Assembly (NCBI RefSeq): GCF_038592905.1
Contig: NZ_CP151943.1
Coordinates: 4,352,501-4,416,500 of the forward strand
Length of the DNA: 64,000 nucleotides
From: Neobacillus sp. FSL H8-0543
Lineage (GTDB): Bacteria; Bacillota; Bacilli; Bacillales; Cytobacillaceae
Direction: 5' to 3'
Positions 1-64,000 of the stretch are shown here, piece by piece (the stretch's first letter is position 1; each line of letters begins with the position of its first letter). The position numbers and the translations under genes are program-made. Below the pieces are notes generated by a model. The model saw only the letters and a program-made list of their open reading frames with translations. It did no database searches and was not told where the DNA came from.

Positions 1-548
1 TACGCTTAAGTGAGATTGATAAGGTTATGCGCCCGCTTGATGGGACTGGTTATGATGAGAATTATTTCTTTTTTAATAAACCATTCTTCGTTCCATTTAT
101 CGCTGGGTTTAGTATGGTCGCACTTGGAGGTGCGGAGCGACTAATAGAAGAGTTCAAAGAACGTACAGAGAAGCGAACGAGGCTTCGTGGAGTAATCGCG
201 AAAGAATCACGTCATCAAGGTGTATTAGCTGAATTAAATATTCGCTATTTTGAGGCAGAGGGTTTAATGTCACGTGTTTTTGATATGCTAGAAAATTACA
301 ATCCAAATGATGGAGATCAGCGGGCAGAATTCGCTGCCATTCGCGCCAGAATTATTCATAATTGTACAGAGATTGCCCAAAGAGTGTTATTAGTACTTGG
401 TGGTTTTGCCTTATATAAAGGACACCCCGTTGAATTATTTTTTAGAGACATGCATGCCGTAAGTGCTCATCGATCTAATTTATATGATGACTCCATTGAG
501 GCATACGGGAAGTCATTATTTGGTTTTGAACATGGTGTAGTAGGTTAA
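1..548 (+). CDS. Flavin-dependent monooxygenase, acyl-CoA dehydrogenase fold (5' truncated)
   Basis: C-terminal half of a protein of the acyl-CoA dehydrogenase / HpaB-HsaA type flavin monooxygenase superfamily. The reading frame is open to base 3, so the true start lies outside the window; the Met at 27 is internal. The visible part is the C-terminal helical domain, ending in a block (FFRDMHAVSAHRSNLYDD) equivalent to the terminal block of the full-length paralogues at 1773, 8257 and 9728. Members of this group are FADH2/FMNH2-using oxygenases that hydroxylate aromatic or steroid rings with a separate flavin reductase. The substrate cannot be deduced. It is probably the first visible gene of the catabolic island. 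Confidence 0.75.
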   Translation, partial: RLSEIDKVMRPLDGTGYDENYFFFNKPFFVPFIAGFSMVALGGAERLIEEFKERTEKRTRLRGVIAKESRHQGVLAELNIRYFEAEGLMSRVFDMLENYNPNDGDQRAEFAAIRARIIHNCTEIAQRVLLVLGGFALYKGHPVELFFRDMHAVSAHRSNLYDDSIEAYGKSLFGFEHGVVG

Positions 549-618
549 GAGGGGGAATGCCTAGAAAACACTTTGAAAAGGTTTCTAATTGTAAGGATTC
601 GCAAAAGCAGTTTTATCG

Positions 619-661
619 AATTTAGGAGGGGTAATAGTATGAAATCAAAAGAGAAAAAGTA
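619..661 (+). pseudogene. Vestigial start of a DctP-like gene (mini-ORF with strong RBS)
   Basis: A strong Shine-Dalgarno (AGGAGGGG, about 625-632) precedes ATG at 639 and a seven-codon frame (MKSKEKK) ending in TAA. The arrangement resembles the start of the dctP gene at 3077 (aggaggaatagt before ATG, then Lys/Arg-rich codons). It looks like the 5' stub left after deletion of a TRAP binding-protein gene. A translated leader is the alternative. Low confidence. Confidence 0.25.
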
Positions 662-710
662 ACTATTCACTATAAATGGGGCACTTAAAAAGATAAAGAG
701 GTGAAATCCA

Positions 711-1685
711 ATGGTAGAACCCGTAGTAAGAGGAAAGGCTAAAGTTATTTTTGGAGAAGGTCCCTTATGGGATTATGATAAGGGATGTCTTTATTGGGTA
801 GATTTAGATCAAAAGCAATTATTATCTTATAATCCGAGAAATGAACAGCATATTAAGTATCAATTACCGGCAATGGCAAATGGAGTGGTGAAATATACTG
901 AGGATGAATTAATTCTTTTAATGACGGATGGCTTGTATTTATTTAATTTAAAGGATGAAACCATCACCCCACTCCTAAAACCTGAGGGTTTAAATGAAAG
1001 AATCCTTTTAAACGACGGGAAATGTGACCCAGAAGGGAGAATTTGGGCAGGGTCGGCCGATATTCGTTTTAGAGATGTGAAAGAATCAGAGGACCACGAA
1101 GCTCATGAATTTACGGATAAATTATCATGCCTTTATAGAATTGATAAAAACTTAAACACAGAGATACTAAAAGACCAATTAGTCATCTCCAATGGTCTAG
1201 ATTGGGATCCTGATAGAAATATCTTTTATCATGTTGATTCAGCGGCCCAATCTATTTATAAATATGATTATGATCCTGAATCAGGAGGAATTTTAAATCA
1301 AGAAATTGTTTATACATTCGAGGATCTTGATGGATTTCCTGATGGAATGACGATAGATAAAGAAGGAATGCTCTTCGTAGCCTTGTTCAAAGCAGGTCCA
1401 GTAGCAAGTGTTACTCCGAAACATGGAGTAATTGCTAAAATTGATCCATTGAGTAAAAAATGGGTGGATTCGATTATTGTCCCTACTTCCCATGTAACTT
1501 CTTGCTGCTTTGGAGGAGAGGATTTAAAGACATTATTTATTACGACCGCATTAGCGCCATTACCAGAATCAGAAAGGGCTGAACAACCGTTAGCTGGTCG
1601 TCTTTTTTCAGTGGATTTAGAGGTTGGAGGTTATAAAGCCACTCCGTATAAAAAAACAAGTCGAAAGATAGTTGGGAACATTTAA
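711..1685 (+). CDS. SMP-30/gluconolactonase/LRE family lactone hydrolase
   Basis: A 324-residue protein of the SMP-30/regucalcin six-bladed beta-propeller family, of usual full length. Visible family signatures are GEGPLWD near residues 15-21 (metal-ligand Glu), LNDGKCDPEGRIWAGS (about 98-113), SNGLDWD (about 163) and DGFPDGMTID (about 206). These carry the Asn/Asp residues that bind the divalent metal. The family hydrolyses sugar lactones and related cyclic esters. In this island it could open a lactone formed during ring catabolism, which is inference. An RBS (AAAGAGGTGAAA) lies just before the ATG. No signal peptide, so cytoplasmic. Confidence 0.85.
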   Translation: MVEPVVRGKAKVIFGEGPLWDYDKGCLYWVDLDQKQLLSYNPRNEQHIKYQLPAMANGVVKYTEDELILLMTDGLYLFNLKDETITPLLKPEGLNERILLNDGKCDPEGRIWAGSADIRFRDVKESEDHEAHEFTDKLSCLYRIDKNLNTEILKDQLVISNGLDWDPDRNIFYHVDSAAQSIYKYDYDPESGGILNQEIVYTFEDLDGFPDGMTIDKEGMLFVALFKAGPVASVTPKHGVIAKIDPLSKKWVDSIIVPTSHVTSCCFGGEDLKTLFITTALAPLPESERAEQPLAGRLFSVDLEVGGYKATPYKKTSRKIVGNI

Positions 1686-1729
1686 TACCATTTTACCCAG
1701 GTTAAAAATATTGATTCACTAAACCGTTT

Positions 1730-1744
1730 AATATTCTGAATATT
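1730..1744. promoter_or_regulatory. CodY-like box upstream of the monooxygenase at 1773
   Basis: AATATTCTGAATATT is a perfect 15-bp palindrome around a central T and differs from the CodY consensus AATTTTCWGAAAATT at two positions. It lies 28 bp before the ATG at 1773, where bound CodY would block transcription. Similar motifs precede 6536, 8257 and 9728. Binding is inferred. Confidence 0.4.
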
Positions 1745-1772
1745 ATAATAAAATGGAAAGAGAAGTGAGTTT

Positions 1773-2963
1773 ATGCAAAAAAATATACTAGAATTAAACA
1801 AAGATTTAGTAGGCAGGGCACGTGATTTTATTCCAAAGTTAAGAGAATACAGTTCAGATATTGATGATAATAGTAGGATACCGAATGAAATTGTTAAAGA
1901 TTTACAGGAGGCAGGGCTATTAAAGGTTCTTCGCCCAAAAATGTTTGGAGGATACCAAACAAATATGCGAACCTATGCAGAAGTTGTGACGGAGATATCT
2001 CGTGGAAACGGATCCGTTGGTTGGTTTGTTGCATTAAGTAATATTAGAGATTACATGATTTCTTATGTCTTTGGTCAAAAAGCATTGGATGAGATTTATG
2101 GGACTGGTGATGATGTTGTATTAGCTGGGAATTTTAAACCTGTAAAGTGTGATATCAAAAAAGTAGAAGGCGGTTATTATATAAATGAAGCTCAGTGGCC
2201 ATTCGTATCTGGGGGTCCACATGCTGACTGGTGCTACTTTGGTTTCCCACTTGATGTTGAAGGTGAAATAGAGATGGCAATAATGGTGGTGCCTCGTGAA
2301 GAATTAGAAATATTAGATGATTGGGATGTTATGGGCTTAAGGGGTTCAGCTAGTAATAGCGTTCGAGTTAAAGATGTATTTGTTCCAGAACATCGCGTTT
2401 CATTAGATCGGTTAGCGCGAGCGAGGCACTATATGATTGAACCATTAAAGGATGTGCCTTTATATAGTACCCCATTTGTTCCATCTCTTTCATTATCCAT
2501 TGTTGGACCTGCATTAGGGTTAGCACAGGCAGCGATGGATTTCCATATGGAACGAGTGATGAAAGCTGGTATCGGAAATACGTACTATACAAAAATGAGT
2601 GAGGCACCGATTACTCATAGGCAAATAGGTTTGGCACAATTAAAAATCGATTCCGCAGAACTACATCTTTATAGGGCAGTTGATCGGTTGGATGCCTTTT
2701 CGGAGCAAGGCCACCATATGACTACTGGGGAAATCGTACAAATGAAGGCAGATTTTGGTTATGTGAATCAACTTTGTAAGGAAGCCATTGATTTAATGCT
2801 TGAAGGATCTGGGTCTATCTTTACGTATAAATGGAATCAATTTCAGTTAGTTTATCGTGATTTTTTAACCATGCATCTACATTTATTTATTACTCCTTCT
2901 AGCTTAATTGAAACCTACGGTCGGGTTTTATGCGGCATGGAACCTAACACATATTTTGTTTAA
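1773..2963 (+). CDS. Flavin-dependent monooxygenase, HsaA/acyl-CoA dehydrogenase-like
   Basis: 396 residues, full length for the Acyl-CoA_dh N/M/C fold. It belongs to the monooxygenase branch (HsaA/HpaB/DszC-like) and not to beta-oxidation dehydrogenases. Recognisable blocks are the N-terminal helix ending RPKMFGGYQ (about 57-65), the middle beta-domain WPFVSGGPHADW and WDVMGLRGSASNSV (flavin/substrate region), and the C-terminal LMLEGSGS plus YRDFLTMHLH. These enzymes take reduced flavin from a partner reductase; none is encoded in the window. It is a paralogue of the genes at 8257 and 9728. The AGAGAAGTGAG RBS precedes the ATG. Exact hydroxylation substrate unknown. Confidence 0.8.
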   Translation: MQKNILELNKDLVGRARDFIPKLREYSSDIDDNSRIPNEIVKDLQEAGLLKVLRPKMFGGYQTNMRTYAEVVTEISRGNGSVGWFVALSNIRDYMISYVFGQKALDEIYGTGDDVVLAGNFKPVKCDIKKVEGGYYINEAQWPFVSGGPHADWCYFGFPLDVEGEIEMAIMVVPREELEILDDWDVMGLRGSASNSVRVKDVFVPEHRVSLDRLARARHYMIEPLKDVPLYSTPFVPSLSLSIVGPALGLAQAAMDFHMERVMKAGIGNTYYTKMSEAPITHRQIGLAQLKIDSAELHLYRAVDRLDAFSEQGHHMTTGEIVQMKADFGYVNQLCKEAIDLMLEGSGSIFTYKWNQFQLVYRDFLTMHLHLFITPSSLIETYGRVLCGMEPNTYFV

Positions 2964-3046
2964 TTTGAATACTAATTTGATTTGCACTTTCTAGGAAAAA
3001 ATCCTACAAGGATGCAATAATAATTCCTAGGTTTTTGAATGTTAAA

Positions 3047-3061
3047 AATTTTGTTTAAATT
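3047..3061. promoter_or_regulatory. Weak CodY-like box overlapping the dctP leader
   Basis: AATTTTGTTTAAATT matches 12 of 15 positions of the CodY consensus and lies directly before the dctP RBS. In AT-rich DNA a three-mismatch match is weak evidence alone; listed because of the stronger boxes on neighbouring units. Confidence 0.2.
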
Positions 3062-3076
3062 ATGAGGAGGAATAGT

Positions 3077-4189
3077 ATGAAAAGAGGAAAGAAAAAGTGG
3101 TCAATGTTTTTAATGGCAATTGTGAGTTTACTAGTATTAACTCTAGCTGCATGTGGAGGTTCGGATCAGAGTTCTTCCAAAGAAGGAGGTTCGGATGAGA
3201 AAGCATCTGATGGTGACGTAATAGAATTAGTTGTAAATAGCTGGTTTGCAAGTGATGCTGACGTTCCAAACAATGTTTGGAAACCATGGGAAAAATATGT
3301 AGAAGAAAAGACAGAAGGAAGGGTAAAAGTAACGGTTCATTATAACGGAGCCCTTGCTAAATCGAATGAAATTTTAGAAGGCGTACAAAGCGGATTGTTT
3401 GATGTTGGTATGGCATTAGCACTCTATTATGAAGATTCACAGTTGTTTCCACTCACAGTGGGCGAGTTACCATTTACAGCGGGTGGTGACCCAGATAAGT
3501 CTGCGGAAATTATTCAGGAATTCTCAGCTGAATATGCCAATGAAATTTGGGATGGTGTCGTTAAGGTTGGTGTAGGTGCTCCGCCTCCGAACTATATTTA
3601 TTCAACAGCGCCAATTACCAGTATTGACTATATGAAAGGTAAATCTGTTCGTGGCTCAACAGATTCTGAAGCATTATTAATTAAGACCATGGGAGGTACA
3701 CCTACACAAGTAACTTTTGAAGAACTTTATAATTCACTAGATAAAGGGCTAATCGATTCATTTTTTAGTACACATGATGTGTATTCTAATCTACAGTTGA
3801 TTGATGTTGCACCATATTTTGTGGATAAACCAATAAAATTTGTTATGGCAACTGCCATTATGAATGAAGACTTCTTCAATTCATTGCCCAAGGATTTACA
3901 AACTATGTTTGTAGAAGATCTTAATCCAAAATGGGAAGATTTATTTGAAGGAAATGCTAGGAAAATAATGGAGAAGGATCCGGAAATTGCAAAAATGGTA
4001 AAAGATGCTGGTGGTAGTGTGGCTGAATTTTCCAACAAAGATTTAATGGAATTTCAGAAGTATGGTGCTCCAGTTTGGGACCAATGGGTAAAGAAAGCGA
4101 ACGATAAAGGCTACCCTGGTGAGGAAATGCTAGAACGCTATATTGAAATTTCTAGAGAACATGGTGTTGACTTAGAATTTCTTAAATAA
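3077..4189 (+). CDS. dctP: TRAP transporter substrate-binding lipoprotein, DctP family
   Basis: 370 residues from the ATG at 3077. An in-frame ATG at 3062 overlaps the AGGAGG (3065-3070), which serves the later start. The N-terminus is a lipoprotein signal: MKRGKKK, a hydrophobic stretch, then a LAAC lipobox, so the mature protein is tethered outside the membrane by a diacylglyceryl-Cys. The rest is a DctP/TAXI-like periplasmic-type domain with the typical VRGSTDSE block near residue 185 (conserved Arg that binds carboxylate ligands). It delivers an organic acid to the DctQ/DctM permease encoded next. The ligand is probably the growth substrate of the island, by inference. Confidence 0.9.
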   Translation: MKRGKKKWSMFLMAIVSLLVLTLAACGGSDQSSSKEGGSDEKASDGDVIELVVNSWFASDADVPNNVWKPWEKYVEEKTEGRVKVTVHYNGALAKSNEILEGVQSGLFDVGMALALYYEDSQLFPLTVGELPFTAGGDPDKSAEIIQEFSAEYANEIWDGVVKVGVGAPPPNYIYSTAPITSIDYMKGKSVRGSTDSEALLIKTMGGTPTQVTFEELYNSLDKGLIDSFFSTHDVYSNLQLIDVAPYFVDKPIKFVMATAIMNEDFFNSLPKDLQTMFVEDLNPKWEDLFEGNARKIMEKDPEIAKMVKDAGGSVAEFSNKDLMEFQKYGAPVWDQWVKKANDKGYPGEEMLERYIEISREHGVDLEFLK

Positions 4190-4203
4190 TAATGAGTAAA
4201 AAA

Positions 4204-4240
4204 ACTAAGGTGTATGATTAGTTAATCTATACACCTTAGT
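4204..4240 (+). terminator. Perfect 12-bp hairpin between dctP and dctQ
   Basis: ACTAAGGTGTAT pairs perfectly with ATACACCTTAGT across a 13-nt loop. No U-run follows. It is more likely a processing or partial-termination element that keeps dctP mRNA more abundant than dctQM than a full terminator. Confidence 0.55.
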
Positions 4241-4314
4241 TAATAATAAATTTGCCCTTATCCCTTTTTTCATAAACTTATAGATATAAAAATCTAAAAC
4301 CTGAGGGTGATTAA

Positions 4315-4806
4315 ATGAAAGTATTTTCTACTAGCGTGTTTTATATGATGAATACATTGAAAATCATTGGCATGATTTGTGTAGCCTTAGTAATGGTTAT
4401 TATATCGGCTGGGGTCATCTCGCGTTTATTGGGTAGTCCGTTGTTAGGAGTTATTGAATTGGCTGAAATTATCCACTTTGTTGTCATTATATTCTCGTTC
4501 GGGTATACACAATCAAAAAAGGAACATATCGCCATTGGCTTATTGGTTGATCGTTATTCACCTAAAGTTCAATTGATTTTTGATAATATTGCGCACGTCC
4601 TAACCGTTTTCGTCTGCATCGTAATCACTTATATATTCTTTTTACATTCAATGGAAGAGACAAAAACGACTTTATTATTGGATTTTCCCTTTATGGTATT
4701 AAAAATCATAGTAACAATTGGATTTTTTGTTTGGGGACTAGTTGCGCTTAGTCAAATTAGCTTCAAAACTCCACTGTCCGAGAAAGAAGTGACGCCAGAT
4801 GTCTAG
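4315..4806 (+). CDS. TRAP transporter small permease, DctQ family
   Basis: 163 residues, four predicted membrane helices (about 10-30, 47-65, 87-110, 125-147), matching the DctQ small subunit in size and topology. The block LGVIELAEIIHFVVIIFSFGYTQ is typical of the family (given here only as a landmark near residues 42-65). DctQ associates with the large DctM subunit to form the Na+-coupled transporter. The ATG is preceded by a modest RBS (TGAGGGTGA). The 3' end overlaps the next gene by 8 bp, indicating translational coupling. Confidence 0.88.
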   Translation: MKVFSTSVFYMMNTLKIIGMICVALVMVIISAGVISRLLGSPLLGVIELAEIIHFVVIIFSFGYTQSKKEHIAIGLLVDRYSPKVQLIFDNIAHVLTVFVCIVITYIFFLHSMEETKTTLLLDFPFMVLKIIVTIGFFVWGLVALSQISFKTPLSEKEVTPDV

Positions 4807-6097
4807 TACTATGATTGGAATAATATTCATTATTGTTATGTTCCTTTTGCTAACTATCAGAGTGCCAGTTGCGATTTCAATGGCTGTTCCAGCGATACTA
4901 GGAATATTATTTATGAGAGATTGGAACGTTTTAGTAAATGTTATTGATGTAACGGTTATGAAAAACTCTTTAAGTTATACGATGACCACGATTGCCATGT
5001 TTGTCCTCATGGGGGAATTAATGAATGCTTCTGGAATCAGCAATAGTTTATATGATACTTTCAAAGTATGGTTTGGTAAAGTTCGAGGTGGAATGGCGCT
5101 TGCAACGGTTACTGCAGGAGCAATGTTCGCAGCCTCCTCAGGATCAAGCATTGCAACAACAGCTTCTCTAGGAACGGTTGCCTCGAAAGAGATGATAAAT
5201 AATAATTATAGTAAGGCTTTAACAAGTGGTTCCATTATAGCAGGCGGATCATTAGGGATATTGATCCCACCTAGTACCTTTATGGTTTTGTATGGTGTAA
5301 TTGCGCAACAGCATATTGGGAAACTTTTAATTGCAGGCTTATTGCCAGGATTATTATTAACTCTTCTTTATATTATAACAGTAGTGATCTATGTGAAAAT
5401 ACACCCTACTGCTGCGGATATAGGGCAAGGAAGTTCTTGGTCAAACCGCTTTAAAAGCTTATCGAGTATTTTGCCTATCGTTATCCTGTTTACTTTTGTT
5501 ATTGGGGGACTTTTCATAGGTTTATTTGGACCAACTGAAGCTGCAAGTATGGGAGCCTTAGGCGCTGCAGTTATTGCCTTAATAAAAAGAAAACTGACGT
5601 TTAAAGTTATTGTCGAAGTGTTAGAAAAAACCCTTAAAACAGTGGGTACCTTATTTGGGATTTTATTATCCGCTCTCCTTTTAAATAGTTTCATTGTTCA
5701 ATCAGGTTTACCAGCATATCTAAATGATTTTCTAACGGGTTTAACCTTAGCACCCGTATATATCTTTATTATTATTGTGTTGATGTATATTATTTTAGGC
5801 GCATTTATGGATGCAATGGCAGCTATGCTTGTTACGTTCCCGATTGTTTTGCCATTAATAGAATCATTGGGGTATGACCTTATCTGGTTTGGTGTTGTGA
5901 TGTGTATTTTAATGGAATTGGCATTAATTTCACCGCCTATAGGGATGAGCATATTTGTCTTAAATGGTGTATCACCAGAATTAGGCTTGGGCAATATCTA
6001 TAAAGGGGCATTAGCTTTTTGTATCCCTATTCTTGTACTAATTGTATTAGTCTATATTTTCCCAGGTATTGTCATGCTATTACCAAGTCACTTATAG
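4799..6097 (+). CDS. TRAP transporter large permease, DctM family
   Basis: 432 residues with about 12 hydrophobic helices, standard length for DctM. Family landmarks are FVLMGELMNASGIS (about 66-79), AMFAASSGSSIATTASLG (about 107-124), GGSLGILIPPSTFMVLYG (about 148-165) and EAASMGALGAA. Sodium-driven uptake of a carboxylate delivered by DctP is the known family role. It overlaps the small permease by 8 bp. The operon ends here; the next 430 bp hold a gene remnant and a terminator. Confidence 0.9.
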   Translation: MSSTMIGIIFIIVMFLLLTIRVPVAISMAVPAILGILFMRDWNVLVNVIDVTVMKNSLSYTMTTIAMFVLMGELMNASGISNSLYDTFKVWFGKVRGGMALATVTAGAMFAASSGSSIATTASLGTVASKEMINNNYSKALTSGSIIAGGSLGILIPPSTFMVLYGVIAQQHIGKLLIAGLLPGLLLTLLYIITVVIYVKIHPTAADIGQGSSWSNRFKSLSSILPIVILFTFVIGGLFIGLFGPTEAASMGALGAAVIALIKRKLTFKVIVEVLEKTLKTVGTLFGILLSALLLNSFIVQSGLPAYLNDFLTGLTLAPVYIFIIIVLMYIILGAFMDAMAAMLVTFPIVLPLIESLGYDLIWFGVVMCILMELALISPPIGMSIFVLNGVSPELGLGNIYKGALAFCIPILVLIVLVYIFPGIVMLLPSHL

Positions 6098-6130
6098 CGA
6101 AGGTAGTAAGATTTAATCGTTTTAGGCTAA

Positions 6131-6265
6131 GGTCATACTTTTATTTCTGAAGAATCATTCAGTTGGGATGAGATCAGTGATGACAGGTATAAAGCAACTG
6201 GAAATGCCGCATTAACTGATAGTATATGTGTTCCGCAAGGCAGTAAATGGTGGTTTGGTTCTTAG
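6131..6265 (+). pseudogene. Remnant of an unrecognised coding sequence
   Basis: Between two stops a frame of about 44 codons reads as convincing protein (GHTFISEESFSW, ISDDRYKATGNAAL, ICVPQGSKWWFGS then TAG) but has no start codon or RBS. Composition and the compact ending look like the C-terminal tail of a deleted enzyme. I could not assign a family. The rest of the 6098-6535 gap shows only the downstream terminator and a CodY-like box. Confidence 0.35.
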
Positions 6266-6355
6266 GTGGATATTTTCAAATATAATGGATACCAATAAAA
6301 AATGGTGAAAAACCAAAAGTTTTCAACTAATTTTTAATCTAGAAACATATGACGG

Positions 6356-6370
6356 AATTTTCTAAAATTT
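6356..6370. promoter_or_regulatory. CodY-like box upstream of the flavoprotein at 6536
   Basis: AATTTTCTAAAATTT has two mismatches to the CodY consensus AATTTTCWGAAAATT. The same 14-mer (AATTTTCTAAAATT) recurs exactly at 8193 and with one change at 9628. It lies before a terminator-like hairpin, 166 bp from the start at 6536. Confidence 0.4.
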
Positions 6371-6403
6371 GAGTATGAATAGATAAAAATTAATGATAAA
6401 ATT

Positions 6404-6453
6404 TCCCTCTTAAGAGATGGTGAGTATACCCAGCTTAAAAAGAGGGATTTTTT
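6404..6453 (+). terminator. Intrinsic terminator or leader attenuator
   Basis: TCCCTCTT (6404) pairs with AAGAGGGA (6440), followed by seven T. It lies between the CodY-like box and the start at 6536. It either ends an upstream transcript or attenuates the leader. Confidence 0.7.
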
Positions 6454-6535
6454 ATCATTCATCCTATTCGTTTTTATTTAAAGTTATCAATCTCTAATAC
6501 TCGTTTGAAATTTCCATAGAAAGTAGGTAGAAATA

Positions 6536-8035
6536 TTGAATGAAAAATTGATCTATAAAACTGATGTTGTTGTCGTTGGTGCTGGGAATGCTGCAATGTC
6601 TGCAGCAATTGCGGCTCGTGAAAATGGAGCAAACGTAATCGTACTGGAGAAAGCACCTGAAACACAAAAAGGTGGAAACACAACCTATACCCACGGATCA
6701 ATTCGTTTTGCTTATAACGGAGTAGAGGACCTAAAAGAGATTATGCCTGATTTAACTCCAGAGGAGATTGAAATGTCTGATTTTGGAACCTATCCAGAGG
6801 AAGAGTTTTTCGATGATATGTGTCGGGTAACGGATTATCGAACCAATCCTGAGCTGGCTTCGCTTTTAACAAGTAAAAGCTTTGAAACGATGAAATGGCT
6901 GAAAGACCACAAGGTCAGATTTGTCCCTATTTATGGTCGTCAAGCCTTTAAAGTAGACGGAAAGTTTAAATTCTGGGGTGGGATGATTGTAGAATCCGCT
7001 GGCGGAGGTCCTGGCTTAGTAGAATCATTACACAATGAAGCAAAAAAGTTAGGTGTACAGGTTTTGTTCAATGCGATGGCAACGGAACTCATTCACGACG
7101 ATGATGGGGTTCATGGCGTTATATTTAAACATAATGGAAAAACAACCGAAGTTCATGCAAAATCTGTTATCCTAGCTTCTGGAGGGTTCCACGCCAATCA
7201 AGAAATGCGAACTCGTTATCTCGGTCCGAAGTGGGATCTCGCTCATGCTAGGGGCAGTCGCTTTAACACAGGAGAAGGAATTAAAATGGCTTTGGATATC
7301 GGTGCCTTGCCATATGGCAACTGGTCTGGTGCCCATTCTGTTGGCGGGGATCGCTATTTACCGGATTTTACAGAAGGATTTCAAAGATTAAGTTATCCGT
7401 TTGGGATTATGGTCAATGCAGAAGGAAAACGGTTTGTTGACGAAGGAGCAGACTTCCGCAACTATACTTATGCAAAATACGGAAAAATCATTCTTGAACA
7501 GACTGGACAATTTGCTTGGCAAATTTTTGATCAAAAGGTTTCTCGTTTATTACGAGATGAGTATAAAGTAAAGCAAGTAACCAAGGTAAAGGCCAATACA
7601 TTGGAAGAATTAGCAGAAAAATTAGACGGCGTAAATCCTGAAGGCTTTCTTGAAGAAGTAAAAAGATACAATGCTTCTGTCGCCCAAGACATTCCATTTA
7701 ATCCAAATATCAAAGATGGACGTTGTACTGAAGGTCTTGAGGTTAAAAAGTCGAATTGGGCAAATACAATCGATGAAGGCCCATTCGAAGCTTACGGGGT
7801 AACGTGCGGGATTACCTTTACATTTGGCGGATTAAAAATAAATACTCAATCTGAAGTCCAAGATATTTTGTCACAGTCTATTCCAGGACTTTTTGCAGCA
7901 GGAGAGTTAGTAGGAGGACTTTTCTATTTTAACTATCCAGGTGGAGCAGGCTTAATGGCTGGTTCCGTTTTTGGGAAAATTGCTGGTGAACATGCAGCCA
8001 GATTTGTAAAACAGCTAGAGGAAATTAAAGCATAA
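6536..8035 (+). CDS. FAD-dependent oxidoreductase, tricarballylate dehydrogenase (TcuA)/fumarate reductase flavoprotein family
   Basis: 499 residues from a TTG start with AGGTAG upstream. The N-terminal Rossmann motif VVVGAGNAAMSAA (about 11-23) and GGNTTYTHGSIR (about 45-56) are typical of TcuA-like flavoproteins. Near the C-terminus GLFAAGELVGGLFYFNYPGG and GLMAGSVFGKIAG close the FAD site. The family oxidises or reduces C-C bonds next to carboxylates, or of ring ketones such as 3-ketosteroids, using tightly bound FAD. It has no signal peptide or covalent-haem domain, so it is cytoplasmic. It is one of three such enzymes in the island (also 14213 and 18458). Substrate not deducible. Confidence 0.82.
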   Translation: MNEKLIYKTDVVVVGAGNAAMSAAIAARENGANVIVLEKAPETQKGGNTTYTHGSIRFAYNGVEDLKEIMPDLTPEEIEMSDFGTYPEEEFFDDMCRVTDYRTNPELASLLTSKSFETMKWLKDHKVRFVPIYGRQAFKVDGKFKFWGGMIVESAGGGPGLVESLHNEAKKLGVQVLFNAMATELIHDDDGVHGVIFKHNGKTTEVHAKSVILASGGFHANQEMRTRYLGPKWDLAHARGSRFNTGEGIKMALDIGALPYGNWSGAHSVGGDRYLPDFTEGFQRLSYPFGIMVNAEGKRFVDEGADFRNYTYAKYGKIILEQTGQFAWQIFDQKVSRLLRDEYKVKQVTKVKANTLEELAEKLDGVNPEGFLEEVKRYNASVAQDIPFNPNIKDGRCTEGLEVKKSNWANTIDEGPFEAYGVTCGITFTFGGLKINTQSEVQDILSQSIPGLFAAGELVGGLFYFNYPGGAGLMAGSVFGKIAGEHAARFVKQLEEIKA

Positions 8036-8056
8036 TAGGCCTTATCTAATGAAAAA

Positions 8057-8099
8057 CAAAATCCCATTGGGGGTAACCTTTGGGATTTTGTATTTTTGT
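8057..8099 (+). terminator. Intrinsic terminator after the flavoprotein at 6536
   Basis: AAAATCCCA pairs with TGGGATTTT across a 14-nt loop, followed by a T-rich tail. Confidence 0.75.
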
Positions 8100-8192
8100 T
8101 TCCACAGAATACTGCCAATTTGTAAAAACAAATAAAGATTGTTTATATTTGAGGAAAAATTGAAGGGTTTTTCATCTTTAATTATAATTCAT

Positions 8193-8207
8193 AATTTTCT
8201 AAAATTA
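8193..8207. promoter_or_regulatory. CodY-like box upstream of the monooxygenase at 8257
   Basis: AATTTTCTAAAATTA shares its first 14 bases with the box at 6356 and has three mismatches to the CodY consensus. It ends 49 bp before the start codon, in the promoter region. Confidence 0.38.
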
Positions 8208-8256
8208 AGTTAAGAATAAAATACTCATTTTTTATATAAAAGGGAGATGTTTTTGA

Positions 8257-9450
8257 ATGACAGAAGTAGCTAAAATGGACATGCTCGTTGAAAAAGCAAA
8301 GGCGCTTATTCCTAAATTAAGGAACCGAGCAAAAGAAACAGACGAAATTCGCCGTATTCCTGAGGCTACAATGAAGGAACTAAGGGATGCAGGACTTTTC
8401 AAAATGCTTCGACCTAAAAGATATGGTGGTTTTGAAACAGATATGAAAACGTATACAGACGTGATTGTCGAGATATCTAAGGGGTGCGGTTCCACAGGTT
8501 GGATTTTAGCGCTCTGCGCGATTCGGGAATTGATGGTCGCAGAATCCTTCTCTGAAAAAACACATCTCGAGATTTATGGTGAAAATGAGGATAACGTATT
8601 GTTTGCAGGTGTTTATGAACCAAGAAAATGTATAGCCCGTAAAGTAGAGGGCGGCTACTTAGTCGAGGAAGGTTTTTGGATGTTTTGTTCCGGTTCCTTA
8701 CACGCAACCTGGGGATATTTCGGAATGCCGATTATCGGCGAAGATGGAAACCTTATCGATCAAGTGTTAATGACACTTCCATTCCATGAGATGGAAATTA
8801 TGGATGATTGGCACACGTTAGGTTTAAGAGGAACAGGCTCTAATAGCGTTAAAATGACTAATGTTTTTATCCCTGATCATCGGTGTACGTCATTTGTTAA
8901 AGCGTTAGACGGAAATTTTGAATCAAAGCATCTTCGTGATATTCCATTATATAACACGGCTCTATTCCCAGCTTTAATTCTATCACTTGGATTAGCAGGC
9001 TTAGGTCTAGTGAAGTATGCATTAGAATTTTTCCAAGAAGTATTACCTAACCGAAAAGCTGCACATATCGGTGTGGAATATATTCGCGATGCAGCCAGTA
9101 CCCATGCAATTATTGCAGATGCCTCCTTAAAAATTGATACCGCTTCCATGCACTATTACCGGGTTGCTGAAGACCTTGATAAATGGGCAAAGAGCGGAAA
9201 ATACATGGATCGACAAGCAAGGGTAAGAACTTTAGCGGATATTGGTTATGCAAACCAAATGTGTAAAGAAGCACTAGACCTGTTATTGCTCGGCAGTGGA
9301 TCTGGTTATGTATATGAGGGCCACCCACTTCAAAGAATATTCCGTGATTTCATGACTCTTTACTCCCATAGATCGTTATCACCCACGATTACGAAGGAAA
9401 ACTATGGGCGTGTGTTATCTGGATTAGAATCAAACGCAATTAGATATTAA
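8257..9450 (+). CDS. Flavin-dependent monooxygenase, HsaA/acyl-CoA dehydrogenase-like (paralogue 2)
   Basis: 397 residues with the full three-part acyl-CoA dehydrogenase fold. Landmarks are RIPEATMKELRDAGLF (about 28-43), LRPKRYGGFETDMKTY (about 49-64), CSGSLHATWGYFGMP (about 148-162), DDWHTLGLRGTGSNSVKM (about 183-200) and a terminal FRDFMTLYSHRS. It is very close to the next gene at 9728 (same motifs and indel-free alignment by eye), indicating tandem duplication, and more distant from 1773. Predicted cytoplasmic oxygenase needing reduced flavin from elsewhere. It is a single-gene transcription unit bounded by terminators. Confidence 0.82.
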   Translation: MTEVAKMDMLVEKAKALIPKLRNRAKETDEIRRIPEATMKELRDAGLFKMLRPKRYGGFETDMKTYTDVIVEISKGCGSTGWILALCAIRELMVAESFSEKTHLEIYGENEDNVLFAGVYEPRKCIARKVEGGYLVEEGFWMFCSGSLHATWGYFGMPIIGEDGNLIDQVLMTLPFHEMEIMDDWHTLGLRGTGSNSVKMTNVFIPDHRCTSFVKALDGNFESKHLRDIPLYNTALFPALILSLGLAGLGLVKYALEFFQEVLPNRKAAHIGVEYIRDAASTHAIIADASLKIDTASMHYYRVAEDLDKWAKSGKYMDRQARVRTLADIGYANQMCKEALDLLLLGSGSGYVYEGHPLQRIFRDFMTLYSHRSLSPTITKENYGRVLSGLESNAIRY

Positions 9451-9461
9451 AATAATCACTT

Positions 9462-9504
9462 AAAACTTGTTGATCACCTTTTTTATGGTTAACAAGTTTT
9501 TTTT
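9462..9504 (+). terminator. Intrinsic terminator
   Basis: AAAACTTGTT pairs with AACAAGTTTT across a 19-nt loop, followed by a run of T to 9504. It separates the two tandem monooxygenase genes into independent units. Confidence 0.85.
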
Positions 9505-9627
9505 GCCTTTTTCAATAATTATTTGTGAATAGAAAAAATAAACAACCTTAATATTCGCAAAAACCAATAAAAATCATTTAAAAGGATTTAAAACTTCGTT
9601 TATTTTTACTCTAGATAGAATATATTA

Positions 9628-9642
9628 AATTTTCTAAAATAT
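9628..9642. promoter_or_regulatory. CodY-like box upstream of the monooxygenase at 9728
   Basis: AATTTTCTAAAATAT has three mismatches to the CodY consensus and 13 of 14 bases in common with the motif at 6356 and 8193. A CTAGA element lies 12 bp upstream both here and at the 6356 copy. Confidence 0.38.
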
Positions 9643-9727
9643 TAGATAAGAGATTAAAATAAAAGGAATAAGTTCAGCAAATATATTTAGAGTTTTTAAG
9701 AGATTTTTATAAGGGTGGAGAGGGATC

Positions 9728-10924
9728 ATGACAAAGTTAACTCTTGAATCGACAACCGAATTAGTCAAAAAAGCTAGTTCTATTGTTCCTAGATTACGTG
9801 AACGGGCAAAAGAAACAGACGAGATTGGTAGAATACCAGAAACAACCATTAAGGAATTAAAGGAGGCAGGATTATTCCATATACTCCGTTCAAAAAGGTT
9901 TGGCGGTTATCAAGCAAATATGAAAACGTATACAGAATGTGTCGCTGAAATTTCGCGTGGGTGCGGATCAACGGGTTGGATATATGGACTATGTTGTATT
10001 AGGGAACTAATGATTTCCGAATCCTTTTCCGAAAAAACACATCTAGAAATTTATGGTTCAGGTGATGATGTTGTTTTTGCAGGGGTATTTGAACCTAGAA
10101 GGATTAACGTGCATAAAGTTGAAGGCGGTTACATGATAGAAGAAGGCTACTGGCCATTTTGCTCGGGTTCACTTCACGCTTCTTGGGGATACTTCGGAAT
10201 GCCTATTGTTGATGAGGAAGGGAATGTTGTTGACCAAGGCTTAATAACATTGCCAATGAGTCAAGTGGAGATTGCGGATGACTGGCATGTAGTTGGTTTA
10301 CGTGGTACTGGAAGTAATAGCGTTTATATGAAAGACGTTTTTGTTCCAGACCATCGAGTCGTATCTTTTACGGATTCTATCAAAGGGAAATTTGAATCAG
10401 ACCATTTCCGCGATATCCCACTATATAATACAGCGCTATTTCCAGCACTTGCCATGTCTTTATCCGTTCCGGCACTTGGGATGGCGCAAGCCGCACTAGA
10501 GTTTTTTATGAAGGTTTTGCCTAACCGCAAAGCTGCCAATTTAGGGGTTGAAAATTTAAGTGACGCTGCTACTACACATAATCAGGTGGCAGAAGCATCA
10601 CTTAAAATTGAAAATGCTGCCCTTCTTTTTAATCAAGTCGCCGCTAATCTTGATTCTTGGGCGGAAAGTGGCGAATATATGCCGCAACCTGAAAGGGTGA
10701 AGGCATTAGCAAATCTTGGCTATGGCGTGCAGATTTGCAAAGAAGCAATCGATATCCTTCTTCTTGCAAGTGGTTCAGCGATTGTGGCACAAGGTCATCC
10801 GCTTCAGCGAATAAGTGCAGACTTCTCGGCGTTGTACACACATCGGACGATTTCACCAATTACTTCTAAAGAAAATTATGGCCGAGTTCTTTGTGGCTTG
10901 GATTCAAATACAAAAAATATTTAA
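9728..10924 (+). CDS. Flavin-dependent monooxygenase, HsaA/acyl-CoA dehydrogenase-like (paralogue 3)
   Basis: 398 residues, the closest relative in the window of the gene at 8257. Shared blocks are RLRERAKETDEIGRIPE (about 26-42), CSGSLHASWGYFGMP, DDWHVVGLRGTGSNSVYM and AIDILLLASGSA. Its stop is 20 bp before the extradiol dioxygenase start, so the two are probably cotranscribed. This fits the HsaA/HsaC logic of ring hydroxylation to a catechol followed by meta-cleavage. No flavin reductase lies nearby. Cytoplasmic. Assignment to the oxygenase branch is confident, the substrate is not. Confidence 0.84.
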   Translation: MTKLTLESTTELVKKASSIVPRLRERAKETDEIGRIPETTIKELKEAGLFHILRSKRFGGYQANMKTYTECVAEISRGCGSTGWIYGLCCIRELMISESFSEKTHLEIYGSGDDVVFAGVFEPRRINVHKVEGGYMIEEGYWPFCSGSLHASWGYFGMPIVDEEGNVVDQGLITLPMSQVEIADDWHVVGLRGTGSNSVYMKDVFVPDHRVVSFTDSIKGKFESDHFRDIPLYNTALFPALAMSLSVPALGMAQAALEFFMKVLPNRKAANLGVENLSDAATTHNQVAEASLKIENAALLFNQVAANLDSWAESGEYMPQPERVKALANLGYGVQICKEAIDILLLASGSAIVAQGHPLQRISADFSALYTHRTISPITSKENYGRVLCGLDSNTKNI

Positions 10925-10943
10925 TCTAGGTGGGGAGAAGAAA

Positions 10944-11900
10944 ATGTTAGTACCTGAAATTGCTAAATTAGGACATGTGGCATTAGTTACACCCGATCTT
11001 GAAAAATCGCTCTGGTTCTTTCGGGATGTCATTGGCTTAGAAATAACAGAGGAAGTAGAAGGTACGGTTTACCTACGTGCATGGGGAGACTTTGAACATC
11101 ACAGTCTTTCACTTACACCGGGGGCAGAAGGATATGTTGATCATATCGGCTGGAGAACAAAGCGTCCTGAAGATGTAGAAGGGTTTGCTGTGCTGTTAGA
11201 AAAGGTTGGTACCGAGGTTAAATGGATTGAAGCCAAAACGGAGGCGGGACAAGGAAGAGCTATTCGTTTTAAACTTCCGAGTCAGCATACGTTTGAAATC
11301 TATTATGATGTAGAAAAACCCGAAGTGGATGAAAAGCAGCGGTCTGTACTAAAGAACCAAACGTATAAGTCTTATAATCGCGGTGTATCTCCTAGAAGGT
11401 TTGACCATGTAAATATTCACACCTCAACAGATGCAGCAGTAACGTATGAATTCCTTGAAAAGCAATTAGGTTTTAAAATGCGGGAGCATCTAGTGGATGA
11501 GGAAGATAAAACAATTGCTGGATGGATGAGCGTAACTCCGTTAGTACATGATGTTGCTGTTCTTTCAAAACCACTAGCACCAACACCGGCACGGCTGCAT
11601 CACATCGCCTATTGGTCGGATAATATGCAGGATATTCTCCGCGCTGCTGATATTTTGAAAGAAAATGGCATCAATTTTATCGGACCAGGAAAACATGGCA
11701 TTTCTCAAGCAATGTATTTATACGTAATGGACCCAGGCAGTGGCTGCCGAGTGGAATTATTTAGCGGAGGTTATTTAATCTTTGAGCCTGATTGGAAATC
11801 GATAAAATGGACAATGGAAGAAAGGTCCCTAGGAAATACTTATTGGGGCGATTCCGTTCAAGATAAACCTGAGAATAATATTACAATAGAAGCAAAATAA
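10944..11900 (+). CDS. Extradiol (catechol 2,3-) dioxygenase, type I VOC family
   Basis: 318 residues from the ATG at 10944, preceded by GGTGGGGAG; an in-frame ATG further upstream lies inside the previous gene and is unlikely. Two vicinal-oxygen-chelate modules are visible: residues about 8-125 (GHVALVTPDLEKSLWFF) and about 150-280. The C-terminal module carries the expected Fe(II) facial triad: His155 (FDHVNIHT), a His of the LHHIAYW pair (219/220) and Glu271 (RVELFSGG). It cleaves a catecholic ring next to the hydroxyls using O2. Gene order right after a flavin monooxygenase supports a hydroxylase/ring-cleavage pair. Confidence 0.9.
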   Translation: MLVPEIAKLGHVALVTPDLEKSLWFFRDVIGLEITEEVEGTVYLRAWGDFEHHSLSLTPGAEGYVDHIGWRTKRPEDVEGFAVLLEKVGTEVKWIEAKTEAGQGRAIRFKLPSQHTFEIYYDVEKPEVDEKQRSVLKNQTYKSYNRGVSPRRFDHVNIHTSTDAAVTYEFLEKQLGFKMREHLVDEEDKTIAGWMSVTPLVHDVAVLSKPLAPTPARLHHIAYWSDNMQDILRAADILKENGINFIGPGKHGISQAMYLYVMDPGSGCRVELFSGGYLIFEPDWKSIKWTMEERSLGNTYWGDSVQDKPENNITIEAK

Positions 11901-11946
11901 CATTCTATCATGAAGAAACAATTAAAAAAGGAACAGGGGGATTCGT

Positions 11947-12810
11947 TTGAAAACAATATATTTGAATCCTGAAAATCTAAGACACTGGCAAAAAGAGGCA
12001 CAGCCGAACATCATGGCATTAGGTTTCTTTGACGGTCTTCATATGGGACACCAAGAGGTAATTAATCAGGCCAAACAGCTTGGTATGGAAAAGAGTCTCC
12101 CAGTTTCAGTCATGAGTTTTTTTCCGCATCCAAAGACCGTATTATCAAATGGACAAAAACAAATGAACTACTTAATGCCGCTTTCGGATAAAGAAAATGT
12201 GCTCCAAACACTAGGAGTTGATATTTTCTATATTGTCGAATTCGATAGAGCGTTTTCATCGCTATCCCCCAAAGACTTTGTTGCAAAATATCTAGTCAAC
12301 TTAGGTGTTGTTCATGCAGTTGCAGGGTTTGACTACGCCTATGGGTTTAAAGGCGAAGGCAATATGGATCGGTTAAAAGCTGATTCTGGTGGCCAGCTTA
12401 ACGTCACAAAGGTTTCAAAAGTGGAGTGCAGAGGGGAAAAAATAAGTTCAAGTTGTATTCGAAAAAGACTCCTAAATGGGAATATTGAGGAATTACCAGA
12501 TTTTCTCGGGAGACCTTACGAGATCCGCTGCGAGTATGATGGGACATCATTAAAGCTAAAACCTTATTACACCTTGCCTGCTCCTGGCAAGTATGCTGTT
12601 ACGTTAATAGGTAAATCCAAATCACAAGAAATTAACGTGATTGTAACCGATGATAAAGAGATTATTGCCTTTGACCATTTATCGAATGTAAACCCTCTGA
12701 ATGGTGCACGGTTGCTAACGATTAGATGGCATCAACGAATTGGTGATGAGACGAACTATTCTTTTTATGAAAACGATCAGTATTATTCCTTGTTGAATCA
12801 ATCCAATTGA
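11947..12810 (+). CDS. Stand-alone FAD synthetase (FMN adenylyltransferase) domain protein, RibF N-terminal type
   Basis: 287 residues from a TTG start with an AGGGGGA RBS. The first about 185 residues match the FAD-synthetase half of bifunctional RibF: GFFDGLHMGH (about 27-36, the nucleotidyltransferase HxGH), AGFDYAYGFKGEG (about 126-138) and SSSCIRKRLLNG (about 167-178). The riboflavin-kinase half is not recognisable: the C-terminal about 100 residues lack its PTxN/NxGxxPT signature. It would therefore make FAD from FMN, not FMN from riboflavin. Its position inside a cluster of about nine flavoprotein genes suggests dedicated cofactor supply (inference). The housekeeping RibF must be elsewhere. 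Confidence 0.8.
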   Translation: MKTIYLNPENLRHWQKEAQPNIMALGFFDGLHMGHQEVINQAKQLGMEKSLPVSVMSFFPHPKTVLSNGQKQMNYLMPLSDKENVLQTLGVDIFYIVEFDRAFSSLSPKDFVAKYLVNLGVVHAVAGFDYAYGFKGEGNMDRLKADSGGQLNVTKVSKVECRGEKISSSCIRKRLLNGNIEELPDFLGRPYEIRCEYDGTSLKLKPYYTLPAPGKYAVTLIGKSKSQEINVIVTDDKEIIAFDHLSNVNPLNGARLLTIRWHQRIGDETNYSFYENDQYYSLLNQSN

Positions 12811-12868
12811 GGGGGATAAGCGGATCTTTCAAATATAGATATCAATAGAGAAAAGGTGATTACAGGGT

Positions 12869-13750
12869 ATGAAAAAAACAGAAAAGTTTCAGTCATTACT
12901 TCTAGAGCCTGGGTCCTTTATTTTAACTGGGGCCTATGATGCCATGTCAGCTAGAATAATAGAAGAAACTGGGTTTAAAGCTATCTATGCGACTGGTGCA
13001 GGGATATCAAATGCCCAGCTTGGATGGGCTGACGTCGGTTTAACAACGATGAAGGAAGTAGCAGATATTGTCGCTCGAATGGCGGATGTTACGACCATTC
13101 CGATTGTAGTCGATGCGGATACTGGTTTTGGAAATGCCATTAATGTCATACGTACCGTTCGTGAATTTGAACGGGCTGGTGTTTCAGCCATTCAAATGGA
13201 AGATCAGGTTTCTCCAAAAAAATGCGGACATTTTAGTGGGAAAGACGTCATCTCACAAGAAGAAATGGTAGGAAAAATTAAAGCAGCATTAGATACAAGA
13301 CAAGATGATCGATTAGCGATTATCGCACGTACCGATGCATTAGCTGTTAATGGAATGAATGCGGCAATCGAAAGGGCACATGCGTACAAAGAAGCTGGAG
13401 CAGATGTGATTTTTGTTGAAGCACCAACAACCATCGAACAACTGCAGCAAATCACCAGCTCAATAAAAGGAATTCCGCATATTATCAACCTGGTTGAAGG
13501 CGGAAAAACGCCGCTAATTTCATTAAAAGAGGCTGAAAGGCTAGGATTTAAAATTATGCTTTGTGCGAATACAGTTCTTCGCTCAGCAATTAAAGGAATC
13601 ACTGAATCTTTAAAAGTACTAATTGAAGAAGGTTCACAAGAAAATATACATGATTTAATTTGTACTTGGGAAGAAAGGCAATCACTCTTTAAACTCAATC
13701 AAGTAAAAGAATGGGAAAAAGAGTATTTATATAACTTAAATCTAAAATAA
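12869..13750 (+). CDS. Isocitrate lyase/PEP mutase superfamily lyase (oxaloacetate decarboxylase/methylisocitrate lyase-like)
   Basis: 293 residues, the size of the PrpB/PEP-mutase family. Landmarks are GAYDAMSARIIEETGF (about 21-36), the Mg-binding VDADTGFGN (about 88-96), QMEDQVSPKKCGHFSGK (about 109-125), which carries the KKCGH loop of the lyase active site, and RTDALAVNG (about 152). The KKCGH cysteine indicates C-C lyase/decarboxylase chemistry on a 2-oxo or 2-hydroxy acid and not P-C bond formation. It could process a terminal carboxylic acid of the pathway. RBS AAAAGGTGA. Stop is 18 bp before the next start, so an operon. Confidence 0.82.
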   Translation: MKKTEKFQSLLLEPGSFILTGAYDAMSARIIEETGFKAIYATGAGISNAQLGWADVGLTTMKEVADIVARMADVTTIPIVVDADTGFGNAINVIRTVREFERAGVSAIQMEDQVSPKKCGHFSGKDVISQEEMVGKIKAALDTRQDDRLAIIARTDALAVNGMNAAIERAHAYKEAGADVIFVEAPTTIEQLQQITSSIKGIPHIINLVEGGKTPLISLKEAERLGFKIMLCANTVLRSAIKGITESLKVLIEEGSQENIHDLICTWEERQSLFKLNQVKEWEKEYLYNLNLK

Positions 13751-13768
13751 AAAAAGGTGGTAATAATA

Positions 13769-14197
13769 ATGGTAAACTTTACAGAATCAAAAAATATCAG
13801 TCTAGAATTAGCAAATAAAGTGTTAGAAGCTGCTCGTGCAAAAGGTGAAGAATTAGGGATGCCATTCAGCATTGCAATTGTTGATAAGCCTGGAAACTTA
13901 AAGGCATTTCAAGCGATGGATGGAGCACCTGTTTTAAGTTTAGATATTGCTCAGAATAAAGCTTTCTCAGCCGCTGCATATAACAGAGCAACACATGAAT
14001 GGTATGACAGACTTAAGGATGATCCGCCATTGCTTCATGGGATTGTTCATACTCCACGACTTGTTATTTTTGGTGGGGGTTACCCAATTAGAATCAATGG
14101 TGAAGTTATTGGTGGGATCGGAGTAAGTGGTGGCCATTATACTCATGATATGCAGGTATGTGAAGCAGGACTAGCAGTGTTAGAAAACCTAGAGTAG
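13769..14197 (+). CDS. GlcG/HbpS family heme-degrading-like domain protein
   Basis: 142 residues from the ATG at 13769; AAAGGTGG at 13753-13760 positions ribosomes on this ATG, not on the GTG it overlaps. Family blocks include AKGEELGMPFSIAIVDKPGNLKAF, QNKAFSAAAYNRATH, GGYPIRINGEVIGGIGVSGG and a C-terminal CEAGLAVLE (landmarks split for brevity). GlcG/HbpS proteins are small cytoplasmic or secreted oligomers. HbpS binds haem/iron, but GlcG members inside catabolic operons (glycolate, diols, aromatics) have no proven activity. Placed between a lyase and a flavoprotein it is probably an accessory protein of this pathway. Confidence 0.85.
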   Translation: MVNFTESKNISLELANKVLEAARAKGEELGMPFSIAIVDKPGNLKAFQAMDGAPVLSLDIAQNKAFSAAAYNRATHEWYDRLKDDPPLLHGIVHTPRLVIFGGGYPIRINGEVIGGIGVSGGHYTHDMQVCEAGLAVLENLE

Positions 14198-14212
14198 AGG
14201 TGTGGTAATTGG

Positions 14213-15592
14213 ATGGAATCCTATGAACTGGTTATTTTAGGTGGAGGACTCGCTGGAATGTGTGCCGCCGTTGAGGCAGGGGAGCTAGGCGCTAGCGTCC
14301 TTCTCCTTGAAAAACAAGATGAGCTTGGTGGAAGTACGGTGCTTAGTTCAGGATATATGGCCTTTGCTGGGACAGAGATGCAAGAAAAGGCAGGAATTGA
14401 AGACTCTAAGGAGTCTTTGATGTATGACCTAATTGAGGTTGGCGGTAAAGTAAATAAGAAGGAACTTATTAAAACATACGGTCAACACCAACTTGAAACG
14501 TATAAATGGCTTATTGGTCATGGAGTAGAGTTTAGAACCCTTCAAGCTGTAAGTGGGCACAGTGTTCCTCGTGGTCATACGATTGACCCGCATCAGGGAA
14601 TTCAGTCGTTATATCGACGGGTGAAAGAACTACCAAATGTAACGATCCGTTTTAATGCTCCTGCTAAGAGACTAGTAAAGAATAATGAAGGACGAATTGA
14701 TCGCGTCCTATATGAGTCAGAAGGGGAAAGTCAGACGGTTACGGCCACAAAAGGGGTACTGATAGCTTCTGGGGGCTTTGCTAAAAGTGAAGAACTTCTT
14801 AAACTTTTCGCACCTCAACTGGATGCGGCATTAAGAATTGGTGGCGAAGGGAACCAGGGCGACGGTATACAGATGGCTTGGGAGCATGGAGCTTGGATGC
14901 TGGATTTACCTTACTTGAGTGGGACATATGGATTTCACCCAAGTGCCAACAGTGCTGTTAAATCCCAAGGTCTTGCCTTTTATAAGGGAGGAATTATTGT
15001 AAATCAATTAGGAAAGCGATTTATCAAAGAATCCCTCTCCTATAAATTGTTAGGAAATGCCGCCCTTATGCAGCCTGAGGGAATCTCCTATCAAATTTGG
15101 GACCAGACAGTAATGGAAAAGGCTGTTGCTGATGACCCACTTTACGATTTCGAATTACTCAAACGACGTCGTTTGTTATATCAGGTAGATACAATAGAGG
15201 AATTAGCTGATTGTATTGACGTACCAATTGGGGTATTAGGGGAAACCATTCGTTCCTATAACTCTGGAATTCAGAGCGGGGCGGAAACTGAATTTGGCCG
15301 TAATTCCCTTACACATAATTATGGCAAACCAACTCCAATTGAAAAAGCACCATTCTATGCTTTTGAATCAACAGTAGCCATGTTAGCAACTTATGCAGGT
15401 GTTGCTGTCAATCCAGAAGGACAGGTTTTAAACTCGTATGAAGAACCAATTCCTGGACTATATGCGGCAGGAGAAGTAACTGGTGGATTCCATGGTGCAG
15501 GTTATGTGACCGGATCCTCTCTTGGAAAATGTGCCATTTACGGGCGATTAGCAGTACAGGACGCTTTGAAAAAGGAAAGTGAAATTTTGTAA
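14213..15592 (+). CDS. FAD-dependent oxidoreductase, fumarate reductase flavoprotein family
   Basis: 459 residues. N-terminal dinucleotide-binding LVILGGGLAGMCAAVEAG (about 5-22) with the second acidic residue in LLEKQDELGGSTVLSSG (about 31-47). C-terminal closure is PGLYAAGEVTGGFHGAGYVTG near 416-436. Size and motifs place it with soluble FrdA/KstD-like enzymes that add or remove hydrogen across a C=C bond. It lacks membrane or haem domains. It starts 15 bp after the GlcG stop and ends before a strong hairpin, so it is the last gene of this operon. Confidence 0.83.
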   Translation: MESYELVILGGGLAGMCAAVEAGELGASVLLLEKQDELGGSTVLSSGYMAFAGTEMQEKAGIEDSKESLMYDLIEVGGKVNKKELIKTYGQHQLETYKWLIGHGVEFRTLQAVSGHSVPRGHTIDPHQGIQSLYRRVKELPNVTIRFNAPAKRLVKNNEGRIDRVLYESEGESQTVTATKGVLIASGGFAKSEELLKLFAPQLDAALRIGGEGNQGDGIQMAWEHGAWMLDLPYLSGTYGFHPSANSAVKSQGLAFYKGGIIVNQLGKRFIKESLSYKLLGNAALMQPEGISYQIWDQTVMEKAVADDPLYDFELLKRRRLLYQVDTIEELADCIDVPIGVLGETIRSYNSGIQSGAETEFGRNSLTHNYGKPTPIEKAPFYAFESTVAMLATYAGVAVNPEGQVLNSYEEPIPGLYAAGEVTGGFHGAGYVTGSSLGKCAIYGRLAVQDALKKESEIL

Positions 15593-15598
15593 ATATTT

Positions 15599-15637
15599 AC
15601 AATCTACTAAGACCATTTTCTTGTCTTAGTAGATTGT
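15599..15637 (+). terminator. 15-bp perfect hairpin after the flavoprotein at 14213
   Basis: ACAATCTACTAAGAC pairs perfectly with GTCTTAGTAGATTGT across a 9-nt loop. The following bases are only moderately T-rich, so termination may be partial. Confidence 0.65.
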
Positions 15638-15673
15638 TAGAATTTCTTGCGCGGCATTTTAGGAGGTTATTTT

Positions 15674-16531
15674 ATGAAGATCTGGCACCAAAGTCTTACC
15701 AGTATTGAATCAGTTATTCCTTATCGGGATGCTGTTGTAAATCATATTGATCGTGTTGCCCGCCCGGGTGTAGAGGTAGTGCTTCATGGAATGTCTAAAG
15801 ACACGTATCCAACCAATTACCCTGGCCATTTTATTACCTATTCCTACCTTCAAAACCTACACCGTGAGCAATTTGTTCGTGCAGCATTGATGGCTGAAAG
15901 TGCAGGATATGACGCGATGTTCATTGGAACGATTCCTGATGTTGGGCTCCTTGAGGCGCGGACGTTGGTAGATATACCTGTTGTTGGTTATGGGCAGGCT
16001 TCCTTCCATTTTGCTTCTATGTTGGGGGATCATATTGGTGTAGTAAACTTCTTAGCCCCATTGGCAGATGAGCTTCGTCAGAATGCAGAGCGATATGGTC
16101 TTGGCTGTAAATTAGGTCCAATTATACAAACAGATGTTGGCTTTGACGATGTATTGGCTGGATTTGAAGATCCTGAACCTATCATTGCCTCTTTTAAAAA
16201 GGCAGCTGAAAAGGCAATTTCTGAAGGTGCAGACGTGATTGTTCCTGGTGAAGGTCCAATGAATGTTTTCCTTGCGACGCATGGTGTTTCACGTATTGGA
16301 GATGTTCCTGTTGTTGACTCCTTTGCAGCGGGAATTAAAATGTGTGAGTCTTTAGTTGACCTCCGGCAAAATTCAGGTGTTTATATGACCCGCAGAGGAT
16401 ACTACAATGCAAAACCACCTGAAGAGGCAGTAGCAAGGCTCCGAGAAATTTACGGTTTAGAAGCTGTTCCAGATCCCAAAAATGACCATGGTCTCCCTGT
16501 CAGAGGTGGAAAAAAATCTCCAATATCTTAA
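15674..16531 (+). CDS. Aspartate/glutamate/hydantoin racemase-fold protein lacking both catalytic cysteines
   Basis: 285 residues from the ATG at 15674, set by AGGAGG at 15661; an in-frame TTG 27 bp upstream has no RBS. The fold assignment rests on the two-domain pattern: SAGYDAMFIGTIPDVGLLEAR (about 76-96) corresponds to the N-terminal active-site segment. EGADVIVPGEGPMNVF (about 182-197) corresponds to the C-terminal one. Racemases normally carry Cys at each segment (typically as GC.GDPG and GCAGM); here Thr and Glu occupy them. Racemisation by the two-cysteine mechanism therefore seems excluded. A non-racemase role in the pathway (isomerase or lyase) is possible. It precedes etfBA. Confidence 0.72.
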   Translation: MKIWHQSLTSIESVIPYRDAVVNHIDRVARPGVEVVLHGMSKDTYPTNYPGHFITYSYLQNLHREQFVRAALMAESAGYDAMFIGTIPDVGLLEARTLVDIPVVGYGQASFHFASMLGDHIGVVNFLAPLADELRQNAERYGLGCKLGPIIQTDVGFDDVLAGFEDPEPIIASFKKAAEKAISEGADVIVPGEGPMNVFLATHGVSRIGDVPVVDSFAAGIKMCESLVDLRQNSGVYMTRRGYYNAKPPEEAVARLREIYGLEAVPDPKNDHGLPVRGGKKSPIS

Positions 16532-16586
16532 TATCTCCTACTATATCAAAGGTAAAAATAACTTCGTATTCAAGAGGTGAGACAAA

Positions 16587-17381
16587 ATGCATATCGTTGT
16601 GTGCTTAAAACAGGTTTTAGATCCAGAGATTTCACCGCGATATTTTAAAATTGATCCTAAAACAAATCGGCCTGAGGATGGTAGTTCCGATATGGTGATG
16701 GACTCTTATGCAGAAAATGCACTTGAGACGGCCATTCAACTCAGAGATAGTGTGGAAGGTGCAACAGTGACTGCACTTTGTCTTGGCGACGAAGAAACGG
16801 AAGATGTTCTTCGCCGAGCACTTGCATTCACAGCTGACCAGGCAGTTCGTGTTTGGGATGATGACTGGGAGGACCTAGATGGGCAGGCAGTTGGTCACAT
16901 CCTCGCAAAGACAATTATAGCGCTTGGAGGTGCTGACCTGGTCTTAACAGGTTATCAAGCAAGTGATATTGAGGAAGGACTAGTTGGACCAGTAATCGCA
17001 GAAGAGCTAGGAAACTCTTGTGTGACGCTGGTTTCGGAATTGGCAATAGAGAATAGTGCCTTTAGAGTGACTTGTGAAGCAGAGAATGGTTACGCAATTA
17101 TCGACGTTCCGTCACCTGCTGTGTTAACAATTGTTAGTTCAGAAAAAAATGTTCCACGTTTACCAAAAGTGAAGGATATAAGATTATCTAGAAGTAAGCC
17201 CATTAAGGAATTAGAAGCTGATGATATTGAGTTAGATTTTGAACGGTGTCAACCTGCAGTGTCACTTGAGCGCGTCTATGTTCCTAATCGGGATGTTGCC
17301 TGTGAGGTTCTGACTGGTGAGGATGGCATGGAGCTTGCCCATGAATTAGCAGGCAGGCTATTAGAACTGAAGGTTTTGTAG
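16587..17381 (+). CDS. etfB: Electron transfer flavoprotein, beta subunit
   Basis: 264 residues, standard for EtfB. The N-terminal MHIVVCLKQVLDPE and the ETF_beta block DLVLTGYQASDIEEGLVGP (about 112-130), followed by VPSPAVLTIVSSEKNVPRLP around residues 173-192, are characteristic. EtfB binds AMP (or a second FAD in bifurcating ETFs) and docks partner dehydrogenases through its recognition loop. With EtfA it forms a soluble carrier that accepts electrons from flavin dehydrogenases. AAGAGGTGA precedes the ATG; etfA follows 13 bp later. It probably serves the island's flavoenzymes and not fatty-acid oxidation (context inference). Confidence 0.93.
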   Translation: MHIVVCLKQVLDPEISPRYFKIDPKTNRPEDGSSDMVMDSYAENALETAIQLRDSVEGATVTALCLGDEETEDVLRRALAFTADQAVRVWDDDWEDLDGQAVGHILAKTIIALGGADLVLTGYQASDIEEGLVGPVIAEELGNSCVTLVSELAIENSAFRVTCEAENGYAIIDVPSPAVLTIVSSEKNVPRLPKVKDIRLSRSKPIKELEADDIELDFERCQPAVSLERVYVPNRDVACEVLTGEDGMELAHELAGRLLELKVL

Positions 17382-17394
17382 GAGGTAGTTACAC

Positions 17395-18387
17395 ATGGCA
17401 AATGTGCTGATATTTGCAGATCAACAAGGTGGTAGTCTTAGTTCCTATGCCAGGGAAGCGCTAGCATTTGGTAACCTTATCTCTGTAGCTACTAATGGGG
17501 AACTTGGATCCGTTCTTTTTGGACCGGGAGCTGAAACAGGCGCAAAGGAGACAATCGCCTGTGGAGCAAGCAAAGCCTATACCATAGGATCCCCGTTAGT
17601 AGAAGACTATCAGGTAGAGCATTATTTAGATGCAATATGTGCTGCTTTTATTCAATCTGGATCCGATATTCTTATCCTCCCGTTTGATCGGAAGGGTAAG
17701 GACCTAATTGGACGTATAGCAACACGTCTTTCTGCTTCAGCAATCACAGAGGTTGTTGATTTCAAGGCTGAAAATGGGGAACTCATATGGGTTCGTCCAA
17801 TCTATGGTGACAAGGCTTATGGAGAGTACAAATCCAATCGAAAAAAAATCGTGGTAGGTATACGGGTAAAAAGCCAGGAACAGGCGGTTCCTGATGAAAA
17901 TCGAAGTGGAGAAATCATCCCAGTAATCTATACTAATCAGAATGATATAGTAGTGGCAAAACTGGTGGAAAAAATTGAGAATTCCTTGGCTGGGATTAGG
18001 CTTGAGGATGCTCGTATTATTGTTTCAGGTGGGCGTGGTCTTGGCGGACCAGAGGGATTTGAAGTTTTGAAGGATCTTGCGAACGTCCTCGGCGGGACAG
18101 TGGGTGCCTCCAGGGCTGCTTGTGATGCGGGATGGGTTCCGTCCAACTTCCAGGTAGGGCAAACTGGTGCAGTGGTTGCACCTGATCTCTATATTGCCAT
18201 TGGAATTTCTGGCGCAAGTCAGCACCTTTCAGGAATTACGAATGCGAAAACAGTCGTTGCTATTAATAATGATTCAGAGGCTCCTATTTTCAAACGTGCG
18301 AATCTTGGGGTTGTAGCTGATTATAAAACAGTGGTTCCGGCTCTTTCGGAGGAACTTAAAAAGAAGTTGGGGATAAAAGTAGGTTAG
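17395..18387 (+). CDS. etfA: Electron transfer flavoprotein, alpha subunit
   Basis: 330 residues, standard for EtfA. The C-terminal FAD domain is clear: SGGRGLGGPEGFE (about 206-218), GASRAACDAGWVP (about 233-245), QVGQTGAVVAPDLYIAIGISGA (about 248-269) and a final NNDSEAPIF. The N-terminal half is the variable adenine-nucleotide-like fold shared with EtfB. EtfA holds the redox FAD and passes electrons to an acceptor such as ETF:quinone oxidoreductase. No etfQO gene is visible in the window. Paired with etfB, RBS GGAGG. Confidence 0.95.
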   Translation: MANVLIFADQQGGSLSSYAREALAFGNLISVATNGELGSVLFGPGAETGAKETIACGASKAYTIGSPLVEDYQVEHYLDAICAAFIQSGSDILILPFDRKGKDLIGRIATRLSASAITEVVDFKAENGELIWVRPIYGDKAYGEYKSNRKKIVVGIRVKSQEQAVPDENRSGEIIPVIYTNQNDIVVAKLVEKIENSLAGIRLEDARIIVSGGRGLGGPEGFEVLKDLANVLGGTVGASRAACDAGWVPSNFQVGQTGAVVAPDLYIAIGISGASQHLSGITNAKTVVAINNDSEAPIFKRANLGVVADYKTVVPALSEELKKKLGIKVG

Positions 18388-18393
18388 TTTGGA

Positions 18394-18423
18394 ATATGTT
18401 AATTTTCAATATTATTAACATAT
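18394..18423. promoter_or_regulatory. 10-bp inverted repeat in the etfA-flavoprotein gap
   Basis: ATATGTTAAT and ATTAACATAT are perfect inverted arms separated by 10 bp. AT-rich arms without a U-run make an operator more likely than a terminator. The regulator is unknown. Confidence 0.35.
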
Positions 18424-18457
18424 CATTCTATGACTTTCATTAAAGGAGGGGCAATGT

Positions 18458-19879
18458 ATGGGTAGAGAATTGGATTATGATATCGTCGTTATTGGTTGTG
18501 GGGCTGCAGGTACTGCAGCTGCATTATCCGCAGCTGAAAATGCCAAAAAGGATGGAATAGATATTCGAATCGCTATTTTGGAGCGTGCTGATTTTGATCA
18601 TAGAGGTGGGAATTCGCGTTGGACGGCTTCCTATATGAGAATGAAAAATCTAGATGAAGTAGCTGATAACTTTGTGGAAGATATGATGGCATTTTCCGAC
18701 AATTATTCTGATCGAAACTATATCGAAACTCTTGCAAAGAATGCTGGTAGCACATTAAGGTGGGTACAAGAGAAAGGCGTCGATTTTGACTATTTGCCTA
18801 CAATGTTCTTAACATCAAACAGACCACGTTTGTTACCAGTTGGTGGAGGACGTGCAATAATTGACAACCTTTCTCGTCGTGCTAGTGCCCTTGGTGTGGA
18901 GATTATTTATGAGGCAACTGCATGGAAATTATTGCTTGACGAAGATGGTTCAGTAACCGGTCTTAATGTTCGGGTTAAAGGAGGTTCATCTCTAACCTTG
19001 AGTGTGGGTGCGGTTATTCTTGCTGCGGGAGGTTTTCAAGGAAATTCGGAAATGATGGCCCAATATATTGGAAGAGACGCACATAAAATTAAACCCGTTT
19101 GTGAAGGCGGTTTATTCAACAAAGGGGAAGCCATTAGGATGGCAATGGAAGTTGGAGCTAAAGGGACAGGTCAATATGATGCTTTTCACGCAGAGCCTGT
19201 TGATCCAAGAAGTAAGCGAGAAGAAGCTGCTGTTATGACGTATCCTTATGCAATATTAGTTGATAATAATGGCAAGCGATTTGTTGATGAAGGGATCTCA
19301 ACAGTAGATGAGCAGTATGAGGCTGTTGCTCGTAAAATCTTTTATGACCTTCCAGATCACATTGCTTATATGATTAGTGATCAAAAAATGTATGATATTC
19401 CTAATTATGAGCAGGCATTGGAAACCGATAAACCAGCCATTGTGGCAGATACACTTGAAGAGCTGGCTGGAAAAATCGGAGTCCCTGCTGATCAGTTAGT
19501 AGCTACTGTCGAAAGCTTCAATGCAGCTGTACAGCCTGGGGACTTTAACTCTAAGAAAAAAGATGGTAAAAAGGCAGTTGGAATTACACCTCCAAAGTCA
19601 AATTGGGCAATAACCATTGATAAGGCACCATTTATAGCTTACCCAATTGTTTGTTCAAATGTATTTACTAATGGTGGACTTGCTACAGACACTAAAGGTC
19701 GCGTCCTATCAGGAGATGATCAGCCAATTCCAGGACTTTACGCTGCGGGTGAAACGGTTGGTCTCTATTTTGGAAAGTACCCTGGTGGTACCTCTGTATT
19801 ACGTGGACTAGTATATGGGAAAATTTCCGGTGAACATGCGGTTGATTATATCAGTAATCTTGAAACATTAGAGGTTTAA
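18458..19879 (+). CDS. FAD-dependent oxidoreductase, TcuA/fumarate reductase flavoprotein family (third copy)
   Basis: 473 residues. N-terminal IVVIGCGAAGTAAALSAA (about 9-26), then RGGNSRWTASYMR (about 52-64), the TcuA-type signature. LPVGGGRAIIDNL (about 128-140) and C-terminal PGLYAAGETVGLYFGKYPGG with GLVYGKISGEHA complete the FAD-binding pattern. Its GGN-R and YPGG blocks are closer to the copy at 6536 than to the one at 14213. It lies 70 bp after etfA, which makes it a likely redox partner of the ETF in either direction. RBS AAAGGAGGGG. Substrate unknown. Confidence 0.84.
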   Translation: MGRELDYDIVVIGCGAAGTAAALSAAENAKKDGIDIRIAILERADFDHRGGNSRWTASYMRMKNLDEVADNFVEDMMAFSDNYSDRNYIETLAKNAGSTLRWVQEKGVDFDYLPTMFLTSNRPRLLPVGGGRAIIDNLSRRASALGVEIIYEATAWKLLLDEDGSVTGLNVRVKGGSSLTLSVGAVILAAGGFQGNSEMMAQYIGRDAHKIKPVCEGGLFNKGEAIRMAMEVGAKGTGQYDAFHAEPVDPRSKREEAAVMTYPYAILVDNNGKRFVDEGISTVDEQYEAVARKIFYDLPDHIAYMISDQKMYDIPNYEQALETDKPAIVADTLEELAGKIGVPADQLVATVESFNAAVQPGDFNSKKKDGKKAVGITPPKSNWAITIDKAPFIAYPIVCSNVFTNGGLATDTKGRVLSGDDQPIPGLYAAGETVGLYFGKYPGGTSVLRGLVYGKISGEHAVDYISNLETLEV

Positions 19880-19883
19880 ACAA

Positions 19884-19922
19884 GTGCAGGGGCGCGAATG
19901 ATTTCATTTGCTCCCCTGCTTA
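19884..19922 (+). terminator. GC-rich hairpin after the flavoprotein at 18458
   Basis: AAGTGCAGGGG can pair with CTCCCCTGCTT, core GCAGGGG/CCCCTGC. No good T-run follows, so partial termination or mRNA stabilisation. Confidence 0.5.
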
Positions 19923-19975
19923 ATGAGTAGCAGGTAGATTACAATATATTAATCTTAATGAAAGGGTGATTATTT

Positions 19976-20704
19976 ATGGAATTAAAAGGGAAGGTTGCAT
20001 TTGTAACTGGAGGCGGTAGAGGTATTGGACGTGAAACATGTATTCTATTAGCAAAACATGGTGTCAAAGTTGCTGTTTTTTCGCGAAGTAAAGCTGAAGT
20101 TGAGGAAACTGCCAATTATATTAAGGATGAGCTAGGCGGGGAATCCATCTACCTTACGGGGGATGTGCGGTCCCAAAAAGATATAAAAAGAGCAGTCCAA
20201 GAGACCCAAGAAAGATTAGGATCGATTGATATCTTAATCAATAACGCTGGTACAATGTTACTTAAGCCATTTGATGAAACATCAGTTGAAGAATGGGACT
20301 TTGTACAAGATATTAATGTTAAAGGGCTATTTCTTTGTGCCCGGGAAGTTGTTACTCAAATGAAGGAGAACAGAGAGGGTGTCATTATAAATATTTCTTC
20401 TATTTGGGGAACAAAAGGTGGGCCTGACCGAAGTGCTTATATTACTTCGAAGCATGCTGCCATTGGCTTTTCAAAAGCTTTGGGTGAAGAATTGAAACCT
20501 TACAATGTTAGGGTGAATGCCGTATGTCCTGGTCCTGTTGACACAAAGATGATGGATGACTTAGCTCCAAATGCGAATAAAGAAGGTTGGTTACAGCCGA
20601 TAGATATCGCGAATATCATTGTGGATTTATGTTTACCTAAATCTGAAGCAATTACTGCAACTGTCATTGAAGCCTTTGGAGGCGGTCGTCCAGTCGGTCT
20701 TTAA
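19976..20704 (+). CDS. SDR family NAD(P)-dependent oxidoreductase
   Basis: 242 residues, classical short-chain dehydrogenase size. Cofactor motif TGGGRGIGRET (about 10-20, TGxxxGxG), structural NNAGT (about 88-92), catalytic Ser in INISSIWG (about 139), and YxxxK as YITSKHA (Tyr about 152, Lys about 156). The Ser-Tyr-Lys triad is intact. An Arg-Ser after the second beta strand (FSRSKAEV) favours NADP(H). As the last gene before a strong terminator it may reduce or oxidise a ketone/alcohol intermediate of the island's pathway. FabG-like enzymes are hard to place by sequence. Confidence 0.88.
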   Translation: MELKGKVAFVTGGGRGIGRETCILLAKHGVKVAVFSRSKAEVEETANYIKDELGGESIYLTGDVRSQKDIKRAVQETQERLGSIDILINNAGTMLLKPFDETSVEEWDFVQDINVKGLFLCAREVVTQMKENREGVIINISSIWGTKGGPDRSAYITSKHAAIGFSKALGEELKPYNVRVNAVCPGPVDTKMMDDLAPNANKEGWLQPIDIANIIVDLCLPKSEAITATVIEAFGGGRPVGL

Positions 20705-20717
20705 AATACTGGAATAT

Positions 20718-20766
20718 GCCTGGAAGTTTAAGAGATATTTATTCTCTTACCTTCCAGGCTTTTTTA
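20718..20766 (+). terminator. Intrinsic terminator closing the catabolic island
   Basis: GCCTGGAAG and CTTCCAGGC form the stem, with further AAGAGA/TCTCTT pairing inside, followed by six T. Confidence 0.9.
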
Positions 20767-20888
20767 CTGAAAATTATGTCTCTAAATTTAGATAGTTTCA
20801 AGAGATTGTATTGTTGTTGGTATTAGAACATCTTCTCAAAACATAGACTTGTAATGTGTAAGATTTTAAGGATTGAGGAGATGGAGAG

Positions 20889-21248
20889 ATGATTTTTAAA
20901 ATGCAAAAAGCCATAATGTTAGCTGAAAATATAAATGGTTTTATCAAATTTGTTCATAATAAAAAAACCGTTAGTTTAAATTCAGATAAATTGTATCAAG
21001 TAAAACTAATCATGGAGGATTTTAAGTTTCAAATACTTGCAGATGAACTATTGAGAATCAATCAGTTTGATTGGGATGAAAAATACACTCTATTATTAGT
21101 TGATAGATTCATCAGCGGGATGAATATTATTGAGGAATATGTAAAAAACAACTACAATGATTTATTTATTTTATCAGCTAGAATACATACATTAAAGAGC
21201 CTTAGCCTTTCCCTTAGCCAAAAAAAGTCCATTGATCTTTCTATTTGA
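20889..21248 (+). CDS. Hypothetical protein, 119 aa
   Basis: No family recognised. A convincing RBS (GAGGAGATGGAGAG) precedes the ATG. The product is alpha-helical and cytoplasmic in appearance, rich in Leu, Ile, Lys and Asn, without membrane helix, signal peptide or cysteine motif. The C-terminus ends in a Ser/Leu-rich SLSLSLSQKKS segment. It stands alone between a terminator and the Eis-like gene on the same strand. It could be a lineage-specific small protein; coding status is supported by RBS and length only. Confidence 0.5.
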   Translation: MIFKMQKAIMLAENINGFIKFVHNKKTVSLNSDKLYQVKLIMEDFKFQILADELLRINQFDWDEKYTLLLVDRFISGMNIIEEYVKNNYNDLFILSARIHTLKSLSLSLSQKKSIDLSI

Positions 21249-21346
21249 ACAAAATAGAAAGGATATAGTAGATGTGTATACATAAAATGTACTACACAAC
21301 AGACATGATAGTAGAGAGGGAACTTAAATAGTCTGGAGGTATTAAT

Positions 21347-22558
21347 ATGAGTCGACTGGAGAGACTCAAAATGGGGAAAGTTGAAACAAAGCATTGGCGC
21401 CAGTTCAATGAGCTACTGCGGTATGTGTTTCAAGTAACAAAAAAAGACCTGCAAAAGGTGGGGTGGGAGGAACGGGAAATAGCTCTGGCTAAACTGCCTG
21501 TTTTGGAGAAGGCCGATGTGCTGGGATGGTTTGATGGAGAAAAACTGATCTCTCAGGTAGCCGTTTATCCATTTCAGGTAAATATATTTGGAAAAACATT
21601 TGAGATGGGCGGGTTAACAGGTGTCGGTACCTACCCGGAGTATGCCAATCTTGGTCTGATGTATAAGCTAATAAGGCAAGCACTCACAGAAATGAAAGCA
21701 AGAAAACAATCTATTTCATATTTATACCCTTATTCATTTCCATTTTACCGTCGTAGAGGGTGGGAAATCATTTCTGATAAGATGACCTTTGAAGTCAAAG
21801 ACTATCAATTGCCGAAGGTAAAAAAGGTTTCGGGTTATGTAGAACGGATAAATACTGAGCATCCAGACATTAAAAAGGTTTACAAAGAATTTTCAAGTAA
21901 GCGGCATGTGGCAATGATTCGAAATGATTTAGCATGGGATGAGTATTGGAGATGGGATTTGGATGATTTAACTGCTGCTGTTTATTATGATCAATTACAG
22001 AAGCCACAAGGTTATCTCTTGTACTGGATTTCGGAAGATATTCTTCATATTAAAGAGATGGTATATATAAATGAAGAAACGCGTATCGGACTATGGAATT
22101 TCATCAGTGCTCATTTTTCGATGGTGTCAAAAGTGGTAGGGAATATCTATTCAGATGAACCGTTAGCATTTTGGTTAGAGGATGGGGATATTACAGAAAC
22201 CATTGCACCCTATTATATGGCCCGTATTGTTGATGCCAAACAGTTTATTTCTCAATTCCCTTTTAGAGCACCAGGAAAAGAAGTCGAATTGACTTTTACG
22301 CTAGATGATCCAATGCTTGAATGGAATCAAGGAATATTTACCCTCAAAGTATCTGCGGTGGGTCAAGGAAAACTAATTAAGAGTGAGGGTCAACCAACTT
22401 CAACCATTGATATACAGACATTGACGACGATGTTGCTTGGTTACAAGAGACCGTCCTATTTGGCTTCCATCGGTCGACTTACCAGTGATGAACAAACCGT
22501 AGGGATGTTTGAAAATCTGATTGAACGTCAAACACCTTATTTTTCAGATTATTATTGA
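21347..22558 (+). CDS. Eis-like GNAT N-acetyltransferase with C-terminal SCP2-type domain
   Basis: 403 residues, the standard Eis-family length. The N-terminal GNAT fold shows LISQVAVYPFQVNIFG (about 65-80), then GGLTGVGTYPEYANLGLMYKL (about 88-108), the acetyl-CoA loop with the R/QxxGxx-like turn degenerate. YSFPFYRRRGWEIISDK (about 126-142) is highly typical of Eis proteins. The C-terminal about 110 residues (LTFTLDDPMLEWNQGIF) form the sterol-carrier-like domain. Family members acetylate amines, including aminoglycosides or lysines; the physiological target in bacilli is unknown. RBS CTGGAGG. Confidence 0.85.
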   Translation: MSRLERLKMGKVETKHWRQFNELLRYVFQVTKKDLQKVGWEEREIALAKLPVLEKADVLGWFDGEKLISQVAVYPFQVNIFGKTFEMGGLTGVGTYPEYANLGLMYKLIRQALTEMKARKQSISYLYPYSFPFYRRRGWEIISDKMTFEVKDYQLPKVKKVSGYVERINTEHPDIKKVYKEFSSKRHVAMIRNDLAWDEYWRWDLDDLTAAVYYDQLQKPQGYLLYWISEDILHIKEMVYINEETRIGLWNFISAHFSMVSKVVGNIYSDEPLAFWLEDGDITETIAPYYMARIVDAKQFISQFPFRAPGKEVELTFTLDDPMLEWNQGIFTLKVSAVGQGKLIKSEGQPTSTIDIQTLTTMLLGYKRPSYLASIGRLTSDEQTVGMFENLIERQTPYFSDYY

Positions 22559-22594
22559 TAAAGTAATCTAAAAGGCTAACCTAGGACTAGTAAG

Positions 22595-22617
22595 GCGGGA
22601 ACCTATATGGCTCCCGC
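22595..22617 (+). terminator. Hairpin downstream of the Eis-like gene
   Basis: GCGGGA pairs with TCCCGC across an 11-nt loop. No T-run; possibly an mRNA 3'-end stabiliser. Confidence 0.35.
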
Positions 22618-22719
22618 AATTCATGTTCTGTACATTACATAACATTCAAAAAATTGACAAAAAAAAATTACTTTAAATAAGATATTCTGGTAAAATTAGG
22701 AGAGGAAGTTAAATAAATT

Positions 22720-22748
22720 AACCGTCTAATTAAGTCGGTTTTTTTTAC
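22720..22748 (+). terminator. Short hairpin plus T8, possible attenuator before phaR
   Basis: AACCG pairs with CGGTT and is followed by eight T. It lies between a TTGACA element (22654) and the FadR-like box, so it may attenuate readthrough into phaRC or end an upstream transcript. Confidence 0.4.
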
Positions 22749-22756
22749 AACGAAAA

Positions 22757-22774
22757 TGAATGAGTAATCATTCA
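22757..22774. promoter_or_regulatory. FadR (TetR-family)-like operator upstream of phaRC
   Basis: TGAATGAGTAATCATTCA is an inverted repeat (TGAATGA/TCATTCA arms) matching the published Bacillus FadR consensus TGAATGAMTANTCATTCA with one deviation at position 8. FadR represses beta-oxidation genes and is released by long-chain acyl-CoA. A degenerate second copy begins at 22822. No other gene start lies between it and phaR (22866). Confidence 0.65.
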
Positions 22775-22865
22775 TTTGAAGGAGGGGACTTACACGTTAT
22801 ATAGTTAGATTACTAGAAAAATGAATGATCTTGTCCTTTCATAATTTTTACAGGGGTGATGGAGA

Positions 22866-23375
22866 ATGTCCAACGAAAACCAAATGAATCCGCTTGATTC
22901 TGTTAAACAAATAAGTGAAATGTGGGAAAAGGGGTTAAATGGATTATTATTTCAATCAATAAATAACAATCAGCTAATCCAGATGACCAAGTTCGGGATT
23001 GATGCCCATTCAAGGTATATTGAGATGTTAAAAAGAAATCGTGAAATGATGGCAAGTTATATGAATCTCCCAACAAAGACGGATGTGGCCAACGTAGCAA
23101 AGCTTTCTATCCAGGCGGAAGAAAAGATAGATATCCTCGAGGAGCAAATTTGGAATTTACAGGAGAGTTTCGAATTAGCGAATAAGGAAAATCAGAGGAT
23201 ACTTATAGAAATGATGGAATACACAAAGCAAATCCATTCAGAATGGTTAAAGGCTTCAGAGGGACTTGCTCAATTATCAGACATTAAAAAAGAGTTTGAG
23301 TCGATGAAAAAGCTTTTGAAAAAGGAAAAAGTAAAAGAAGAACCTGTGCTAGCTAGTGCTGGCACAACCAAATAA
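22866..23375 (+). CDS. phaR: Class IV polyhydroxyalkanoate synthase subunit PhaR
   Basis: 169 residues. It is recognised as PhaR by its N-terminal DPLxxxKxxxxxWEKGxNxxLF-like pattern (PLDSVKQISEMWEKGLNGLL, about 8-27), by the central YMNLPTKTDVANVAKL (about 61-76), typical of PHA-synthase-associated subunits, and by a long coiled coil (about 75-155). PhaR is required with PhaC for polymerisation of (R)-3-hydroxyacyl-CoA on granules. phaC follows 20 bp after the stop. The N-terminus follows AGGGGTGATGGAG. Confidence 0.85.
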   Translation: MSNENQMNPLDSVKQISEMWEKGLNGLLFQSINNNQLIQMTKFGIDAHSRYIEMLKRNREMMASYMNLPTKTDVANVAKLSIQAEEKIDILEEQIWNLQESFELANKENQRILIEMMEYTKQIHSEWLKASEGLAQLSDIKKEFESMKKLLKKEKVKEEPVLASAGTTK

Positions 23376-23395
23376 GGGTGAAAGGAGACTTACTG

Positions 23396-24448
23396 ATGGC
23401 GGTTAAAACACTAGGAAATATTCCTATTCTCAATTTAGAAACCGAAAGAGATCGCTGGAATACTGTCTATAAAGTTTTGAGTGAACCAAAGCCTGATATT
23501 GTACCTACTCCAAGAAAAGTGGTTTGGAAAAAAAATAAATCGGTTTTATGGTTTCATCCCGCTCCTGAAAAAAAGTATGACACACCAATATTTTTAGTTT
23601 ATTCACTTCTAAATCAAGCTTATATATTAGATATTTCGGAATCAGGCAGTGTAATTGGTAACCTCACAAAACAGGGATACGACGTTTATATGTTTGATTG
23701 GGGTTCTCCAGGATTAGAGGACAAAGATCTTACTTTTGATAATTACATTATCGATTACTTAGAGGTAGCTGTGAAGCGGGCATTAAGACATTCAAGAGCG
23801 AAGGAAGTATCCATGGTTGGCTATTGTATAGGTGGATTGCTTTCAGCAATTCTAACTTCGTTTACCGACTTACCAATAAAAAACCTTGTTCTTGCCGCTG
23901 TTCCAATAGACTACAGTAACATAATAATGCCTGATAAATGGACTAAGGCAATCCAAAAAGGGACGCTGAATTTTGATAGGTTTTCAGATGCATACGAGGT
24001 CATTCCATCAGAGTTTTTGTATGCTATATTTATGGCTCTTCAAGGGTTTAATGTTGGTCCTAAAATAAACCTGATTACCCGTGCAAATGATAAAGAGTAT
24101 GTGGAAAAGTGGCGCAGGATGGACAAATGGATGAGCGATGCTGTAACTTTTTCAGGAGCGTGTTTCAAACAAATGTTCAATGAACTATACAAAGAAAACA
24201 AGCTTGTCAAAGGTGAACTGAAGATTGGCGGATACGACGTTGATTTAAGAAAGATTAACTGCAGTGTGCTTGTTTTAACCTCTACGAGGGATGAATTGGT
24301 GTTAGAATCACAGGTTCTTCCTATCATGGATCTTATTACAAGTGAGGATAAAACCTATCAGCTTGTTGAGGCAGGTCATGTCTCCTTATGCTTAACAGGA
24401 CAGTTTGCCTATGAGATTGCTCCTTGGCTATCGACTCGATCAAATTAA
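23396..24448 (+). CDS. phaC: Class IV poly(R)-hydroxyalkanoic acid synthase, PhaC
   Basis: 350 residues from the ATG at 23396, set by AAAGGAG; an upstream GTG overlaps that RBS. Alpha/beta-hydrolase fold. The lipase-like box GYCIGG holds the catalytic Cys at about residue 143, catalytic Asp is in STRDELV and His in AGHVSL near 326. VYSLLNQAYILDI and VYMFDWGSPG are class III/IV PhaC landmarks. The short length (about 350) and the adjacent PhaR define class IV, as in Bacillus. It links excess acetyl-CoA or fatty-acid carbon to storage polymer; the FadR-like operator upstream fits this. Confidence 0.93.
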   Translation: MAVKTLGNIPILNLETERDRWNTVYKVLSEPKPDIVPTPRKVVWKKNKSVLWFHPAPEKKYDTPIFLVYSLLNQAYILDISESGSVIGNLTKQGYDVYMFDWGSPGLEDKDLTFDNYIIDYLEVAVKRALRHSRAKEVSMVGYCIGGLLSAILTSFTDLPIKNLVLAAVPIDYSNIIMPDKWTKAIQKGTLNFDRFSDAYEVIPSEFLYAIFMALQGFNVGPKINLITRANDKEYVEKWRRMDKWMSDAVTFSGACFKQMFNELYKENKLVKGELKIGGYDVDLRKINCSVLVLTSTRDELVLESQVLPIMDLITSEDKTYQLVEAGHVSLCLTGQFAYEIAPWLSTRSN

Positions 24449-24459
24449 GGGAAGGTAAA

Positions 24460-24498
24460 AGAGGATGGTGCTACTGGGCACCATCCTCTAACTTTTTT
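24460..24498. terminator. Bidirectional terminator between phaC and the DUF3231 gene
   Basis: AGAGGATGGTG pairs perfectly with CACCATCCTCT, with T-runs on both strands. It serves the convergent genes phaC and 24497-25009. Confidence 0.9.
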
Positions 24499-25009
24499 AA
24501 CAATCATGATGTTTATTAATATGCAGGGGAGGAGGGACGAGCCAACCCTTTTCTTTGTTCAAACGAAGGACTTTTGCACCTAGTGCTGCTTTTTGCATAT
24601 GAAATTGCCCATACATCAAAGCTACGTCTTCACGTATAGACGTACCCATAATTTGACTGCATGCTACTAACCCTGCTGCGATATCAGCAGACAGTCCAGC
24701 TGCAATCGCAGGGTCAATAATTCGTGCACCTACCGGGATATCCTCCAAACAAGCTTCTGGCGGTTCTGGAGGTGTTGGTGGCAAGGCAATTCCGTTCTCC
24801 TTTAAAAGCTCTTCAATCTGTTTCTTTTGCTGTTGACCGATTTCGATAGCTTCTACTAATATTTTTTTTAAATCCTCGTCACCTGCATGGTTCAAAGCTG
24901 TCTGATAACCAGCAATCATGCTATTTCCAGCAAGTTCTGAAGCCCAAATACTAAAGACTTCACCATAGTGTAAAGGCTCTTCCTTAGGGTTTCCGCTTAA
25001 AATTCCCAT
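24497..25009 (-). CDS. DUF3231 family protein
   Basis: 170 residues from the ATG at 25009, preceded by AAGGAGGTTGACA on the minus strand; a longer frame start at 25045 lacks this RBS. Ferritin/coat-like helical protein of the DUF3231 family. Landmarks are HYGEVFSIWASELAGNSMIAGYQ (about 14-36, cited as landmark), LKENGIALPPTPPEPPE (about 69-85) and MGTSIREDVALMYGQFH. The family is common in sporeformers and related to spore coat protein CotF, but has no proven function. Ends HKHHDC. A double-length relative is at 59305. Confidence 0.82.
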   Translation of the reverse strand: MGILSGNPKEEPLHYGEVFSIWASELAGNSMIAGYQTALNHAGDEDLKKILVEAIEIGQQQKKQIEELLKENGIALPPTPPEPPEACLEDIPVGARIIDPAIAAGLSADIAAGLVACSQIMGTSIREDVALMYGQFHMQKAALGAKVLRLNKEKGWLVPPPLHINKHHDC

Positions 25010-25211
25010 TGTCAACCTCCTTAGTGAGTATGAAATGTTATTCATTTAGAAGTGCCTCCTTTCATGAAGCACATACTTAGCATTTCCTAAAATCAATTAT
25101 ATAAAAGGTGCCTAAGGTTGCAGTTTTTGGTAAAACTAAAAAAGAATGAAGCTAAAGCTACACTCTCTTATTAGTGGAAATTTTCCATGTGAATAGGAAG
25201 GCATTTTTAAT

Positions 25212-25484
25212 TTACGATTTTACGCCAATTAATATAAAACTAACTCCTAATATAATCCAAAACAATTTAATAAAAGATATATTTTCAACAATACCCCAGA
25301 CGCCTATGGTGGTGGTTAAAATTAGAATTAGTGGGCCTATAATTGCGAGGGAACTATTAACCATAATTGCTTTCTCAATCGAATTAAAACGTATCATTAA
25401 GATAGCTGCAGTTATTTCTATACCACCAGACAAAAATCTTAACATGGCCATTCCTAATACTACTTTTTCAATAATCAAAAACAT
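25212..25484 (-). CDS. YqhV family (DUF2619) membrane protein
   Basis: 90 residues from the ATG at 25484, with CAGGAGGG just upstream; an extended frame to 25517 would bury that RBS. Three hydrophobic helices (about 5-25, 35-56, 62-85). MLRFLSGGIEITAAILMIRF and VNSSLAIIGPLILILTT match the YqhV pattern of Bacillus. In B. subtilis yqhV lies beside the stage III sporulation operon; function unknown. Here it is a single gene convergent with nothing; the opposite strand contains only a shadow frame. Confidence 0.75.
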   Translation of the reverse strand: MFLIIEKVVLGMAMLRFLSGGIEITAAILMIRFNSIEKAIMVNSSLAIIGPLILILTTTIGVWGIVENISFIKLFWIILGVSFILIGVKS

Positions 25485-25829
25485 ACGAACCCTCCTGACA
25501 ATAACAATTACTTTCAATGTATATGTTCCATTATTTATTAAAAGGACAAGTTTTTTTATCTACAGTATTCAATATAAAATTGGAAACACATGATTCCTTC
25601 AGTATCGAATAATAATAACTATGGAGGAGGGTGTCATGGATTATTTTACGTGTAGTTTTGGAGTTAACTAACTGTTAATATTTATCATTTCGGAATTATC
25701 AAAAAAATTTAATTGCAATTTCTCTAGGAGGATAGTAATATATTAATATATTAAATTAGTCCTTATAAAGTTATCAATTTATTAACAGTATTGTTTTTTA
25801 CAACTTACATCCTAGGAGGCAAAATCAAC
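25485..25829. other. Gap between yqhV and brnQ
   Basis: AT-rich, 345 bp, holding divergent promoter regions. It contains a possible 11-codon mini-frame (ATG at 25636, RBS GGAGGAGGG) and a second orphan AGGAGGATAG at 25726 not followed by a start codon. No T-box, riboswitch or strong operator was recognised. Confidence 0.4.
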
Positions 25830-27209
25830 ATGGAAAATAAACTACCCTTTTCAAAATACTTCGTTATAGGAGTTATGCTGTTTGCATTATTTTTCGGTGC
25901 AGGAAATCTCATTTTCCCAGCATCACTCGGACAAAATGCAGGATCGAACGTTTGGATAGCAGTTGCCGGCTTTTTAATTACAGGAATTGGGTTGCCATTC
26001 CTTGGAATATTAGCAATGGGGATTTCAGGGAGTAAGAATTTACAAGAACTTTCTAGTAGGGTTCATCCAGTATATGGATTACTCTTTACTTCACTTCTCT
26101 ATTTAACAATTGGGCCATTCTTTGCTGCACCTAGGACTGGTGCAGTGGCTTATGACATCGGAATTGCACCATTTGTAAATGAAAACTTTGGACAGGCAGG
26201 TTTGTTCATTTTCACTTTAATCTTTTTTATCGTCACACTTTGGTTTTCCCTTAATCCAGCTAAAATTGTTGATCGGGTCGGGAAAATCCTATCACCAGGC
26301 ATAATCATTCTTCTTTTTATCTTGTTGATTATGGTAGTTGCAAAACCACTTGGTTCATTCGAAGGTCCACAGGAGGCTTATGCAAGTGGTGCATTTATGA
26401 AAGGTTTTACCGAGGGTTATAACACAATGGATGCGCTCGCTTCACTTGTATTTGGGATTATTGTCATCAATGCGATTCGCTCGATGGGTGTAACCTCTGC
26501 TCGTGGTATTCTGTTAGCATCTGCCAAGTCAGGTATTGTCGCAACAGTCTTTCTTGGAATCATATACGTAGGCATTGCCTATTTGGGTGCGACAAGCACG
26601 GAAGCATTTGGACTTTTTGATACTGGCGGGCCAGTCCTTGGAGAAGTTTCAGCTTATTATTTTGGAACACTCGGAACAATAATGCTTTCTATAATTATCC
26701 TCTTAGCTTGTTTGACAACAAGTATAGGATTAATTACTGCCTGTGGTGAATATTTTCACACGATATTTCCAAAGATAAGCTACAAGAAGTTCGTGCTGTT
26801 ATTCTCTCTAGCATCCTTTGTTATAGCAAACTTTGGATTATCAAACATCATCAACTTCTCGATTCCAGTTTTAATGTTTCTTTATCCGCTGGCCATTGTC
26901 TTAATCCTTCTGACATTCTTGTCAGTATTTTTCTACCATGCACGAGTTGTTTATATTTCTGCAACAGCCGTGACATTCATGATTAGCACAATTGATGGGT
27001 TTAAAACGTTGTGCCAATTACTTGAAATCGAATATTATGGATGGCTTGCACCAATTATTTCATTTTATGAACAAGTGTTGCCGTTTTATAATCAGGGTCT
27101 TGGTTGGTTGGTTCCTGCTATAGTTGTGATGGCAATTACAGGAGGTTTCGTCCGGATAAAAGGTACATCGGCGGCACGTTTTAAGGAAAAAACAAAAAAA
27201 GCTGCCTAA
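25830..27209 (+). CDS. brnQ: Branched-chain amino acid transporter BrnQ (LIVCS family)
   Basis: 459 residues from the ATG at 25830 with CTAGGAGGC upstream. About 12 membrane helices. The N-terminal FALFFGAGNLIFPASLGQNAG block (split landmark, about 17-37) and PFFAAPRTGAVAYDIG are diagnostic for LIVCS Na+-coupled leucine/isoleucine/valine symporters. GLITACGEYF and the C-terminal GGFVRIKG complete the pattern. It imports Leu/Ile/Val at the membrane. BCAA import bears on CodY activity, which may connect it with the CodY-like boxes in the island. Ends before a strong terminator. Confidence 0.93.
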   Translation: MENKLPFSKYFVIGVMLFALFFGAGNLIFPASLGQNAGSNVWIAVAGFLITGIGLPFLGILAMGISGSKNLQELSSRVHPVYGLLFTSLLYLTIGPFFAAPRTGAVAYDIGIAPFVNENFGQAGLFIFTLIFFIVTLWFSLNPAKIVDRVGKILSPGIIILLFILLIMVVAKPLGSFEGPQEAYASGAFMKGFTEGYNTMDALASLVFGIIVINAIRSMGVTSARGILLASAKSGIVATVFLGIIYVGIAYLGATSTEAFGLFDTGGPVLGEVSAYYFGTLGTIMLSIIILLACLTTSIGLITACGEYFHTIFPKISYKKFVLLFSLASFVIANFGLSNIINFSIPVLMFLYPLAIVLILLTFLSVFFYHARVVYISATAVTFMISTIDGFKTLCQLLEIEYYGWLAPIISFYEQVLPFYNQGLGWLVPAIVVMAITGGFVRIKGTSAARFKEKTKKAA

Positions 27210-27233
27210 AGATTTAACTTCATAGTAATAGTA

Positions 27234-27265
27234 GAGAACTCGCCAAAGGCGAGTTCTCTTTATTT
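27234..27265 (+). terminator. Terminator after brnQ
   Basis: GAGAACTCGCC pairs perfectly with GGCGAGTTCTC over a 3-nt AAA loop, then TTTATTTT. Confidence 0.92.
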
Positions 27266-27285
27266 TCTAATTTATCTCCCATTCC

Positions 27286-27313
27286 TTGACATTTTTAAAA
27301 AATGGAGTATAGT
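27286..27313 (+). promoter_or_regulatory. Sigma-A-type promoter for ltaS
   Basis: TTGACA (27286-27291) and TATAGT (27308-27313) separated by 16 bp. This predicts a leader of about 150 nt before the ltaS start. Confidence 0.6.
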
Positions 27314-27467
27314 AATGTTCTTGTGAGACATTCATTCTTATTCGGAATTTGTTAATAGAATGTTCATATTTAAATGGTAAGATTGATTGATTGATGATAG
27401 ATTACTTAATCAAATAAAATAAGATTGATATCATAGATTAATAACATTCAAAAGGCAGGTGCAACAA

Positions 27468-29420
27468 ATGAATAATTCACTTCAAAAGGGTCAAGGTATA
27501 TTCAATAAATATATTGGCTTTTTCTTTTTAGCAGTATTTTTCTTATGGATGAAAACATATATTGCTCAAATAACACAATTTAACTTAGGAATTGAAAATT
27601 CAATCCAGAAACTTCTATTATTTATAAATCCTTTAGGATCATCTTTACTATTTTTAGGATTTGCTTTCTTCTTTAAAGGTCGAAAAAAATATATCTGGCT
27701 AATTGTATTTGATTTTCTCTTATCCTTTCTTTTATATGCCAATGTTTTATATTACCGCTTCTTTAATGATTTTATTACGTTACCGACGCTTACACAGACT
27801 CAAAACTTTGGGGATGTAAGTGGTAGTGTATCTTCTTTATTGAAACCATATGATTTCTTATTCTTTATTGATATTCTTTTATTAATCGCGATACTCGCTT
27901 CACGTAAAGTGAAAATGGAGGTCAAAGATATTAATCGAAGGAAAGTAGCTGCAATATTCTTATTGTCATTGGCTATTTCTTGTGGAAATCTTGGACTAGC
28001 GGAAGCTGACCGTCCAGAATTATTGACAAGAGGTTTTGACCGCCACTATATTGTGAAATATTTAGGTATGTACAACTACACGATTTATGATGCCGTTAAA
28101 AGTACACAAGCATCTGCACAAAGAGTTATGGCAGATAGTGACGACATAACAGAAGTCATTAATTATACAAAGTCAAACTATGCAGAGCCAAATCCGGCTT
28201 ATTTTGGTGCTGGAAAAGGAATGAATGTCATTTATCTCCATCTTGAATCGATGCAGGAATTCTTAATTGATTACAAATTACATGGGGAAGAAGTAACACC
28301 GTTTTTAAATTCTTTAACGAAGGAAGGAAGTACTCTTTATTTTGATAATTTCTTTCATCAAACTGCGCAAGGTAAAACTGCAGATGCTGAATTTATCTTA
28401 GAAAATTCCTTATATGGGTTACCGCAAGGATCTGCTTTTACAACAAAAGGTTTAAACACGTACCAAGCAGCACCAGCTATTTTAGAGTCTCATGGCTATA
28501 CGTCTGCTGTTTTTCACGGGAATTCAGGCAGTTTCTGGAATCGTAATGAAATTTATAAATCGTTTGGATATAACAAATTTTTCGATGAAAATTACTATGA
28601 AATGAACCCTGAAAACCTAGCAGAATATGGACTGATGGACAAGCCGTTCTTTGAGGAATCGATCCCGCTATTGGAATCATTACCACAGCCATTTTATGCG
28701 AAATTTATGACTGTAACGCATCATTATCCATATCCGCTTGATGAAGACAAAGCAACAATTGCGCCGCATACAACAGGTGATAAATCGGTAGATACGTACT
28801 TCCAGACAGCTCGTTATGCAGACGAAGCATTGGAGCAATTCTTCAATTACTTGAAGGAATCTGGGTTATACGATAATTCAATTATTATAATGTACGGTGA
28901 TCATTACGGTATTTCTAAAAATCATAATGCTGCAATGGAAAAAGTTCTTGGAAAGAAAATTACATCTTTTGATAGTAATGGACTACAGCGAGTTCCTTTA
29001 TTTATACGTGTGCCGGGTATAGAAGGTGGCGTGAATCACGAGTATAGTGGTCAAATTGATATTCTTCCAACACTTCTTCACTTGCAAGGAATAGACACAA
29101 AAGATTATGTGCAATTTGGTACAGATATATTATCCGAGCAGCATGATGATCTTGTTCCATTCCGAAATGGTGAGTTTGTGAGTTCAAAGTTTACTTATGC
29201 TAATGGTAAATTTTATGATTCCACAACAGGATTGGCAGTAGAAGAGGATCAATTGGAAGAGGCGAAGGAATACCAGAAAATTGTAGAGCATAAATTACAA
29301 CTCTCAGATAAAGTAGTAAACGGTGATTTACTACGATTCTATACGCCTGAAAACTTTAATCCAGTTGATAAATCCAAATTGAACTACACTAACTCTCAAG
29401 ATGAAGAATCTGTAGAGTAA
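27468..29420 (+). CDS. ltaS: LTA synthase family protein (polyglycerol-phosphate lipoteichoic acid synthase)
   Basis: 650 residues from the ATG at 27468, placed by AGGCAGGT; a GTG at 27459 overlaps that RBS. Five N-terminal membrane helices (within about 1-175), then an extracellular sulfatase-fold domain. The metal/catalytic motif HQTAQGKTADAEF has the nucleophilic Thr near 302; YLHLESMQ supplies the conserved Glu; GDHYGIS is the later metal-binding Asp/His block. A possible signal-peptidase site (ASAQ) precedes the catalytic domain. LtaS polymerises glycerol phosphate from phosphatidylglycerol outside the membrane. A paralogue (YfnI/YqgS-like) is possible. Single gene between terminators. 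Confidence 0.92.
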   Translation: MNNSLQKGQGIFNKYIGFFFLAVFFLWMKTYIAQITQFNLGIENSIQKLLLFINPLGSSLLFLGFAFFFKGRKKYIWLIVFDFLLSFLLYANVLYYRFFNDFITLPTLTQTQNFGDVSGSVSSLLKPYDFLFFIDILLLIAILASRKVKMEVKDINRRKVAAIFLLSLAISCGNLGLAEADRPELLTRGFDRHYIVKYLGMYNYTIYDAVKSTQASAQRVMADSDDITEVINYTKSNYAEPNPAYFGAGKGMNVIYLHLESMQEFLIDYKLHGEEVTPFLNSLTKEGSTLYFDNFFHQTAQGKTADAEFILENSLYGLPQGSAFTTKGLNTYQAAPAILESHGYTSAVFHGNSGSFWNRNEIYKSFGYNKFFDENYYEMNPENLAEYGLMDKPFFEESIPLLESLPQPFYAKFMTVTHHYPYPLDEDKATIAPHTTGDKSVDTYFQTARYADEALEQFFNYLKESGLYDNSIIIMYGDHYGISKNHNAAMEKVLGKKITSFDSNGLQRVPLFIRVPGIEGGVNHEYSGQIDILPTLLHLQGIDTKDYVQFGTDILSEQHDDLVPFRNGEFVSSKFTYANGKFYDSTTGLAVEEDQLEEAKEYQKIVEHKLQLSDKVVNGDLLRFYTPENFNPVDKSKLNYTNSQDEESVE

Positions 29421-29428
29421 GCAATTTA

Positions 29429-29466
29429 AAAGGCTGCCTAAGAAATCATTCTTAGGCAGCCTTTTA
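29429..29466 (+). terminator. Terminator after ltaS
   Basis: AAGGCTGCCTAAGAA pairs with TTCTTAGGCAGCCTT across a short loop (15-bp stem) and is followed by T-rich sequence. Confidence 0.92.
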
Positions 29467-29520
29467 CTTTCGTTTATAATCATTCTTTTGGTTACTCATA
29501 GCTTTGGTGTGATATAATTT

Positions 29521-29556
29521 ACATTAGTATCAGGTATTAATATCTTATACTAATGT
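29521..29556. promoter_or_regulatory. Inverted-repeat operator candidate before the desaturase
   Basis: ACATTAGTAT and ATACTAATGT are perfect 10-bp arms separated by 16 bp, just downstream of a TATAAT-type -10 (29513). This position suits a repressor site at the transcription start. Regulator unknown; a TetR-family lipid regulator is plausible. Confidence 0.45.
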
Positions 29557-29680
29557 ATTTAATAAACTAAATAGAGTCAGTTTTTCTATGTTTTTGGGGA
29601 TTAGCATAGGCACTTTAGGTAAAAAGAGGAACGGTCAAAGGGTCGATTAACAAATTTTATTAATCAAATGAGGGGTAATT

Positions 29681-30574
29681 ATGTTAACAAATGATTTGGA
29701 CTTCCGGTTAGAGCCTAAACTTATTGAACTATATGAAGAACATAAAAAGCGGTCTGAAAAAATAGATTGGGGCTACTATGAATTCTTGCCGTGGGATAAG
29801 GCAATGGATTTCAAGCGTGTTCCTTGGGATGAGAGTCAAATAACACTTCCATCATCGGTTATTATAGCGGTTGAAACAGCCCTTCTAACCGAGGTAAATC
29901 TTCCGTGGTTTACTTCTCACTTGGATCAGACCTTTAAAGGATCATTAACGGTAATAAAAGATTTTGTCCATACCTGGACGGCAGAGGAAGACCAGCATTC
30001 GAACTTACTTGAAAATTATCTATTAATTACTCGTAATGTTGAACCGATGCGTCTCCACCAATTGCATAAACAAACCGTAGAGAATGGCTGGAATCCTGAC
30101 TACGAAACACCTTTCGAAACGATGGTATATACCTCTATGCAAGAACTTGCAACCATGGTGTTTTATTATAATGTAGCCAAGGTAGCGGGTCCACATGATA
30201 AAGATCTAGCTAGTCTACTTCGACGGCTGGCAAAAGATGAAACATTACATTATGCCTTTTATCGTGATGTGATTAAATTTCATCTGCAATTGGAACCGAA
30301 TTACTGTTATTATTTGGCCAATGTCATCATGAACTTCCAGATGCCAGGTACTGTCATGCCTGACTTTGATGATCGGATGTCAATTATTGCAAAAGAAGCA
30401 AATTATGGACCATTAGAGTACTTTGACCAAGTTTTAGATGTAATTGTTGATTATTGGGAGTTAGAAAAATTAAGGCCGATTGCACCCGAGGCAGAAAAAG
30501 CTAGGTTGGACATTTTAAGGTACCATTCACGGTTGAAAAGGGTTAGGGATCGTTTTTATAGTAAAAATAAATAA
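29681..30574 (+). CDS. Soluble acyl-ACP desaturase (fatty acid desaturase type 2, diiron)
   Basis: 297 residues. The diiron carboxylate pattern of the stearoyl-ACP desaturase/ferritin-like fold is present: VETALLTE (Glu, about 71), WTAEEDQHS (ExxH, about 103-110), SMQELA (Glu, about 155) and KDETLHY (ExxH, about 188-194). The family introduces a cis double bond into acyl-ACP using O2 and ferredoxin. It is cytoplasmic with no membrane helices, unlike the membrane phospholipid desaturase Des of B. subtilis. Length is slightly short of the plant enzymes and close to the mycobacterial DesA type. Preceded by an inverted repeat and followed by a terminator. Confidence 0.85.
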   Translation: MLTNDLDFRLEPKLIELYEEHKKRSEKIDWGYYEFLPWDKAMDFKRVPWDESQITLPSSVIIAVETALLTEVNLPWFTSHLDQTFKGSLTVIKDFVHTWTAEEDQHSNLLENYLLITRNVEPMRLHQLHKQTVENGWNPDYETPFETMVYTSMQELATMVFYYNVAKVAGPHDKDLASLLRRLAKDETLHYAFYRDVIKFHLQLEPNYCYYLANVIMNFQMPGTVMPDFDDRMSIIAKEANYGPLEYFDQVLDVIVDYWELEKLRPIAPEAEKARLDILRYHSRLKRVRDRFYSKNK

Positions 30575-30609
30575 AAAGAATCAGCAGATAAAATCTGCTG
30601 ATTCTTTTT
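30573..30609 (+). terminator. Terminator after the desaturase
   Basis: AAAAAGAATCAGCAGAT pairs perfectly with ATCTGCTGATTCTTTTT over a 3-nt loop; bidirectional in form. Confidence 0.92.
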
Positions 30610-30657
30610 ATTCGGGCTTTACCTTATTCTTCTTGAATTTTATTTATTGGAGGATTA

Positions 30658-30690
30658 ATATATAAGTATATAATTATATTGTTAAATCAA
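30658..30690. promoter_or_regulatory. Putative ArsR-binding region before arsB
   Basis: AT-rich imperfect palindromes, including ATATTGTTAA (30676-30685). That 10-mer recurs in the clearer palindrome at 32521 before arsR. The shared sequence suggests autoregulated ArsR control of both the operon start and an internal promoter. Confidence 0.4.
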
Positions 30691-30760
30691 ATTGCTGCAT
30701 GGAATATTGTTTTAAAATGCTACTAAGATTAAGGTAAGTTACTAAAATGGAGGTAAGACA

Positions 30761-32056
30761 TTGGCTTCAACAATAATCGCATCATTGATTTTTTTATTTA
30801 CGCTTATTTTAGTTATTTGGCAGCCCAAAAATTTATCAATTGGGTGGTCTGCTTGTGGAGGAGCGATTCTCGCGTTACTCTTTCGAGTCGTTGATTTTAA
30901 TGATGTATTGGATGTAACATCCATAGTTTGGAACGCGACCCTTGCATTTATAGCCATTATTATTATTTCACTTATTTTAGATGAAATTGGGTTCTTTGAA
31001 TGGTCAGCCCTTCATATGGCAAGAGCAGCCAAAGGAAATGGTATTCTCATGTTTGTCTATGTTTCCGTATTAGGAGCACTGGTAGCTGCCTTTTTTGCAA
31101 ATGATGGGGCGGCACTTATTTTAACGCCGATTGTGTTGGCGATGGTAAGGAATTTGAAATTCAAAGAAAAAATGGTATTTCCGTTTATTATCGCGAGCGG
31201 ATTTATTGCTGACACTACCTCGCTACCGTTGGTTGTCAGTAACCTAGTTAATATTGTTTCTGCAGACTTTTTCGGGATTGGCTTTGCCGAATTTGCTTCC
31301 AGAATGATTATCCCCAACTTCTTTTCTTTAGGGGCAAGCATCTTGGTTTTATTTATTTATTTTCGTAAGAGTATCCCCAAACAATACGACTTGTCAAAAT
31401 TAAAAATGCCTGACGAAGTGATTCGTGATAAAAAAATGTTTCGTCTCTCCTGGGTCGTATTAGCGATTTTACTGGTTGGCTATTTTGTTAGTGAATTTAT
31501 TGGTATTCCTGTTTCAATCATAGCAGGGGCAGTGGCTATTTTCTTTTTGTTCATGGCTAGAAGAAGTCCTGCAGTTAATATAGGTGCTGTCGTAAAAGGT
31601 GCTCCATGGAACATCGTATTTTTTTCAATAGGTATGTACGTTGTAGTATATGGTTTAAGGAATGTAGGATTGACGAATGTATTAAGCGACCTAATTCAAA
31701 TAACAGCAGACCAAGGGCTATTTGCTGCGACGATGGGAATGGGTTTCATTGCAGCCATTCTTTCTTCAATAATGAATAACATGCCAACCGTAATGATTGA
31801 TGCGCTTGCTATCGCTGATACAAATACAAGCGGTGTGATCCGCGAAGCTCTAATTTACGCAAATGTGATTGGTTCAGATTTAGGTCCAAAGATTACTCCT
31901 ATTGGTTCATTAGCAACCTTATTATGGTTGCATGTGCTATCTCAAAAAGGAGTTAAGATTTCTTGGGGAACCTATTTTAAAACAGGTATTATATTAACGA
32001 TTCCAACCCTGGTTATCACACTACTGGGTCTATATGTTTGGTTATTAATAATTTAA
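30761..32056 (+). CDS. arsB: Arsenite efflux permease, ArsB/NhaD family
   Basis: 431 residues from a TTG start with GGAGGTAAGACA upstream. Ten to twelve hydrophobic helices. [19 protein letters not shown] (about 18-36), [17 protein letters not shown] (about 112-128) and the mirrored [13 protein letters not shown] (about 340-352) are the re-entrant half-repeats of Ars[23 protein letters not shown] near residues 368-389 is a strong ArsB signature. It exports As(III)/Sb(III), and can work alone by proton motive force or with the ArsA ATPase encoded downstream. First gene of the arsenic operon. Confidence 0.92.
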
Positions 32057-32071
32057 AAGGAGAAATGAATC

Positions 32072-32491
32072 ATGTCTAAAAAAACCATTTATTTTCTATG
32101 TACAGGTAATTCATGTCGTAGCCAAATGGCAGAAGGCTGGGCAAAAAAACATTTAGGTCAAGAGTGGGAAGTACGTAGTGCAGGAATTGAAGCACATGGA
32201 CTTAACCCCAATGCTGTAAAAGCAATGCAAGAAGCTGGAATTAATATCTCAAATCAAACATCTGACATTATTGATCCTGAAATTTTAAACAATGCAGAGC
32301 TGGTTGTCACGTTATGTGGTGATGCGGCAGATAAATGCCCAGTTACACCTCCTCAGGTAAAACGAGTTCACTGGGGCTTTGATGACCCAGCAAAAGCAGA
32401 AGGTACCGAAGAAGAAAAATGGGCCTTCTTCCAACGTGTACGGGATGAAATTGGAGAACGTATACATCGCTTTGGGATAACAGGGGAATAA
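32072..32491 (+). CDS. arsC: Arsenate reductase (thioredoxin-type), ArsC
   Basis: 139 residues of the low-molecular-weight phosphotyrosine phosphatase fold. The P-loop CTGNSCR has the nucleophile Cys10 and Cys15. The relay pair Cys82 and Cys89 ([10 protein letters not shown]) is intact, and the DDPAKAEG loop carries the catalytic Asp. This is the pI258/B. subtilis type that reduces As(V) to As(III) with electrons from thioredoxin, not the glutaredoxin type. Product As(III) is the ArsB/ArsA substrate. It starts 16 bp after arsB with AGGAGAA. Confidence 0.95.
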
Positions 32492-32520
32492 AAGGTAAGA
32501 ACTTTTATTAGCAAATAATA

Positions 32521-32543
32521 ATATTGTTAAGTAATAACGATAT
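32521..32543. promoter_or_regulatory. Putative ArsR operator before arsR
   Basis: The stretch is an imperfect palindrome: ATAT and GTTA on the left (32521-32529) mirror TAAC and ATAT on the right (32533-32543), around a short AGTAA centre. It lies 17 bp before the arsR ATG and shares ATATTGTTAA with the arsB upstream region, consistent with an internal ArsR-controlled promoter. Confidence 0.5.
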
Positions 32544-32559
32544 ATGAGGAGGTTCCTTC

Positions 32560-32907
32560 ATGACAAATAAGAATTCAGACTTGAATCAACTATCCCAAGT
32601 ATTAAAATTACTTGGTGACAAAACAAGGCTGACGATTGCAGCACTATTGTTGAAACGGGAAATGTGTGTCTGTGAATTGCTTGAGGTTTTTGAAATGAGT
32701 CAGCCTTCTATTAGCCAGCATCTTCGGAAATTGAAGGATGCTGGTATGGTGAAAGAAGCACGTAAAGGACAATGGATTTATTATTCTCTAAATATAAATA
32801 ATGAGTTTTACCCTTTGATTGAAAATGTATTAACATTCGTGCCAGATCAAACAGACAAGATTGAACAAATAGAAAAGAGTAATCCCACTCAAAGGTGCGG
32901 GTGTTAG
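32560..32907 (+). CDS. arsR: ArsR/SmtB family As(III)-responsive repressor
   Basis: 115 residues. Winged-helix core with the metalloid site MCVCELLEVF (Cys36 and Cys38 in the ELCVCDL position of helix alpha3) and recognition helix SQPSISQHLRKLKDAG. This is the classical ArsR sensor that leaves DNA when As(III)/Sb(III) binds. An additional CGC (residues 113-115) ends the protein and may provide a further ligand. A palindrome just upstream is its likely operator. It sits between arsC and arsD, not at the front of the operon, so it probably has its own promoter. Confidence 0.93.
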   Translation: MTNKNSDLNQLSQVLKLLGDKTRLTIAALLLKREMCVCELLEVFEMSQPSISQHLRKLKDAGMVKEARKGQWIYYSLNINNEFYPLIENVLTFVPDQTDKIEQIEKSNPTQRCGC

Positions 32908-32938
32908 TATTCTGAAAATAGTAGGAGATGAAAAGACT

Positions 32939-33283
32939 ATGAAACTAGAAATATTTGATCCAGCCATGTGTTGTTCAACGGGGGTATGCGGACCTACAGT
33001 TGACCCTGAATTAGCAAGGGTAGCTTCTGCATTATTTATCCTTGAAGGGAAAGGGTTTTCCATTACGCGCCATAATTTAGGCAGTGAGCCACAGGCATTT
33101 ATTGAAAATACAGCCGTGAATCAACGTTTGAATGAAAGGGGTCTGGATGTGCTGCCCTTGGTTTTTCTTGAAGGGGAAGTGGTGAAAGAAGGAATATATC
33201 CTACAAACGAAGAATTAGCTGCCTGGTTTCACTTAGAAAAAACAGACTTAGTACCAAAAAAATCAGCTAATCAGTTGCTTTAA
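32939..33283 (+). CDS. arsD: ArsD arsenic metallochaperone
   Basis: 114 residues. N-terminal IFDPAMCCSTGVCGP carries Cys11, Cys12 and Cys17, equivalent to the Cys12-Cys13-Cys18 arsenic-transfer site of plasmid R773 ArsD. VLPLVFLEGEVVKEG is the thioredoxin-like core. It binds cytosolic As(III) and hands it to ArsA, raising ATPase affinity. It lacks the extra C-terminal vicinal Cys pairs of R773 ArsD, which are dispensable. It starts 31 bp after arsR and arsA follows at once, a coupled arsDA pair. Confidence 0.94.
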   Translation: MKLEIFDPAMCCSTGVCGPTVDPELARVASALFILEGKGFSITRHNLGSEPQAFIENTAVNQRLNERGLDVLPLVFLEGEVVKEGIYPTNEELAAWFHLEKTDLVPKKSANQLL

Positions 33284-33297
33284 AAGAGGTGTACGAG

Positions 33298-35067
33298 ATG
33301 TTTCCGTTGTTTAAGCCAGAAAATTTACCATTAACTCCGTTTATGTTTTTTACAGGAAAGGGGGGGGTGGGGAAGACGTCGGCAGCAAGCGCCTTAGCAA
33401 TTCATTTGGCCAATCAAGGAAAACAGGTGTTAATTGTCTCAACTGACCCCGCATCAAACCTTCAGGATGTATTTGAAACAGATATTACAAATAACATTCA
33501 GCCAGTGCCAAATAAATCAGGCCTCTTTGCTTGTAACTTAGATCCGGAAGATGCAGCAAGAGCTTATAGAGAAAAAGTAGTCGGACCCTATAAAGGAAAG
33601 CTTCCTGATAGTGTGATTCAATCAATGGAAGAGCAGCTTTCGGGTGCCTGTACAGTTGAAATTGCTGCTTTTGATGAATTTACCAATTTGCTTGCAAATC
33701 CATTGGTTCAAGCTAAATATGACCATATTATTTTTGATACGGCTCCAACGGGCCATACATTAAGACTTTTACAATTACCTACAGCATGGACGGACTATTT
33801 AAATGAAAATACTCATGGTGCAAGCTGTCTCGGTCCCTTATCTGGACTTGGCGAAAAAAAAGAGCTATATGCACAAACGGTAAAAGCACTGTCAGATAGG
33901 GAAAAAACTACTTTAATTTTAGTCGCACGACCAGATGGAAATTCACTCCAGGAGGCAGACAAAGCTTCACGTGAATTAGTTGAAATTGGCATGGTACAGC
34001 AAATCCTGTTAGTGAATGGAGTTCTTCAAGCATTTACAAAAGGTGACCAGGTTTCAGAAGCTTTTTTCACAAAACAAAAACAGGCTCTCTCACTTCTTCC
34101 TGATGGTTTATGCGAAATGCCCATTTATGAAATTCAGCTTGTTCCTTTTTCTTTAACCGGGATTGATTCCTTAGAGAAGTTGTTCGGGGAAAAAGAACCA
34201 GAGCGACAAGCAGAATTTGTAAATGAAGAAATTCCCTTGCCTCCGTTTAATGAGCTGATTGATGACTTGGAGCAGCGCGGAATAAAGGTTATATTTACCA
34301 TGGGAAAAGGCGGGGTTGGAAAAACAACAATTGCCTCGGCGATTGCAATTGGGCTAAGTGGAAGAGGGCACCAGGTTCATTTAACAACCACTGACCCTGC
34401 TGCACATTTGAGCAATTATTTCAATGAAAAAGAAAATTATAGAAATCTCACTATCAGTCGAATTGATCCAAAAGTGGAAGTGGAAAAATACCGAAGTGAG
34501 GTATTAAGTAAAGTCTCGAATGATCTTGATGAGGATGCAATTGCTTATATAAAAGAGGATTTAGAATCACCATGTACCGAGGAAATTGCTATTTTTCAAG
34601 CCTTTGCCCATGTTGTGGGCAGATCAAAAGAAGAAATAGTCGTTATCGATACAGCTCCAACAGGACATACCCTCCTCTTATTGGATGCAGCCAGCTCATA
34701 TCATAAGGAATTAGAGCGTTCTACTGGTCAAATTCCTGAAAATGTGCAAGAATTATTGCCACGGTTACGAAATCAAAGTGAAACTGAAATCGTCATTACT
34801 ACGCTTCCAGAAGCAACACCCGTATTAGAAGCAGATCGACTTCAGAAGGATCTTAAGCGTGCGGGAATTGTTCCCCATTGGTGGGTCATTAATCAAAGTT
34901 TATTTGCAACACATACAATTGATCCTGTCCTAAGTGGAAGAGCAATGACCGAAAAGGTTTGGATCGAAAAGGTAAGAAATGAATTATCGGAGCGAATGGC
35001 TGTCATTCCATGGCTAGATTCAGAAAATGAAGGAATCTCTCAGATAAAACAACTTTTAATAAACTAG
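33298..35067 (+). CDS. arsA: ArsA arsenical pump-driving ATPase
   Basis: 589 residues from the ATG at 33298 (RBS AAGAGGTG; a GTG at 33289 is buried in it). Two homologous halves, each with a P-loop GKGGVGKT (residues 20-27 and about 336-343) and the switch motif DTAPTGHTL. This is the duplicated bacterial ArsA layout. The metalloid-site cysteines are seen as SGACTVE in half 1 and ESPCTEE in half 2, with HGASCLGPL in the first half. It energises ArsB for active As(III) extrusion on the cytoplasmic face. The selenoprotein gene starts 10 bp after its stop. Confidence 0.95.
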   Translation: MFPLFKPENLPLTPFMFFTGKGGVGKTSAASALAIHLANQGKQVLIVSTDPASNLQDVFETDITNNIQPVPNKSGLFACNLDPEDAARAYREKVVGPYKGKLPDSVIQSMEEQLSGACTVEIAAFDEFTNLLANPLVQAKYDHIIFDTAPTGHTLRLLQLPTAWTDYLNENTHGASCLGPLSGLGEKKELYAQTVKALSDREKTTLILVARPDGNSLQEADKASRELVEIGMVQQILLVNGVLQAFTKGDQVSEAFFTKQKQALSLLPDGLCEMPIYEIQLVPFSLTGIDSLEKLFGEKEPERQAEFVNEEIPLPPFNELIDDLEQRGIKVIFTMGKGGVGKTTIASAIAIGLSGRGHQVHLTTTDPAAHLSNYFNEKENYRNLTISRIDPKVEVEKYRSEVLSKVSNDLDEDAIAYIKEDLESPCTEEIAIFQAFAHVVGRSKEEIVVIDTAPTGHTLLLLDAASSYHKELERSTGQIPENVQELLPRLRNQSETEIVITTLPEATPVLEADRLQKDLKRAGIVPHWWVINQSLFATHTIDPVLSGRAMTEKVWIEKVRNELSERMAVIPWLDSENEGISQIKQLLIN

Positions 35068-35077
35068 GAGTGAGAGC

Positions 35078-35356
35078 ATGAAAATTACTGATGCTGCACG
35101 TGATTTATTAATTCAAGTGCTAAAAGATAAAAATGAAAATGGTATTCGCGTTTATTTCGCAGGCTTTGGCTGAGGTCAGCCACAAATAGGACTGGCTCTG
35201 GATGAGCCGGAAGCAGAAGATAAAGTGATAACAATTAATGAGATCCAAGTAGCGTTTGACCCTAATATCGAGGCTTACACTGAAGGCCTGACACTTGAAT
35301 TTGACGAAATGAATAACGGGTTAGTTATACAGGGTAATGAAAGTGAATGCTGTTAA
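35078..35356 (+). CDS. HesB/IscA-like selenoprotein (in-frame TGA = selenocysteine 32)
   Basis: 92 codons from the ATG at 35078 (RBS AGGAGTGAGAG), with TGA at 35171-35173 as codon 32 and TAA at 35354. The frame stays protein-like on both sides: RVYFAGFG-U-GQPQIGLALDE matches HesB-like proteins, where this position is Cys (AGFGCGGP) or, in some anaerobic and environmental bacteria, Sec. The domain is the short IscA/HesB beta-barrel that binds Fe-S clusters or metal. The C-terminal CGC of IscA is replaced by a terminal ECC. It is the sixth gene of the ars operon, 10 bp after arsA, followed by a terminator. A role in As(III) or Fe-S handling is inference. A standard gene caller would truncate or miss it. 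Confidence 0.87.
35192..35210 (+). promoter_or_regulatory. Bacterial SECIS hairpin for the HesB-like selenoprotein
   Basis: CTGGCTC pairs with GAGCCGG (six Watson-Crick pairs and one G-U) around a TGGAT loop. The loop begins 25 nt after the TGA and has G at its second position. Both fit the known bSECIS rules (apical loop about 16-37 nt from UGA, G among the first two loop bases). This is the predicted SelB-binding element within the coding region. Confidence 0.7.
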
Positions 35357-35372
35357 AAAAATATCCAAAGAA

Positions 35373-35407
35373 AATGCCGCAAAAGATGCTTTTGTGGCAT
35401 TTTTTTT
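35373..35407 (+). terminator. Terminator closing the arsenic operon
   Basis: AATGCCGCAAAAG pairs with CTTTTGTGGCATT (one G-U) over an ATG loop and is followed by eight T. It lies 17 bp after the selenoprotein stop, so the selenoprotein gene is inside the ars transcript. Confidence 0.92.
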
Positions 35408-35493
35408 GCTTTTAGTAAATACTTAAAGTATTAAGGTAGAGGAAAATGTAATTTATGTAGCCCAATAATTAGTACAAACAAAGGAGAGTTCCT

Positions 35494-37284
35494 ATGAAAG
35501 AATACACTTCCAGGCTTGAAGTGCCAGTGAACGAAAAGTGGAACCTTGAAGATATTTATTCTGACATAAGCAAATGGGAAGAGGATCTTCAGAAGATCGA
35601 GCAGATGGGTGAAGAGCTTAAGAAATATGATGGGGAAATTCAAGATGGTAAGCGTTTATATCAATTCCTTAAACTTAAAGAAGAGTTATCCTATGTATTT
35701 AACCATGTGTATGCCTATGGCATGCTGAGGGTTGATGAGGATACTAGAGATTCGAATTCACATTCCTTATTGGATCGTGCTAAGGCTTTAAGTGTGAAAG
35801 TAAGTGCGTCTACTTCATTTTTCATGCCTCACTTACTAAGCTTAAGCGCGGAAACATTAAAAGGATTTATTGCTGAAGAAGATGGCTTAAAATATTTTGA
35901 GGAGGATTTATTCGAGACCTTCCGTTACAAGTCCCATGTGCTGAGCAAAGAGCAGGAAGAAGTGCTTTCACAATTAGGGGAGGCGCTATCAGTACCAAGC
36001 ACAACATTTGGAATGATGAATAATGCAGATATTAAGTTTGGTGAGATAACGGGAGACAACGGTGAAAAAGTTGAGTTGACCAGGGGAATGTACTCAAAGT
36101 TAATAGAAGATGAAGACCGTGAAAAGCGCAGGGAGGCATATAAGGCTTATTATCAGCCGTATGTTCAATTAAAGAATTCGATTGCGTCTACACTTTCTGC
36201 AGCAATAAAAAATAACGTGACTCTGTCTAGAATACGTAACTATCCTTCCGTATTAGAAAAAGCATTATTTGGTGATATGGTGCCAAAGGAAGTCTATGAA
36301 AACCTTATCTCGACAACAAAGGAAAATATTGCCCCACTACACCGCTACTCCCAGTTACGTAAAGAAAAATTGCAGCTGGACGAATTGCGTCAATATGATA
36401 TGAGTGTTCCGCTAGTTAAGGGGGTTAAACAAGTTATTCCCTATGATGAGGCATTTGAAACGATGCTAAAGGGCTTGGCACCTCTGGGTGAGGAATATAT
36501 CAGCATTCTTAAAGAGTTTAAAGAGGCAAACTATATTGATGTTCGAGAAACTCCAGGTAAGCGGTCGGGTGCTTACAATTTGGGTATTTATGGTGTGCAT
36601 CCATTTATCCTTCTTAACCACCGCGATGATTTAGACAGTTTATTTACCCTTGCGCATGAGTGTGGTCACGGGGTTCATAGTAAACTAAGCTCGCAGCACC
36701 AACCGCAAATTTCCGCCCGTTATAGTATTTTTGTGGCGGAAGTCGCTTCGACAGTAAATGAAGTATTACTTATTAATTATTTACTAGCCAACGAAAAAGA
36801 CCTTGAAGTGAAGAAACATCTATTAAACCATTTCATAGATCAATTTAAAGGCACCTTTTTTACGCAAGTGATGTTTGCTGATTTTGAAATGAAAACACAT
36901 GAAATGGCTGAAAAGGGTATACCTTTGAATGTGGAAGTGTTTAATCAAACCTATGAAACGTTGTTTAGGGAATACAACGGGGATGAAGTCGTGTTTGATG
37001 ACGAAGTCAAATTTGGATGGTCAAGAATTCCCCATTTCTATCGACCATTCTATGTCTACAAATATGCAACCGGTTATGCTTCGGCCATACACTTGGCAAC
37101 GAAGATACTCGAAGGAGATAAAGAGACATTAAATTCTTACTTAACGTTCTTAAAGAGCGGAAGTTCGGATTATCCGCTAGAGTTATTGAAAAAGACAGGT
37201 GTCGATTTAACGACACCAGTACCGATAGAAAATGCATTAAGAAAATTTAGCGAGCTTGTGGAAGAATTTTCAAGATTAGACTAG
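35494..37284 (+). CDS. pepF: Oligoendopeptidase F (M3 family)
   Basis: 596 residues, the usual PepF length. The zinc metallopeptidase motif HECGHGVHS (about residues 388-396, HExxH) and downstream EVASTVNEVLL (third ligand Glu) are intact. The N-terminal helical PepF domain and C-terminal HFYRPFYVYKYATGYASA block are standard. It is a cytoplasmic thimet-like peptidase cleaving oligopeptides of about 7-17 residues. It is monocistronic, with an AAAGGAGAG RBS and a strong terminator after. Confidence 0.95.
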   Translation: MKEYTSRLEVPVNEKWNLEDIYSDISKWEEDLQKIEQMGEELKKYDGEIQDGKRLYQFLKLKEELSYVFNHVYAYGMLRVDEDTRDSNSHSLLDRAKALSVKVSASTSFFMPHLLSLSAETLKGFIAEEDGLKYFEEDLFETFRYKSHVLSKEQEEVLSQLGEALSVPSTTFGMMNNADIKFGEITGDNGEKVELTRGMYSKLIEDEDREKRREAYKAYYQPYVQLKNSIASTLSAAIKNNVTLSRIRNYPSVLEKALFGDMVPKEVYENLISTTKENIAPLHRYSQLRKEKLQLDELRQYDMSVPLVKGVKQVIPYDEAFETMLKGLAPLGEEYISILKEFKEANYIDVRETPGKRSGAYNLGIYGVHPFILLNHRDDLDSLFTLAHECGHGVHSKLSSQHQPQISARYSIFVAEVASTVNEVLLINYLLANEKDLEVKKHLLNHFIDQFKGTFFTQVMFADFEMKTHEMAEKGIPLNVEVFNQTYETLFREYNGDEVVFDDEVKFGWSRIPHFYRPFYVYKYATGYASAIHLATKILEGDKETLNSYLTFLKSGSSDYPLELLKKTGVDLTTPVPIENALRKFSELVEEFSRLD

Positions 37285-37349
37285 ATAGGAATAGCTGGCA
37301 TCAATGTGAATCCGAAGTTTTTAGTTGATAAGGTAAATGAATAGTGTCC

Positions 37350-37388
37350 AAAGTCCTCTGGTTCATGTGAATGAACCAGAGGACTTTG
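37350..37388 (+). terminator. Terminator after pepF
   Basis: AAAGTCCTCTGGTTCAT pairs perfectly with ATGAACCAGAGGACTTT over a 4-nt loop. Confidence 0.9.
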
Positions 37389-37524
37389 ATTTGTTAAATT
37401 GAATTTCTAAGACAAACAAAATTCACATTTAATAAAAAAAATGATAAAATTAATAGTACTGTTTTTTTCATATAGCAAAAAGGGGAAATAACAAGAGTGC
37501 AAATTAATTAAGAGGCGTGATATT

Positions 37525-38409
37525 GTGACTGAACTAGTGAATGGAAAAATCCAACACAGAAAGCTTTCCCTTGGTAAAAAAATTCTCCGTACAATCCTAA
37601 TTACAATTGGAGCAATCCTCATGGCTACTGGCCTCGAAATATTCTTAGTTCCCAATCATGTTATTGATGGTGGTGTAACGGGTATATCGATTATGCTTTC
37701 ACATTTAACCGGTTTAGAACTGGGAATCTTCCTATTCCTTTTAAATTTACCCTTCGTTTATATGGGCTATAAACAGATGGGAAAGACCTTTGCGATATCC
37801 ACAGTATATGGAATTATCGTCTTATCTGTTTTCACTACACTTTTCCACCCAGTACCTGCCTTTACAGATGATATTCTCCTAGCGACTATTTTTGGAGGGA
37901 TGATTCTTGGTACTGGTGTTGGAATTGTTATCAGGAGCGGTGGTGCTTTAGATGGTACCGAAATCCTTGCACTTGTAGTAACCAAAAAAGTACCATTTTC
38001 AGTTGGGCAAATTATAATGTTTATTAACGTGTTTATCTTAGGCGCAGCCGGTTTTGTGTTTAGCTGGGATCGTGCCATGTATTCCTTGTTGGCCTATGTT
38101 ATTGCTGCTAAGGCAATTGATGTGGTAGTTGCAGGCCTCGAAGAATCTAAATCCGTTTGGATCATTAGTGATGCAGCAGACGAAATTGGTGACGCAATAA
38201 ATGCGCGTTTGGGTCGGGGAGTAACTTACCTCAAGGGTGAAGGTGCTTTTACAGGGGATAACAAAAAGGTCATTTTCAGCATCATCACCAGACTAGAAGA
38301 ATCAAAACTTACAACGGTCGTGGAAGAAATAGATCCTTCTGCCTTCTTAGCTATTGCAGACATATCTGAAGTGCGCGGAGGGCGATTTAAGAAAAGAAAT
38401 ATACATTAG
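37525..38409 (+). CDS. YitT/DUF2179 family membrane protein
   Basis: 294 residues from a GTG start with GAGGCGTGA upstream. Five to six hydrophobic helices fill the first about 205 residues, beginning GAILMATGLEIFLVPNHVIDGG (about 32-53, landmark) with GVTGISIMLSHLTG. The C-terminal about 80 residues are the soluble DUF2179 domain (YLKGEGAFTGDNKKVIFSII). Family members (YitT, YpjC, YvjA, YxkD) are common in bacilli with no assigned substrate. Flanked by terminators as a single unit. Confidence 0.88.
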   Translation: MTELVNGKIQHRKLSLGKKILRTILITIGAILMATGLEIFLVPNHVIDGGVTGISIMLSHLTGLELGIFLFLLNLPFVYMGYKQMGKTFAISTVYGIIVLSVFTTLFHPVPAFTDDILLATIFGGMILGTGVGIVIRSGGALDGTEILALVVTKKVPFSVGQIIMFINVFILGAAGFVFSWDRAMYSLLAYVIAAKAIDVVVAGLEESKSVWIISDAADEIGDAINARLGRGVTYLKGEGAFTGDNKKVIFSIITRLEESKLTTVVEEIDPSAFLAIADISEVRGGRFKKRNIH

Positions 38410-38417
38410 TATATGAG

Positions 38418-38450
38418 CCCCTAGGTGAATCACCTGGGGATTTCTTTTTA
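38418..38450 (+). terminator. Terminator after the YitT-family gene
   Basis: CCCCTAGGTG pairs with CACCTGGGG over AAT, followed by a T-rich tail. Confidence 0.8.
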
Positions 38451-38531
38451 TTAAGTTTACAACGTAATTTTGTTGTTTTTATGATACATTATATTGGTAA
38501 TTTAATAGTTTGCCAGAAAAGGGTGGATTGG

Positions 38532-39956
38532 ATGTTAGCCGATAAAAAAAGAATTGAAAAGGATTTCTTAGGGGAAAAAGAAATACCGGAGGATGTTTAT
38601 TATGGTATCCAAACGATTAGAGCTGTGGAGAATTTCCCAATAACAGGCTATCGAATACATAATGATCTTATTAAAGCTTTAGCATTGGTCAAAAAAGCTG
38701 CGGCGATTGCTAATATGAATACATCACGTTTGTACAGCGGACTAGCAAATGTCATAATCCAAGCAACGGATGAAATTATCGATGGCCAGTGGAATGACCA
38801 GTTTATTGTTGATCCTATCCAAGGCGGGGCAGGGACCTCAATGAATATGAATATGAATGAAGTTATTGCAAACCGAGGGCTAGAATTGTTAGGCCATAAA
38901 AAAGGCGATTACTTCCAACTAAGTCCCAATACTCATGTGAATATGTCACAATCTACAAATGATGTATTCCCAACAGCTATTCATATTGCCACACTAACGC
39001 TTTTGGAAAAATTACTTGAGACTATGTCAGATATGCACAAGGTGTTTAAAGCAAAAGCTGGGCAGTTTGAGAATGTGATAAAAATGGGGCGGACTCATTT
39101 ACAAGATGCGGTTCCGATTCGTCTTGGGCAGGAATTTGAAGCGTATTCCCGAGTACTTGAACGTGACATTAAACGAATTAAACAATCGCGAGAGCATTTA
39201 TATGAAGTAAATATGGGGGCTACTGCAGTAGGAACAGGCTTAAATGCAGATCCAAAATATATTATTGATGTAGTAAAGCAACTTGCAGAAATTACTGGTT
39301 TTCCTCTTGTTAATGCCGAACATTTAGTGGATGCAACCCAGAATACCGATGCGTATACAGAAGTATCTGCCACGTTAAAGGTCTGCATGATGAACATGTC
39401 AAAAATAGCGAATGATTTGCGACTAATGGCATCTGGTCCGCGTGCCGGGTTAGCTGAGATTAGGCTCCCAGCTCGTCAGCCTGGTTCTTCAATCATGCCA
39501 GGAAAGGTTAACCCTGTAATGCCAGAATTGATTAATCAAATAGCTTTCCAAGTGATTGGAAACGACCATACAATCTGCCTTGCTTCTGAAGCAGGCCAGC
39601 TGGAATTGAATGTTATGGAGCCCGTTCTTGTATTTAACTTACTTCAATCAATCAGTATTATGAATAACGGATTCCGCGCTTTTACAGATCATTGTTTAGT
39701 CGGGATTGAAGCGAATGAAGAACGCCTGAAAGAATATGTAGAAAAAAGCGTTGGAATCATCACAGCTGTAAATCCGCACTTAGGTTATGAGGTGGCAGCT
39801 CGAATTGCCAGAGAAGCAACGATTAGCGGGAAATCTGTCCGTGAATTATGCCTGAAGTATGATGTATTAACAGAAGAAGAACTGGACTTAATATTAAATA
39901 TTTATGAAATGACCGCACCGGGAATTGCCGGCGCTGCACTTTTAGATAGGGATTAA
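38532..39956 (+). CDS. aspA: Aspartate ammonia-lyase
   Basis: 474 residues from the ATG at 38532 (RBS AAAAGGGTGG); a longer frame from 38481 has no RBS and its extra residues are not family-like. Fumarase/aspartase superfamily: TSMNMNMNEVIANRG (about 101-115), SPNTHVNMSQSTNDVFPTA (about 129-147), KMGRTHLQDAVP (about 184-195) and the signature loop GSSIMPGKVNP (about 318-328) with the catalytic Ser. It converts L-aspartate reversibly to fumarate and ammonia. AspA is separated from fumarase by the NMNMNE pattern and MLADKKRIEKDFLG start as in other bacilli. Convergent with the deacetylase gene. Confidence 0.94.
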   Translation: MLADKKRIEKDFLGEKEIPEDVYYGIQTIRAVENFPITGYRIHNDLIKALALVKKAAAIANMNTSRLYSGLANVIIQATDEIIDGQWNDQFIVDPIQGGAGTSMNMNMNEVIANRGLELLGHKKGDYFQLSPNTHVNMSQSTNDVFPTAIHIATLTLLEKLLETMSDMHKVFKAKAGQFENVIKMGRTHLQDAVPIRLGQEFEAYSRVLERDIKRIKQSREHLYEVNMGATAVGTGLNADPKYIIDVVKQLAEITGFPLVNAEHLVDATQNTDAYTEVSATLKVCMMNMSKIANDLRLMASGPRAGLAEIRLPARQPGSSIMPGKVNPVMPELINQIAFQVIGNDHTICLASEAGQLELNVMEPVLVFNLLQSISIMNNGFRAFTDHCLVGIEANEERLKEYVEKSVGIITAVNPHLGYEVAARIAREATISGKSVRELCLKYDVLTEEELDLILNIYEMTAPGIAGAALLDRD

Positions 39957-39957
39957 T

Positions 39958-40003
39958 AAAAAAGCCAAACGCTCTTATTTTACACTGGGACGTTTGGCTT
40001 TTC
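39958..40003. terminator. Bidirectional terminator between aspA and the deacetylase gene
   Basis: AAAAGCCAAACG pairs with CGTTTGGCTTTT around a 20-nt loop, with A/T runs at both ends. Confidence 0.88.
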
Positions 40004-40021
40004 TCATTTCTGCAGGATGTA

Positions 40022-41200
40022 CTACAAATCTAGCAGTTCCCCAACGGTCACTAATTCATAACCCAAGGCCTTTAGTATCGGAATAACCATATCGACGGCT
40101 TCTGCCGTATTCATCCCGCCGATATGCATGAGAATAATATCGCCATTGCTCGCACCTGTTTCTATACGTGAAACAATTACCTCAATCGAAGGCTGCTGCC
40201 AGTCTATTGTATCGAGAGACCAGTGGATACTGTATGGATACCCAGATTCTCCAAGTGCTTTAAGTGCAGTAGCATTGGATGAGCCATAAGGAAAACGGAA
40301 AAATGGTCGTGGTGATATACCCGTAGTCTTCTTAATTGCTTCTTCTGCTTTAATCATATCCTGGATGAAAATATTGGTATTCGTTTTTACTGCATCCGGG
40401 TGGGAATAGGTGTGATTCCCAATTTCATGTCCCTCATTGGCAATTCTTTTGGCATAGTTTGGAAATTTTTCTGCCCAACTACCAGTTAGAAAGAATGTGG
40501 CTTTAATATTATGTTTTTTAAGAACATCTAAGATCCCAATGCCAATTGCATCACTACCAGCATCAAATGTTAAAGCAATTTCCTTATGTTGAAGATTTCC
40601 ATGTGAAATAATTACAGAAGAAGCGGTGGCAGGTGGATATTCCTGATCAGGCGGATCTGCAGGCGGTGGTGGTTCTACGTTTTTCCCATATAGTTTTAAT
40701 ATCTGTCCTGCATAAATAACATCCCATGGTAGGTTGTTCCAACGTTTTATTTTTTCAACAGTCACACCAGCCCTCATCGCGATCGACCAAAGCGTATCAC
40801 CTTTTAAAACCTTATAATCGATAGTTCCATTTTCGGGAACGACAATTTCTTCGGGCTCAGTTGTGGGAGGGTCGGCTGGTTCTTCTATGTCAGGTTCTTC
40901 CTCTGGATTTTCAACAGAAGGCTTTTCTTCAGGTGGGTTGTTTGTACCTGGTTCAGGTCCATTATCTGAATCGTTTCCTGCAGGTGTTTCTACCTTTGGT
41001 GGGTCAGCATTATCTCCTTTTCTAGGATCATCGAAATGGTCATCTAAGGAAAATAACATAAAAACCGCTAAAATCAAACTGAGAGCAGAAAGTGAAAAGA
41101 ATACCCACTTACCTCCCATTTTCTTGTAATGAGAAACAAATCCCATAACGAGAAGTGATGCGAATATAAGAATAATAAGGATAAGTAAAATTTCTGACAT
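40022..41200 (-). CDS. LysM-containing polysaccharide deacetylase (cell wall/spore)
   Basis: 392 residues. Two N-terminal hydrophobic helices (about 3-22 and 32-51) anchor it; an acidic Pro/Glu-rich linker (about 55-125) spans the wall. A LysM domain (about 128-171, YKVLKGDTLWSIAMRAG ... IYAGQILKLYG) binds peptidoglycan. The NodB domain (about 196-390) has TFDAGSD, zinc-binding HTYSHPD and FRFPYGS. The first motif is DAG, not DDG, as in a recognised deacetylase subgroup that keeps the catalytic Asp. It would deacetylate GlcNAc or MurNAc outside the membrane. GGGGGAAA RBS on the minus strand. Confidence 0.88.
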   Translation of the reverse strand: MSEILLILIILIFASLLVMGFVSHYKKMGGKWVFFSLSALSLILAVFMLFSLDDHFDDPRKGDNADPPKVETPAGNDSDNGPEPGTNNPPEEKPSVENPEEEPDIEEPADPPTTEPEEIVVPENGTIDYKVLKGDTLWSIAMRAGVTVEKIKRWNNLPWDVIYAGQILKLYGKNVEPPPPADPPDQEYPPATASSVIISHGNLQHKEIALTFDAGSDAIGIGILDVLKKHNIKATFFLTGSWAEKFPNYAKRIANEGHEIGNHTYSHPDAVKTNTNIFIQDMIKAEEAIKKTTGISPRPFFRFPYGSSNATALKALGESGYPYSIHWSLDTIDWQQPSIEVIVSRIETGASNGDIILMHIGGMNTAEAVDMVIPILKALGYELVTVGELLDL

Positions 41201-41523
41201 AAAGTTTCCCCCTTTTTTTAATAGGATAGGGAGCAGAAATTATACAGGTAATTGGATTTTAAAACTAAGATAATTTTGTAGGGGAGTAGAGTAGGAGGAT
41301 AGATATTTCTGCCTTAATTATAACATATGAGCAATTCCTCATAGAAGTCACGAAACTTTAATCATTAATAATTGGACCGCGTTAATAAAAAATAGGCTAG
41401 GTCACTAAGAAAATTATTTATTTATTTTAAAATTTCAGCTAACGGTATTGTATAATAGAGTTGCAATATACTTCAATTGTTTCGACTAGATGATACTAAT
41501 CTAATTCGAAGGAAGATGAGGAA
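41201..41523. other. Divergent promoter region
   Basis: 323 bp between the deacetylase gene (minus) and the membrane-protein gene (plus). A TATAAT -10 at 41451-41456 suits the plus gene. No RNA structure, repeat or recognisable operator seen; a small gene is not supported. Confidence 0.4.
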
Positions 41524-41970
41524 ATGAACAAAAGGAAAGTTTTTTCTTACGGAATTGCTGTTATTTTGACGTTGGTTGGCTTTGCATCAATATTACAGGG
41601 ATTTGGTCTAATTTCACAGCCGGATGGTGCTGGTTCTGGATTGACTCTAGAACTTTTGGCAGACTCTCCTTTTAAAGACTTTCTAATTCCGGGAATTGCC
41701 TTATTTACTGTCAATGGAATTGGTAGCTTAATTGGGGCCTTTTTAGTCTTTAAGAATCACAAGTTTGCAGGAAAAATCACCACGCTACTCGGAATAGCAA
41801 TGATTATTTGGATCTCAACTCAAGTTTACTGGATTGGTTTTGAAAGCTGGTTACAACCCACTTTTCTATTTGTTGGAGCTGCTGAAATGATCATCGGATA
41901 TGTATTAGAGGCATTGTATCAAGGAAACTGGAAACTATTTAAAGGTCCCCATAATTTTCAATCACATTAA
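41524..41970 (+). CDS. Hypothetical four-helix membrane protein
   Basis: 148 residues with four predicted membrane helices (about 7-27, 52-76, 84-103, 111-131) and a short charged C-terminal tail. No catalytic or ligand motif recognised. An extracytoplasmic loop after helix 1 contains SQPDGAGSGLTLELLADSPF. The pattern is that of small, uncharacterised integral membrane proteins in bacilli. RBS GAAGGAAGATGAGG. Own promoter and strong terminator, so a single-gene unit. Confidence 0.72.
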   Translation: MNKRKVFSYGIAVILTLVGFASILQGFGLISQPDGAGSGLTLELLADSPFKDFLIPGIALFTVNGIGSLIGAFLVFKNHKFAGKITTLLGIAMIIWISTQVYWIGFESWLQPTFLFVGAAEMIIGYVLEALYQGNWKLFKGPHNFQSH

Positions 41971-41980
41971 ATATCATAAG

Positions 41981-42012
41981 TAGCGAACAGTTCATCGGAC
42001 TGTTCGCTATTT
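41981..42012. terminator. Bidirectional terminator between convergent genes
   Basis: TAGCGAACAGT pairs perfectly with ACTGTTCGCTA over a 7-nt loop; T-rich on the plus side. Confidence 0.88.
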
Positions 42013-42018
42013 ATTTAC

Positions 42019-42360
42019 CTATTTTTTCTCGCTTTTTTTATCATCCTTTTTATCACTTAGGGCTCGAGATATCTGAGTGTACATACTGCCTTCTTTAATA
42101 TTTTCTAGAAAGAAGGGACCAATTAGTTCCAGGTATTCTTCATCATCGAACATCTTTTTGCTTTGAAGTTCCATTTCTGCTAATCCTTCGTATGTAGATA
42201 AAAGAGCATACGTGTGATCTTCACCAGAAATAGGTGCCAATATTTCCACATGATGATTATAATTTTCGTTTCTAAACTTTTTTATTTCTCTTAAATTGTC
42301 GATAGCTTCCTTGAATTTATCCTGTTTTATCACAAAGGTCTGGTAAACATAAACCGACAT
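42019..42360 (-). CDS. Hypothetical protein, antibiotic-biosynthesis-monooxygenase-like ferredoxin fold (tentative)
   Basis: 113 residues from the ATG at 42360, preceded by TTGGGGGTA; a start 57 bp further upstream would add a hydrophobic segment without an RBS. MSVYVYQTFVIKQDKFKEAIDNL followed by an EILAPISGEDHTYALLSTYEGLAEM-like strand/helix pattern suggests a dimeric alpha/beta-barrel (ABM/NIPSNAP-like) protein, by eye only. A lysine-rich KKDDKKSEKK tail ends it. Function unknown. Confidence 0.55.
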   Translation of the reverse strand: MSVYVYQTFVIKQDKFKEAIDNLREIKKFRNENYNHHVEILAPISGEDHTYALLSTYEGLAEMELQSKKMFDDEEYLELIGPFFLENIKEGSMYTQISRALSDKKDDKKSEKK

Positions 42361-42583
42361 TTTCAGTACCCCCAAAGAAAAATATAACAAACTTACCTTT
42401 AGAATCCCCCTAACCATTGCTAGTTATTCTACACTTGACCATTAAAAGAAATCCTTGGAATTATCTTTTATCTTTTTTTGGACATGTCTTACTGTCACCC
42501 ATTTAAATACAATAGCAGAATGTCTTTATGATGCATATTGTGTTTAATAATGAACTGTAACCAACAGGAAGGGGTATTGAGGG

Positions 42584-43243
42584 ATGGAGTACAATAAGTA
42601 CAATCAAATGATGCGTAAGTATATTGATGAAGGAAATGAAATTAAAGAAAGCTATGACACCGCCAAGGAAACCTTTATAAGACAGCATGAAAAAGCATTA
42701 AGACGATTTAACGACATAGAAGTACAATTCAAGGAGTTTCAAAAAGCGTTTAACTTAGGAGAAGTGACTGAAGAGGATTTTAACGAAGCTAAAACTGAAT
42801 ATGAACGAGCCGAATATACAGTAAATGAAACCGGCAAAAGATTAGAGGAAATTGAACGGTACAAAAAGGCAATCCTAATGAGTATACTTACAAAACAAAT
42901 TGAATTAAAAAAAGCATTCAAAATGGATCTTGATGATGAAACGAACAAATTAAAACACCAATTAATGAAGGCGAAATATGACTTTCTAAAACTCGCTGTT
43001 CAATTACGGAAGGCATATAATAAATTAAGCTATGAAGAGTATTATCATGAAAAATTAAAAAGAGAGTTAGGGCTCCCATCTGATGTAAAAGAATTGAATG
43101 CTTTTCAAGCCTTGTCACCAGCGGTAATGGATGATGGTGCAGGTATCTCGTACAGGGAGCTGTCACATGCATTATATTTCGGCATGGTTCCTGAAGAACT
43201 GGTAAAAGTGATGCAACAAACGCATGCAGAACAGATAAAGTAA
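42584..43243 (+). CDS. Hypothetical coiled-coil protein
   Basis: 219 residues, nearly all alpha-helical. Long charged heptad-like regions (about 10-165) are rich in Glu, Lys, Arg and Tyr, with NDIEVQFKEFQKAF and YERAEYTVNETGKRLEEIERYKK as examples (second split across residues 70-92). No membrane helix, signal peptide or cysteine. No family recognised. RBS GGAAGGGGTATTGAGGG. A terminator follows directly. Could be a structural or spore-associated protein, but nothing in the sequence proves it. Confidence 0.65.
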   Translation: MEYNKYNQMMRKYIDEGNEIKESYDTAKETFIRQHEKALRRFNDIEVQFKEFQKAFNLGEVTEEDFNEAKTEYERAEYTVNETGKRLEEIERYKKAILMSILTKQIELKKAFKMDLDDETNKLKHQLMKAKYDFLKLAVQLRKAYNKLSYEEYYHEKLKRELGLPSDVKELNAFQALSPAVMDDGAGISYRELSHALYFGMVPEELVKVMQQTHAEQIK

Positions 43244-43245
43244 GG

Positions 43246-43297
43246 AAAACCCCTCATCGACCAAGCGGATGCTGGGACGGTGAAGGGGTTCTTTTTA
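43246..43297. terminator. Terminator between convergent genes
   Basis: AACCCCT pairs with AGGGGTT, extended by imperfect TCA/GGTGA pairing across a long loop, followed by CTTTTT. Confidence 0.75.
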
Positions 43298-43510
43298 TAG
43301 TGATTGGTTCAAATTATACCAATCGGTATAGGCGCCGCTGCCCTGACATCCAGGGCACTCAAATGAGTTAAAATAAGCATATTCATTATACGGATAGACC
43401 GTAAAGCCTCTACCATGACAATCTGGACATTTTTCCTGATCTTTCATTTGGGAGACATGATTTTGGTATTTTGTTTCTCTCCATTGGTTAAAAGAGTTAA
43501 GCAAGCCCAC
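43295..43510 (-). CDS. Small protein with two CxxCxGxG-type zinc-finger motifs
   Basis: 71 residues from GTG at 43510, which is correctly spaced from GAGGTGA; a GTG at 43519 overlaps that RBS. It contains CPDCHGRG and CPGCQGSG separated by 20 residues, like the DnaJ zinc-ribbon repeats and YuiA-type small bacillar proteins. The four cysteines probably bind one Zn2+. It may be a small chaperone-like or RNA-binding protein; no direct evidence. Confidence 0.65.
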   Translation of the reverse strand: MGLLNSFNQWRETKYQNHVSQMKDQEKCPDCHGRGFTVYPYNEYAYFNSFECPGCQGSGAYTDWYNLNQSL

Positions 43511-43640
43511 TTTTCTCACCTCAAATTGTGTTTTTTATTATTATGAGGAAAAATTGGGATATTTATGCTATTTCACAATAATATTAACATGTATTTTTTG
43601 TTATCCCATTTCTCAAACTAACTGCAAGAGGTGATTTATT

Positions 43641-43808
43641 TTGGGAAAATGGAATGAGCAAGCAGCACCTAATAATAATTTGCCTGCTGCAACGATTCGT
43701 TCGTCAGATATGTTATTGGATGAAAAAGCTGTCCATGAGTTTGCAGAAGAATTATCTGATGGCGGAGAACGGGATCAATTTATTAATCAACAAAAGAAAA
43801 ATAAGTAG
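43641..43808 (+). CDS. Small acidic/hydrophilic protein, YfhD-like (tentative)
   Basis: 55 residues from TTG at 43641, preceded by AAGAGGTGA at good spacing. The product begins MGKWNEQAAPNNN and ends SDGGERDQFINQQKKNK; the core EFAEELSD resembles the FSxELAD segment of B. subtilis YfhD. The frame stops just before a perfect terminator, which supports it over a longer competing frame in the same place. Function unknown. Confidence 0.55.
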   Translation: MGKWNEQAAPNNNLPAATIRSSDMLLDEKAVHEFAEELSDGGERDQFINQQKKNK

Positions 43809-43815
43809 AAGAAAG

Positions 43816-43849
43816 ATGGTGATGGAAAAATTCGTCACCATTTTTTATT
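43816..43849 (+). terminator. Terminator after the 55-aa gene
   Basis: ATGGTGA pairs with TCACCAT over a 12-nt loop, then six T. Confidence 0.85.
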
Positions 43850-43912
43850 TACAAATGAAAATCGATGTTATAGAATATCTATGTACCTAATAAATCTAGG
43901 TAGGTGAAAAGG

Positions 43913-44260
43913 TTGTTTAATCGGGAATTAGTTAAAGGAAGTACTTCCTTAATCTTACTTCAATTATTAAATGAAAGAGATATGTATGGCTATGAATTAG
44001 TGAAAGAATTAGAGAAACGCAGTGACAATGATCTAAGTGTAAAAGAAGGGACCTTGTACCCTGCACTTCATAAGCTGGAAAAACAAGAATATATTAATTT
44101 TTATTGGCAGGAACAAGAAAAAGGTCCAGCACGGAAGTATTATAAAATCACTCTTGCTGGAAAAGAAGTCTTAGATGAAAAAACAAGAGAATGGCAGGAT
44201 TTTGTGAAGGTTATGAACAAAGTAATAGGGAGATCGAAACATGGAACGGCCGAAGAATAG
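43913..44260 (+). CDS. PadR family transcriptional regulator
   Basis: 115 residues from TTG at 43913, placed by AGGTGAAAAGG; a GTG at 43904 is inside that RBS. PadR winged-helix landmarks are [14 protein letters not shown] (about 24-37), [18 protein letters not shown] (about 44-61) and [17 protein letters not shown] (about 73-89). It lacks a long C-terminal dimerisation helix, so it is the small PadR-s2 type. It overlaps the DUF1700 gene by 20 bp, the usual PadR-membrane-protein pair in which the regulator controls its own operon. Confidence 0.9.
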
Positions 44261-44879
44261 GTTTTTAGAGGAACTTGCTAAGGGGCTTGGAACCCATCAA
44301 GATAGTGAAAACATTCTCCGTGAATATGCAACACATATTGACGAAATCCTGATAGAGTCTTTGGATTGTGAGAATGAAGAGGCAGTTATGGAAAGGATTG
44401 TGGCTCGGCTTGGCAGCCCAAAAGAGATTTCAGATATGTGGCAGGAAGAGCTTTCGGTTACCCCGAGTAATATGAAATGGCTATTTATCCTTTTAAATAT
44501 CTTTTTCTTTGGGGGAGGTAGTCTATTAACACTCGTACATAATTTATACGAGTGGAAATGGGTATCGCTTGTTTGGAGCCATTTAACTGCAATCCCTACA
44601 TTAATTGCTATTTTATATTTATTCTTCTGGGCATTGCTCGGCTATGAAATCGGTAAGGGATTTGGTCATGGAGGCAGAACCTTGCTGAAAAAAACATTTT
44701 TCCTGTCGCTTATCCCTAATATTTTGCTTATGGTTTTAACCGTTTTTGAAATCATTCCACATTCATGGTTCGCGCCATTATTAACAAAAACATTTATTAT
44801 TGCTTGTATCATCTTCACTATCATCCTTTATCCAATCAGTGTGATTGGCTATCGATGGGGGAAGAAAGCATCGATATAG
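44241..44879 (+). CDS. DUF1700/HAAS-domain membrane protein
   Basis: 212 residues. An N-terminal soluble HAAS domain (about 1-70: [38 protein letters not shown]) is followed by four membrane helices (about 78-100, 108-135, 148-168, 178-205). This architecture is typical of proteins encoded next to PadR regulators and is thought to sense envelope stress, but the function is unproven. The start lies inside padR, so translation is coupled. Confidence 0.82.
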
Positions 44880-44947
44880 GCACTTTTTTTGCCTATATAC
44901 ATCGGTAAACTATGTATATAGAATAACTAGATAAAAGAGGGGTTAAG

Positions 44948-46408
44948 ATGGAACGGAAAATTGGTAAATCGGATTGGATCTTTTTACTATTGTGCCTATT
45001 ACTTGGTATTGTTGTGGAAGAATCATTTTTTCGAGGAGAAATAGGAATATCATATCTCGTGGTTATTTTGGCGTTTTACACTTTATTTTTTTGGCGTTAT
45101 CGTGGTTTTACATTTTCTCATCAACGGTTTGGATATTTGGTCCTTATCTGTATTTGGCTTCTATCGGTAAGTTTTTTTCTAAACAACAGTACGATGTTAA
45201 CTGCCTTAAATTTTTTAGTGATTCCAGGAATGGTTGTATTCCATTTGGTGTTAATTACAAGTCAAAAAAGCATGCCATGGAATAAACCTGTTTTCATTTC
45301 TTATATATTCTCTCGACTTATTGAAGCAATAAAGTACAATTTTATATTTGCAGCAATATTAGGAAAGGTATTTAAATCAGGTGTGGATGAAAGGAAGTAT
45401 CTGGTATGGAAGAAGGTTTTTATCGGCCTATTAATTTCCATCCCTGTCTTATTTGTTGTGTTAAGGCTGCTCATGTCAGCAGATACGCAATTCGAACTGC
45501 TTATAGGGGGAATCCCTCAATGGTTTGAAGTAGTTAATGCTGAAACTGTAATGAGAATCATCATTGTCTTTTTTTATACCTTTGCAATCTTTGGCCTTCT
45601 GCAAGTTCTTTTCAAAAAACAAATTAAAGCGATCAAGCAGGACTTGAATGTCGACTCTTTTAAGATGGATGCGATTATTGCGATAACGGTTCTGGTGTTA
45701 ATTAATACGGTCTATCTGTTATTTACAGTGGTTCAGTTTAAATATTTCTTTAGTGGGACATTACAAGGTGATTTCACTTATGCTGAGTATGCTAGAAAAG
45801 GGTTTTTCGAACTACTCTTTGTGACACTCATTAATCTATCAATTATTATTTTTGTTTTAAACTTTGTTGATCGTATTCCGGTTTTTGTCAGCAAGTTTGT
45901 TCAAATCATGCTAACAGTCTTGGTACTGGTGAGCGGAGTGATGTTATGCTCAGCATTCCTGCGATTAAGTATGTACGAACAAGCGTATGGGTTTACATTT
46001 ATTCGGATCATGTCACATTCGTTTATGATTTTTCTTGTGGTAATCTTTATGTATACCCTAGTAAAAATTTGGATTGAAAAATTATCGCTATTCCATTTTT
46101 ATTTTATTAGTTCATTACTCTATTACACGGCGATTAATATCATCGATCTTGAAAAAATCATTGTCACTCAAAATATCGAACGCTATGAACAGAGTGGGAA
46201 AATTGATATTTATCATCTTAATAATATGTCCTATTCGGGTGTCATGGGGTTAATTGACCTTTATGAAAAAGACCAAAGTTTACCGGGGTTAAGGGGGATT
46301 TTAATAGAACGAAAGCAGGAAGCCCTTCAGGACAATTTACCGTGGCAATCATATAATTTAAAGAGAGAACAAGCAAATGAGCGATTGAAGAATCTTGTTC
46401 TTGAATAA
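44948..46408 (+). CDS. DUF4153/DUF4173 family polytopic membrane protein
   Basis: 486 residues with about 11 hydrophobic helices over residues 10-400 and a soluble, charged C-terminal tail (about 410-486: NIERYEQSGKIDIYHLNNMS, then GLIDLYEKDQSLPGL). That tail is typical of DUF4153/DUF4173 proteins, where it carries the conserved NxxR/Y and DLxYL-like segments. Function unknown; it often accompanies PadR/DUF1700 pairs. It lies 68 bp after DUF1700 with its own AGAGGGG RBS, probably the same operon. Confidence 0.75.
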   Translation: MERKIGKSDWIFLLLCLLLGIVVEESFFRGEIGISYLVVILAFYTLFFWRYRGFTFSHQRFGYLVLICIWLLSVSFFLNNSTMLTALNFLVIPGMVVFHLVLITSQKSMPWNKPVFISYIFSRLIEAIKYNFIFAAILGKVFKSGVDERKYLVWKKVFIGLLISIPVLFVVLRLLMSADTQFELLIGGIPQWFEVVNAETVMRIIIVFFYTFAIFGLLQVLFKKQIKAIKQDLNVDSFKMDAIIAITVLVLINTVYLLFTVVQFKYFFSGTLQGDFTYAEYARKGFFELLFVTLINLSIIIFVLNFVDRIPVFVSKFVQIMLTVLVLVSGVMLCSAFLRLSMYEQAYGFTFIRIMSHSFMIFLVVIFMYTLVKIWIEKLSLFHFYFISSLLYYTAINIIDLEKIIVTQNIERYEQSGKIDIYHLNNMSYSGVMGLIDLYEKDQSLPGLRGILIERKQEALQDNLPWQSYNLKREQANERLKNLVLE

Positions 46409-46422
46409 GTCGCTACACCATT

Positions 46423-46454
46423 AAAAAACCGGGCAAGAAGAGCCCGGTTTTTTG
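46423..46454. terminator. Bidirectional terminator
   Basis: AAAAAACCGGGC pairs with GCCCGGTTTTTT over a short AAGAA loop. Confidence 0.93.
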
Positions 46455-46472
46455 TGTTAGCTTATAATCAAA

Positions 46473-47264
46473 TCAGTCACCATTAAACATCTCAAAAAGT
46501 CCTTTTGCGATACTGCCTTCGTCTTTTGAGCCACCACGGGAAGGAGCTGCAGCAAATACACGACTTGCAAGTCGGCTAAATGGCAATGATTGAATCCAAA
46601 CAGAACCAGGTCCTTTTAACGTAGCAAAGAATAGTCCTTCACCGCCGAAAAGGGCAGTCTTGACGCCTTTAACCATTTGGATATCATAACCAACATTACT
46701 CGTCATCGCAACCAAACAACCTGTATCGACCCTTAAAGTTTGGCCTGGTTGAAGTTCTTTTTTTATAATCGTTCCACCAGCATGAACAAAAGCAAGTCCG
46801 TCACCTTCAAGCTTTTGCATGATGAAGCCCTCACCGCCAAAGAAACCAGCACCTATTTTTCGCTGGAATTCAATGCCTACTGAAACTCCTTTTGCAGCAG
46901 CAAGGAAGGCATCCTTTTGACAAATAAGTTTCCCGCTTAGTTCACTTAAATCCATCGGAATGATTTTCCCAGGGTAGGGAGAAGCAAAGGAAACGTGTTT
47001 CTTGTCGCTACCTTGATTAGTGAAGGATGTCATGAACAAGCTTTCTCCAGTAATAACCCGTTTTCCAGCACTAAATAGTTTACCCATCAGACCGCTGCCG
47101 CCATTTCCAGAGCCATCACCAAAAATGGTTTCCATATGTATGTCATCTTCCATCATCATAAAGCTTCCTGCTTCAGCAATAACCGTTTCGTGCGGGTCGA
47201 GTTCAACCTCTACGAACTGCATATCATCGCCATAAATCTTATAATCAATTTCGTGGTTATTCAA
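46473..47264 (-). CDS. AIM24/TIGR00266 family protein
   Basis: 263 residues from TTG at 47264; the ATG at 47279 overlaps the ATGGAGGG that serves as RBS. Glycine-rich beta-barrel of the AIM24 family: [12 protein letters not shown] (about 31-42), [13 protein letters not shown] (about 72-84), [17 protein letters not shown] (about 137-153) and [15 protein letters not shown] (about 206-220). The last two are internal repeats of the fold. Related to TerD-like/AIM24 proteins; the cellular role is unknown in bacteria. A probable small RNA is transcribed in the same direction immediately upstream. Confidence 0.88.
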
Positions 47265-47421
47265 CTGCCATCCCTCCATTTTTTTATAAATCTATCTATC
47301 TATATTTTATAAGATTTAGGAAAAAAGTGCCAATAATACTAAATGAATGTTAAGGGGAAAATTATGGTTTGACTAGATATGATTATATAAAAATCGCAGA
47401 AGTTTTTGGAAAAAGGCAAAT

Positions 47422-47453
47422 AAAAAAAGACGTCTGAATAAACAGACGTCTTT
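47422..47453 (-). terminator. Terminator of the putative small RNA
   Basis: AAAGACGTCTG pairs with CAGACGTCTTT over a short loop, followed by seven T on the minus strand. Confidence 0.85.
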
Positions 47454-47534
47454 GCGTATTGAGGCGAAAAACCACACTCCACATGTGTCTTCCAAAAAGG
47501 AACGTTTCTCGGCTTACACAATTCAGCTCATCGC
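47422..47534 (-). ncRNA. Putative small RNA, about 113 nt, with its own promoter and terminator
   Basis: On the minus strand a near-ideal promoter precedes, and a strong terminator ends, a segment without a credible gene. Inside it, GAGAAAC can pair with GTTTTTC, and TTCC with GGAA over TTTTT, so the transcript can fold into an extended hairpin. I do not recognise an Rfam family. Because the AIM24 gene begins 158 bp further on, a riboswitch/attenuator leader is the alternative. Confidence 0.5.
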
Positions 47535-47540
47535 TCAAAT

Positions 47541-47569
47541 AATATACCATAAAACGAATGTAGAGACAA
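47541..47569 (-). promoter_or_regulatory. Sigma-A promoter of the putative small RNA
   Basis: Reading the minus strand, TTGTCT (47569-47564), 17-bp spacer, TATATT (47546-47541). Predicted start near 47534. It overlaps the region between this RNA and sulP on the other strand. Confidence 0.6.
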
Positions 47570-47665
47570 GTGATTTATTAAAAACAAATGTCTTGCTTAA
47601 TGATCTATATTGTACTATATTCAAATAATCAGATATACAAAAATAAAAAGATAAGAAGGGTTAAA

Positions 47666-49411
47666 ATGTTTAATGATAAAAGATTCCATCAATATTCCTT
47701 AAGTAGTGTTCCAAAAGATATCCTCTCTGGAATAATTGTCGGTGTAATTGCGATTCCGCTTGGAATGGCGTTCGCCATAGCTTCAGGGGTGAAGCCGGAA
47801 TATGGAATCTACACGACTATTGTTGCCGGGATCCTCATTTCCCTATTTGGCGGGTCAAAGTATCAAATAGGCGGTCCGACGGGTGCATTTATTCCGATAT
47901 TATTTGGAATTGTAATGACGTATGGATATGAAAATCTGCTGATTGCAGGCTTCATGGCAGGAGTAATGTTACTGTTAATGGGGATATTCAAACTAGGTTC
48001 ACTAATTAAGTATATTCCTAGACCCGTAACCATTGGTTTTACAACGGGGATTGCCGTTGTCATTTTCACTGGACAGATAGATAGTTTCCTAGGACTTGCG
48101 GGAATGAAGAAGCATGAAGAGTTCATTTTAAATCTTCGGGAAATTGTTGTTCATTTGGACTCAATTAATCTATTAAGTATCTTAACGGCAGCTATATGTT
48201 TATTGACGATTATTTTCACACCAAGAATGGCACCAAGGGTTCCTGGACCGCTGATTGGTTTAGTACTTTCAAGCATTATAGCAACCGTGTTTTATCCTAG
48301 TGAAGTGGCGACGATTGGCAGTGCCTATGGTCAAATTTCTAGCTCATTGCCTCAACTTCATATCCCTAATGTGAGCTTCGAAATGATTATTACACTGTTA
48401 CAGCCTGCGTTTGTTATTGCGATGCTTGGCGGGATTGAATCTTTGCTTTCCGCCGTTGTAGCAGATGGTATGACGAATAGCCGCCATAACAGCAACAAGG
48501 AACTTATTGGTCAGGGGATTGCCAATATGGTAACACCATTATTTGGCGGGATACCTGCAACCGGTGCGATAGCCCGGACAGCTACGAATATCAAGAATGG
48601 AGCAGTTTCACCGTTATCAGGTATCATTCATGGCGTATTTGTCTTGCTTGTATTAATATTTTTAGCTCCATACGCCAGCTATATCCCGTTGGCAAGTATG
48701 GCGCCAATTTTAATGGTGGTTGCTTGGAACATGAGTGAGAGAAAGGTATTTGCTCATATCTTAAAAACAAAATCAGCAGATACTCTCGTCCTATTGGTAA
48801 CATTTCTATTAACTGTTTTTGTTAATTTAACTACTGCTGTCGAGGTTGGTTTGCTGATGTCTTTAATTTTATTTGTGAAGCGGATGAGTGATACTGTGAT
48901 AACAGCGAAGGCATTGCCTAATTTTATGCATAAGTATGGAAAAGTCGAGCCACATATGGTTTCAGACACCCATGATTGTCCGCAAATTAGTATTTTTAAT
49001 ATTGAAGGTCCCTTGTTTTTCGGGGCTGCTCAATCGTTTGAAAAGTCCATTATGAGTACAATAAATTATCATCCGAAGATTCTTTTACTACGAATGAGCA
49101 GAGTCCCATTCATGGACACTACAGGGGAAGCGAATTTAGCTAGCATTGTTTCACATTTTTCGAAAAATGGTATAGTAATTATATCAGGAATAAATGAACA
49201 ACCCAAAAGTGTCTTATTAAAAACAGGACTGTATGATGTGATTGGACACGATCATTTTTATGAGCATACTGGGGATGCGATTCAGTTTGCCCTTGACCAT
49301 CTCGATAAAAATAAATGCCTTGGCTGTAAACACTTTGCCTTTAGAGAATGTGGAAACCTTTCTGCAACGGAGGCTGTTGAACTGAAAAGGAAGCTTTCAG
49401 CCACCTATTAG
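47666..49411 (+). CDS. SulP family inorganic anion transporter with STAS domain
   Basis: 581 residues from the ATG at 47666 (RBS AGAAGGG); a start at 47588 lacks an RBS. The transmembrane core has 10-14 helices with GIIVGVIAIPLGMAFAIASG (about 22-41), then QIGGPTGAFIPILFG and GGIPATGAIARTATN (about 309-323). The C-terminal STAS domain covers about 455-555 (ILLLRMSRVPFMDTTGEANL). An unusual CLGCKHFAFRECG cysteine segment lies near the C-terminus. Transport of sulfate, bicarbonate or another anion is possible; the ion is not predictable. The ArsR-type regulator gene follows 24 bp later. Confidence 0.9.
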   Translation: MFNDKRFHQYSLSSVPKDILSGIIVGVIAIPLGMAFAIASGVKPEYGIYTTIVAGILISLFGGSKYQIGGPTGAFIPILFGIVMTYGYENLLIAGFMAGVMLLLMGIFKLGSLIKYIPRPVTIGFTTGIAVVIFTGQIDSFLGLAGMKKHEEFILNLREIVVHLDSINLLSILTAAICLLTIIFTPRMAPRVPGPLIGLVLSSIIATVFYPSEVATIGSAYGQISSSLPQLHIPNVSFEMIITLLQPAFVIAMLGGIESLLSAVVADGMTNSRHNSNKELIGQGIANMVTPLFGGIPATGAIARTATNIKNGAVSPLSGIIHGVFVLLVLIFLAPYASYIPLASMAPILMVVAWNMSERKVFAHILKTKSADTLVLLVTFLLTVFVNLTTAVEVGLLMSLILFVKRMSDTVITAKALPNFMHKYGKVEPHMVSDTHDCPQISIFNIEGPLFFGAAQSFEKSIMSTINYHPKILLLRMSRVPFMDTTGEANLASIVSHFSKNGIVIISGINEQPKSVLLKTGLYDVIGHDHFYEHTGDAIQFALDHLDKNKCLGCKHFAFRECGNLSATEAVELKRKLSATY

Positions 49412-49435
49412 AATTTGAAAAAGGAAGTGAATGGT

Positions 49436-49792
49436 TTGAATCTTGAAATGCAACAATTTAAAGCAGAATTTTTCAAAGCTCTTGCACATCCTTTAAGGAT
49501 CCGCATTTTGGAGCTACTAGCAGAAGGGGATAAAAATGTGAATGAGATTCAAACTCTTGTTGGCAGTGAAGGTTCTGCTGTATCACAACAATTAACGATT
49601 TTACGGGCGAAAAATATTGTTAGTGGTACAAAAGAGGGTAATAGGGTTATATACACACTTAAAGATCCGATGATTGTTGAGCTTTTAGCTGTCGCAAGGC
49701 AGATTTTTAACAATCACCTTGTTGATACAATTACAATCTTAGATAAGTTTAAAGATGATGAAGAAGAATTATCAGCGATGCCGAGGAGCTAA
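49436..49792 (+). CDS. ArsR/SmtB-type winged-helix regulator paired with SulP
   Basis: 118 residues from TTG at 49436, set by AAAGGAAG; an upstream TTG at 49415 overlaps it. FFKALAHPLRIRILELLAEG (about 10-29) and GSAVSQQLTILRAKNIV are standard ArsR elements. The alpha3 position reads NVNEIQTLVG, without the CxC of As(III) sensors, so metalloid sensing there is unlikely. It probably controls sulP or an unknown ligand response. It ends inside a terminator hairpin. Confidence 0.85.
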   Translation: MNLEMQQFKAEFFKALAHPLRIRILELLAEGDKNVNEIQTLVGSEGSAVSQQLTILRAKNIVSGTKEGNRVIYTLKDPMIVELLAVARQIFNNHLVDTITILDKFKDDEEELSAMPRS

Positions 49793-49812
49793 TTCCTCGG
49801 TATTTTCTTTAT
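49778..49812 (+). terminator. Terminator overlapping the end of the ArsR-type gene
   Basis: ATGCCGAGGA pairs with TCCTCGGTAT over a 6-nt loop, then TTTTCTTT. The stop codon lies in the loop region. Confidence 0.85.
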
Positions 49813-49887
49813 AATTATGCTTTTTTTGTAATATTTCATCCAACTTTTCCCTCGATTTTTGTATTACGATAAAGGTGGAGTTAAATA

Positions 49888-51720
49888 TTGGATATAGGAA
49901 GTGATCAAATGATATACGACTTGGTACTGCTGCATCCACCGACTGTTTATGATTTTAGAAAGGAAATGCTATTTACCGGTCCAATCAGTGATGTTGTTCC
50001 ATCCTCACCTGTTTTTGAAATGTACCCTATTGGGCTTACAAGTATTGGTGATTATCTAGAGCGTTATGGTTTAAAGGTAAAGATTATAAATATCGCAAAT
50101 CGAATGCTTTTAAACCCGAAATTCGATGTTGAAAAGAAAATTAAGAATATTAAAGCAAAGGCATTTGGCATTGATCTGCATTGGCTGCCACATGCACACG
50201 GAAGCGTGGAATTAGCGAAAATCGTCAAGAAATATCACCCGGATACTCCTGTTATGTTCGGAGGGCTATCTTCGACTTATTTCCATAAAGAGCTAATTGA
50301 GTATCCGTGTATTGACTTTGTTATGCGCGGCGATACAACGGAAAAATTAATCCTTATGCTCTTGAATAAACTGGAGAAAAAAGAAACCACTGGTTTTTCT
50401 GATATCCCTAATCTTACTTGGAAACGGGACAATCAATATTTTTACAATGAAATTACCTATGTTCCAGATAGTCTAGATGAGTTTAACTTACCTGGATACC
50501 GGTACATCATCGGTTCCGTCTTTAAATATTTTAATCTATTAGACCCGCTCCCATACAAAGGATGGCTCCAGTATCCCAACACGGCAATCCTAACATCAAA
50601 AGGGTGCAGTTATAATTGCTTAATCTGCGGTGGATCAAAGGATGCCTATGACTTAAACTGTAACCGAAAAAAGCTTGTTATGCGCTCTCCTAAAAAGATG
50701 CTTGAGGATATTGCATTGATTCAACGATTTACTCGCGCTCCGATCTTTTTATTAAATGATATTCGACAGGGTGGAAAGGATTACGTAGATGAATTCCTGG
50801 ACGGATTAGCAAGAATGAAGTTGAAGAATGAGCTTGTATTTGAATTGTTTAACTATGCCGACGAAAAGTTTTTTGAAAGACTAAATAGGGCAATACCAAA
50901 GTACAGTATCGAGTTAACACTTGAATCTGCCGATGAAGATATCCGTAAATACAACGGAAAACTGCCATGTACAAACGCAAAAGTAATAGAAATGCTTCAA
51001 TATTCATTAAAACATGGCTGTGCTAAAATTGATTTATTTTTCATGACAGGGATACCTAACCAAGATTATGATAGTGCCATGAGAAATGTCGACTTTTGTG
51101 AAACTATTCACAAAGAATGCGGGGAGGATTTGCGGATTTCATACTTTGTAGCACCGCTTTCACCTTTCCTTGATCCTGGCAGTCCTGCTTTTGAAAATCC
51201 TGAAAAATATGGCTATAAAAAGTTTTGCACGAAACTTGAAGACTTCCGTGAGGCGATGAAGCAGCCATCATGGAAAAATATGCTCAGCTATGAAACAAAC
51301 AAAATGACTCGCGCACAAATTGTCCAATCAACTTACGATTCTGCGTTAAAACTAAATGAATTTAAATTTAGAAATAAGATCATTGCCCAAAATGTTTACG
51401 ATGAAGTTAAGCTTAAAATTGAAAAATCTGTGGAGTTTCTCAGTCGTCTAGACGATTTAGCCCTTCTCCCGCAGGATGAACAACAGAAACAATTGGCAAT
51501 CATTAAGGATGAAGTGGACAGCATCAATCGGCATAGTATTTGCGGGGAAAATGAACTCAAATGGGAAGTCAAAAAGTTGTTTGCAAACTTCCCGTCCTTA
51601 ACCTATATTGGCTTGGAATTACTTATCAAAGATGTGATCAAAGATATAAAATGCAAGATTGGCAAAATTGACAGGAATGAAGTTATTAGTAACAAAAATC
51701 AAAATATTCAAAAGTTTTGA
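49888..51720 (+). CDS. B12-binding-domain radical SAM protein (TIGR04190-like)
   Basis: 610 residues from TTG at 49888 (RBS AAAGGTGGAG); ATG at 49909 with AGGAAG is a nearly equal alternative. The N-terminal cobalamin-binding Rossmann-like domain (about 8-150: PIGLTSIGDYLERYG, HPDTPVMFGGLSSTYF) precedes the radical SAM core. That core has CSYNCLICGG (CxxxCxxC) near residue 244-253, which binds the 4Fe-4S cluster. ELTLESADEDIRKYNGK is the later core strand. The C-terminal about 150 residues are helical. Class B-type enzymes methylate or rearrange unactivated carbons; the substrate here is unknown. Single gene. Confidence 0.85.
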   Translation: MDIGSDQMIYDLVLLHPPTVYDFRKEMLFTGPISDVVPSSPVFEMYPIGLTSIGDYLERYGLKVKIINIANRMLLNPKFDVEKKIKNIKAKAFGIDLHWLPHAHGSVELAKIVKKYHPDTPVMFGGLSSTYFHKELIEYPCIDFVMRGDTTEKLILMLLNKLEKKETTGFSDIPNLTWKRDNQYFYNEITYVPDSLDEFNLPGYRYIIGSVFKYFNLLDPLPYKGWLQYPNTAILTSKGCSYNCLICGGSKDAYDLNCNRKKLVMRSPKKMLEDIALIQRFTRAPIFLLNDIRQGGKDYVDEFLDGLARMKLKNELVFELFNYADEKFFERLNRAIPKYSIELTLESADEDIRKYNGKLPCTNAKVIEMLQYSLKHGCAKIDLFFMTGIPNQDYDSAMRNVDFCETIHKECGEDLRISYFVAPLSPFLDPGSPAFENPEKYGYKKFCTKLEDFREAMKQPSWKNMLSYETNKMTRAQIVQSTYDSALKLNEFKFRNKIIAQNVYDEVKLKIEKSVEFLSRLDDLALLPQDEQQKQLAIIKDEVDSINRHSICGENELKWEVKKLFANFPSLTYIGLELLIKDVIKDIKCKIGKIDRNEVISNKNQNIQKF

Positions 51721-51789
51721 TTAAAAAGGGGGAAATGTGGGTATTTTAACCGCTTTCATCTTTACTTATTTCCAAAAAAGTGTTAAAAT

Positions 51790-51943
51790 TTAATCAGCCG
51801 TTGCACGAGATTAGATTTATAAAATACGCTTATTCATAGTTTTATAGGCAGTTTGGATAAGGAAGTGAAGTAAAGCTATCACGTTGTAATTTGGTGAATT
51901 TACACATGGCTTATGGTATAAGCTAATAGGAGGATTTTTTTAC
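51790..51943 (+). other. Long 5' untranslated leader of the cold-shock gene
   Basis: About 150 nt without an ORF between a probable promoter near 51755-51790 and the csp start. It contains TGTAAATT-type inverted segments (TGTAATTTGGTGAATTTACA at about 51885-51904). By analogy with csp leaders it may refold in the cold; not shown by sequence alone. Confidence 0.4.
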
Positions 51944-52144
51944 ATGAAAAACGGTAAAGTAAAATGGTTCAACTCTGAAAAAGGATTCGGATTCATCGAA
52001 GCTGAAGATGGAAACGACGTATTCGTTCACTATTCTGCAATCCAAACAGAAGGTTTCAAAACTTTAGAAGAAGGTCAAGAAGTTTCTTTCGAAGTTGTTG
52101 AAGGAGCTCGTGGACCACAAGCTGCTAACGTAACAAAGAAATAA
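51944..52144 (+). CDS. Cold-shock protein, CspA/B family
   Basis: 66 residues, one S1-like cold-shock domain. RNP1 KGFGFIE (about 14-20) and RNP2 VFVHY (about 27-31) are present; the usual His in FVHF is followed by Tyr here. It binds single-stranded RNA/DNA as a chaperone. AATAGGAGG RBS precedes the ATG. A long AT-rich 5' leader (from a TTAAAAT-type -10 near 51783, about 150 nt) is typical of thermoregulated csp mRNAs. Codon use is strongly biased (GAA, GAC/AAC), indicating high expression. Confidence 0.95.
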
Positions 52145-52164
52145 TTCCAATTGAAACTAAGTTT

Positions 52165-52196
52165 AACAGTCCGGCCAATGTGTCGGACTGTTTTTT
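52165..52196 (+). terminator. Terminator after the cold-shock gene
   Basis: AACAGTCCG pairs with CGGACTGTT over a loop, followed by six T. Confidence 0.88.
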
Positions 52197-52248
52197 GCGT
52201 AGTTTATATAGAAAGGCACTGTTAGAGGCCATTGTTTTTATGACTATG

Positions 52249-52377
52249 TTGATTGAAGCGGAAGGTGCGAGACTCCTGCGGGAGTACGGGGCTGGGGAGA
52301 CCCCACAGGCGCTTCAGCGCCGAGGAGGCTCCCCGGCACGCCCGCGGAAAGCGAAGCAACTGGAGCGGAGATCAACA
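52249..52377. repeat. GC-rich structured dispersed repeat of Bacillaceae
   Basis: About 129 bp, far richer in GC than its surroundings, bounded by GTTGAT and ATCAAC inverted ends and packed with hairpins: CTCC-TGCG-GGAG, GGGG-AGA-CCCC and GGCGC-TTCA-GCGCC. It agrees with a repetitive non-coding element I know from many Bacillus-type genomes (GCGGAAGG...ACTCCTGCGGGAGTA type). A frame through it is not a gene. Mobility mechanism unknown; MITE-like or structural RNA-like. Confidence 0.7.
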
Positions 52378-52512
52378 GCCCAGTTTAACAGAGCAATAGA
52401 AATAAATTCCACACAAACAAATATTCCCTGTAATTTCTTGGTTTTCCAATCTCATTAAAGTTGGTATTTTGGTATAATAGTAACATTGAGTAAAAATGAT
52501 GGGGTGAATTTA

Positions 52513-53661
52513 ATGAAGTTTATCCATACTGCCGATTGGCATTTAGGTAAGTTAGTGCATGGTATGTATATGACAGAAAACCAACAAGAAGTACTTGAGC
52601 AATTTTGTGAAATCGTTGCGGAGGAAAAGCCCGATGCAGTTGTCATTGCCGGTGACCTTTATGATCGTTCCGTACCACCCACTGATGCAGTTGAACTGCT
52701 GGATAAAATTCTTTTTAAAATAAATGTTGAATTAGAAACACCAGTTGTGGCTATTGCTGGAAACCATGATAGCGCTGAACGCTTGTCATTCGGCACCTCG
52801 TGGTACAAGCATAGCCATCTTTATCTTTCAGGAAAGCTAACCACGACCAGCTTTAAGCCAGTTCAAATAAATGGGGTAAACTTTTACACCGTACCATTTG
52901 CTGAACCAGGTTTGGTTCGTCAGCTCCTTCAAGATGATTCCATCTATTCACACCAGGATGCCATGAAGGCTTTGATTGGCAGAATGGAAGAGACACTTAA
53001 TCCAAACGAACCTAATGTACTTGTGGGGCATGCCTTTGTTCTCGGAGGTCAAACCTCAGATTCTGAACGGATCTTATCAGTTGGTGGATCTGGTTGTGTA
53101 GGGGCAGAACTATTCAGTCCGTTTTCCTATACGGCTCTTGGCCATTTGCATAGTCCTGATGCGATAAAGCATGAAAAAGTGAAATACTCCGGTTCACTCT
53201 TAAAATATTCTTTTTCCGAAGCAAAGCAAAATAAGTCGATTTCTATCATTGAAATGGATGAAAAAGGGATTTTTACGCATCGCTACCGTTCACTTTCGCC
53301 AACACATGATATGCGTGAATTAGAGGGACATCTTGAAGAATTACTTGATCCTCAATACTATGAAAAACAAAAACTAAATGATTATTTGAAAATTACCTTA
53401 ATGGATGAAGGAGAAATCATTGATCCAATTAATAAATTGCGCCAGGTATATCCGAATGTTCTCCACCTAGAACGGAAAATTGACATAACGGACATGAAAA
53501 AAAAGCAATTCTTTAACGTAACCCAAGGGGAGAAAAAGTCTGAACTGGAGTTGTTTGAACAATTTTATGCTGACATGACTACATCAGAATTTACGGTTGA
53601 TAAAAAAGATGTTATGGCAGATGTAATTGGAAAAGTGTTGCGAGAGGAGGCTGTCAAGTGA
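52513..53661 (+). CDS. sbcD: Exonuclease SbcCD subunit D (SbcD/Mre11-like nuclease)
   Basis: 382 residues from the ATG at 52513 (RBS GGGGTGA). Metallophosphoesterase motifs are HTADWHLGK (about 5-13), AGDLYDRS (about 49-56), AGNHDSAERL (about 84-93) and GHLHSPD (about 215-221), all Mn2+ ligands. It forms the nuclease half of SbcCD, cutting hairpins and processing DNA ends. The stop overlaps the sbcC start by 4 bp, so translation is coupled. Confidence 0.95.
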   Translation: MKFIHTADWHLGKLVHGMYMTENQQEVLEQFCEIVAEEKPDAVVIAGDLYDRSVPPTDAVELLDKILFKINVELETPVVAIAGNHDSAERLSFGTSWYKHSHLYLSGKLTTTSFKPVQINGVNFYTVPFAEPGLVRQLLQDDSIYSHQDAMKALIGRMEETLNPNEPNVLVGHAFVLGGQTSDSERILSVGGSGCVGAELFSPFSYTALGHLHSPDAIKHEKVKYSGSLLKYSFSEAKQNKSISIIEMDEKGIFTHRYRSLSPTHDMRELEGHLEELLDPQYYEKQKLNDYLKITLMDEGEIIDPINKLRQVYPNVLHLERKIDITDMKKKQFFNVTQGEKKSELELFEQFYADMTTSEFTVDKKDVMADVIGKVLREEAVK

Positions 53662-56600
53662 AACCATTAAAACTGACGATGCAGGCTTTTGGGCCATATG
53701 CAGAGGTTGAGACGATTGACTTCACGCACCTAGGTAATCGCACAATGTTTGTGATTTCCGGCAAAACTGGCTCAGGCAAAACGACCATTTTTGATGCAAT
53801 CAGCTATGCAATATACGGTAAAGCAAGTGGAGAGGATAGAAATGGTCCAGACCTCCGCAGCCAATTTGCAAAAGATGACTTGAATACTGAAGTCTCGCTT
53901 GATTTTTCGCTTCGAAATAAGGTGTATTCCATTACCCGTTCTCCACAACAGCAAAAGAAGAAGGAAAAAGGCGAGGGTTATACCCAAGTTCCAGCAAAAG
54001 CTGCTTTGTATGTTTGGGATGAGAATGGTGAGAAGACTCTGCTTGCAGCTAAAATTAATGATGTGGAAGAAAAAGTTAAAGAAATTATGCTAATTGATAG
54101 CAATCAATTTCGGCAGATATTAATGATACCGCAGGGTGAATTCAGAAAGCTCCTAACGTCTGATAGTAAGGATAAAGAGGTCATTTTACAACGATTATTC
54201 CATACACAAATTTATAAGATGGTGGAAGAAAAGCTAAAGACGGAAGCATCTGAATTGAAAAAGTCTGTTGAAGATCAGGTTCAAGCACGGAATGAAGCCA
54301 TTCGCCGAATTTACTCTGTGACGAATGAAGAACTAAAAGGATACTTGGAGGCTGATAGTGTCAATGACACCATTATCATGCCATTACTCCAAGCAGAAAT
54401 AGCTGGCATGGCAGACATGTTAGAAAAACTAGGTTTTTCCTTAAAAGAGAAAGAGCAGGAGCAAGACCTGCTGAAAGGAAAACTACTTGAAGCGGAAGGA
54501 ATTCTGAAACAGCTACAAACGAAAGAAACGTTAACACAGCAAAAGGCTGAACTAGAGCACCAAAAGGAATTATTTACTGATAAAGAAAAACAAGTTCAAT
54601 TGGCACAGAAAGCTGCACTTCTTGCTGTTCAGGAGGAGCTTTGCCAGCGCTTAAAGCTAGAAGTCGATCGGGCTTGCGCTAATGCAAAGGAAATTAAAAT
54701 TGAAATAGACCGATTAGATGCATTATTGATCAAACATCAACAACAGTTACAGGTGGAAGTGGATCGTGAAGCTGAGCGGAAAAAGACGCTTGATAACATC
54801 AATCGACTTGTCAATATGAAAGAAGATGTTTATTCGTTCGCAGTTTTAGAAAAAGAGGTAGCGGTTGTTGAGGCAACACTAAGAGATACCAAAGAGAAGC
54901 ATCAAATATCTGAAAGTAACCTTTTATTAATAGATGAAAGAATAAAAAATATACAACAACAAAAATCAGAAATTGAACTAGGGCAACTAACCTACCTAGA
55001 AAATGAGCGAAGGGTTGAAAGACTTCAAGCAGAGCTTGCTCAATTGGAAAAGTATGAATTATTTTCTTCCCGTCATAAAAAGGCATCACAAGACCTTAAG
55101 TTAAATACGGGAAAATATGAAAATACAGTTTCTAGGTACATGGATGCTAAGGCACTAGTGGAAGATTTAGAGGGAAAATGGATGCATGGACAGGCGTCAC
55201 TAATCGCAGCTAGACTGCAAACGGGTGATGCGTGTCCAGTATGTGGTTCAGAGCACCATCCAGCACCTGCGCTCATCAATGAAGAGAATATCCCAAATGA
55301 AGAGGATCTTAAATCAGCAAAGAAACAGGCAGCACATTTGGAAAAAGTGAAGTCGGAGGCTGAATCCATATATTATCAGAGTCAATCGACTGAAAAGACA
55401 CAAAAGGATGCGCTAGAAGATATAGTTAAAGATATTTGCTCCCAACGATCGGATTTTTCCGAAATGGATTTGCCAGCAGCAAAGTCAGAGGTCTCATCTA
55501 AAATTGAAAGCCTCATAAAAACGCAAAAGGTTCTTAAGGAACAAACACAGCAGCTTGACCGAATAAAGAATGAAATAGTGAAAAAAGAGACAGATAAACT
55601 AAAATTAAAAGAATCCATTCAGAAATTTGCGGATATGGTGACGAAATTAACTGTTCAGTTTACCGAGAAGAACACGAATCTGACAAGGATGATGACCAAT
55701 ATACCTGAAGCTCTTCGATCGGAAGTAGCCTATGAAAAGACGTTAACGGCTTCTAAGAAAAAATATGATGTCTTGGTGAAACAATTTGAAGAGGCGGGGA
55801 AGCAAGTACAAATCGTAAAAGAAAAGTTGGCTGCAGAATCCGCTAGGTTAGTAGATTCCGAGAAGCATCTTTTAACTAAACAAGAGGAGTTAAATGTAGA
55901 ACGGGAAATCTTTAAAAATCGCCTTTCTGAACAAGGCTTTGAAAATTATGGCGTTTATCATTCATCCAAAAAGACAGATTCAGAGATTCGAGCAATTGAA
56001 AGTGAAATTCGTAACTACCGTGAGGAGTTACGCTCTGTATCCGACCGTTTACAGGAATTGAATGAGTTATTAAAAGACGTGAAGAAGCCAGAGGTTGCTG
56101 AGATTAAAGCTGAGCTTGAGAATAAGGTTCGTGAAATTGAGGAGTTAAATCAGCGGCGTACCGATCTGTTTGTAAAAAAACGTGACAATGAAGAAACCTC
56201 TCAGCGTATTGAACGTTTAAACGAACAAATGAAGGTATTAGAAGAAAGGTATATGTTAATAGGCCATCTTTCTAAAATAGCCAAAGGAGATAATACCTAT
56301 CGGATCACATTTGAACGTTATGTCCTTGCAGCTTTCTTGGATGATATTTTACGAGAAGCGAACATCAGGTTAAGAAAAATGACTTCAGGACGGTTCCAGC
56401 TTCTTAGAAAGACAGATCGTTCAAAGGGAAATGTACAAAGTGGACTGGAACTTCTCGTTTATGACCAATATACGAGCCAGGAGCGACATGTTAAGACATT
56501 ATCTGGTGGCGAAAGCTTTAAGGCAGCACTTTCTCTTGCATTAGGGCTAGCTGATGTCGTCCAAAATTACGCAGGTGGGGTTTCACTAGAAACAATGTTT

Positions 56601-56795
56601 ATTGATGAAGGCTTTGGTACGCTTGATCCTGAGTCACTAGAACAAGCGATTGAAGCATTAGTGGATATTCAAAGCAGCGGCCGATTAGTGGGCATTATCT
56701 CCCATGTACCAGAATTAAAAGAACGAATTGATATCAGACTGGAAGTCAGCGCAGGACAAACAGGCAGCAAGACTGAATTTATTTTTACAAATTAA
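53658..56795 (+). CDS. sbcC: Exonuclease SbcCD subunit C (SMC-like ATPase)
   Basis: 1045 residues from GTG. Walker A GKTGSGKTT (about 35-43), Q-loop in QILMIPQGEFRKLL, two long coiled coils (about 190-510 and 560-880). The zinc hook CPVCGSEHHPAP lies at about residue 526 in the centre. The ABC signature LSGGESFKAALSLALGLA and Walker B TMFIDEGFGTLD are near the C-terminus. ATP-driven architecture holds DNA ends for SbcD. Operon with sbcD. Confidence 0.96.
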   Translation: MKPLKLTMQAFGPYAEVETIDFTHLGNRTMFVISGKTGSGKTTIFDAISYAIYGKASGEDRNGPDLRSQFAKDDLNTEVSLDFSLRNKVYSITRSPQQQKKKEKGEGYTQVPAKAALYVWDENGEKTLLAAKINDVEEKVKEIMLIDSNQFRQILMIPQGEFRKLLTSDSKDKEVILQRLFHTQIYKMVEEKLKTEASELKKSVEDQVQARNEAIRRIYSVTNEELKGYLEADSVNDTIIMPLLQAEIAGMADMLEKLGFSLKEKEQEQDLLKGKLLEAEGILKQLQTKETLTQQKAELEHQKELFTDKEKQVQLAQKAALLAVQEELCQRLKLEVDRACANAKEIKIEIDRLDALLIKHQQQLQVEVDREAERKKTLDNINRLVNMKEDVYSFAVLEKEVAVVEATLRDTKEKHQISESNLLLIDERIKNIQQQKSEIELGQLTYLENERRVERLQAELAQLEKYELFSSRHKKASQDLKLNTGKYENTVSRYMDAKALVEDLEGKWMHGQASLIAARLQTGDACPVCGSEHHPAPALINEENIPNEEDLKSAKKQAAHLEKVKSEAESIYYQSQSTEKTQKDALEDIVKDICSQRSDFSEMDLPAAKSEVSSKIESLIKTQKVLKEQTQQLDRIKNEIVKKETDKLKLKESIQKFADMVTKLTVQFTEKNTNLTRMMTNIPEALRSEVAYEKTLTASKKKYDVLVKQFEEAGKQVQIVKEKLAAESARLVDSEKHLLTKQEELNVEREIFKNRLSEQGFENYGVYHSSKKTDSEIRAIESEIRNYREELRSVSDRLQELNELLKDVKKPEVAEIKAELENKVREIEELNQRRTDLFVKKRDNEETSQRIERLNEQMKVLEERYMLIGHLSKIAKGDNTYRITFERYVLAAFLDDILREANIRLRKMTSGRFQLLRKTDRSKGNVQSGLELLVYDQYTSQERHVKTLSGGESFKAALSLALGLADVVQNYAGGVSLETMFIDEGFGTLDPESLEQAIEALVDIQSSGRLVGIISHVPELKERIDIRLEVSAGQTGSKTEFIFTN

Positions 56796-56804
56796 CGGAC
56801 CTCA

Positions 56805-56840
56805 AAAAAAGCATCGGAATGTGATATTTCGATGCTTTTT
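56805..56840 (+). terminator. Terminator after sbcC
   Basis: AAAAAGCATCG pairs with CGATGCTTTTT over a 12-nt loop. Confidence 0.88.
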
Positions 56841-56893
56841 GCTGTTCCTCATTATCGGTGCATACGGAACTAAAAGCGGATGCTTGAATATTG

Positions 56894-56940
56894 TGTCACG
56901 ACGTGATATAGTCGTGTCATGACATATCTACTTGTGACAT
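56894..56940. promoter_or_regulatory. Palindrome cluster, likely PadR operator
   Basis: CACGAC-N8-GTCGTG (56897-56916), TGTCATGACA (56915-56924) and TGTGACAT (56933-56940) overlap in the promoter region of the padR-like gene at 56991. TGTCA occurs twice and its complement TGACA twice. PadR proteins bind ATGT/ACAT-type dyads, so autoregulation is likely. Confidence 0.5.
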
Positions 56941-56990
56941 ACTATTAAAATCCGTATTGATTATTTTAGCTTGAGGGGTGATTATTTATT

Positions 56991-57320
56991 TTGGATATTG
57001 AAAAGGTTATCAAAAAGTACATACCCATGACCGAAACGGCGTTTTATATTCTTATCTCCTTGACCAAACCTCGCCACGGTTATGGAATTGTGAAACATGT
57101 TGAGGAGATCACAAATTCACGAATTCAATTAGGGTCGGGTACGGTTTATGGAACACTAACAAAAATGCAAAAAGATGGGATCATTACTGTATTTGCCGAT
57201 GAGGAAAGAAAGACAGTTTACGAGATTACTAATATTGGGAAAAAATTAATTATTAATGAGATAAGTAGGCTTAAGGAATTACACCAGAATGCGTTAACAT
57301 ATGAGGGGGATTTTTTATGA
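56991..57320 (+). CDS. PadR family transcriptional regulator
   Basis: 109 residues from TTG at 56991 with GAGGGGTGA upstream. PadR blocks are PRHGYGIVKHVEEIT (about 27-41), LGSGTVYGTLTKMQKDGII (about 48-66) and RKTVYEITNIGKKLI (about 75-89). It overlaps the DUF2812 gene by 4 bp (ATGA), so they form an operon. It probably represses its own operon through the upstream palindromes. The ligand is unknown. Confidence 0.92.
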   Translation: MDIEKVIKKYIPMTETAFYILISLTKPRHGYGIVKHVEEITNSRIQLGSGTVYGTLTKMQKDGIITVFADEERKTVYEITNIGKKLIINEISRLKELHQNALTYEGDFL

Positions 57321-58519
57321 ACAAAAAAGTATTTCGACCCTTTTGGAGCTACGATGTACAGAAAACAGAAGAATGGCTTACGTCTATGGCTGAAAGCGGC
57401 TATCTTCTAGAAAAAGTGAATCGAGTAACACGTTTCTTTTACTTTCAACAAGGCGAACCTAAAAAAATAACATATCGAATAGCATACGATAAACTTCAAG
57501 GTGATACACTTTCCAGAGGATTATTAGATGAGGGATGGTTGAAGGTTTCTCAGAGTGGAAAGTGGATTGTTACGAGAAATGAGCGACCGTTAGATCAAAT
57601 TAAAAGGTCCCTGGTGCGTGAAGGAGTTATTAGGCATAATCGTATAAACATGTACATTTTTAGTGGAATTTTAATATATCTTACAATCATTGTTTTAATG
57701 AATCTTATGCTTATGATGGCTACTATATTTCAAGATGGATCAATAGAAGTTGTGGAAAGTCCTTTATGGATAGTAACTTACATATTTATGGGTATTGGTA
57801 TAGCGGTTTGGGTTCTTTCAATCTATTCAATTATCATTATTGCTAAAACGAACAAAAAATTGCTCAATGAAAACTCTGATCATTATAAACCCCAAAGGAT
57901 GGTTTCTGAGGAAATAAGACTTAATAAAGATGAAGAAAAGAAGTTGAAGCATTTAGGCAAATTGATTAGGAAGAGAAAGTTTGGCTGGATGTATGCTCCA
58001 GATAAACTGGAAACCTGGCTCGAAAAAATGGAAGCACAGGGTTACAATCTTTATCGTGTTAGCAAAACGGGAACAGTATTTTATTTTATTGTTGGTCGTC
58101 CACGGAAGGTGAGTTTTTGTGCAGATTATCAGAATATTGCAGATGAAAGCTACTTTAACATCCATAGCGATACCGGTTGGAAGAATGCATTTATTTCTTA
58201 TGGCTCATTGCAAAAATGGTCGATTTGGAGCCGTGAATATTCAGAGGGTGAAAAAAGACCACAAATATACAGTGACAAAGCCCATCAGTTAAAACATGCT
58301 AAACGGATTGCAATAACTTATTCATGTATTTTCCTACCATTAGTTATTGTTTATCTATATAACATAGGGCTCAGTATTGGGATGATGAGTAATAATAGAA
58401 TTGAAATTGATAATTTGCAAATTTCGACCATGGCTATTATGTTCGTAGCCATCCTATCTTTTGGTTCCAACTCAATCAGGACATGGCTATATTATAGACG
58501 ACTTAAAAAAGGACAATAA
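57317..58519 (+). CDS. DUF2812 domain membrane protein (tandem domains)
   Basis: 400 residues. Two copies of the DUF2812 domain: residues about 5-95 (WLTSMAESGYLLEKVNRVTRFFYF) and about 210-310 (WLEKMEAQGYNLYRVSKTGTVFYF), each with an FY/AYD strand. They are separated by two membrane helices (about 112-138, 152-178), with two more near the C-terminus (about 330-350, 368-388). Single-domain forms are more usual. DUF2812 genes nearly always sit beside PadR regulators; biochemical function unknown. Confidence 0.82.
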   Translation: MNKKVFRPFWSYDVQKTEEWLTSMAESGYLLEKVNRVTRFFYFQQGEPKKITYRIAYDKLQGDTLSRGLLDEGWLKVSQSGKWIVTRNERPLDQIKRSLVREGVIRHNRINMYIFSGILIYLTIIVLMNLMLMMATIFQDGSIEVVESPLWIVTYIFMGIGIAVWVLSIYSIIIIAKTNKKLLNENSDHYKPQRMVSEEIRLNKDEEKKLKHLGKLIRKRKFGWMYAPDKLETWLEKMEAQGYNLYRVSKTGTVFYFIVGRPRKVSFCADYQNIADESYFNIHSDTGWKNAFISYGSLQKWSIWSREYSEGEKRPQIYSDKAHQLKHAKRIAITYSCIFLPLVIVYLYNIGLSIGMMSNNRIEIDNLQISTMAIMFVAILSFGSNSIRTWLYYRRLKKGQ

Positions 58520-58563
58520 CTAGAAAAATTTACTCATTGAAGAATAGCAAGGAAGGTGAAAAT

Positions 58564-59193
58564 ATGAAGTGGTCAGATATCCCATACATATGGCAAGAAT
58601 GTTTTAAGGAAGCGTGGGAGTCGTTTCAAGAAGGCTCGCGGCCAATTGGTGCCGTTATATTAAATGAACAGGGAGACATAGTAGCGAGAGGGAAAAGTGC
58701 AACGCTCAAGGAATTGTCAGATAGTGTAATTTCACATAATGAATTAGCACATGCAGAAATCAATGCCTTGTTAAAATTAGATAATCGGATTCACAAAAAG
58801 GTAACTTCATATGTTTTATATACCTCTCTGGAGCCTTGTCCATTATGTTTTGGCGCTTTTTATATGAGCGGCATTCGTAATTTAGAATATGCTGCAACGG
58901 ATCGGTATGGCGGGAGTACTAACATACAGGATACTACTCCATATTTGAGTAGGAAACCTATAAAAGTAAATGGGCCGATTCCAATTCTTGAGGATTTATC
59001 AGTACTATTAAATGTCTATTTTGATAGCATGATAGACTTTAAAAAAGCCATCCCTGTTCATGAAGAAATGGCTAAAGATTATCCAGAAATAGTTGCTTTA
59101 GCAAAAGATTGGACTAGACAGGAGAAGTTAAAAGAATACCATCATCTTCAAATCCAGGATGTTTTTTCAATGATGATTGATTCAATTAATTAA
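58564..59193 (+). CDS. Nucleoside/tRNA-adenosine deaminase family protein
   Basis: 209 residues from the ATG at 58564 (RBS GGAAGGTGA). Zinc-dependent cytidine-deaminase fold: HAEINALLKL (His and catalytic Glu, about 65-74) and SLEPCPLCFGAFYMSG (the two Cys ligands, about 88-103). The C-terminal about 70 residues extend beyond the core domain. This size suits guanine/nucleoside deaminases more than TadA (about 155 residues). Substrate not fixed. Located 44 bp after the DUF2812 gene. Confidence 0.85.
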   Translation: MKWSDIPYIWQECFKEAWESFQEGSRPIGAVILNEQGDIVARGKSATLKELSDSVISHNELAHAEINALLKLDNRIHKKVTSYVLYTSLEPCPLCFGAFYMSGIRNLEYAATDRYGGSTNIQDTTPYLSRKPIKVNGPIPILEDLSVLLNVYFDSMIDFKKAIPVHEEMAKDYPEIVALAKDWTRQEKLKEYHHLQIQDVFSMMIDSIN

Positions 59194-59304
59194 CACAAAA
59201 AACTATTATCAACAGCCCCAAAAGGCAGCTTTTTATTTTTTCCACATATAATACTTTTTATTGGAAAAAATGGTAATAGGGTAATAAGTGATGGAGGTCA
59301 TTTT

Positions 59305-60321
59305 ATGGAAAAGGTGAGCCAGATTAAGCTAACTTCGGCTGAATATGCCCAGCTTTGGGCGCAATACATGAATGATAGTGGCAGTATTTGTATGCTGTCA
59401 TTTTTTTTAGAAAAGTCTGAGGATGCCGAAATAAAGCCTGTGATTGAATATGCATTACAACTGTCGCAAACACATATACAAAAATTAACCGTATTTTTTA
59501 CAGTGGAGAAATATAAAATTCCATATGGGTTTAAGGTTGATGGGGATGTTGATTTAAGCGCACCTAAGCTATATTCAGACAGTTTTGTTTTGAATTTTAT
59601 TCACCAGATGTCCAAAGTTGGTCTTACAAATTATTCTGCTAGTGTAGCAGCATCGGTAAGAGCAGATATCACAGATTATTATATAGAATGTCTTACTGAA
59701 ACGATGCAATTATTTAAGATGTCTAAGGATTTAATGTTGTCGAAAGGTCTATTTACAAGTCCTCCTTCCATACCAAGCAAGGAGGAAATTGAATTTGTAG
59801 AAACACAAGGATTTATGTTAGATGTTTTTGGGGAAAAAAGACCATTGATAGTAGCAGAAATAGGCAATCTATACGCTAATATCGAACGGAATACTTTAGG
59901 AGCAGCTACCTTGGCAGGATTTAGTCAAGTAGCACAGGATAAGAAAGTGAAACAATTCTGTGTAAAAGGAATCGAAATTGCCAAAAAGCATGTTAAATTA
60001 TTCGCAGCAAAATTAGAGGAGAGTAATCTCCCTGTGCCGATGTCTTTGGCGGCAGAGGTGACAGAAAGTACAGATTATACCTTTTCAGATAAAATAATGA
60101 TGTTCTTTACATCGGGCTTGATTTCTTTAAGTGTGGGGTACTATGGAACAGCAGTAGCCCAAAGTCCAAGAATGGACTTGGGAGTAATGTATAATAGACT
60201 ATCTTTAGAAGTTCAATTATATTCTGAGGATGGGTCAAATATCATGATTAAAAATAAATGGTTAGAAGAACCACCAATGGCCCCTGATCGGAAGAATCTA
60301 ACAAATAAAAATAATAGCTAG
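59305..60321 (+). CDS. DUF3231 family protein (double domain)
   Basis: 338 residues made of two DUF3231 helical bundles (about 8-165 and 180-330). LTSAEYAQLWAQYMNDSGSIC opens the first and FGEKRPLIVAEIGNLYANIE opens the second; each has an internal LSQTH/IAKKHVKLF helix. YKIPYGFKVDGDVDLSAP and LEESNLPVPMSLAAEVT are equivalent linker segments. Related to spore coat CotF-like proteins; function unknown. RBS GGAGGT. The shorter member at 24497 has one bundle. Confidence 0.82.
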   Translation: MEKVSQIKLTSAEYAQLWAQYMNDSGSICMLSFFLEKSEDAEIKPVIEYALQLSQTHIQKLTVFFTVEKYKIPYGFKVDGDVDLSAPKLYSDSFVLNFIHQMSKVGLTNYSASVAASVRADITDYYIECLTETMQLFKMSKDLMLSKGLFTSPPSIPSKEEIEFVETQGFMLDVFGEKRPLIVAEIGNLYANIERNTLGAATLAGFSQVAQDKKVKQFCVKGIEIAKKHVKLFAAKLEESNLPVPMSLAAEVTESTDYTFSDKIMMFFTSGLISLSVGYYGTAVAQSPRMDLGVMYNRLSLEVQLYSEDGSNIMIKNKWLEEPPMAPDRKNLTNKNNS

Positions 60322-60341
60322 CTTTAATATCGGAGTACTTA

Positions 60342-60386
60342 AAAGAAACACGGTAGCAATTGCTATCGTGTTTCTTTTTTAGGGAA
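60342..60386. terminator. Terminator after the DUF3231 gene
   Basis: GAAACACGGTAGCAATTGCTATCGTGTTTC is nearly a perfect palindrome (cited by ends: GAAACACGGTAGC and GCTATCGTGTTTC), with T6 following on the plus strand. Confidence 0.9.
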
Positions 60387-60400
60387 CTAACTGAATGCAG

Positions 60401-60829
60401 TTATTTAATTTTGTCCACTTTATTTAAGTAAGTAGTTAAGTCTTTAAGGTTATTCGCTTGATAAATTAATTCGCTTTTGTCAAAAAGCAGATAGGCAGGC
60501 TCGTTCTCAATGTTAAGATCAGGATAAGCTTGTTGAGCCATTTCGAGTGTAGGCAAACTTAAAATATCATTTACATTTTCGCCAATCTTTTTATTCTTTT
60601 CAATTGGATTTTCCTCATTCTGCTCCCCGATAACTAGAAGGGAGAAGGTTTTGTCACTCTCAGATAATAAATTTGGATAAGGAAAAGCTTTGACTGCTTT
60701 ACTTACTTCTTTCGTTTGTTGTTTTTGTTCAGTGGCTTCTTTTTCTATGTTTTTTCCTTCTTGTTCACTGTTCTGGCACCCGCCTAATAGGGCAAGTCCT
60801 AAAATAAACGGCAAAATCATTTTTTTCAT
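60401..60829 (-). CDS. Hypothetical lipoprotein
   Basis: 142 residues. Signal MKKMILPFILGLALLGGC is a type II (lipobox LGGC) signal; the mature N-terminus after Cys18 is rich in Glu/Lys/Gln (about 20-45). The remainder (LLVIGEQNEENP, TLEMAQQAYPDLNIENEPAYLLFDKSEL) may form a small thioredoxin-like or alpha/beta domain, but there is no CxxC. Function unknown. RBS GGAAGATTCC-type weak on the minus strand. Confidence 0.75.
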   Translation of the reverse strand: MKKMILPFILGLALLGGCQNSEQEGKNIEKEATEQKQQTKEVSKAVKAFPYPNLLSESDKTFSLLVIGEQNEENPIEKNKKIGENVNDILSLPTLEMAQQAYPDLNIENEPAYLLFDKSELIYQANNLKDLTTYLNKVDKIK

Positions 60830-60990
60830 TTGGAATCTTCCTTTGTTGTTAAGTTTCTTTTCTTCAACATAGCATAAGAATTGTCCCGGTGAACACCTAT
60901 TATGTGGAGGATTAGTGAAAGGAAGCAGGAAATTAACGTTAAAAAGTCTAATACATAAGAAAATGGATTGCCTTTGAGGAGTGAGAGAAA

Positions 60991-61797
60991 ATGCAACAGA
61001 TAAAAGTTGGAATCGATGCAGGTGGTTCGTTAGTCAAAATTGCTTATCAAGATAATAAGCGCATGCAATATAAAAAATACCAATTAACTGAGTTAGACCA
61101 AGCCATGACATGGTTAAAAATGATATCCCCTGGGTTAAAAGTCGCTTTAACTGGCGGAAGAGCGGAGTTCATTCAAAAAAAGCATTTTTCAGATGCGCTT
61201 ATTATCCCAGAGTTTCAAGCAACCTGTGTAGGAGCACTAACTTTTTTAGCAGAAGAAGGCAAAAAGATAAATGAACCTTTTTTACTCATAAATATCGGAA
61301 CAGGTACATCATGGCATTTAGTAAATAGAGATAAGTATGAGCGGATTCTCGGAAGTGGAATCGGCGGAGGGGCCTTTACAGGTCTCGGGTCCTTATTAAC
61401 TTCGGTAGACGAATATCATAAGCTTACACAACTTGCCGTAGAAGGGGAGAAAGGGAATATTGATTTGCTGGTAAAGGATATTTATGAATTAGCCGAGGCG
61501 CCAATCAATGGCAATTTGACCGCAGCTAACTTTGCTAAAGGGAAAAAAGTACAGCATTCCGATGCTGACCGAATGGCAGCACTAGCTAATATGGTGGCAG
61601 AAACGCTTGCGTTATTGACGATGCAAGCTGCTAGAATACATCAAGTGAAAAATGCGGTTTTTGTTGGAAGTGCGCTCGTCGGTAATCCTGCTCTAAGAAA
61701 TAGACTTGAATTTTATTTTAATATGGTTGGCTTATCTCATCGCTTTTTATTGAATGGGGAATACTGCGGTGCGATGGGTGCTTACTCGTTTATATAA
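60991..61797 (+). CDS. coaW: Type II pantothenate kinase
   Basis: 268 residues, typical of the Staphylococcus/Bacillus CoaW family. ASKHA-fold phosphate-binding IDAGGSLVKIAY (about 8-19), catalytic Glu in IPEFQATCVGA (about 73-83), INIGTGTSWHLV (about 104-115) and GSGIGGGAFTGLG (about 124-136). It phosphorylates pantothenate, the first step of CoA synthesis, and is not feedback-inhibited by CoA in characterised homologues. AGGAGTGAGAG RBS. Located upstream of selB with an own terminator missing, so cotranscription with selB is possible. Confidence 0.92.
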   Translation: MQQIKVGIDAGGSLVKIAYQDNKRMQYKKYQLTELDQAMTWLKMISPGLKVALTGGRAEFIQKKHFSDALIIPEFQATCVGALTFLAEEGKKINEPFLLINIGTGTSWHLVNRDKYERILGSGIGGGAFTGLGSLLTSVDEYHKLTQLAVEGEKGNIDLLVKDIYELAEAPINGNLTAANFAKGKKVQHSDADRMAALANMVAETLALLTMQAARIHQVKNAVFVGSALVGNPALRNRLEFYFNMVGLSHRFLLNGEYCGAMGAYSFI

Positions 61798-61868
61798 AAA
61801 GTTCGCTTGAACAATAGGTATAATAGAGATAAAGTAGTAGAGAATGCACTGAAAAGTAGGTGGTAAAC

Positions 61869-63752
61869 ATGGATAAAAGATATTTTACAATAGGTATGGC
61901 GGGACATATTGACCATGGGAAAACTTCATTAACAAAAGCGTTAACCAATGTCGATACGGACCGTTTAAAAGAAGAAAAAGAGCGACAAATTTCAATTGAG
62001 CTCGGATTTGCTCCATTATATGAAGACCAAGAAATACAAATATCTGTCATTGATGTACCGGGACATGAGCGTTTTATTAGGCAAATGATTGCAGGTGTTG
62101 CAGGGATTGACTTGGTGGTACTTGTGGTTGCTGCTGATGAAGGTGTGATGCCTCAAACCAGGGAGCATCTTGATATTCTGAAGTTTTTAGGTGTCAAAAA
62201 TGGAATTATTGCGATTACAAAAATTGATCGTGTCGATGAAGACTTTACCGAACTTGTGAAAGATGAAATTTTAGAAGAGCTAACGGGGACAGTATTTGAA
62301 GATTCACCTTTTGTTCTAGTTGACAGCCTTTCAAAAAAGGGGATAGAAGAAATAAAAGAATTAATTATTCAGACCCTAAGAGAGCGAGAAATGCGTGATG
62401 CTAAGGGAGCATTTCGTTTGCCAATTGATCAGGTGTTTACAGTGAAAGGGCAGGGAACTGTTGTTCGTGGAACTGTTTATGAAGGTTCCGTTGAGGAAGG
62501 ACAATTACTAACTATTATGCCACAAGGCTTAGAAGTAAAAGCCCGCCAAATCCAGGTGCATCATAAATCTGCACAAAAGGCCTATGCAGGACAAAGGACG
62601 GCTATTAATCTTTCAAGTGTATCGAAAGAAGATCTTGAACGAGGGGATGTTCTCGTTTCATCTGAGCATTTTAATGTCACGAAAACATTGGATGTTGCGA
62701 TTCATGTAGTCGATGACCTCGATCATCTTGTTAAGCAAAGGATGCCAGTCAAACTACATATTGGAACAGCGGAAGTGATGGGACGGATTGTATTCTTTGA
62801 CCGTAATGAGCTTAAGGAAGAAAACGGAGAAATCCTATGTCAGCTTCGCCTAGAGGAAGAAATTCTGACGAAACGCGGAGACCGTTTTATTCTTCGCCGA
62901 CCAAGCCCGCAAGAAACCATCGGTGGCGGTTGGGTGATTGACCCCCGTGGGAACAAATATCGTTTTGGTAATCAAACGATTGATGAACTGGAGAAGAAAC
63001 GAGTTGGTTCACCAAAGGAACGAATTACCGCTGCACTATATGAAGCAAAAAGCTTACCGCTTAACGAGTTAATTAAACGGACGGCTTTGGATGAACTCAC
63101 ACTAAACGAATTTTTAGAAGATAGTGAGTTTGTTTTATATAATGGAAAAGAATTTACCCTCCAAATGTTGATAAACTCGATAGAGGAAGACATCTATGAT
63201 CGACTCCATGAGTTCCATCAAGGGTATTCAATGAAAACTGGGGTCAATAAGGCTGTGCTTTTTCAAAATATGGAAAAAAGGTTCCCTAAACCACTTCTTG
63301 ATTTTGTTGTCGAAAATGGGATTTCAAATGGAGTTTTTAATCGGAAAGAACAATTTGTTTCACTTGCCAGCTTTGTCCCGCATGTACCGAAAAGCTGGCA
63401 AAAGCGAACAGAAAATATGCTGGAGGATTTGAGGAAGGATGGGCGAAAGGTTCGTTATTATAAGGAGTATTTTGCTGCATCCGGGATTCCTGATAGTTTA
63501 GAGGCTGATTTAAGGCGCTTCCTTGAAGATCAGGGGCTAGTCGTCCATTTGGATGAACAGTTTGCCTATCATGGTGAGATATTTAATGAGGCTGTTTCTA
63601 AGCTTCGCTTGGGGACAGGGGAAGAGTTTGAGGTGGGTGATGCCAAAGACATTCTTGATCTTTCACGTAAATATATGATTCCATTTTTAGAAAGATTGGA
63701 TTCAAAAGGATTGACTAAACGAGTTGAAAATAAACGAGTCTGGAAGAAATGA
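61869..63752 (+). CDS. selB: Selenocysteine-specific translation elongation factor SelB
   Basis: 627 residues from the ATG at 61869 (RBS AGGTGG; a GTG at 61860 overlaps it). GTPase motifs G1 GHIDHGKTS (about 12-20), G3 DVPGHE (about 63-68) and G4 TKID (about 122-125) are SelB-type. The EF-Tu-like domains follow to about 370 (VKGQGTVVRGTV). The C-terminal winged-helix array (about 375-627) binds the SECIS hairpin. It delivers Sec-tRNA at UGA codons with SECIS. It provides the decoding factor for the HesB-like selenoprotein at 35078. selA, selD and tRNA-Sec are not in the window. Confidence 0.96.
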   Translation: MDKRYFTIGMAGHIDHGKTSLTKALTNVDTDRLKEEKERQISIELGFAPLYEDQEIQISVIDVPGHERFIRQMIAGVAGIDLVVLVVAADEGVMPQTREHLDILKFLGVKNGIIAITKIDRVDEDFTELVKDEILEELTGTVFEDSPFVLVDSLSKKGIEEIKELIIQTLREREMRDAKGAFRLPIDQVFTVKGQGTVVRGTVYEGSVEEGQLLTIMPQGLEVKARQIQVHHKSAQKAYAGQRTAINLSSVSKEDLERGDVLVSSEHFNVTKTLDVAIHVVDDLDHLVKQRMPVKLHIGTAEVMGRIVFFDRNELKEENGEILCQLRLEEEILTKRGDRFILRRPSPQETIGGGWVIDPRGNKYRFGNQTIDELEKKRVGSPKERITAALYEAKSLPLNELIKRTALDELTLNEFLEDSEFVLYNGKEFTLQMLINSIEEDIYDRLHEFHQGYSMKTGVNKAVLFQNMEKRFPKPLLDFVVENGISNGVFNRKEQFVSLASFVPHVPKSWQKRTENMLEDLRKDGRKVRYYKEYFAASGIPDSLEADLRRFLEDQGLVVHLDEQFAYHGEIFNEAVSKLRLGTGEEFEVGDAKDILDLSRKYMIPFLERLDSKGLTKRVENKRVWKK

Positions 63753-63777
63753 GTCAGAAGTATTGTCTGGATATTGA

Positions 63778-63806
63778 GAAGACCAAGTCGTATTGGTCTT
63801 CTTTTG
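63778..63806 (+). terminator. Terminator after selB
   Basis: AGAAGACCAA pairs perfectly with TTGGTCTTCT over a 6-nt loop, then TTT. Confidence 0.85.
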
Positions 63807-63901
63807 ATTGTTTTGAATAATAAATTAAACGTAGAGGTTTTATGGTGACCGCTTTATCAATTTCCAATCGAAAACGGTCACTATGAACAAATCACTAAGT
63901 A

Positions 63902-63932
63902 AAAACCCGCTATTTACTCTAGCGGGTTTTTG
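63902..63932. terminator. Terminator of the minus-strand gene at the window end
   Basis: AAAACCCGCT and AGCGGGTTTT form a perfect stem with A/T runs on both strands. Confidence 0.82.
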
Positions 63933-63949
63933 CAACTTAGACGATTTTC

Positions 63950-64000
63950 TTAAGAAAGGAATTCTCCAGGGTTTAAGCCAAGCTCGCGGCAAATGTCACT
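63950..64000 (-). CDS. C-terminal fragment of an unidentified protein (partial)
   Basis: On the minus strand the frame enters from beyond base 64000 and reads SDICRELGLNPGEFLS before TAA at 63952-63950, just upstream of a terminator in that direction. Only 16 residues are visible; the family is not recognisable. Confidence 0.4.
   Translation of the reverse strand, partial: SDICRELGLNPGEFLS

Follow-up and report, generated by a model that had tools for sequence, protein, structure and literature searches.

The last gene of an arsenic-resistance operon of the soil bacterium Neobacillus sp. FSL H8-0543, here called hesB(U), is almost certainly a selenoprotein gene and a recurrent neighbour of ars genes. 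The comparisons of genes and genomes given below indicate that it represents a genuine subfamily of selenoproteins, whose members are found repeatedly in ars operons. The stretch of DNA that was analysed (the window, 64,000 nucleotides) is part of a single 5.3 Mb contig, and the gene order of the operon in it is arsB-arsC-arsR-arsD-arsA-hesB(U), all on the + strand. These genes encode the arsenite efflux pump ArsB (30761..32056; PF02040, E 4e-223), the thioredoxin-type arsenate reductase ArsC, of LMWPc fold (32072..32491; PF01451, E 4.7e-21, and an annotated relative), the ArsR repressor (32560..32907; PF01022, E 5.3e-17), the ArsD metallochaperone (32939..33283; PF06953, E 2.3e-39), the pump ATPase ArsA (33289..35067; PF02374, E 7e-101) and a HesB/IscA-type selenoprotein of 92 aa (35078..35356), the latter identified from its frame, profiles, homologues, hairpin and dN/dS.

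The initial annotation had described a 92-codon frame 10 bp after arsA, with a single TGA at codon 32 inside an AGFG-x-GQP block, and this was confirmed on the sequence. The frame runs from an ATG at 35078 to a TAA at 35354-35356, a spacer of 10 nt separates it from the end of arsA at 35067, and its only in-frame TGA (35171..35173) is codon 32, in a block that reads YFAGFG-U-GQPQIG. A terminator had been placed 17 bp after the TAA; an intrinsic-terminator-like stem-loop with a 20-pair stem is indeed present at the end of the operon (35366..35408, +), at a distance of 9 nt rather than 17. The proposal that a selenocysteine-containing HesB/IscA-like protein is the last gene of the ars operon is supported by our results.

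The TGA at codon 32 very likely encodes selenocysteine (U32), because the machinery for its insertion is present, the codon is conserved, the sequence after it is under selection, a hairpin follows it and its occurrence is associated with that of SelB. SelA, SelB, SelD and tRNA-Sec were all found in the host genome, with selB, the gene of the Sec-specific elongation factor, inside the window and 26 kb downstream of hesB(U) (61860..63752, +; TIGR00475, 339 bits against a cut-off of 242), and SelA and SelD elsewhere in the genome. The tRNA-Sec is encoded by two genes with a TCA anticodon (C1:4291423, L005, and C1:4786641, L006). Homologues of hesB(U) were detected at E <=1e-6 in 135 of the 193 host-family genomes searched, and among the matches listed all but two carried exactly one TGA, the exceptions being G010, which has a TAA, and G032, which has no stop. 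The nearest loci in named genomes, among the best 80 of 105 relatives, were those of a Neobacillus metagenome-assembled genome (87% identity) and of Bacillus sp. MRMR6 (82%). Downstream of the TGA, dN/dS was 0.085, 0.108, 0.059 and 0.059 in the four relatives compared, which indicates purifying selection in all four, the synonymous distances being saturated for the last two values (L053 and L054). The TGA forms an invariant column of the alignment, and the exchange of selenocysteine for cysteine at residue 32, which an alignment had been expected to reveal, was found in the form of stop-free homologues with a cysteine at the site. A conserved in-frame TGA with cysteine in homologues is what a selenoprotein gene displays.

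A SECIS-like hairpin (35192..35210, +), supported by its fold and by covariation, lies closely 3' of the TGA, as in selenoprotein genes. Its stem is formed by positions 35192-35198 and 35204-35210 around a UGGAU loop that begins 25 nt past the TGA. Folding of a 51-nt stretch gave a z-score of -3.05, with 1 of 200 shuffles as good, while stretches of 41 nt (z -1.23, 22 of 200) and 81 nt (z -1.78, 9 of 200) were less striking. Alignment of 87 of the 88 distinct sequences extracted (L080 was left out) showed that 97.9% of the cells were paired and that double-sided changes occurred in five of the seven pairs; none of 500 shuffled alignments was as high on any of five measures, and pairing dropped to 17-44% when the register was slid. 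The hairpin is part of the minimum-energy fold of 65 of these 87 relatives and missing from that of the other 22. An Rfam search with the hairpin matched no family at E values up to 1.

The distribution of the two forms was then compared with that of SelB. Matches at E <=1e-10 were present in 183 of 397 genomes, from 65 of 135 genera, of an order-wide sample. Outside the host family, SelB was found in 76 of 77 genomes with a TGA copy and in 8 of 45 genomes with stop-free copies only, among the matches listed (Fisher p 3e-22; the table covers 122 of the 170 matching genomes, and G224, which has both kinds, was counted as TGA). Within the host family, 23 of the 193 genomes lack SelB and nine of these 23 have a homologue, which is stop-free in seven and has a TGA in two (G146 and G171). 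The initial annotation had held that a TGA in relatives lacking SelB would speak against selenocysteine; such copies do occur in at least three genomes (G146, G171 and G563), while the opposite was seen in the 76 of 77 genomes outside the family, among the matches listed. G146 is a draft, 94% complete and in about 720 contigs, and G171 and G563 are both 99% complete; a search of the three with the SelB of the window found nothing closer than 32-37% identity, in frames some 400 residues long that look like other factors. Stop-free copies were also observed in the SelB-positive genomes G005, G030, G032, G039, G106 and G128. Cysteine takes the place of selenocysteine mostly where the Sec machinery was not found.

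Read with cysteine at the TGA, the protein scored 32.5 bits against PF01521 (Fe-S_biosyn, HesB/IscA), above the gathering cut-off of 26.3. A PF01521 search of the host genome DNA returned four other places and not hesB(U), and three other PF01521 proteins of the host exceed the cut-off. Its best NCBIfam matches were two HesB selenoprotein models, both under their cut-offs: TIGR01911 (HesB_rel_seleno) with 51.7 against 66.35 bits, and NF038090 (IscA_HesB_Se) with 45.9 against 85 bits. The proteins described by TIGR01911 resemble hesB(U) in being small, of HesB/IscA type and with selenocysteine replacing a conserved cysteine, but hesB(U) falls under the membership cut-off. Filing under either model was rejected, all seven members tested (hesB(U) and six others) being under both cut-offs. 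Scores against the IscA, SufA and ErpA equivalogs were 15.6, 18.6 and 26.5 bits, for cut-offs of 150.6, 136.2 and 117, respectively.

The AlphaFold model of the protein (mean pLDDT 88) had as its best PDB matches in Foldseek the E. coli IscA structures 1s98 and 1r94 (E 1.1e-5 and TM 0.77 for the top match). The predicted fold is thus that of IscA, whereas the identity is 23-24% and selenocysteine stands at the first ligand. The central motif cysteine of IscA and its two C-terminal cysteines bind iron or a cluster, and A-type carriers in general have three thiol-type ligands, one central and two C-terminal. This three-ligand pattern can be recognized in hesB(U), in U32, which falls on the cysteine of the GCSG motif of the IscA-like protein 1nwb in a profile alignment, and in the C-terminal pair C91-C92 (35348..35353, +), each at least 90% conserved. 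The C-terminus of IscA is CxC, for which hesB(U) has CC; residues 91-92, in the last block of the model, have a pLDDT of 59, which is low confidence. From this pattern we infer that U32 and C91-C92 would form a single soft-metal site on an IscA fold.

The Sec proteins of the host family mostly have G-U-G-x-P at the site, and the 32 distinct stop-free proteins linked to ars genes have C-C-G in 29 cases, G-C-G in two and a glutamate in one. The C-terminal cysteines were counted in 145 distinct proteins, CC being scored within the last 7 residues. Among ars-linked proteins, CC was seen in 48 of 49 with Sec (the remaining one has one C) and in 26 of 31 with Cys (one C in each of the five others); among Sec proteins in other places, it was seen in 17 of 20 linked to SpoVR and in 29 of the other 42, 13 of these 42 having only one cysteine. 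The ars-linked protein with glutamate at the Sec/Cys position (L294, genome G502) has also lost its C-terminal cysteines, a pattern that fits one putative site to which position 32 and the C-terminus both contribute. Two further copies do not test the single-site idea well: L075, which adjoins SpoVR and has cysteine at the site, and L081, a Sec copy with an additional TAG, neither of which has a C-terminal cysteine.

Comparison of the operons of relatives, which the initial annotation had proposed as a check, showed that the gene recurs with ars genes, which were scored if they lay on its strand and no more than 6 kb upstream of it. The 80 loci from named genomes, the best of 105 relatives, comprised 55 loci with a TGA and ars genes, 11 with SpoVR/DsrE-type neighbours, 13 with other neighbours and one ars locus with a TAA. 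A second set, centred on the host family, held 110 loci picked by search rank, with SelB-less genomes and four named plasmids included deliberately, and its ratios are therefore not frequencies; it overlaps the first, and the two were never summed. Its 93 Sec loci (L080 counted as Sec) had ars genes in 44 cases, a DSP neighbour only in one, SpoVR/DsrE-type neighbours in 21 and a place elsewhere in 27, and its 16 Cys loci had ars genes in 12 (L073 and L077 being the same locus, reached twice), DSP in three and SpoVR in one; one further locus has a TAA. The gene was found directly after arsA, after arsA with DSP and trxB genes in either order, or after arsC in short arsR-arsB/acr3-arsC operons. 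Of the 55 TGA loci with ars genes in the first set (best 80 of 105 relatives), 53 were found to have arsC, and in 13 neither arsA nor arsD was found; ars-linked TGA copies are found, for example, on plasmid p1 of Cytobacillus firmus, which has no gene listed under the match, and in Mesobacillus selenatarsenatis SF-1 (L160), where the gene order is arsA-hesB(U)-DSP-trxB. This recurrent place across species is that of an accessory gene of ars operons.

The picture was different outside the host family, where 40 neighbourhoods (20 TGA and 20 stop-free) were picked by hand down the match list. Genes of the ars type lay upstream of all 20 stop-free copies and of 5 of the 20 TGA copies (L256, L257, L261, L269 and L271), and no ars gene was found near the other 15 (among them L258-L260, L272-L275, L284 and L285). 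Linkage of the Sec form to ars genes is thus mainly a feature of the host family, the wider Sec-HesB family often residing elsewhere. A second, non-ars home (L064, L069, L070 and others) was recognized by eye, after spoVR and before CsoR-like, rhodanese, TusA-like and DsrE-like genes. At L173, again by eye, hesB(U) follows an arsR-like gene, an ArsP-like permease gene and a gene for a small thioredoxin-like protein.

A tree of the homologues (92 columns, 145 rows) requires at least four Sec/Cys residue changes and at least 15 changes of ars context; 75 of its 142 inner branches are open, and because of this poor resolution only rough counts were used. At one locus the history can be read from an occupied and an empty version: on a Mesobacillus persicus contig (L058, L214), arsRBCDA lies between spoVR and hesB(U), while on an M. 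maritimus contig (L057, L181) spoVR is followed by hesB(U) with no ars operon between them; the lipoprotein-like gene that follows hesB(U) is alike, by eye, at both. Two Cytobacillus-type loci (L298 and L299) also have spoVR upstream of an ars operon ending in hesB(U). At L057, an 18-bp exact match to the 3' end of the L058 arsA was found 42 nt before hesB, compared with 46 nt in L058, and it reads as the probable scar of a lost operon. A search for such scars upstream of stand-alone copies (53 loci) returned seven matches at E <=1e-3, where shuffled sets gave 0.25 on average. Judged by position, only those of L057 and L114 (a 47-nt arsA-like match upstream of hesB(U)) look like remnants of arsA coding sequence, and the other five may be shared leader sequence. 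Broken arsA fragments adjoin an intact hesB(U) at L059. Since L057, L059 and L114 keep hesB(U), the gene can persist after the loss of arsA. At L063 (genome G010), the operon that has the TAA at the Sec position also has a truncated arsA; in the sister of L063, L066, the codon is TGA and the arsA frame spans 592 aa.

The two halves of this association have been described separately. HesB-like selenoproteins have been catalogued as a selenoprotein family since at least 2006 (PMC1794560), are also covered in PMC9312934 and are counted, in a 2026 review, among the selenoproteins whose functions are largely uncharacterised (PMC13188914); the passages available of PMC1794560 and PMC13188914 mention no ars operon for them. 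HesB genes in turn are known from ars operons: the ars1 operon of Bacillus sp. CDB3 is arsRYCDATorf7orf8, with a HesB-like orf7 (PMC4562236, PMC5481582) and an arsT that encodes a thioredoxin reductase (PMC12607644), and hesB is present in Exiguobacterium ars operons, where HesB increased 8.2-fold at 8% salt, as arsA, arsR and arsD also increased (PMC8779447). Like hesB(U), these genes are HesB-like and share their ars operon with arsA and arsD, and gene sets similar to that of CDB3 ars1, with arsT and a DSP gene, recur among the hesB(U) loci. The difference, by the descriptions given in the parts of those accounts that we could consult, is that selenium goes unmentioned in them, and we infer that CDB3 orf7 and Exiguobacterium hesB have cysteine at the site. 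A 2013 study by Zheng reportedly had arsATorf7orf8 as its subject. The combination of selenocysteine and an ars operon was not found in the literature searched, which consisted of titles, starts of abstracts and passages, mostly from outside subscription journals. This apparently overlooked selenoprotein group is added here to a resistance system that is among the best studied, and it joins two elements, selenium and arsenic, with a strong mutual chemistry. The occurrence of Sec and Cys versions at the same operon position makes it possible to test directly what is gained by the use of selenium, and the ars link provides a condition under which a HesB-like selenoprotein can be tested.

On balance, the best overall explanation, which we consider probable, is that hesB(U) encodes a selenoprotein of A-type fold that serves the ars operon in a proposed As(III)/Fe-S role. 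The gene is probably arsenic-inducible, judging from its last place in the ars operon. As(III) takes three soft ligands, so that a selenol and two thiols would suit it. In the mechanism that we tentatively favour, the predicted triad of the U32 selenol and the C91-C92 dithiol would hold As(III) or, alternatively, remove it from the sites of Fe-S assembly, and the supply of Fe-S clusters could in this way be kept up during the export of arsenite by the pump. With selenocysteine, binding and exchange would be more rapid than with the Cys-Cys form found elsewhere. The stronger reading that selenocysteine acts as an arsenic ligand in resistance, in a selenol-dithiol As(III) carrier or sink of the ars operon for which Cys-Cys substitutes where the Sec pathway is missing, is one that we regard as possible and somewhat doubtful; if it is true, the lineages hold a natural series of selenium-for-sulfur exchanges. 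The 15 of 20 TGA copies away from ars genes outside the host family led us to lower slightly our estimates both of the favoured mechanism and of selenocysteine as an arsenic ligand.

The initial annotation had also suggested an ArsD-like sink. The hesB(U) product would be like ArsD in one sense alone, as an ars-operon protein that may carry As(III) on three ligands; however, PF06953 (ArsD) was absent from the Pfam matches of its protein, and the window has a separate arsD. A sink of this kind tied to ArsA is partly contradicted by the 13 of 55 ars-linked TGA loci in which neither arsA nor arsD was found and by the copies that outlive arsA, which argue against a role confined to ArsA.

The same observations bear on a serious competitor, which we rate as almost as likely as the favoured mechanism and, like it, at less than an even chance: a plain Fe-S carrier of A-type under arsenic control, which would replace IscA/SufA function knocked out by arsenite or oxidative stress and would not handle arsenic. 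Its fold and family are of IscA type, the non-ars copies often adjoin the sulfur-relay-like genes seen by eye (DsrE, TusA and rhodanese), stand-alone copies persist after arsA, and 13 of the 55 ars copies, among the best 80 of 105 relatives, manage with neither arsA nor arsD. The many Sec copies away from ars genes imply that the basic function may not concern arsenic, and the 15 of 20 such copies outside the host family raised our estimate of this explanation slightly. However, the protein scores far under the cut-offs of the IscA, SufA and ErpA equivalogs, the host has its three other PF01521 proteins above the cut-off, and the recurrent coupling of both Sec and Cys forms to ars operons asks for an arsenic-specific role.

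An improbable alternative is that the selenol is a redox partner of arsenate reduction, with U32 and C91 or C92 forming a selenenylsulfide that TrxB would reduce and that would help ArsC or the DSP-type phosphatase. The trxB and dual-specificity phosphatase genes adjoining hesB(U) in many operons would agree with such a role, as would arsC, found at 53 of the 55 TGA loci with ars genes (best 80 of 105 relatives), but no CxxU motif was found around the selenocysteine, the fold is IscA-like and not thioredoxin-like, and the operon of the window has neither a TrxB nor a DSP gene. The explanation that the TGA is a real stop, leaving a pseudogene or a 31-residue product, draws on the TGA copies in at least three genomes without detectable SelB and on the TAA of G010 beside a truncated arsA, and was rejected as very unlikely indeed on account of the purifying selection downstream of the TGA, the compensatory changes in the hairpin, the TGA-SelB association and the stop-free Cys homologues at the same operon position.

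Several minor observations were made on the homologues, the host genome and the window. The five Cytobacillus plasmid matches all had no gene listed under the match, in a gene table that is incomplete, which suggests that annotation misses hesB(U) on these plasmids. Some of the plasmid homologues among H6, H8-H13, H18 and H19 are annotated as 'adhesin', probably a misnaming, and the plasmid matches H8 and H12 are Cys forms in ars operons. The host SelD gene (C1:5249233-5250159, L297) has an in-frame TGA of its own, a single one, in an SKAG-U-GCKIG block. A SECIS loop common to hesB(U) and SelD was considered and rejected, as the folds differ (UGGAU in hesB(U), CUGAA in the hairpin after the SelD TGA), and no support was drawn from this comparison. 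The two host tRNA-Sec genes differ at 2 of 97 bases, and the frame beside the second (C1:4786641) resembles, by eye, a tyrosine integrase, which suggests an element integrated at selC. Rfam matches elsewhere in the window were to the BsrF sRNA (47429-47534, -) and the cspA thermoregulator (51835-52195, +).
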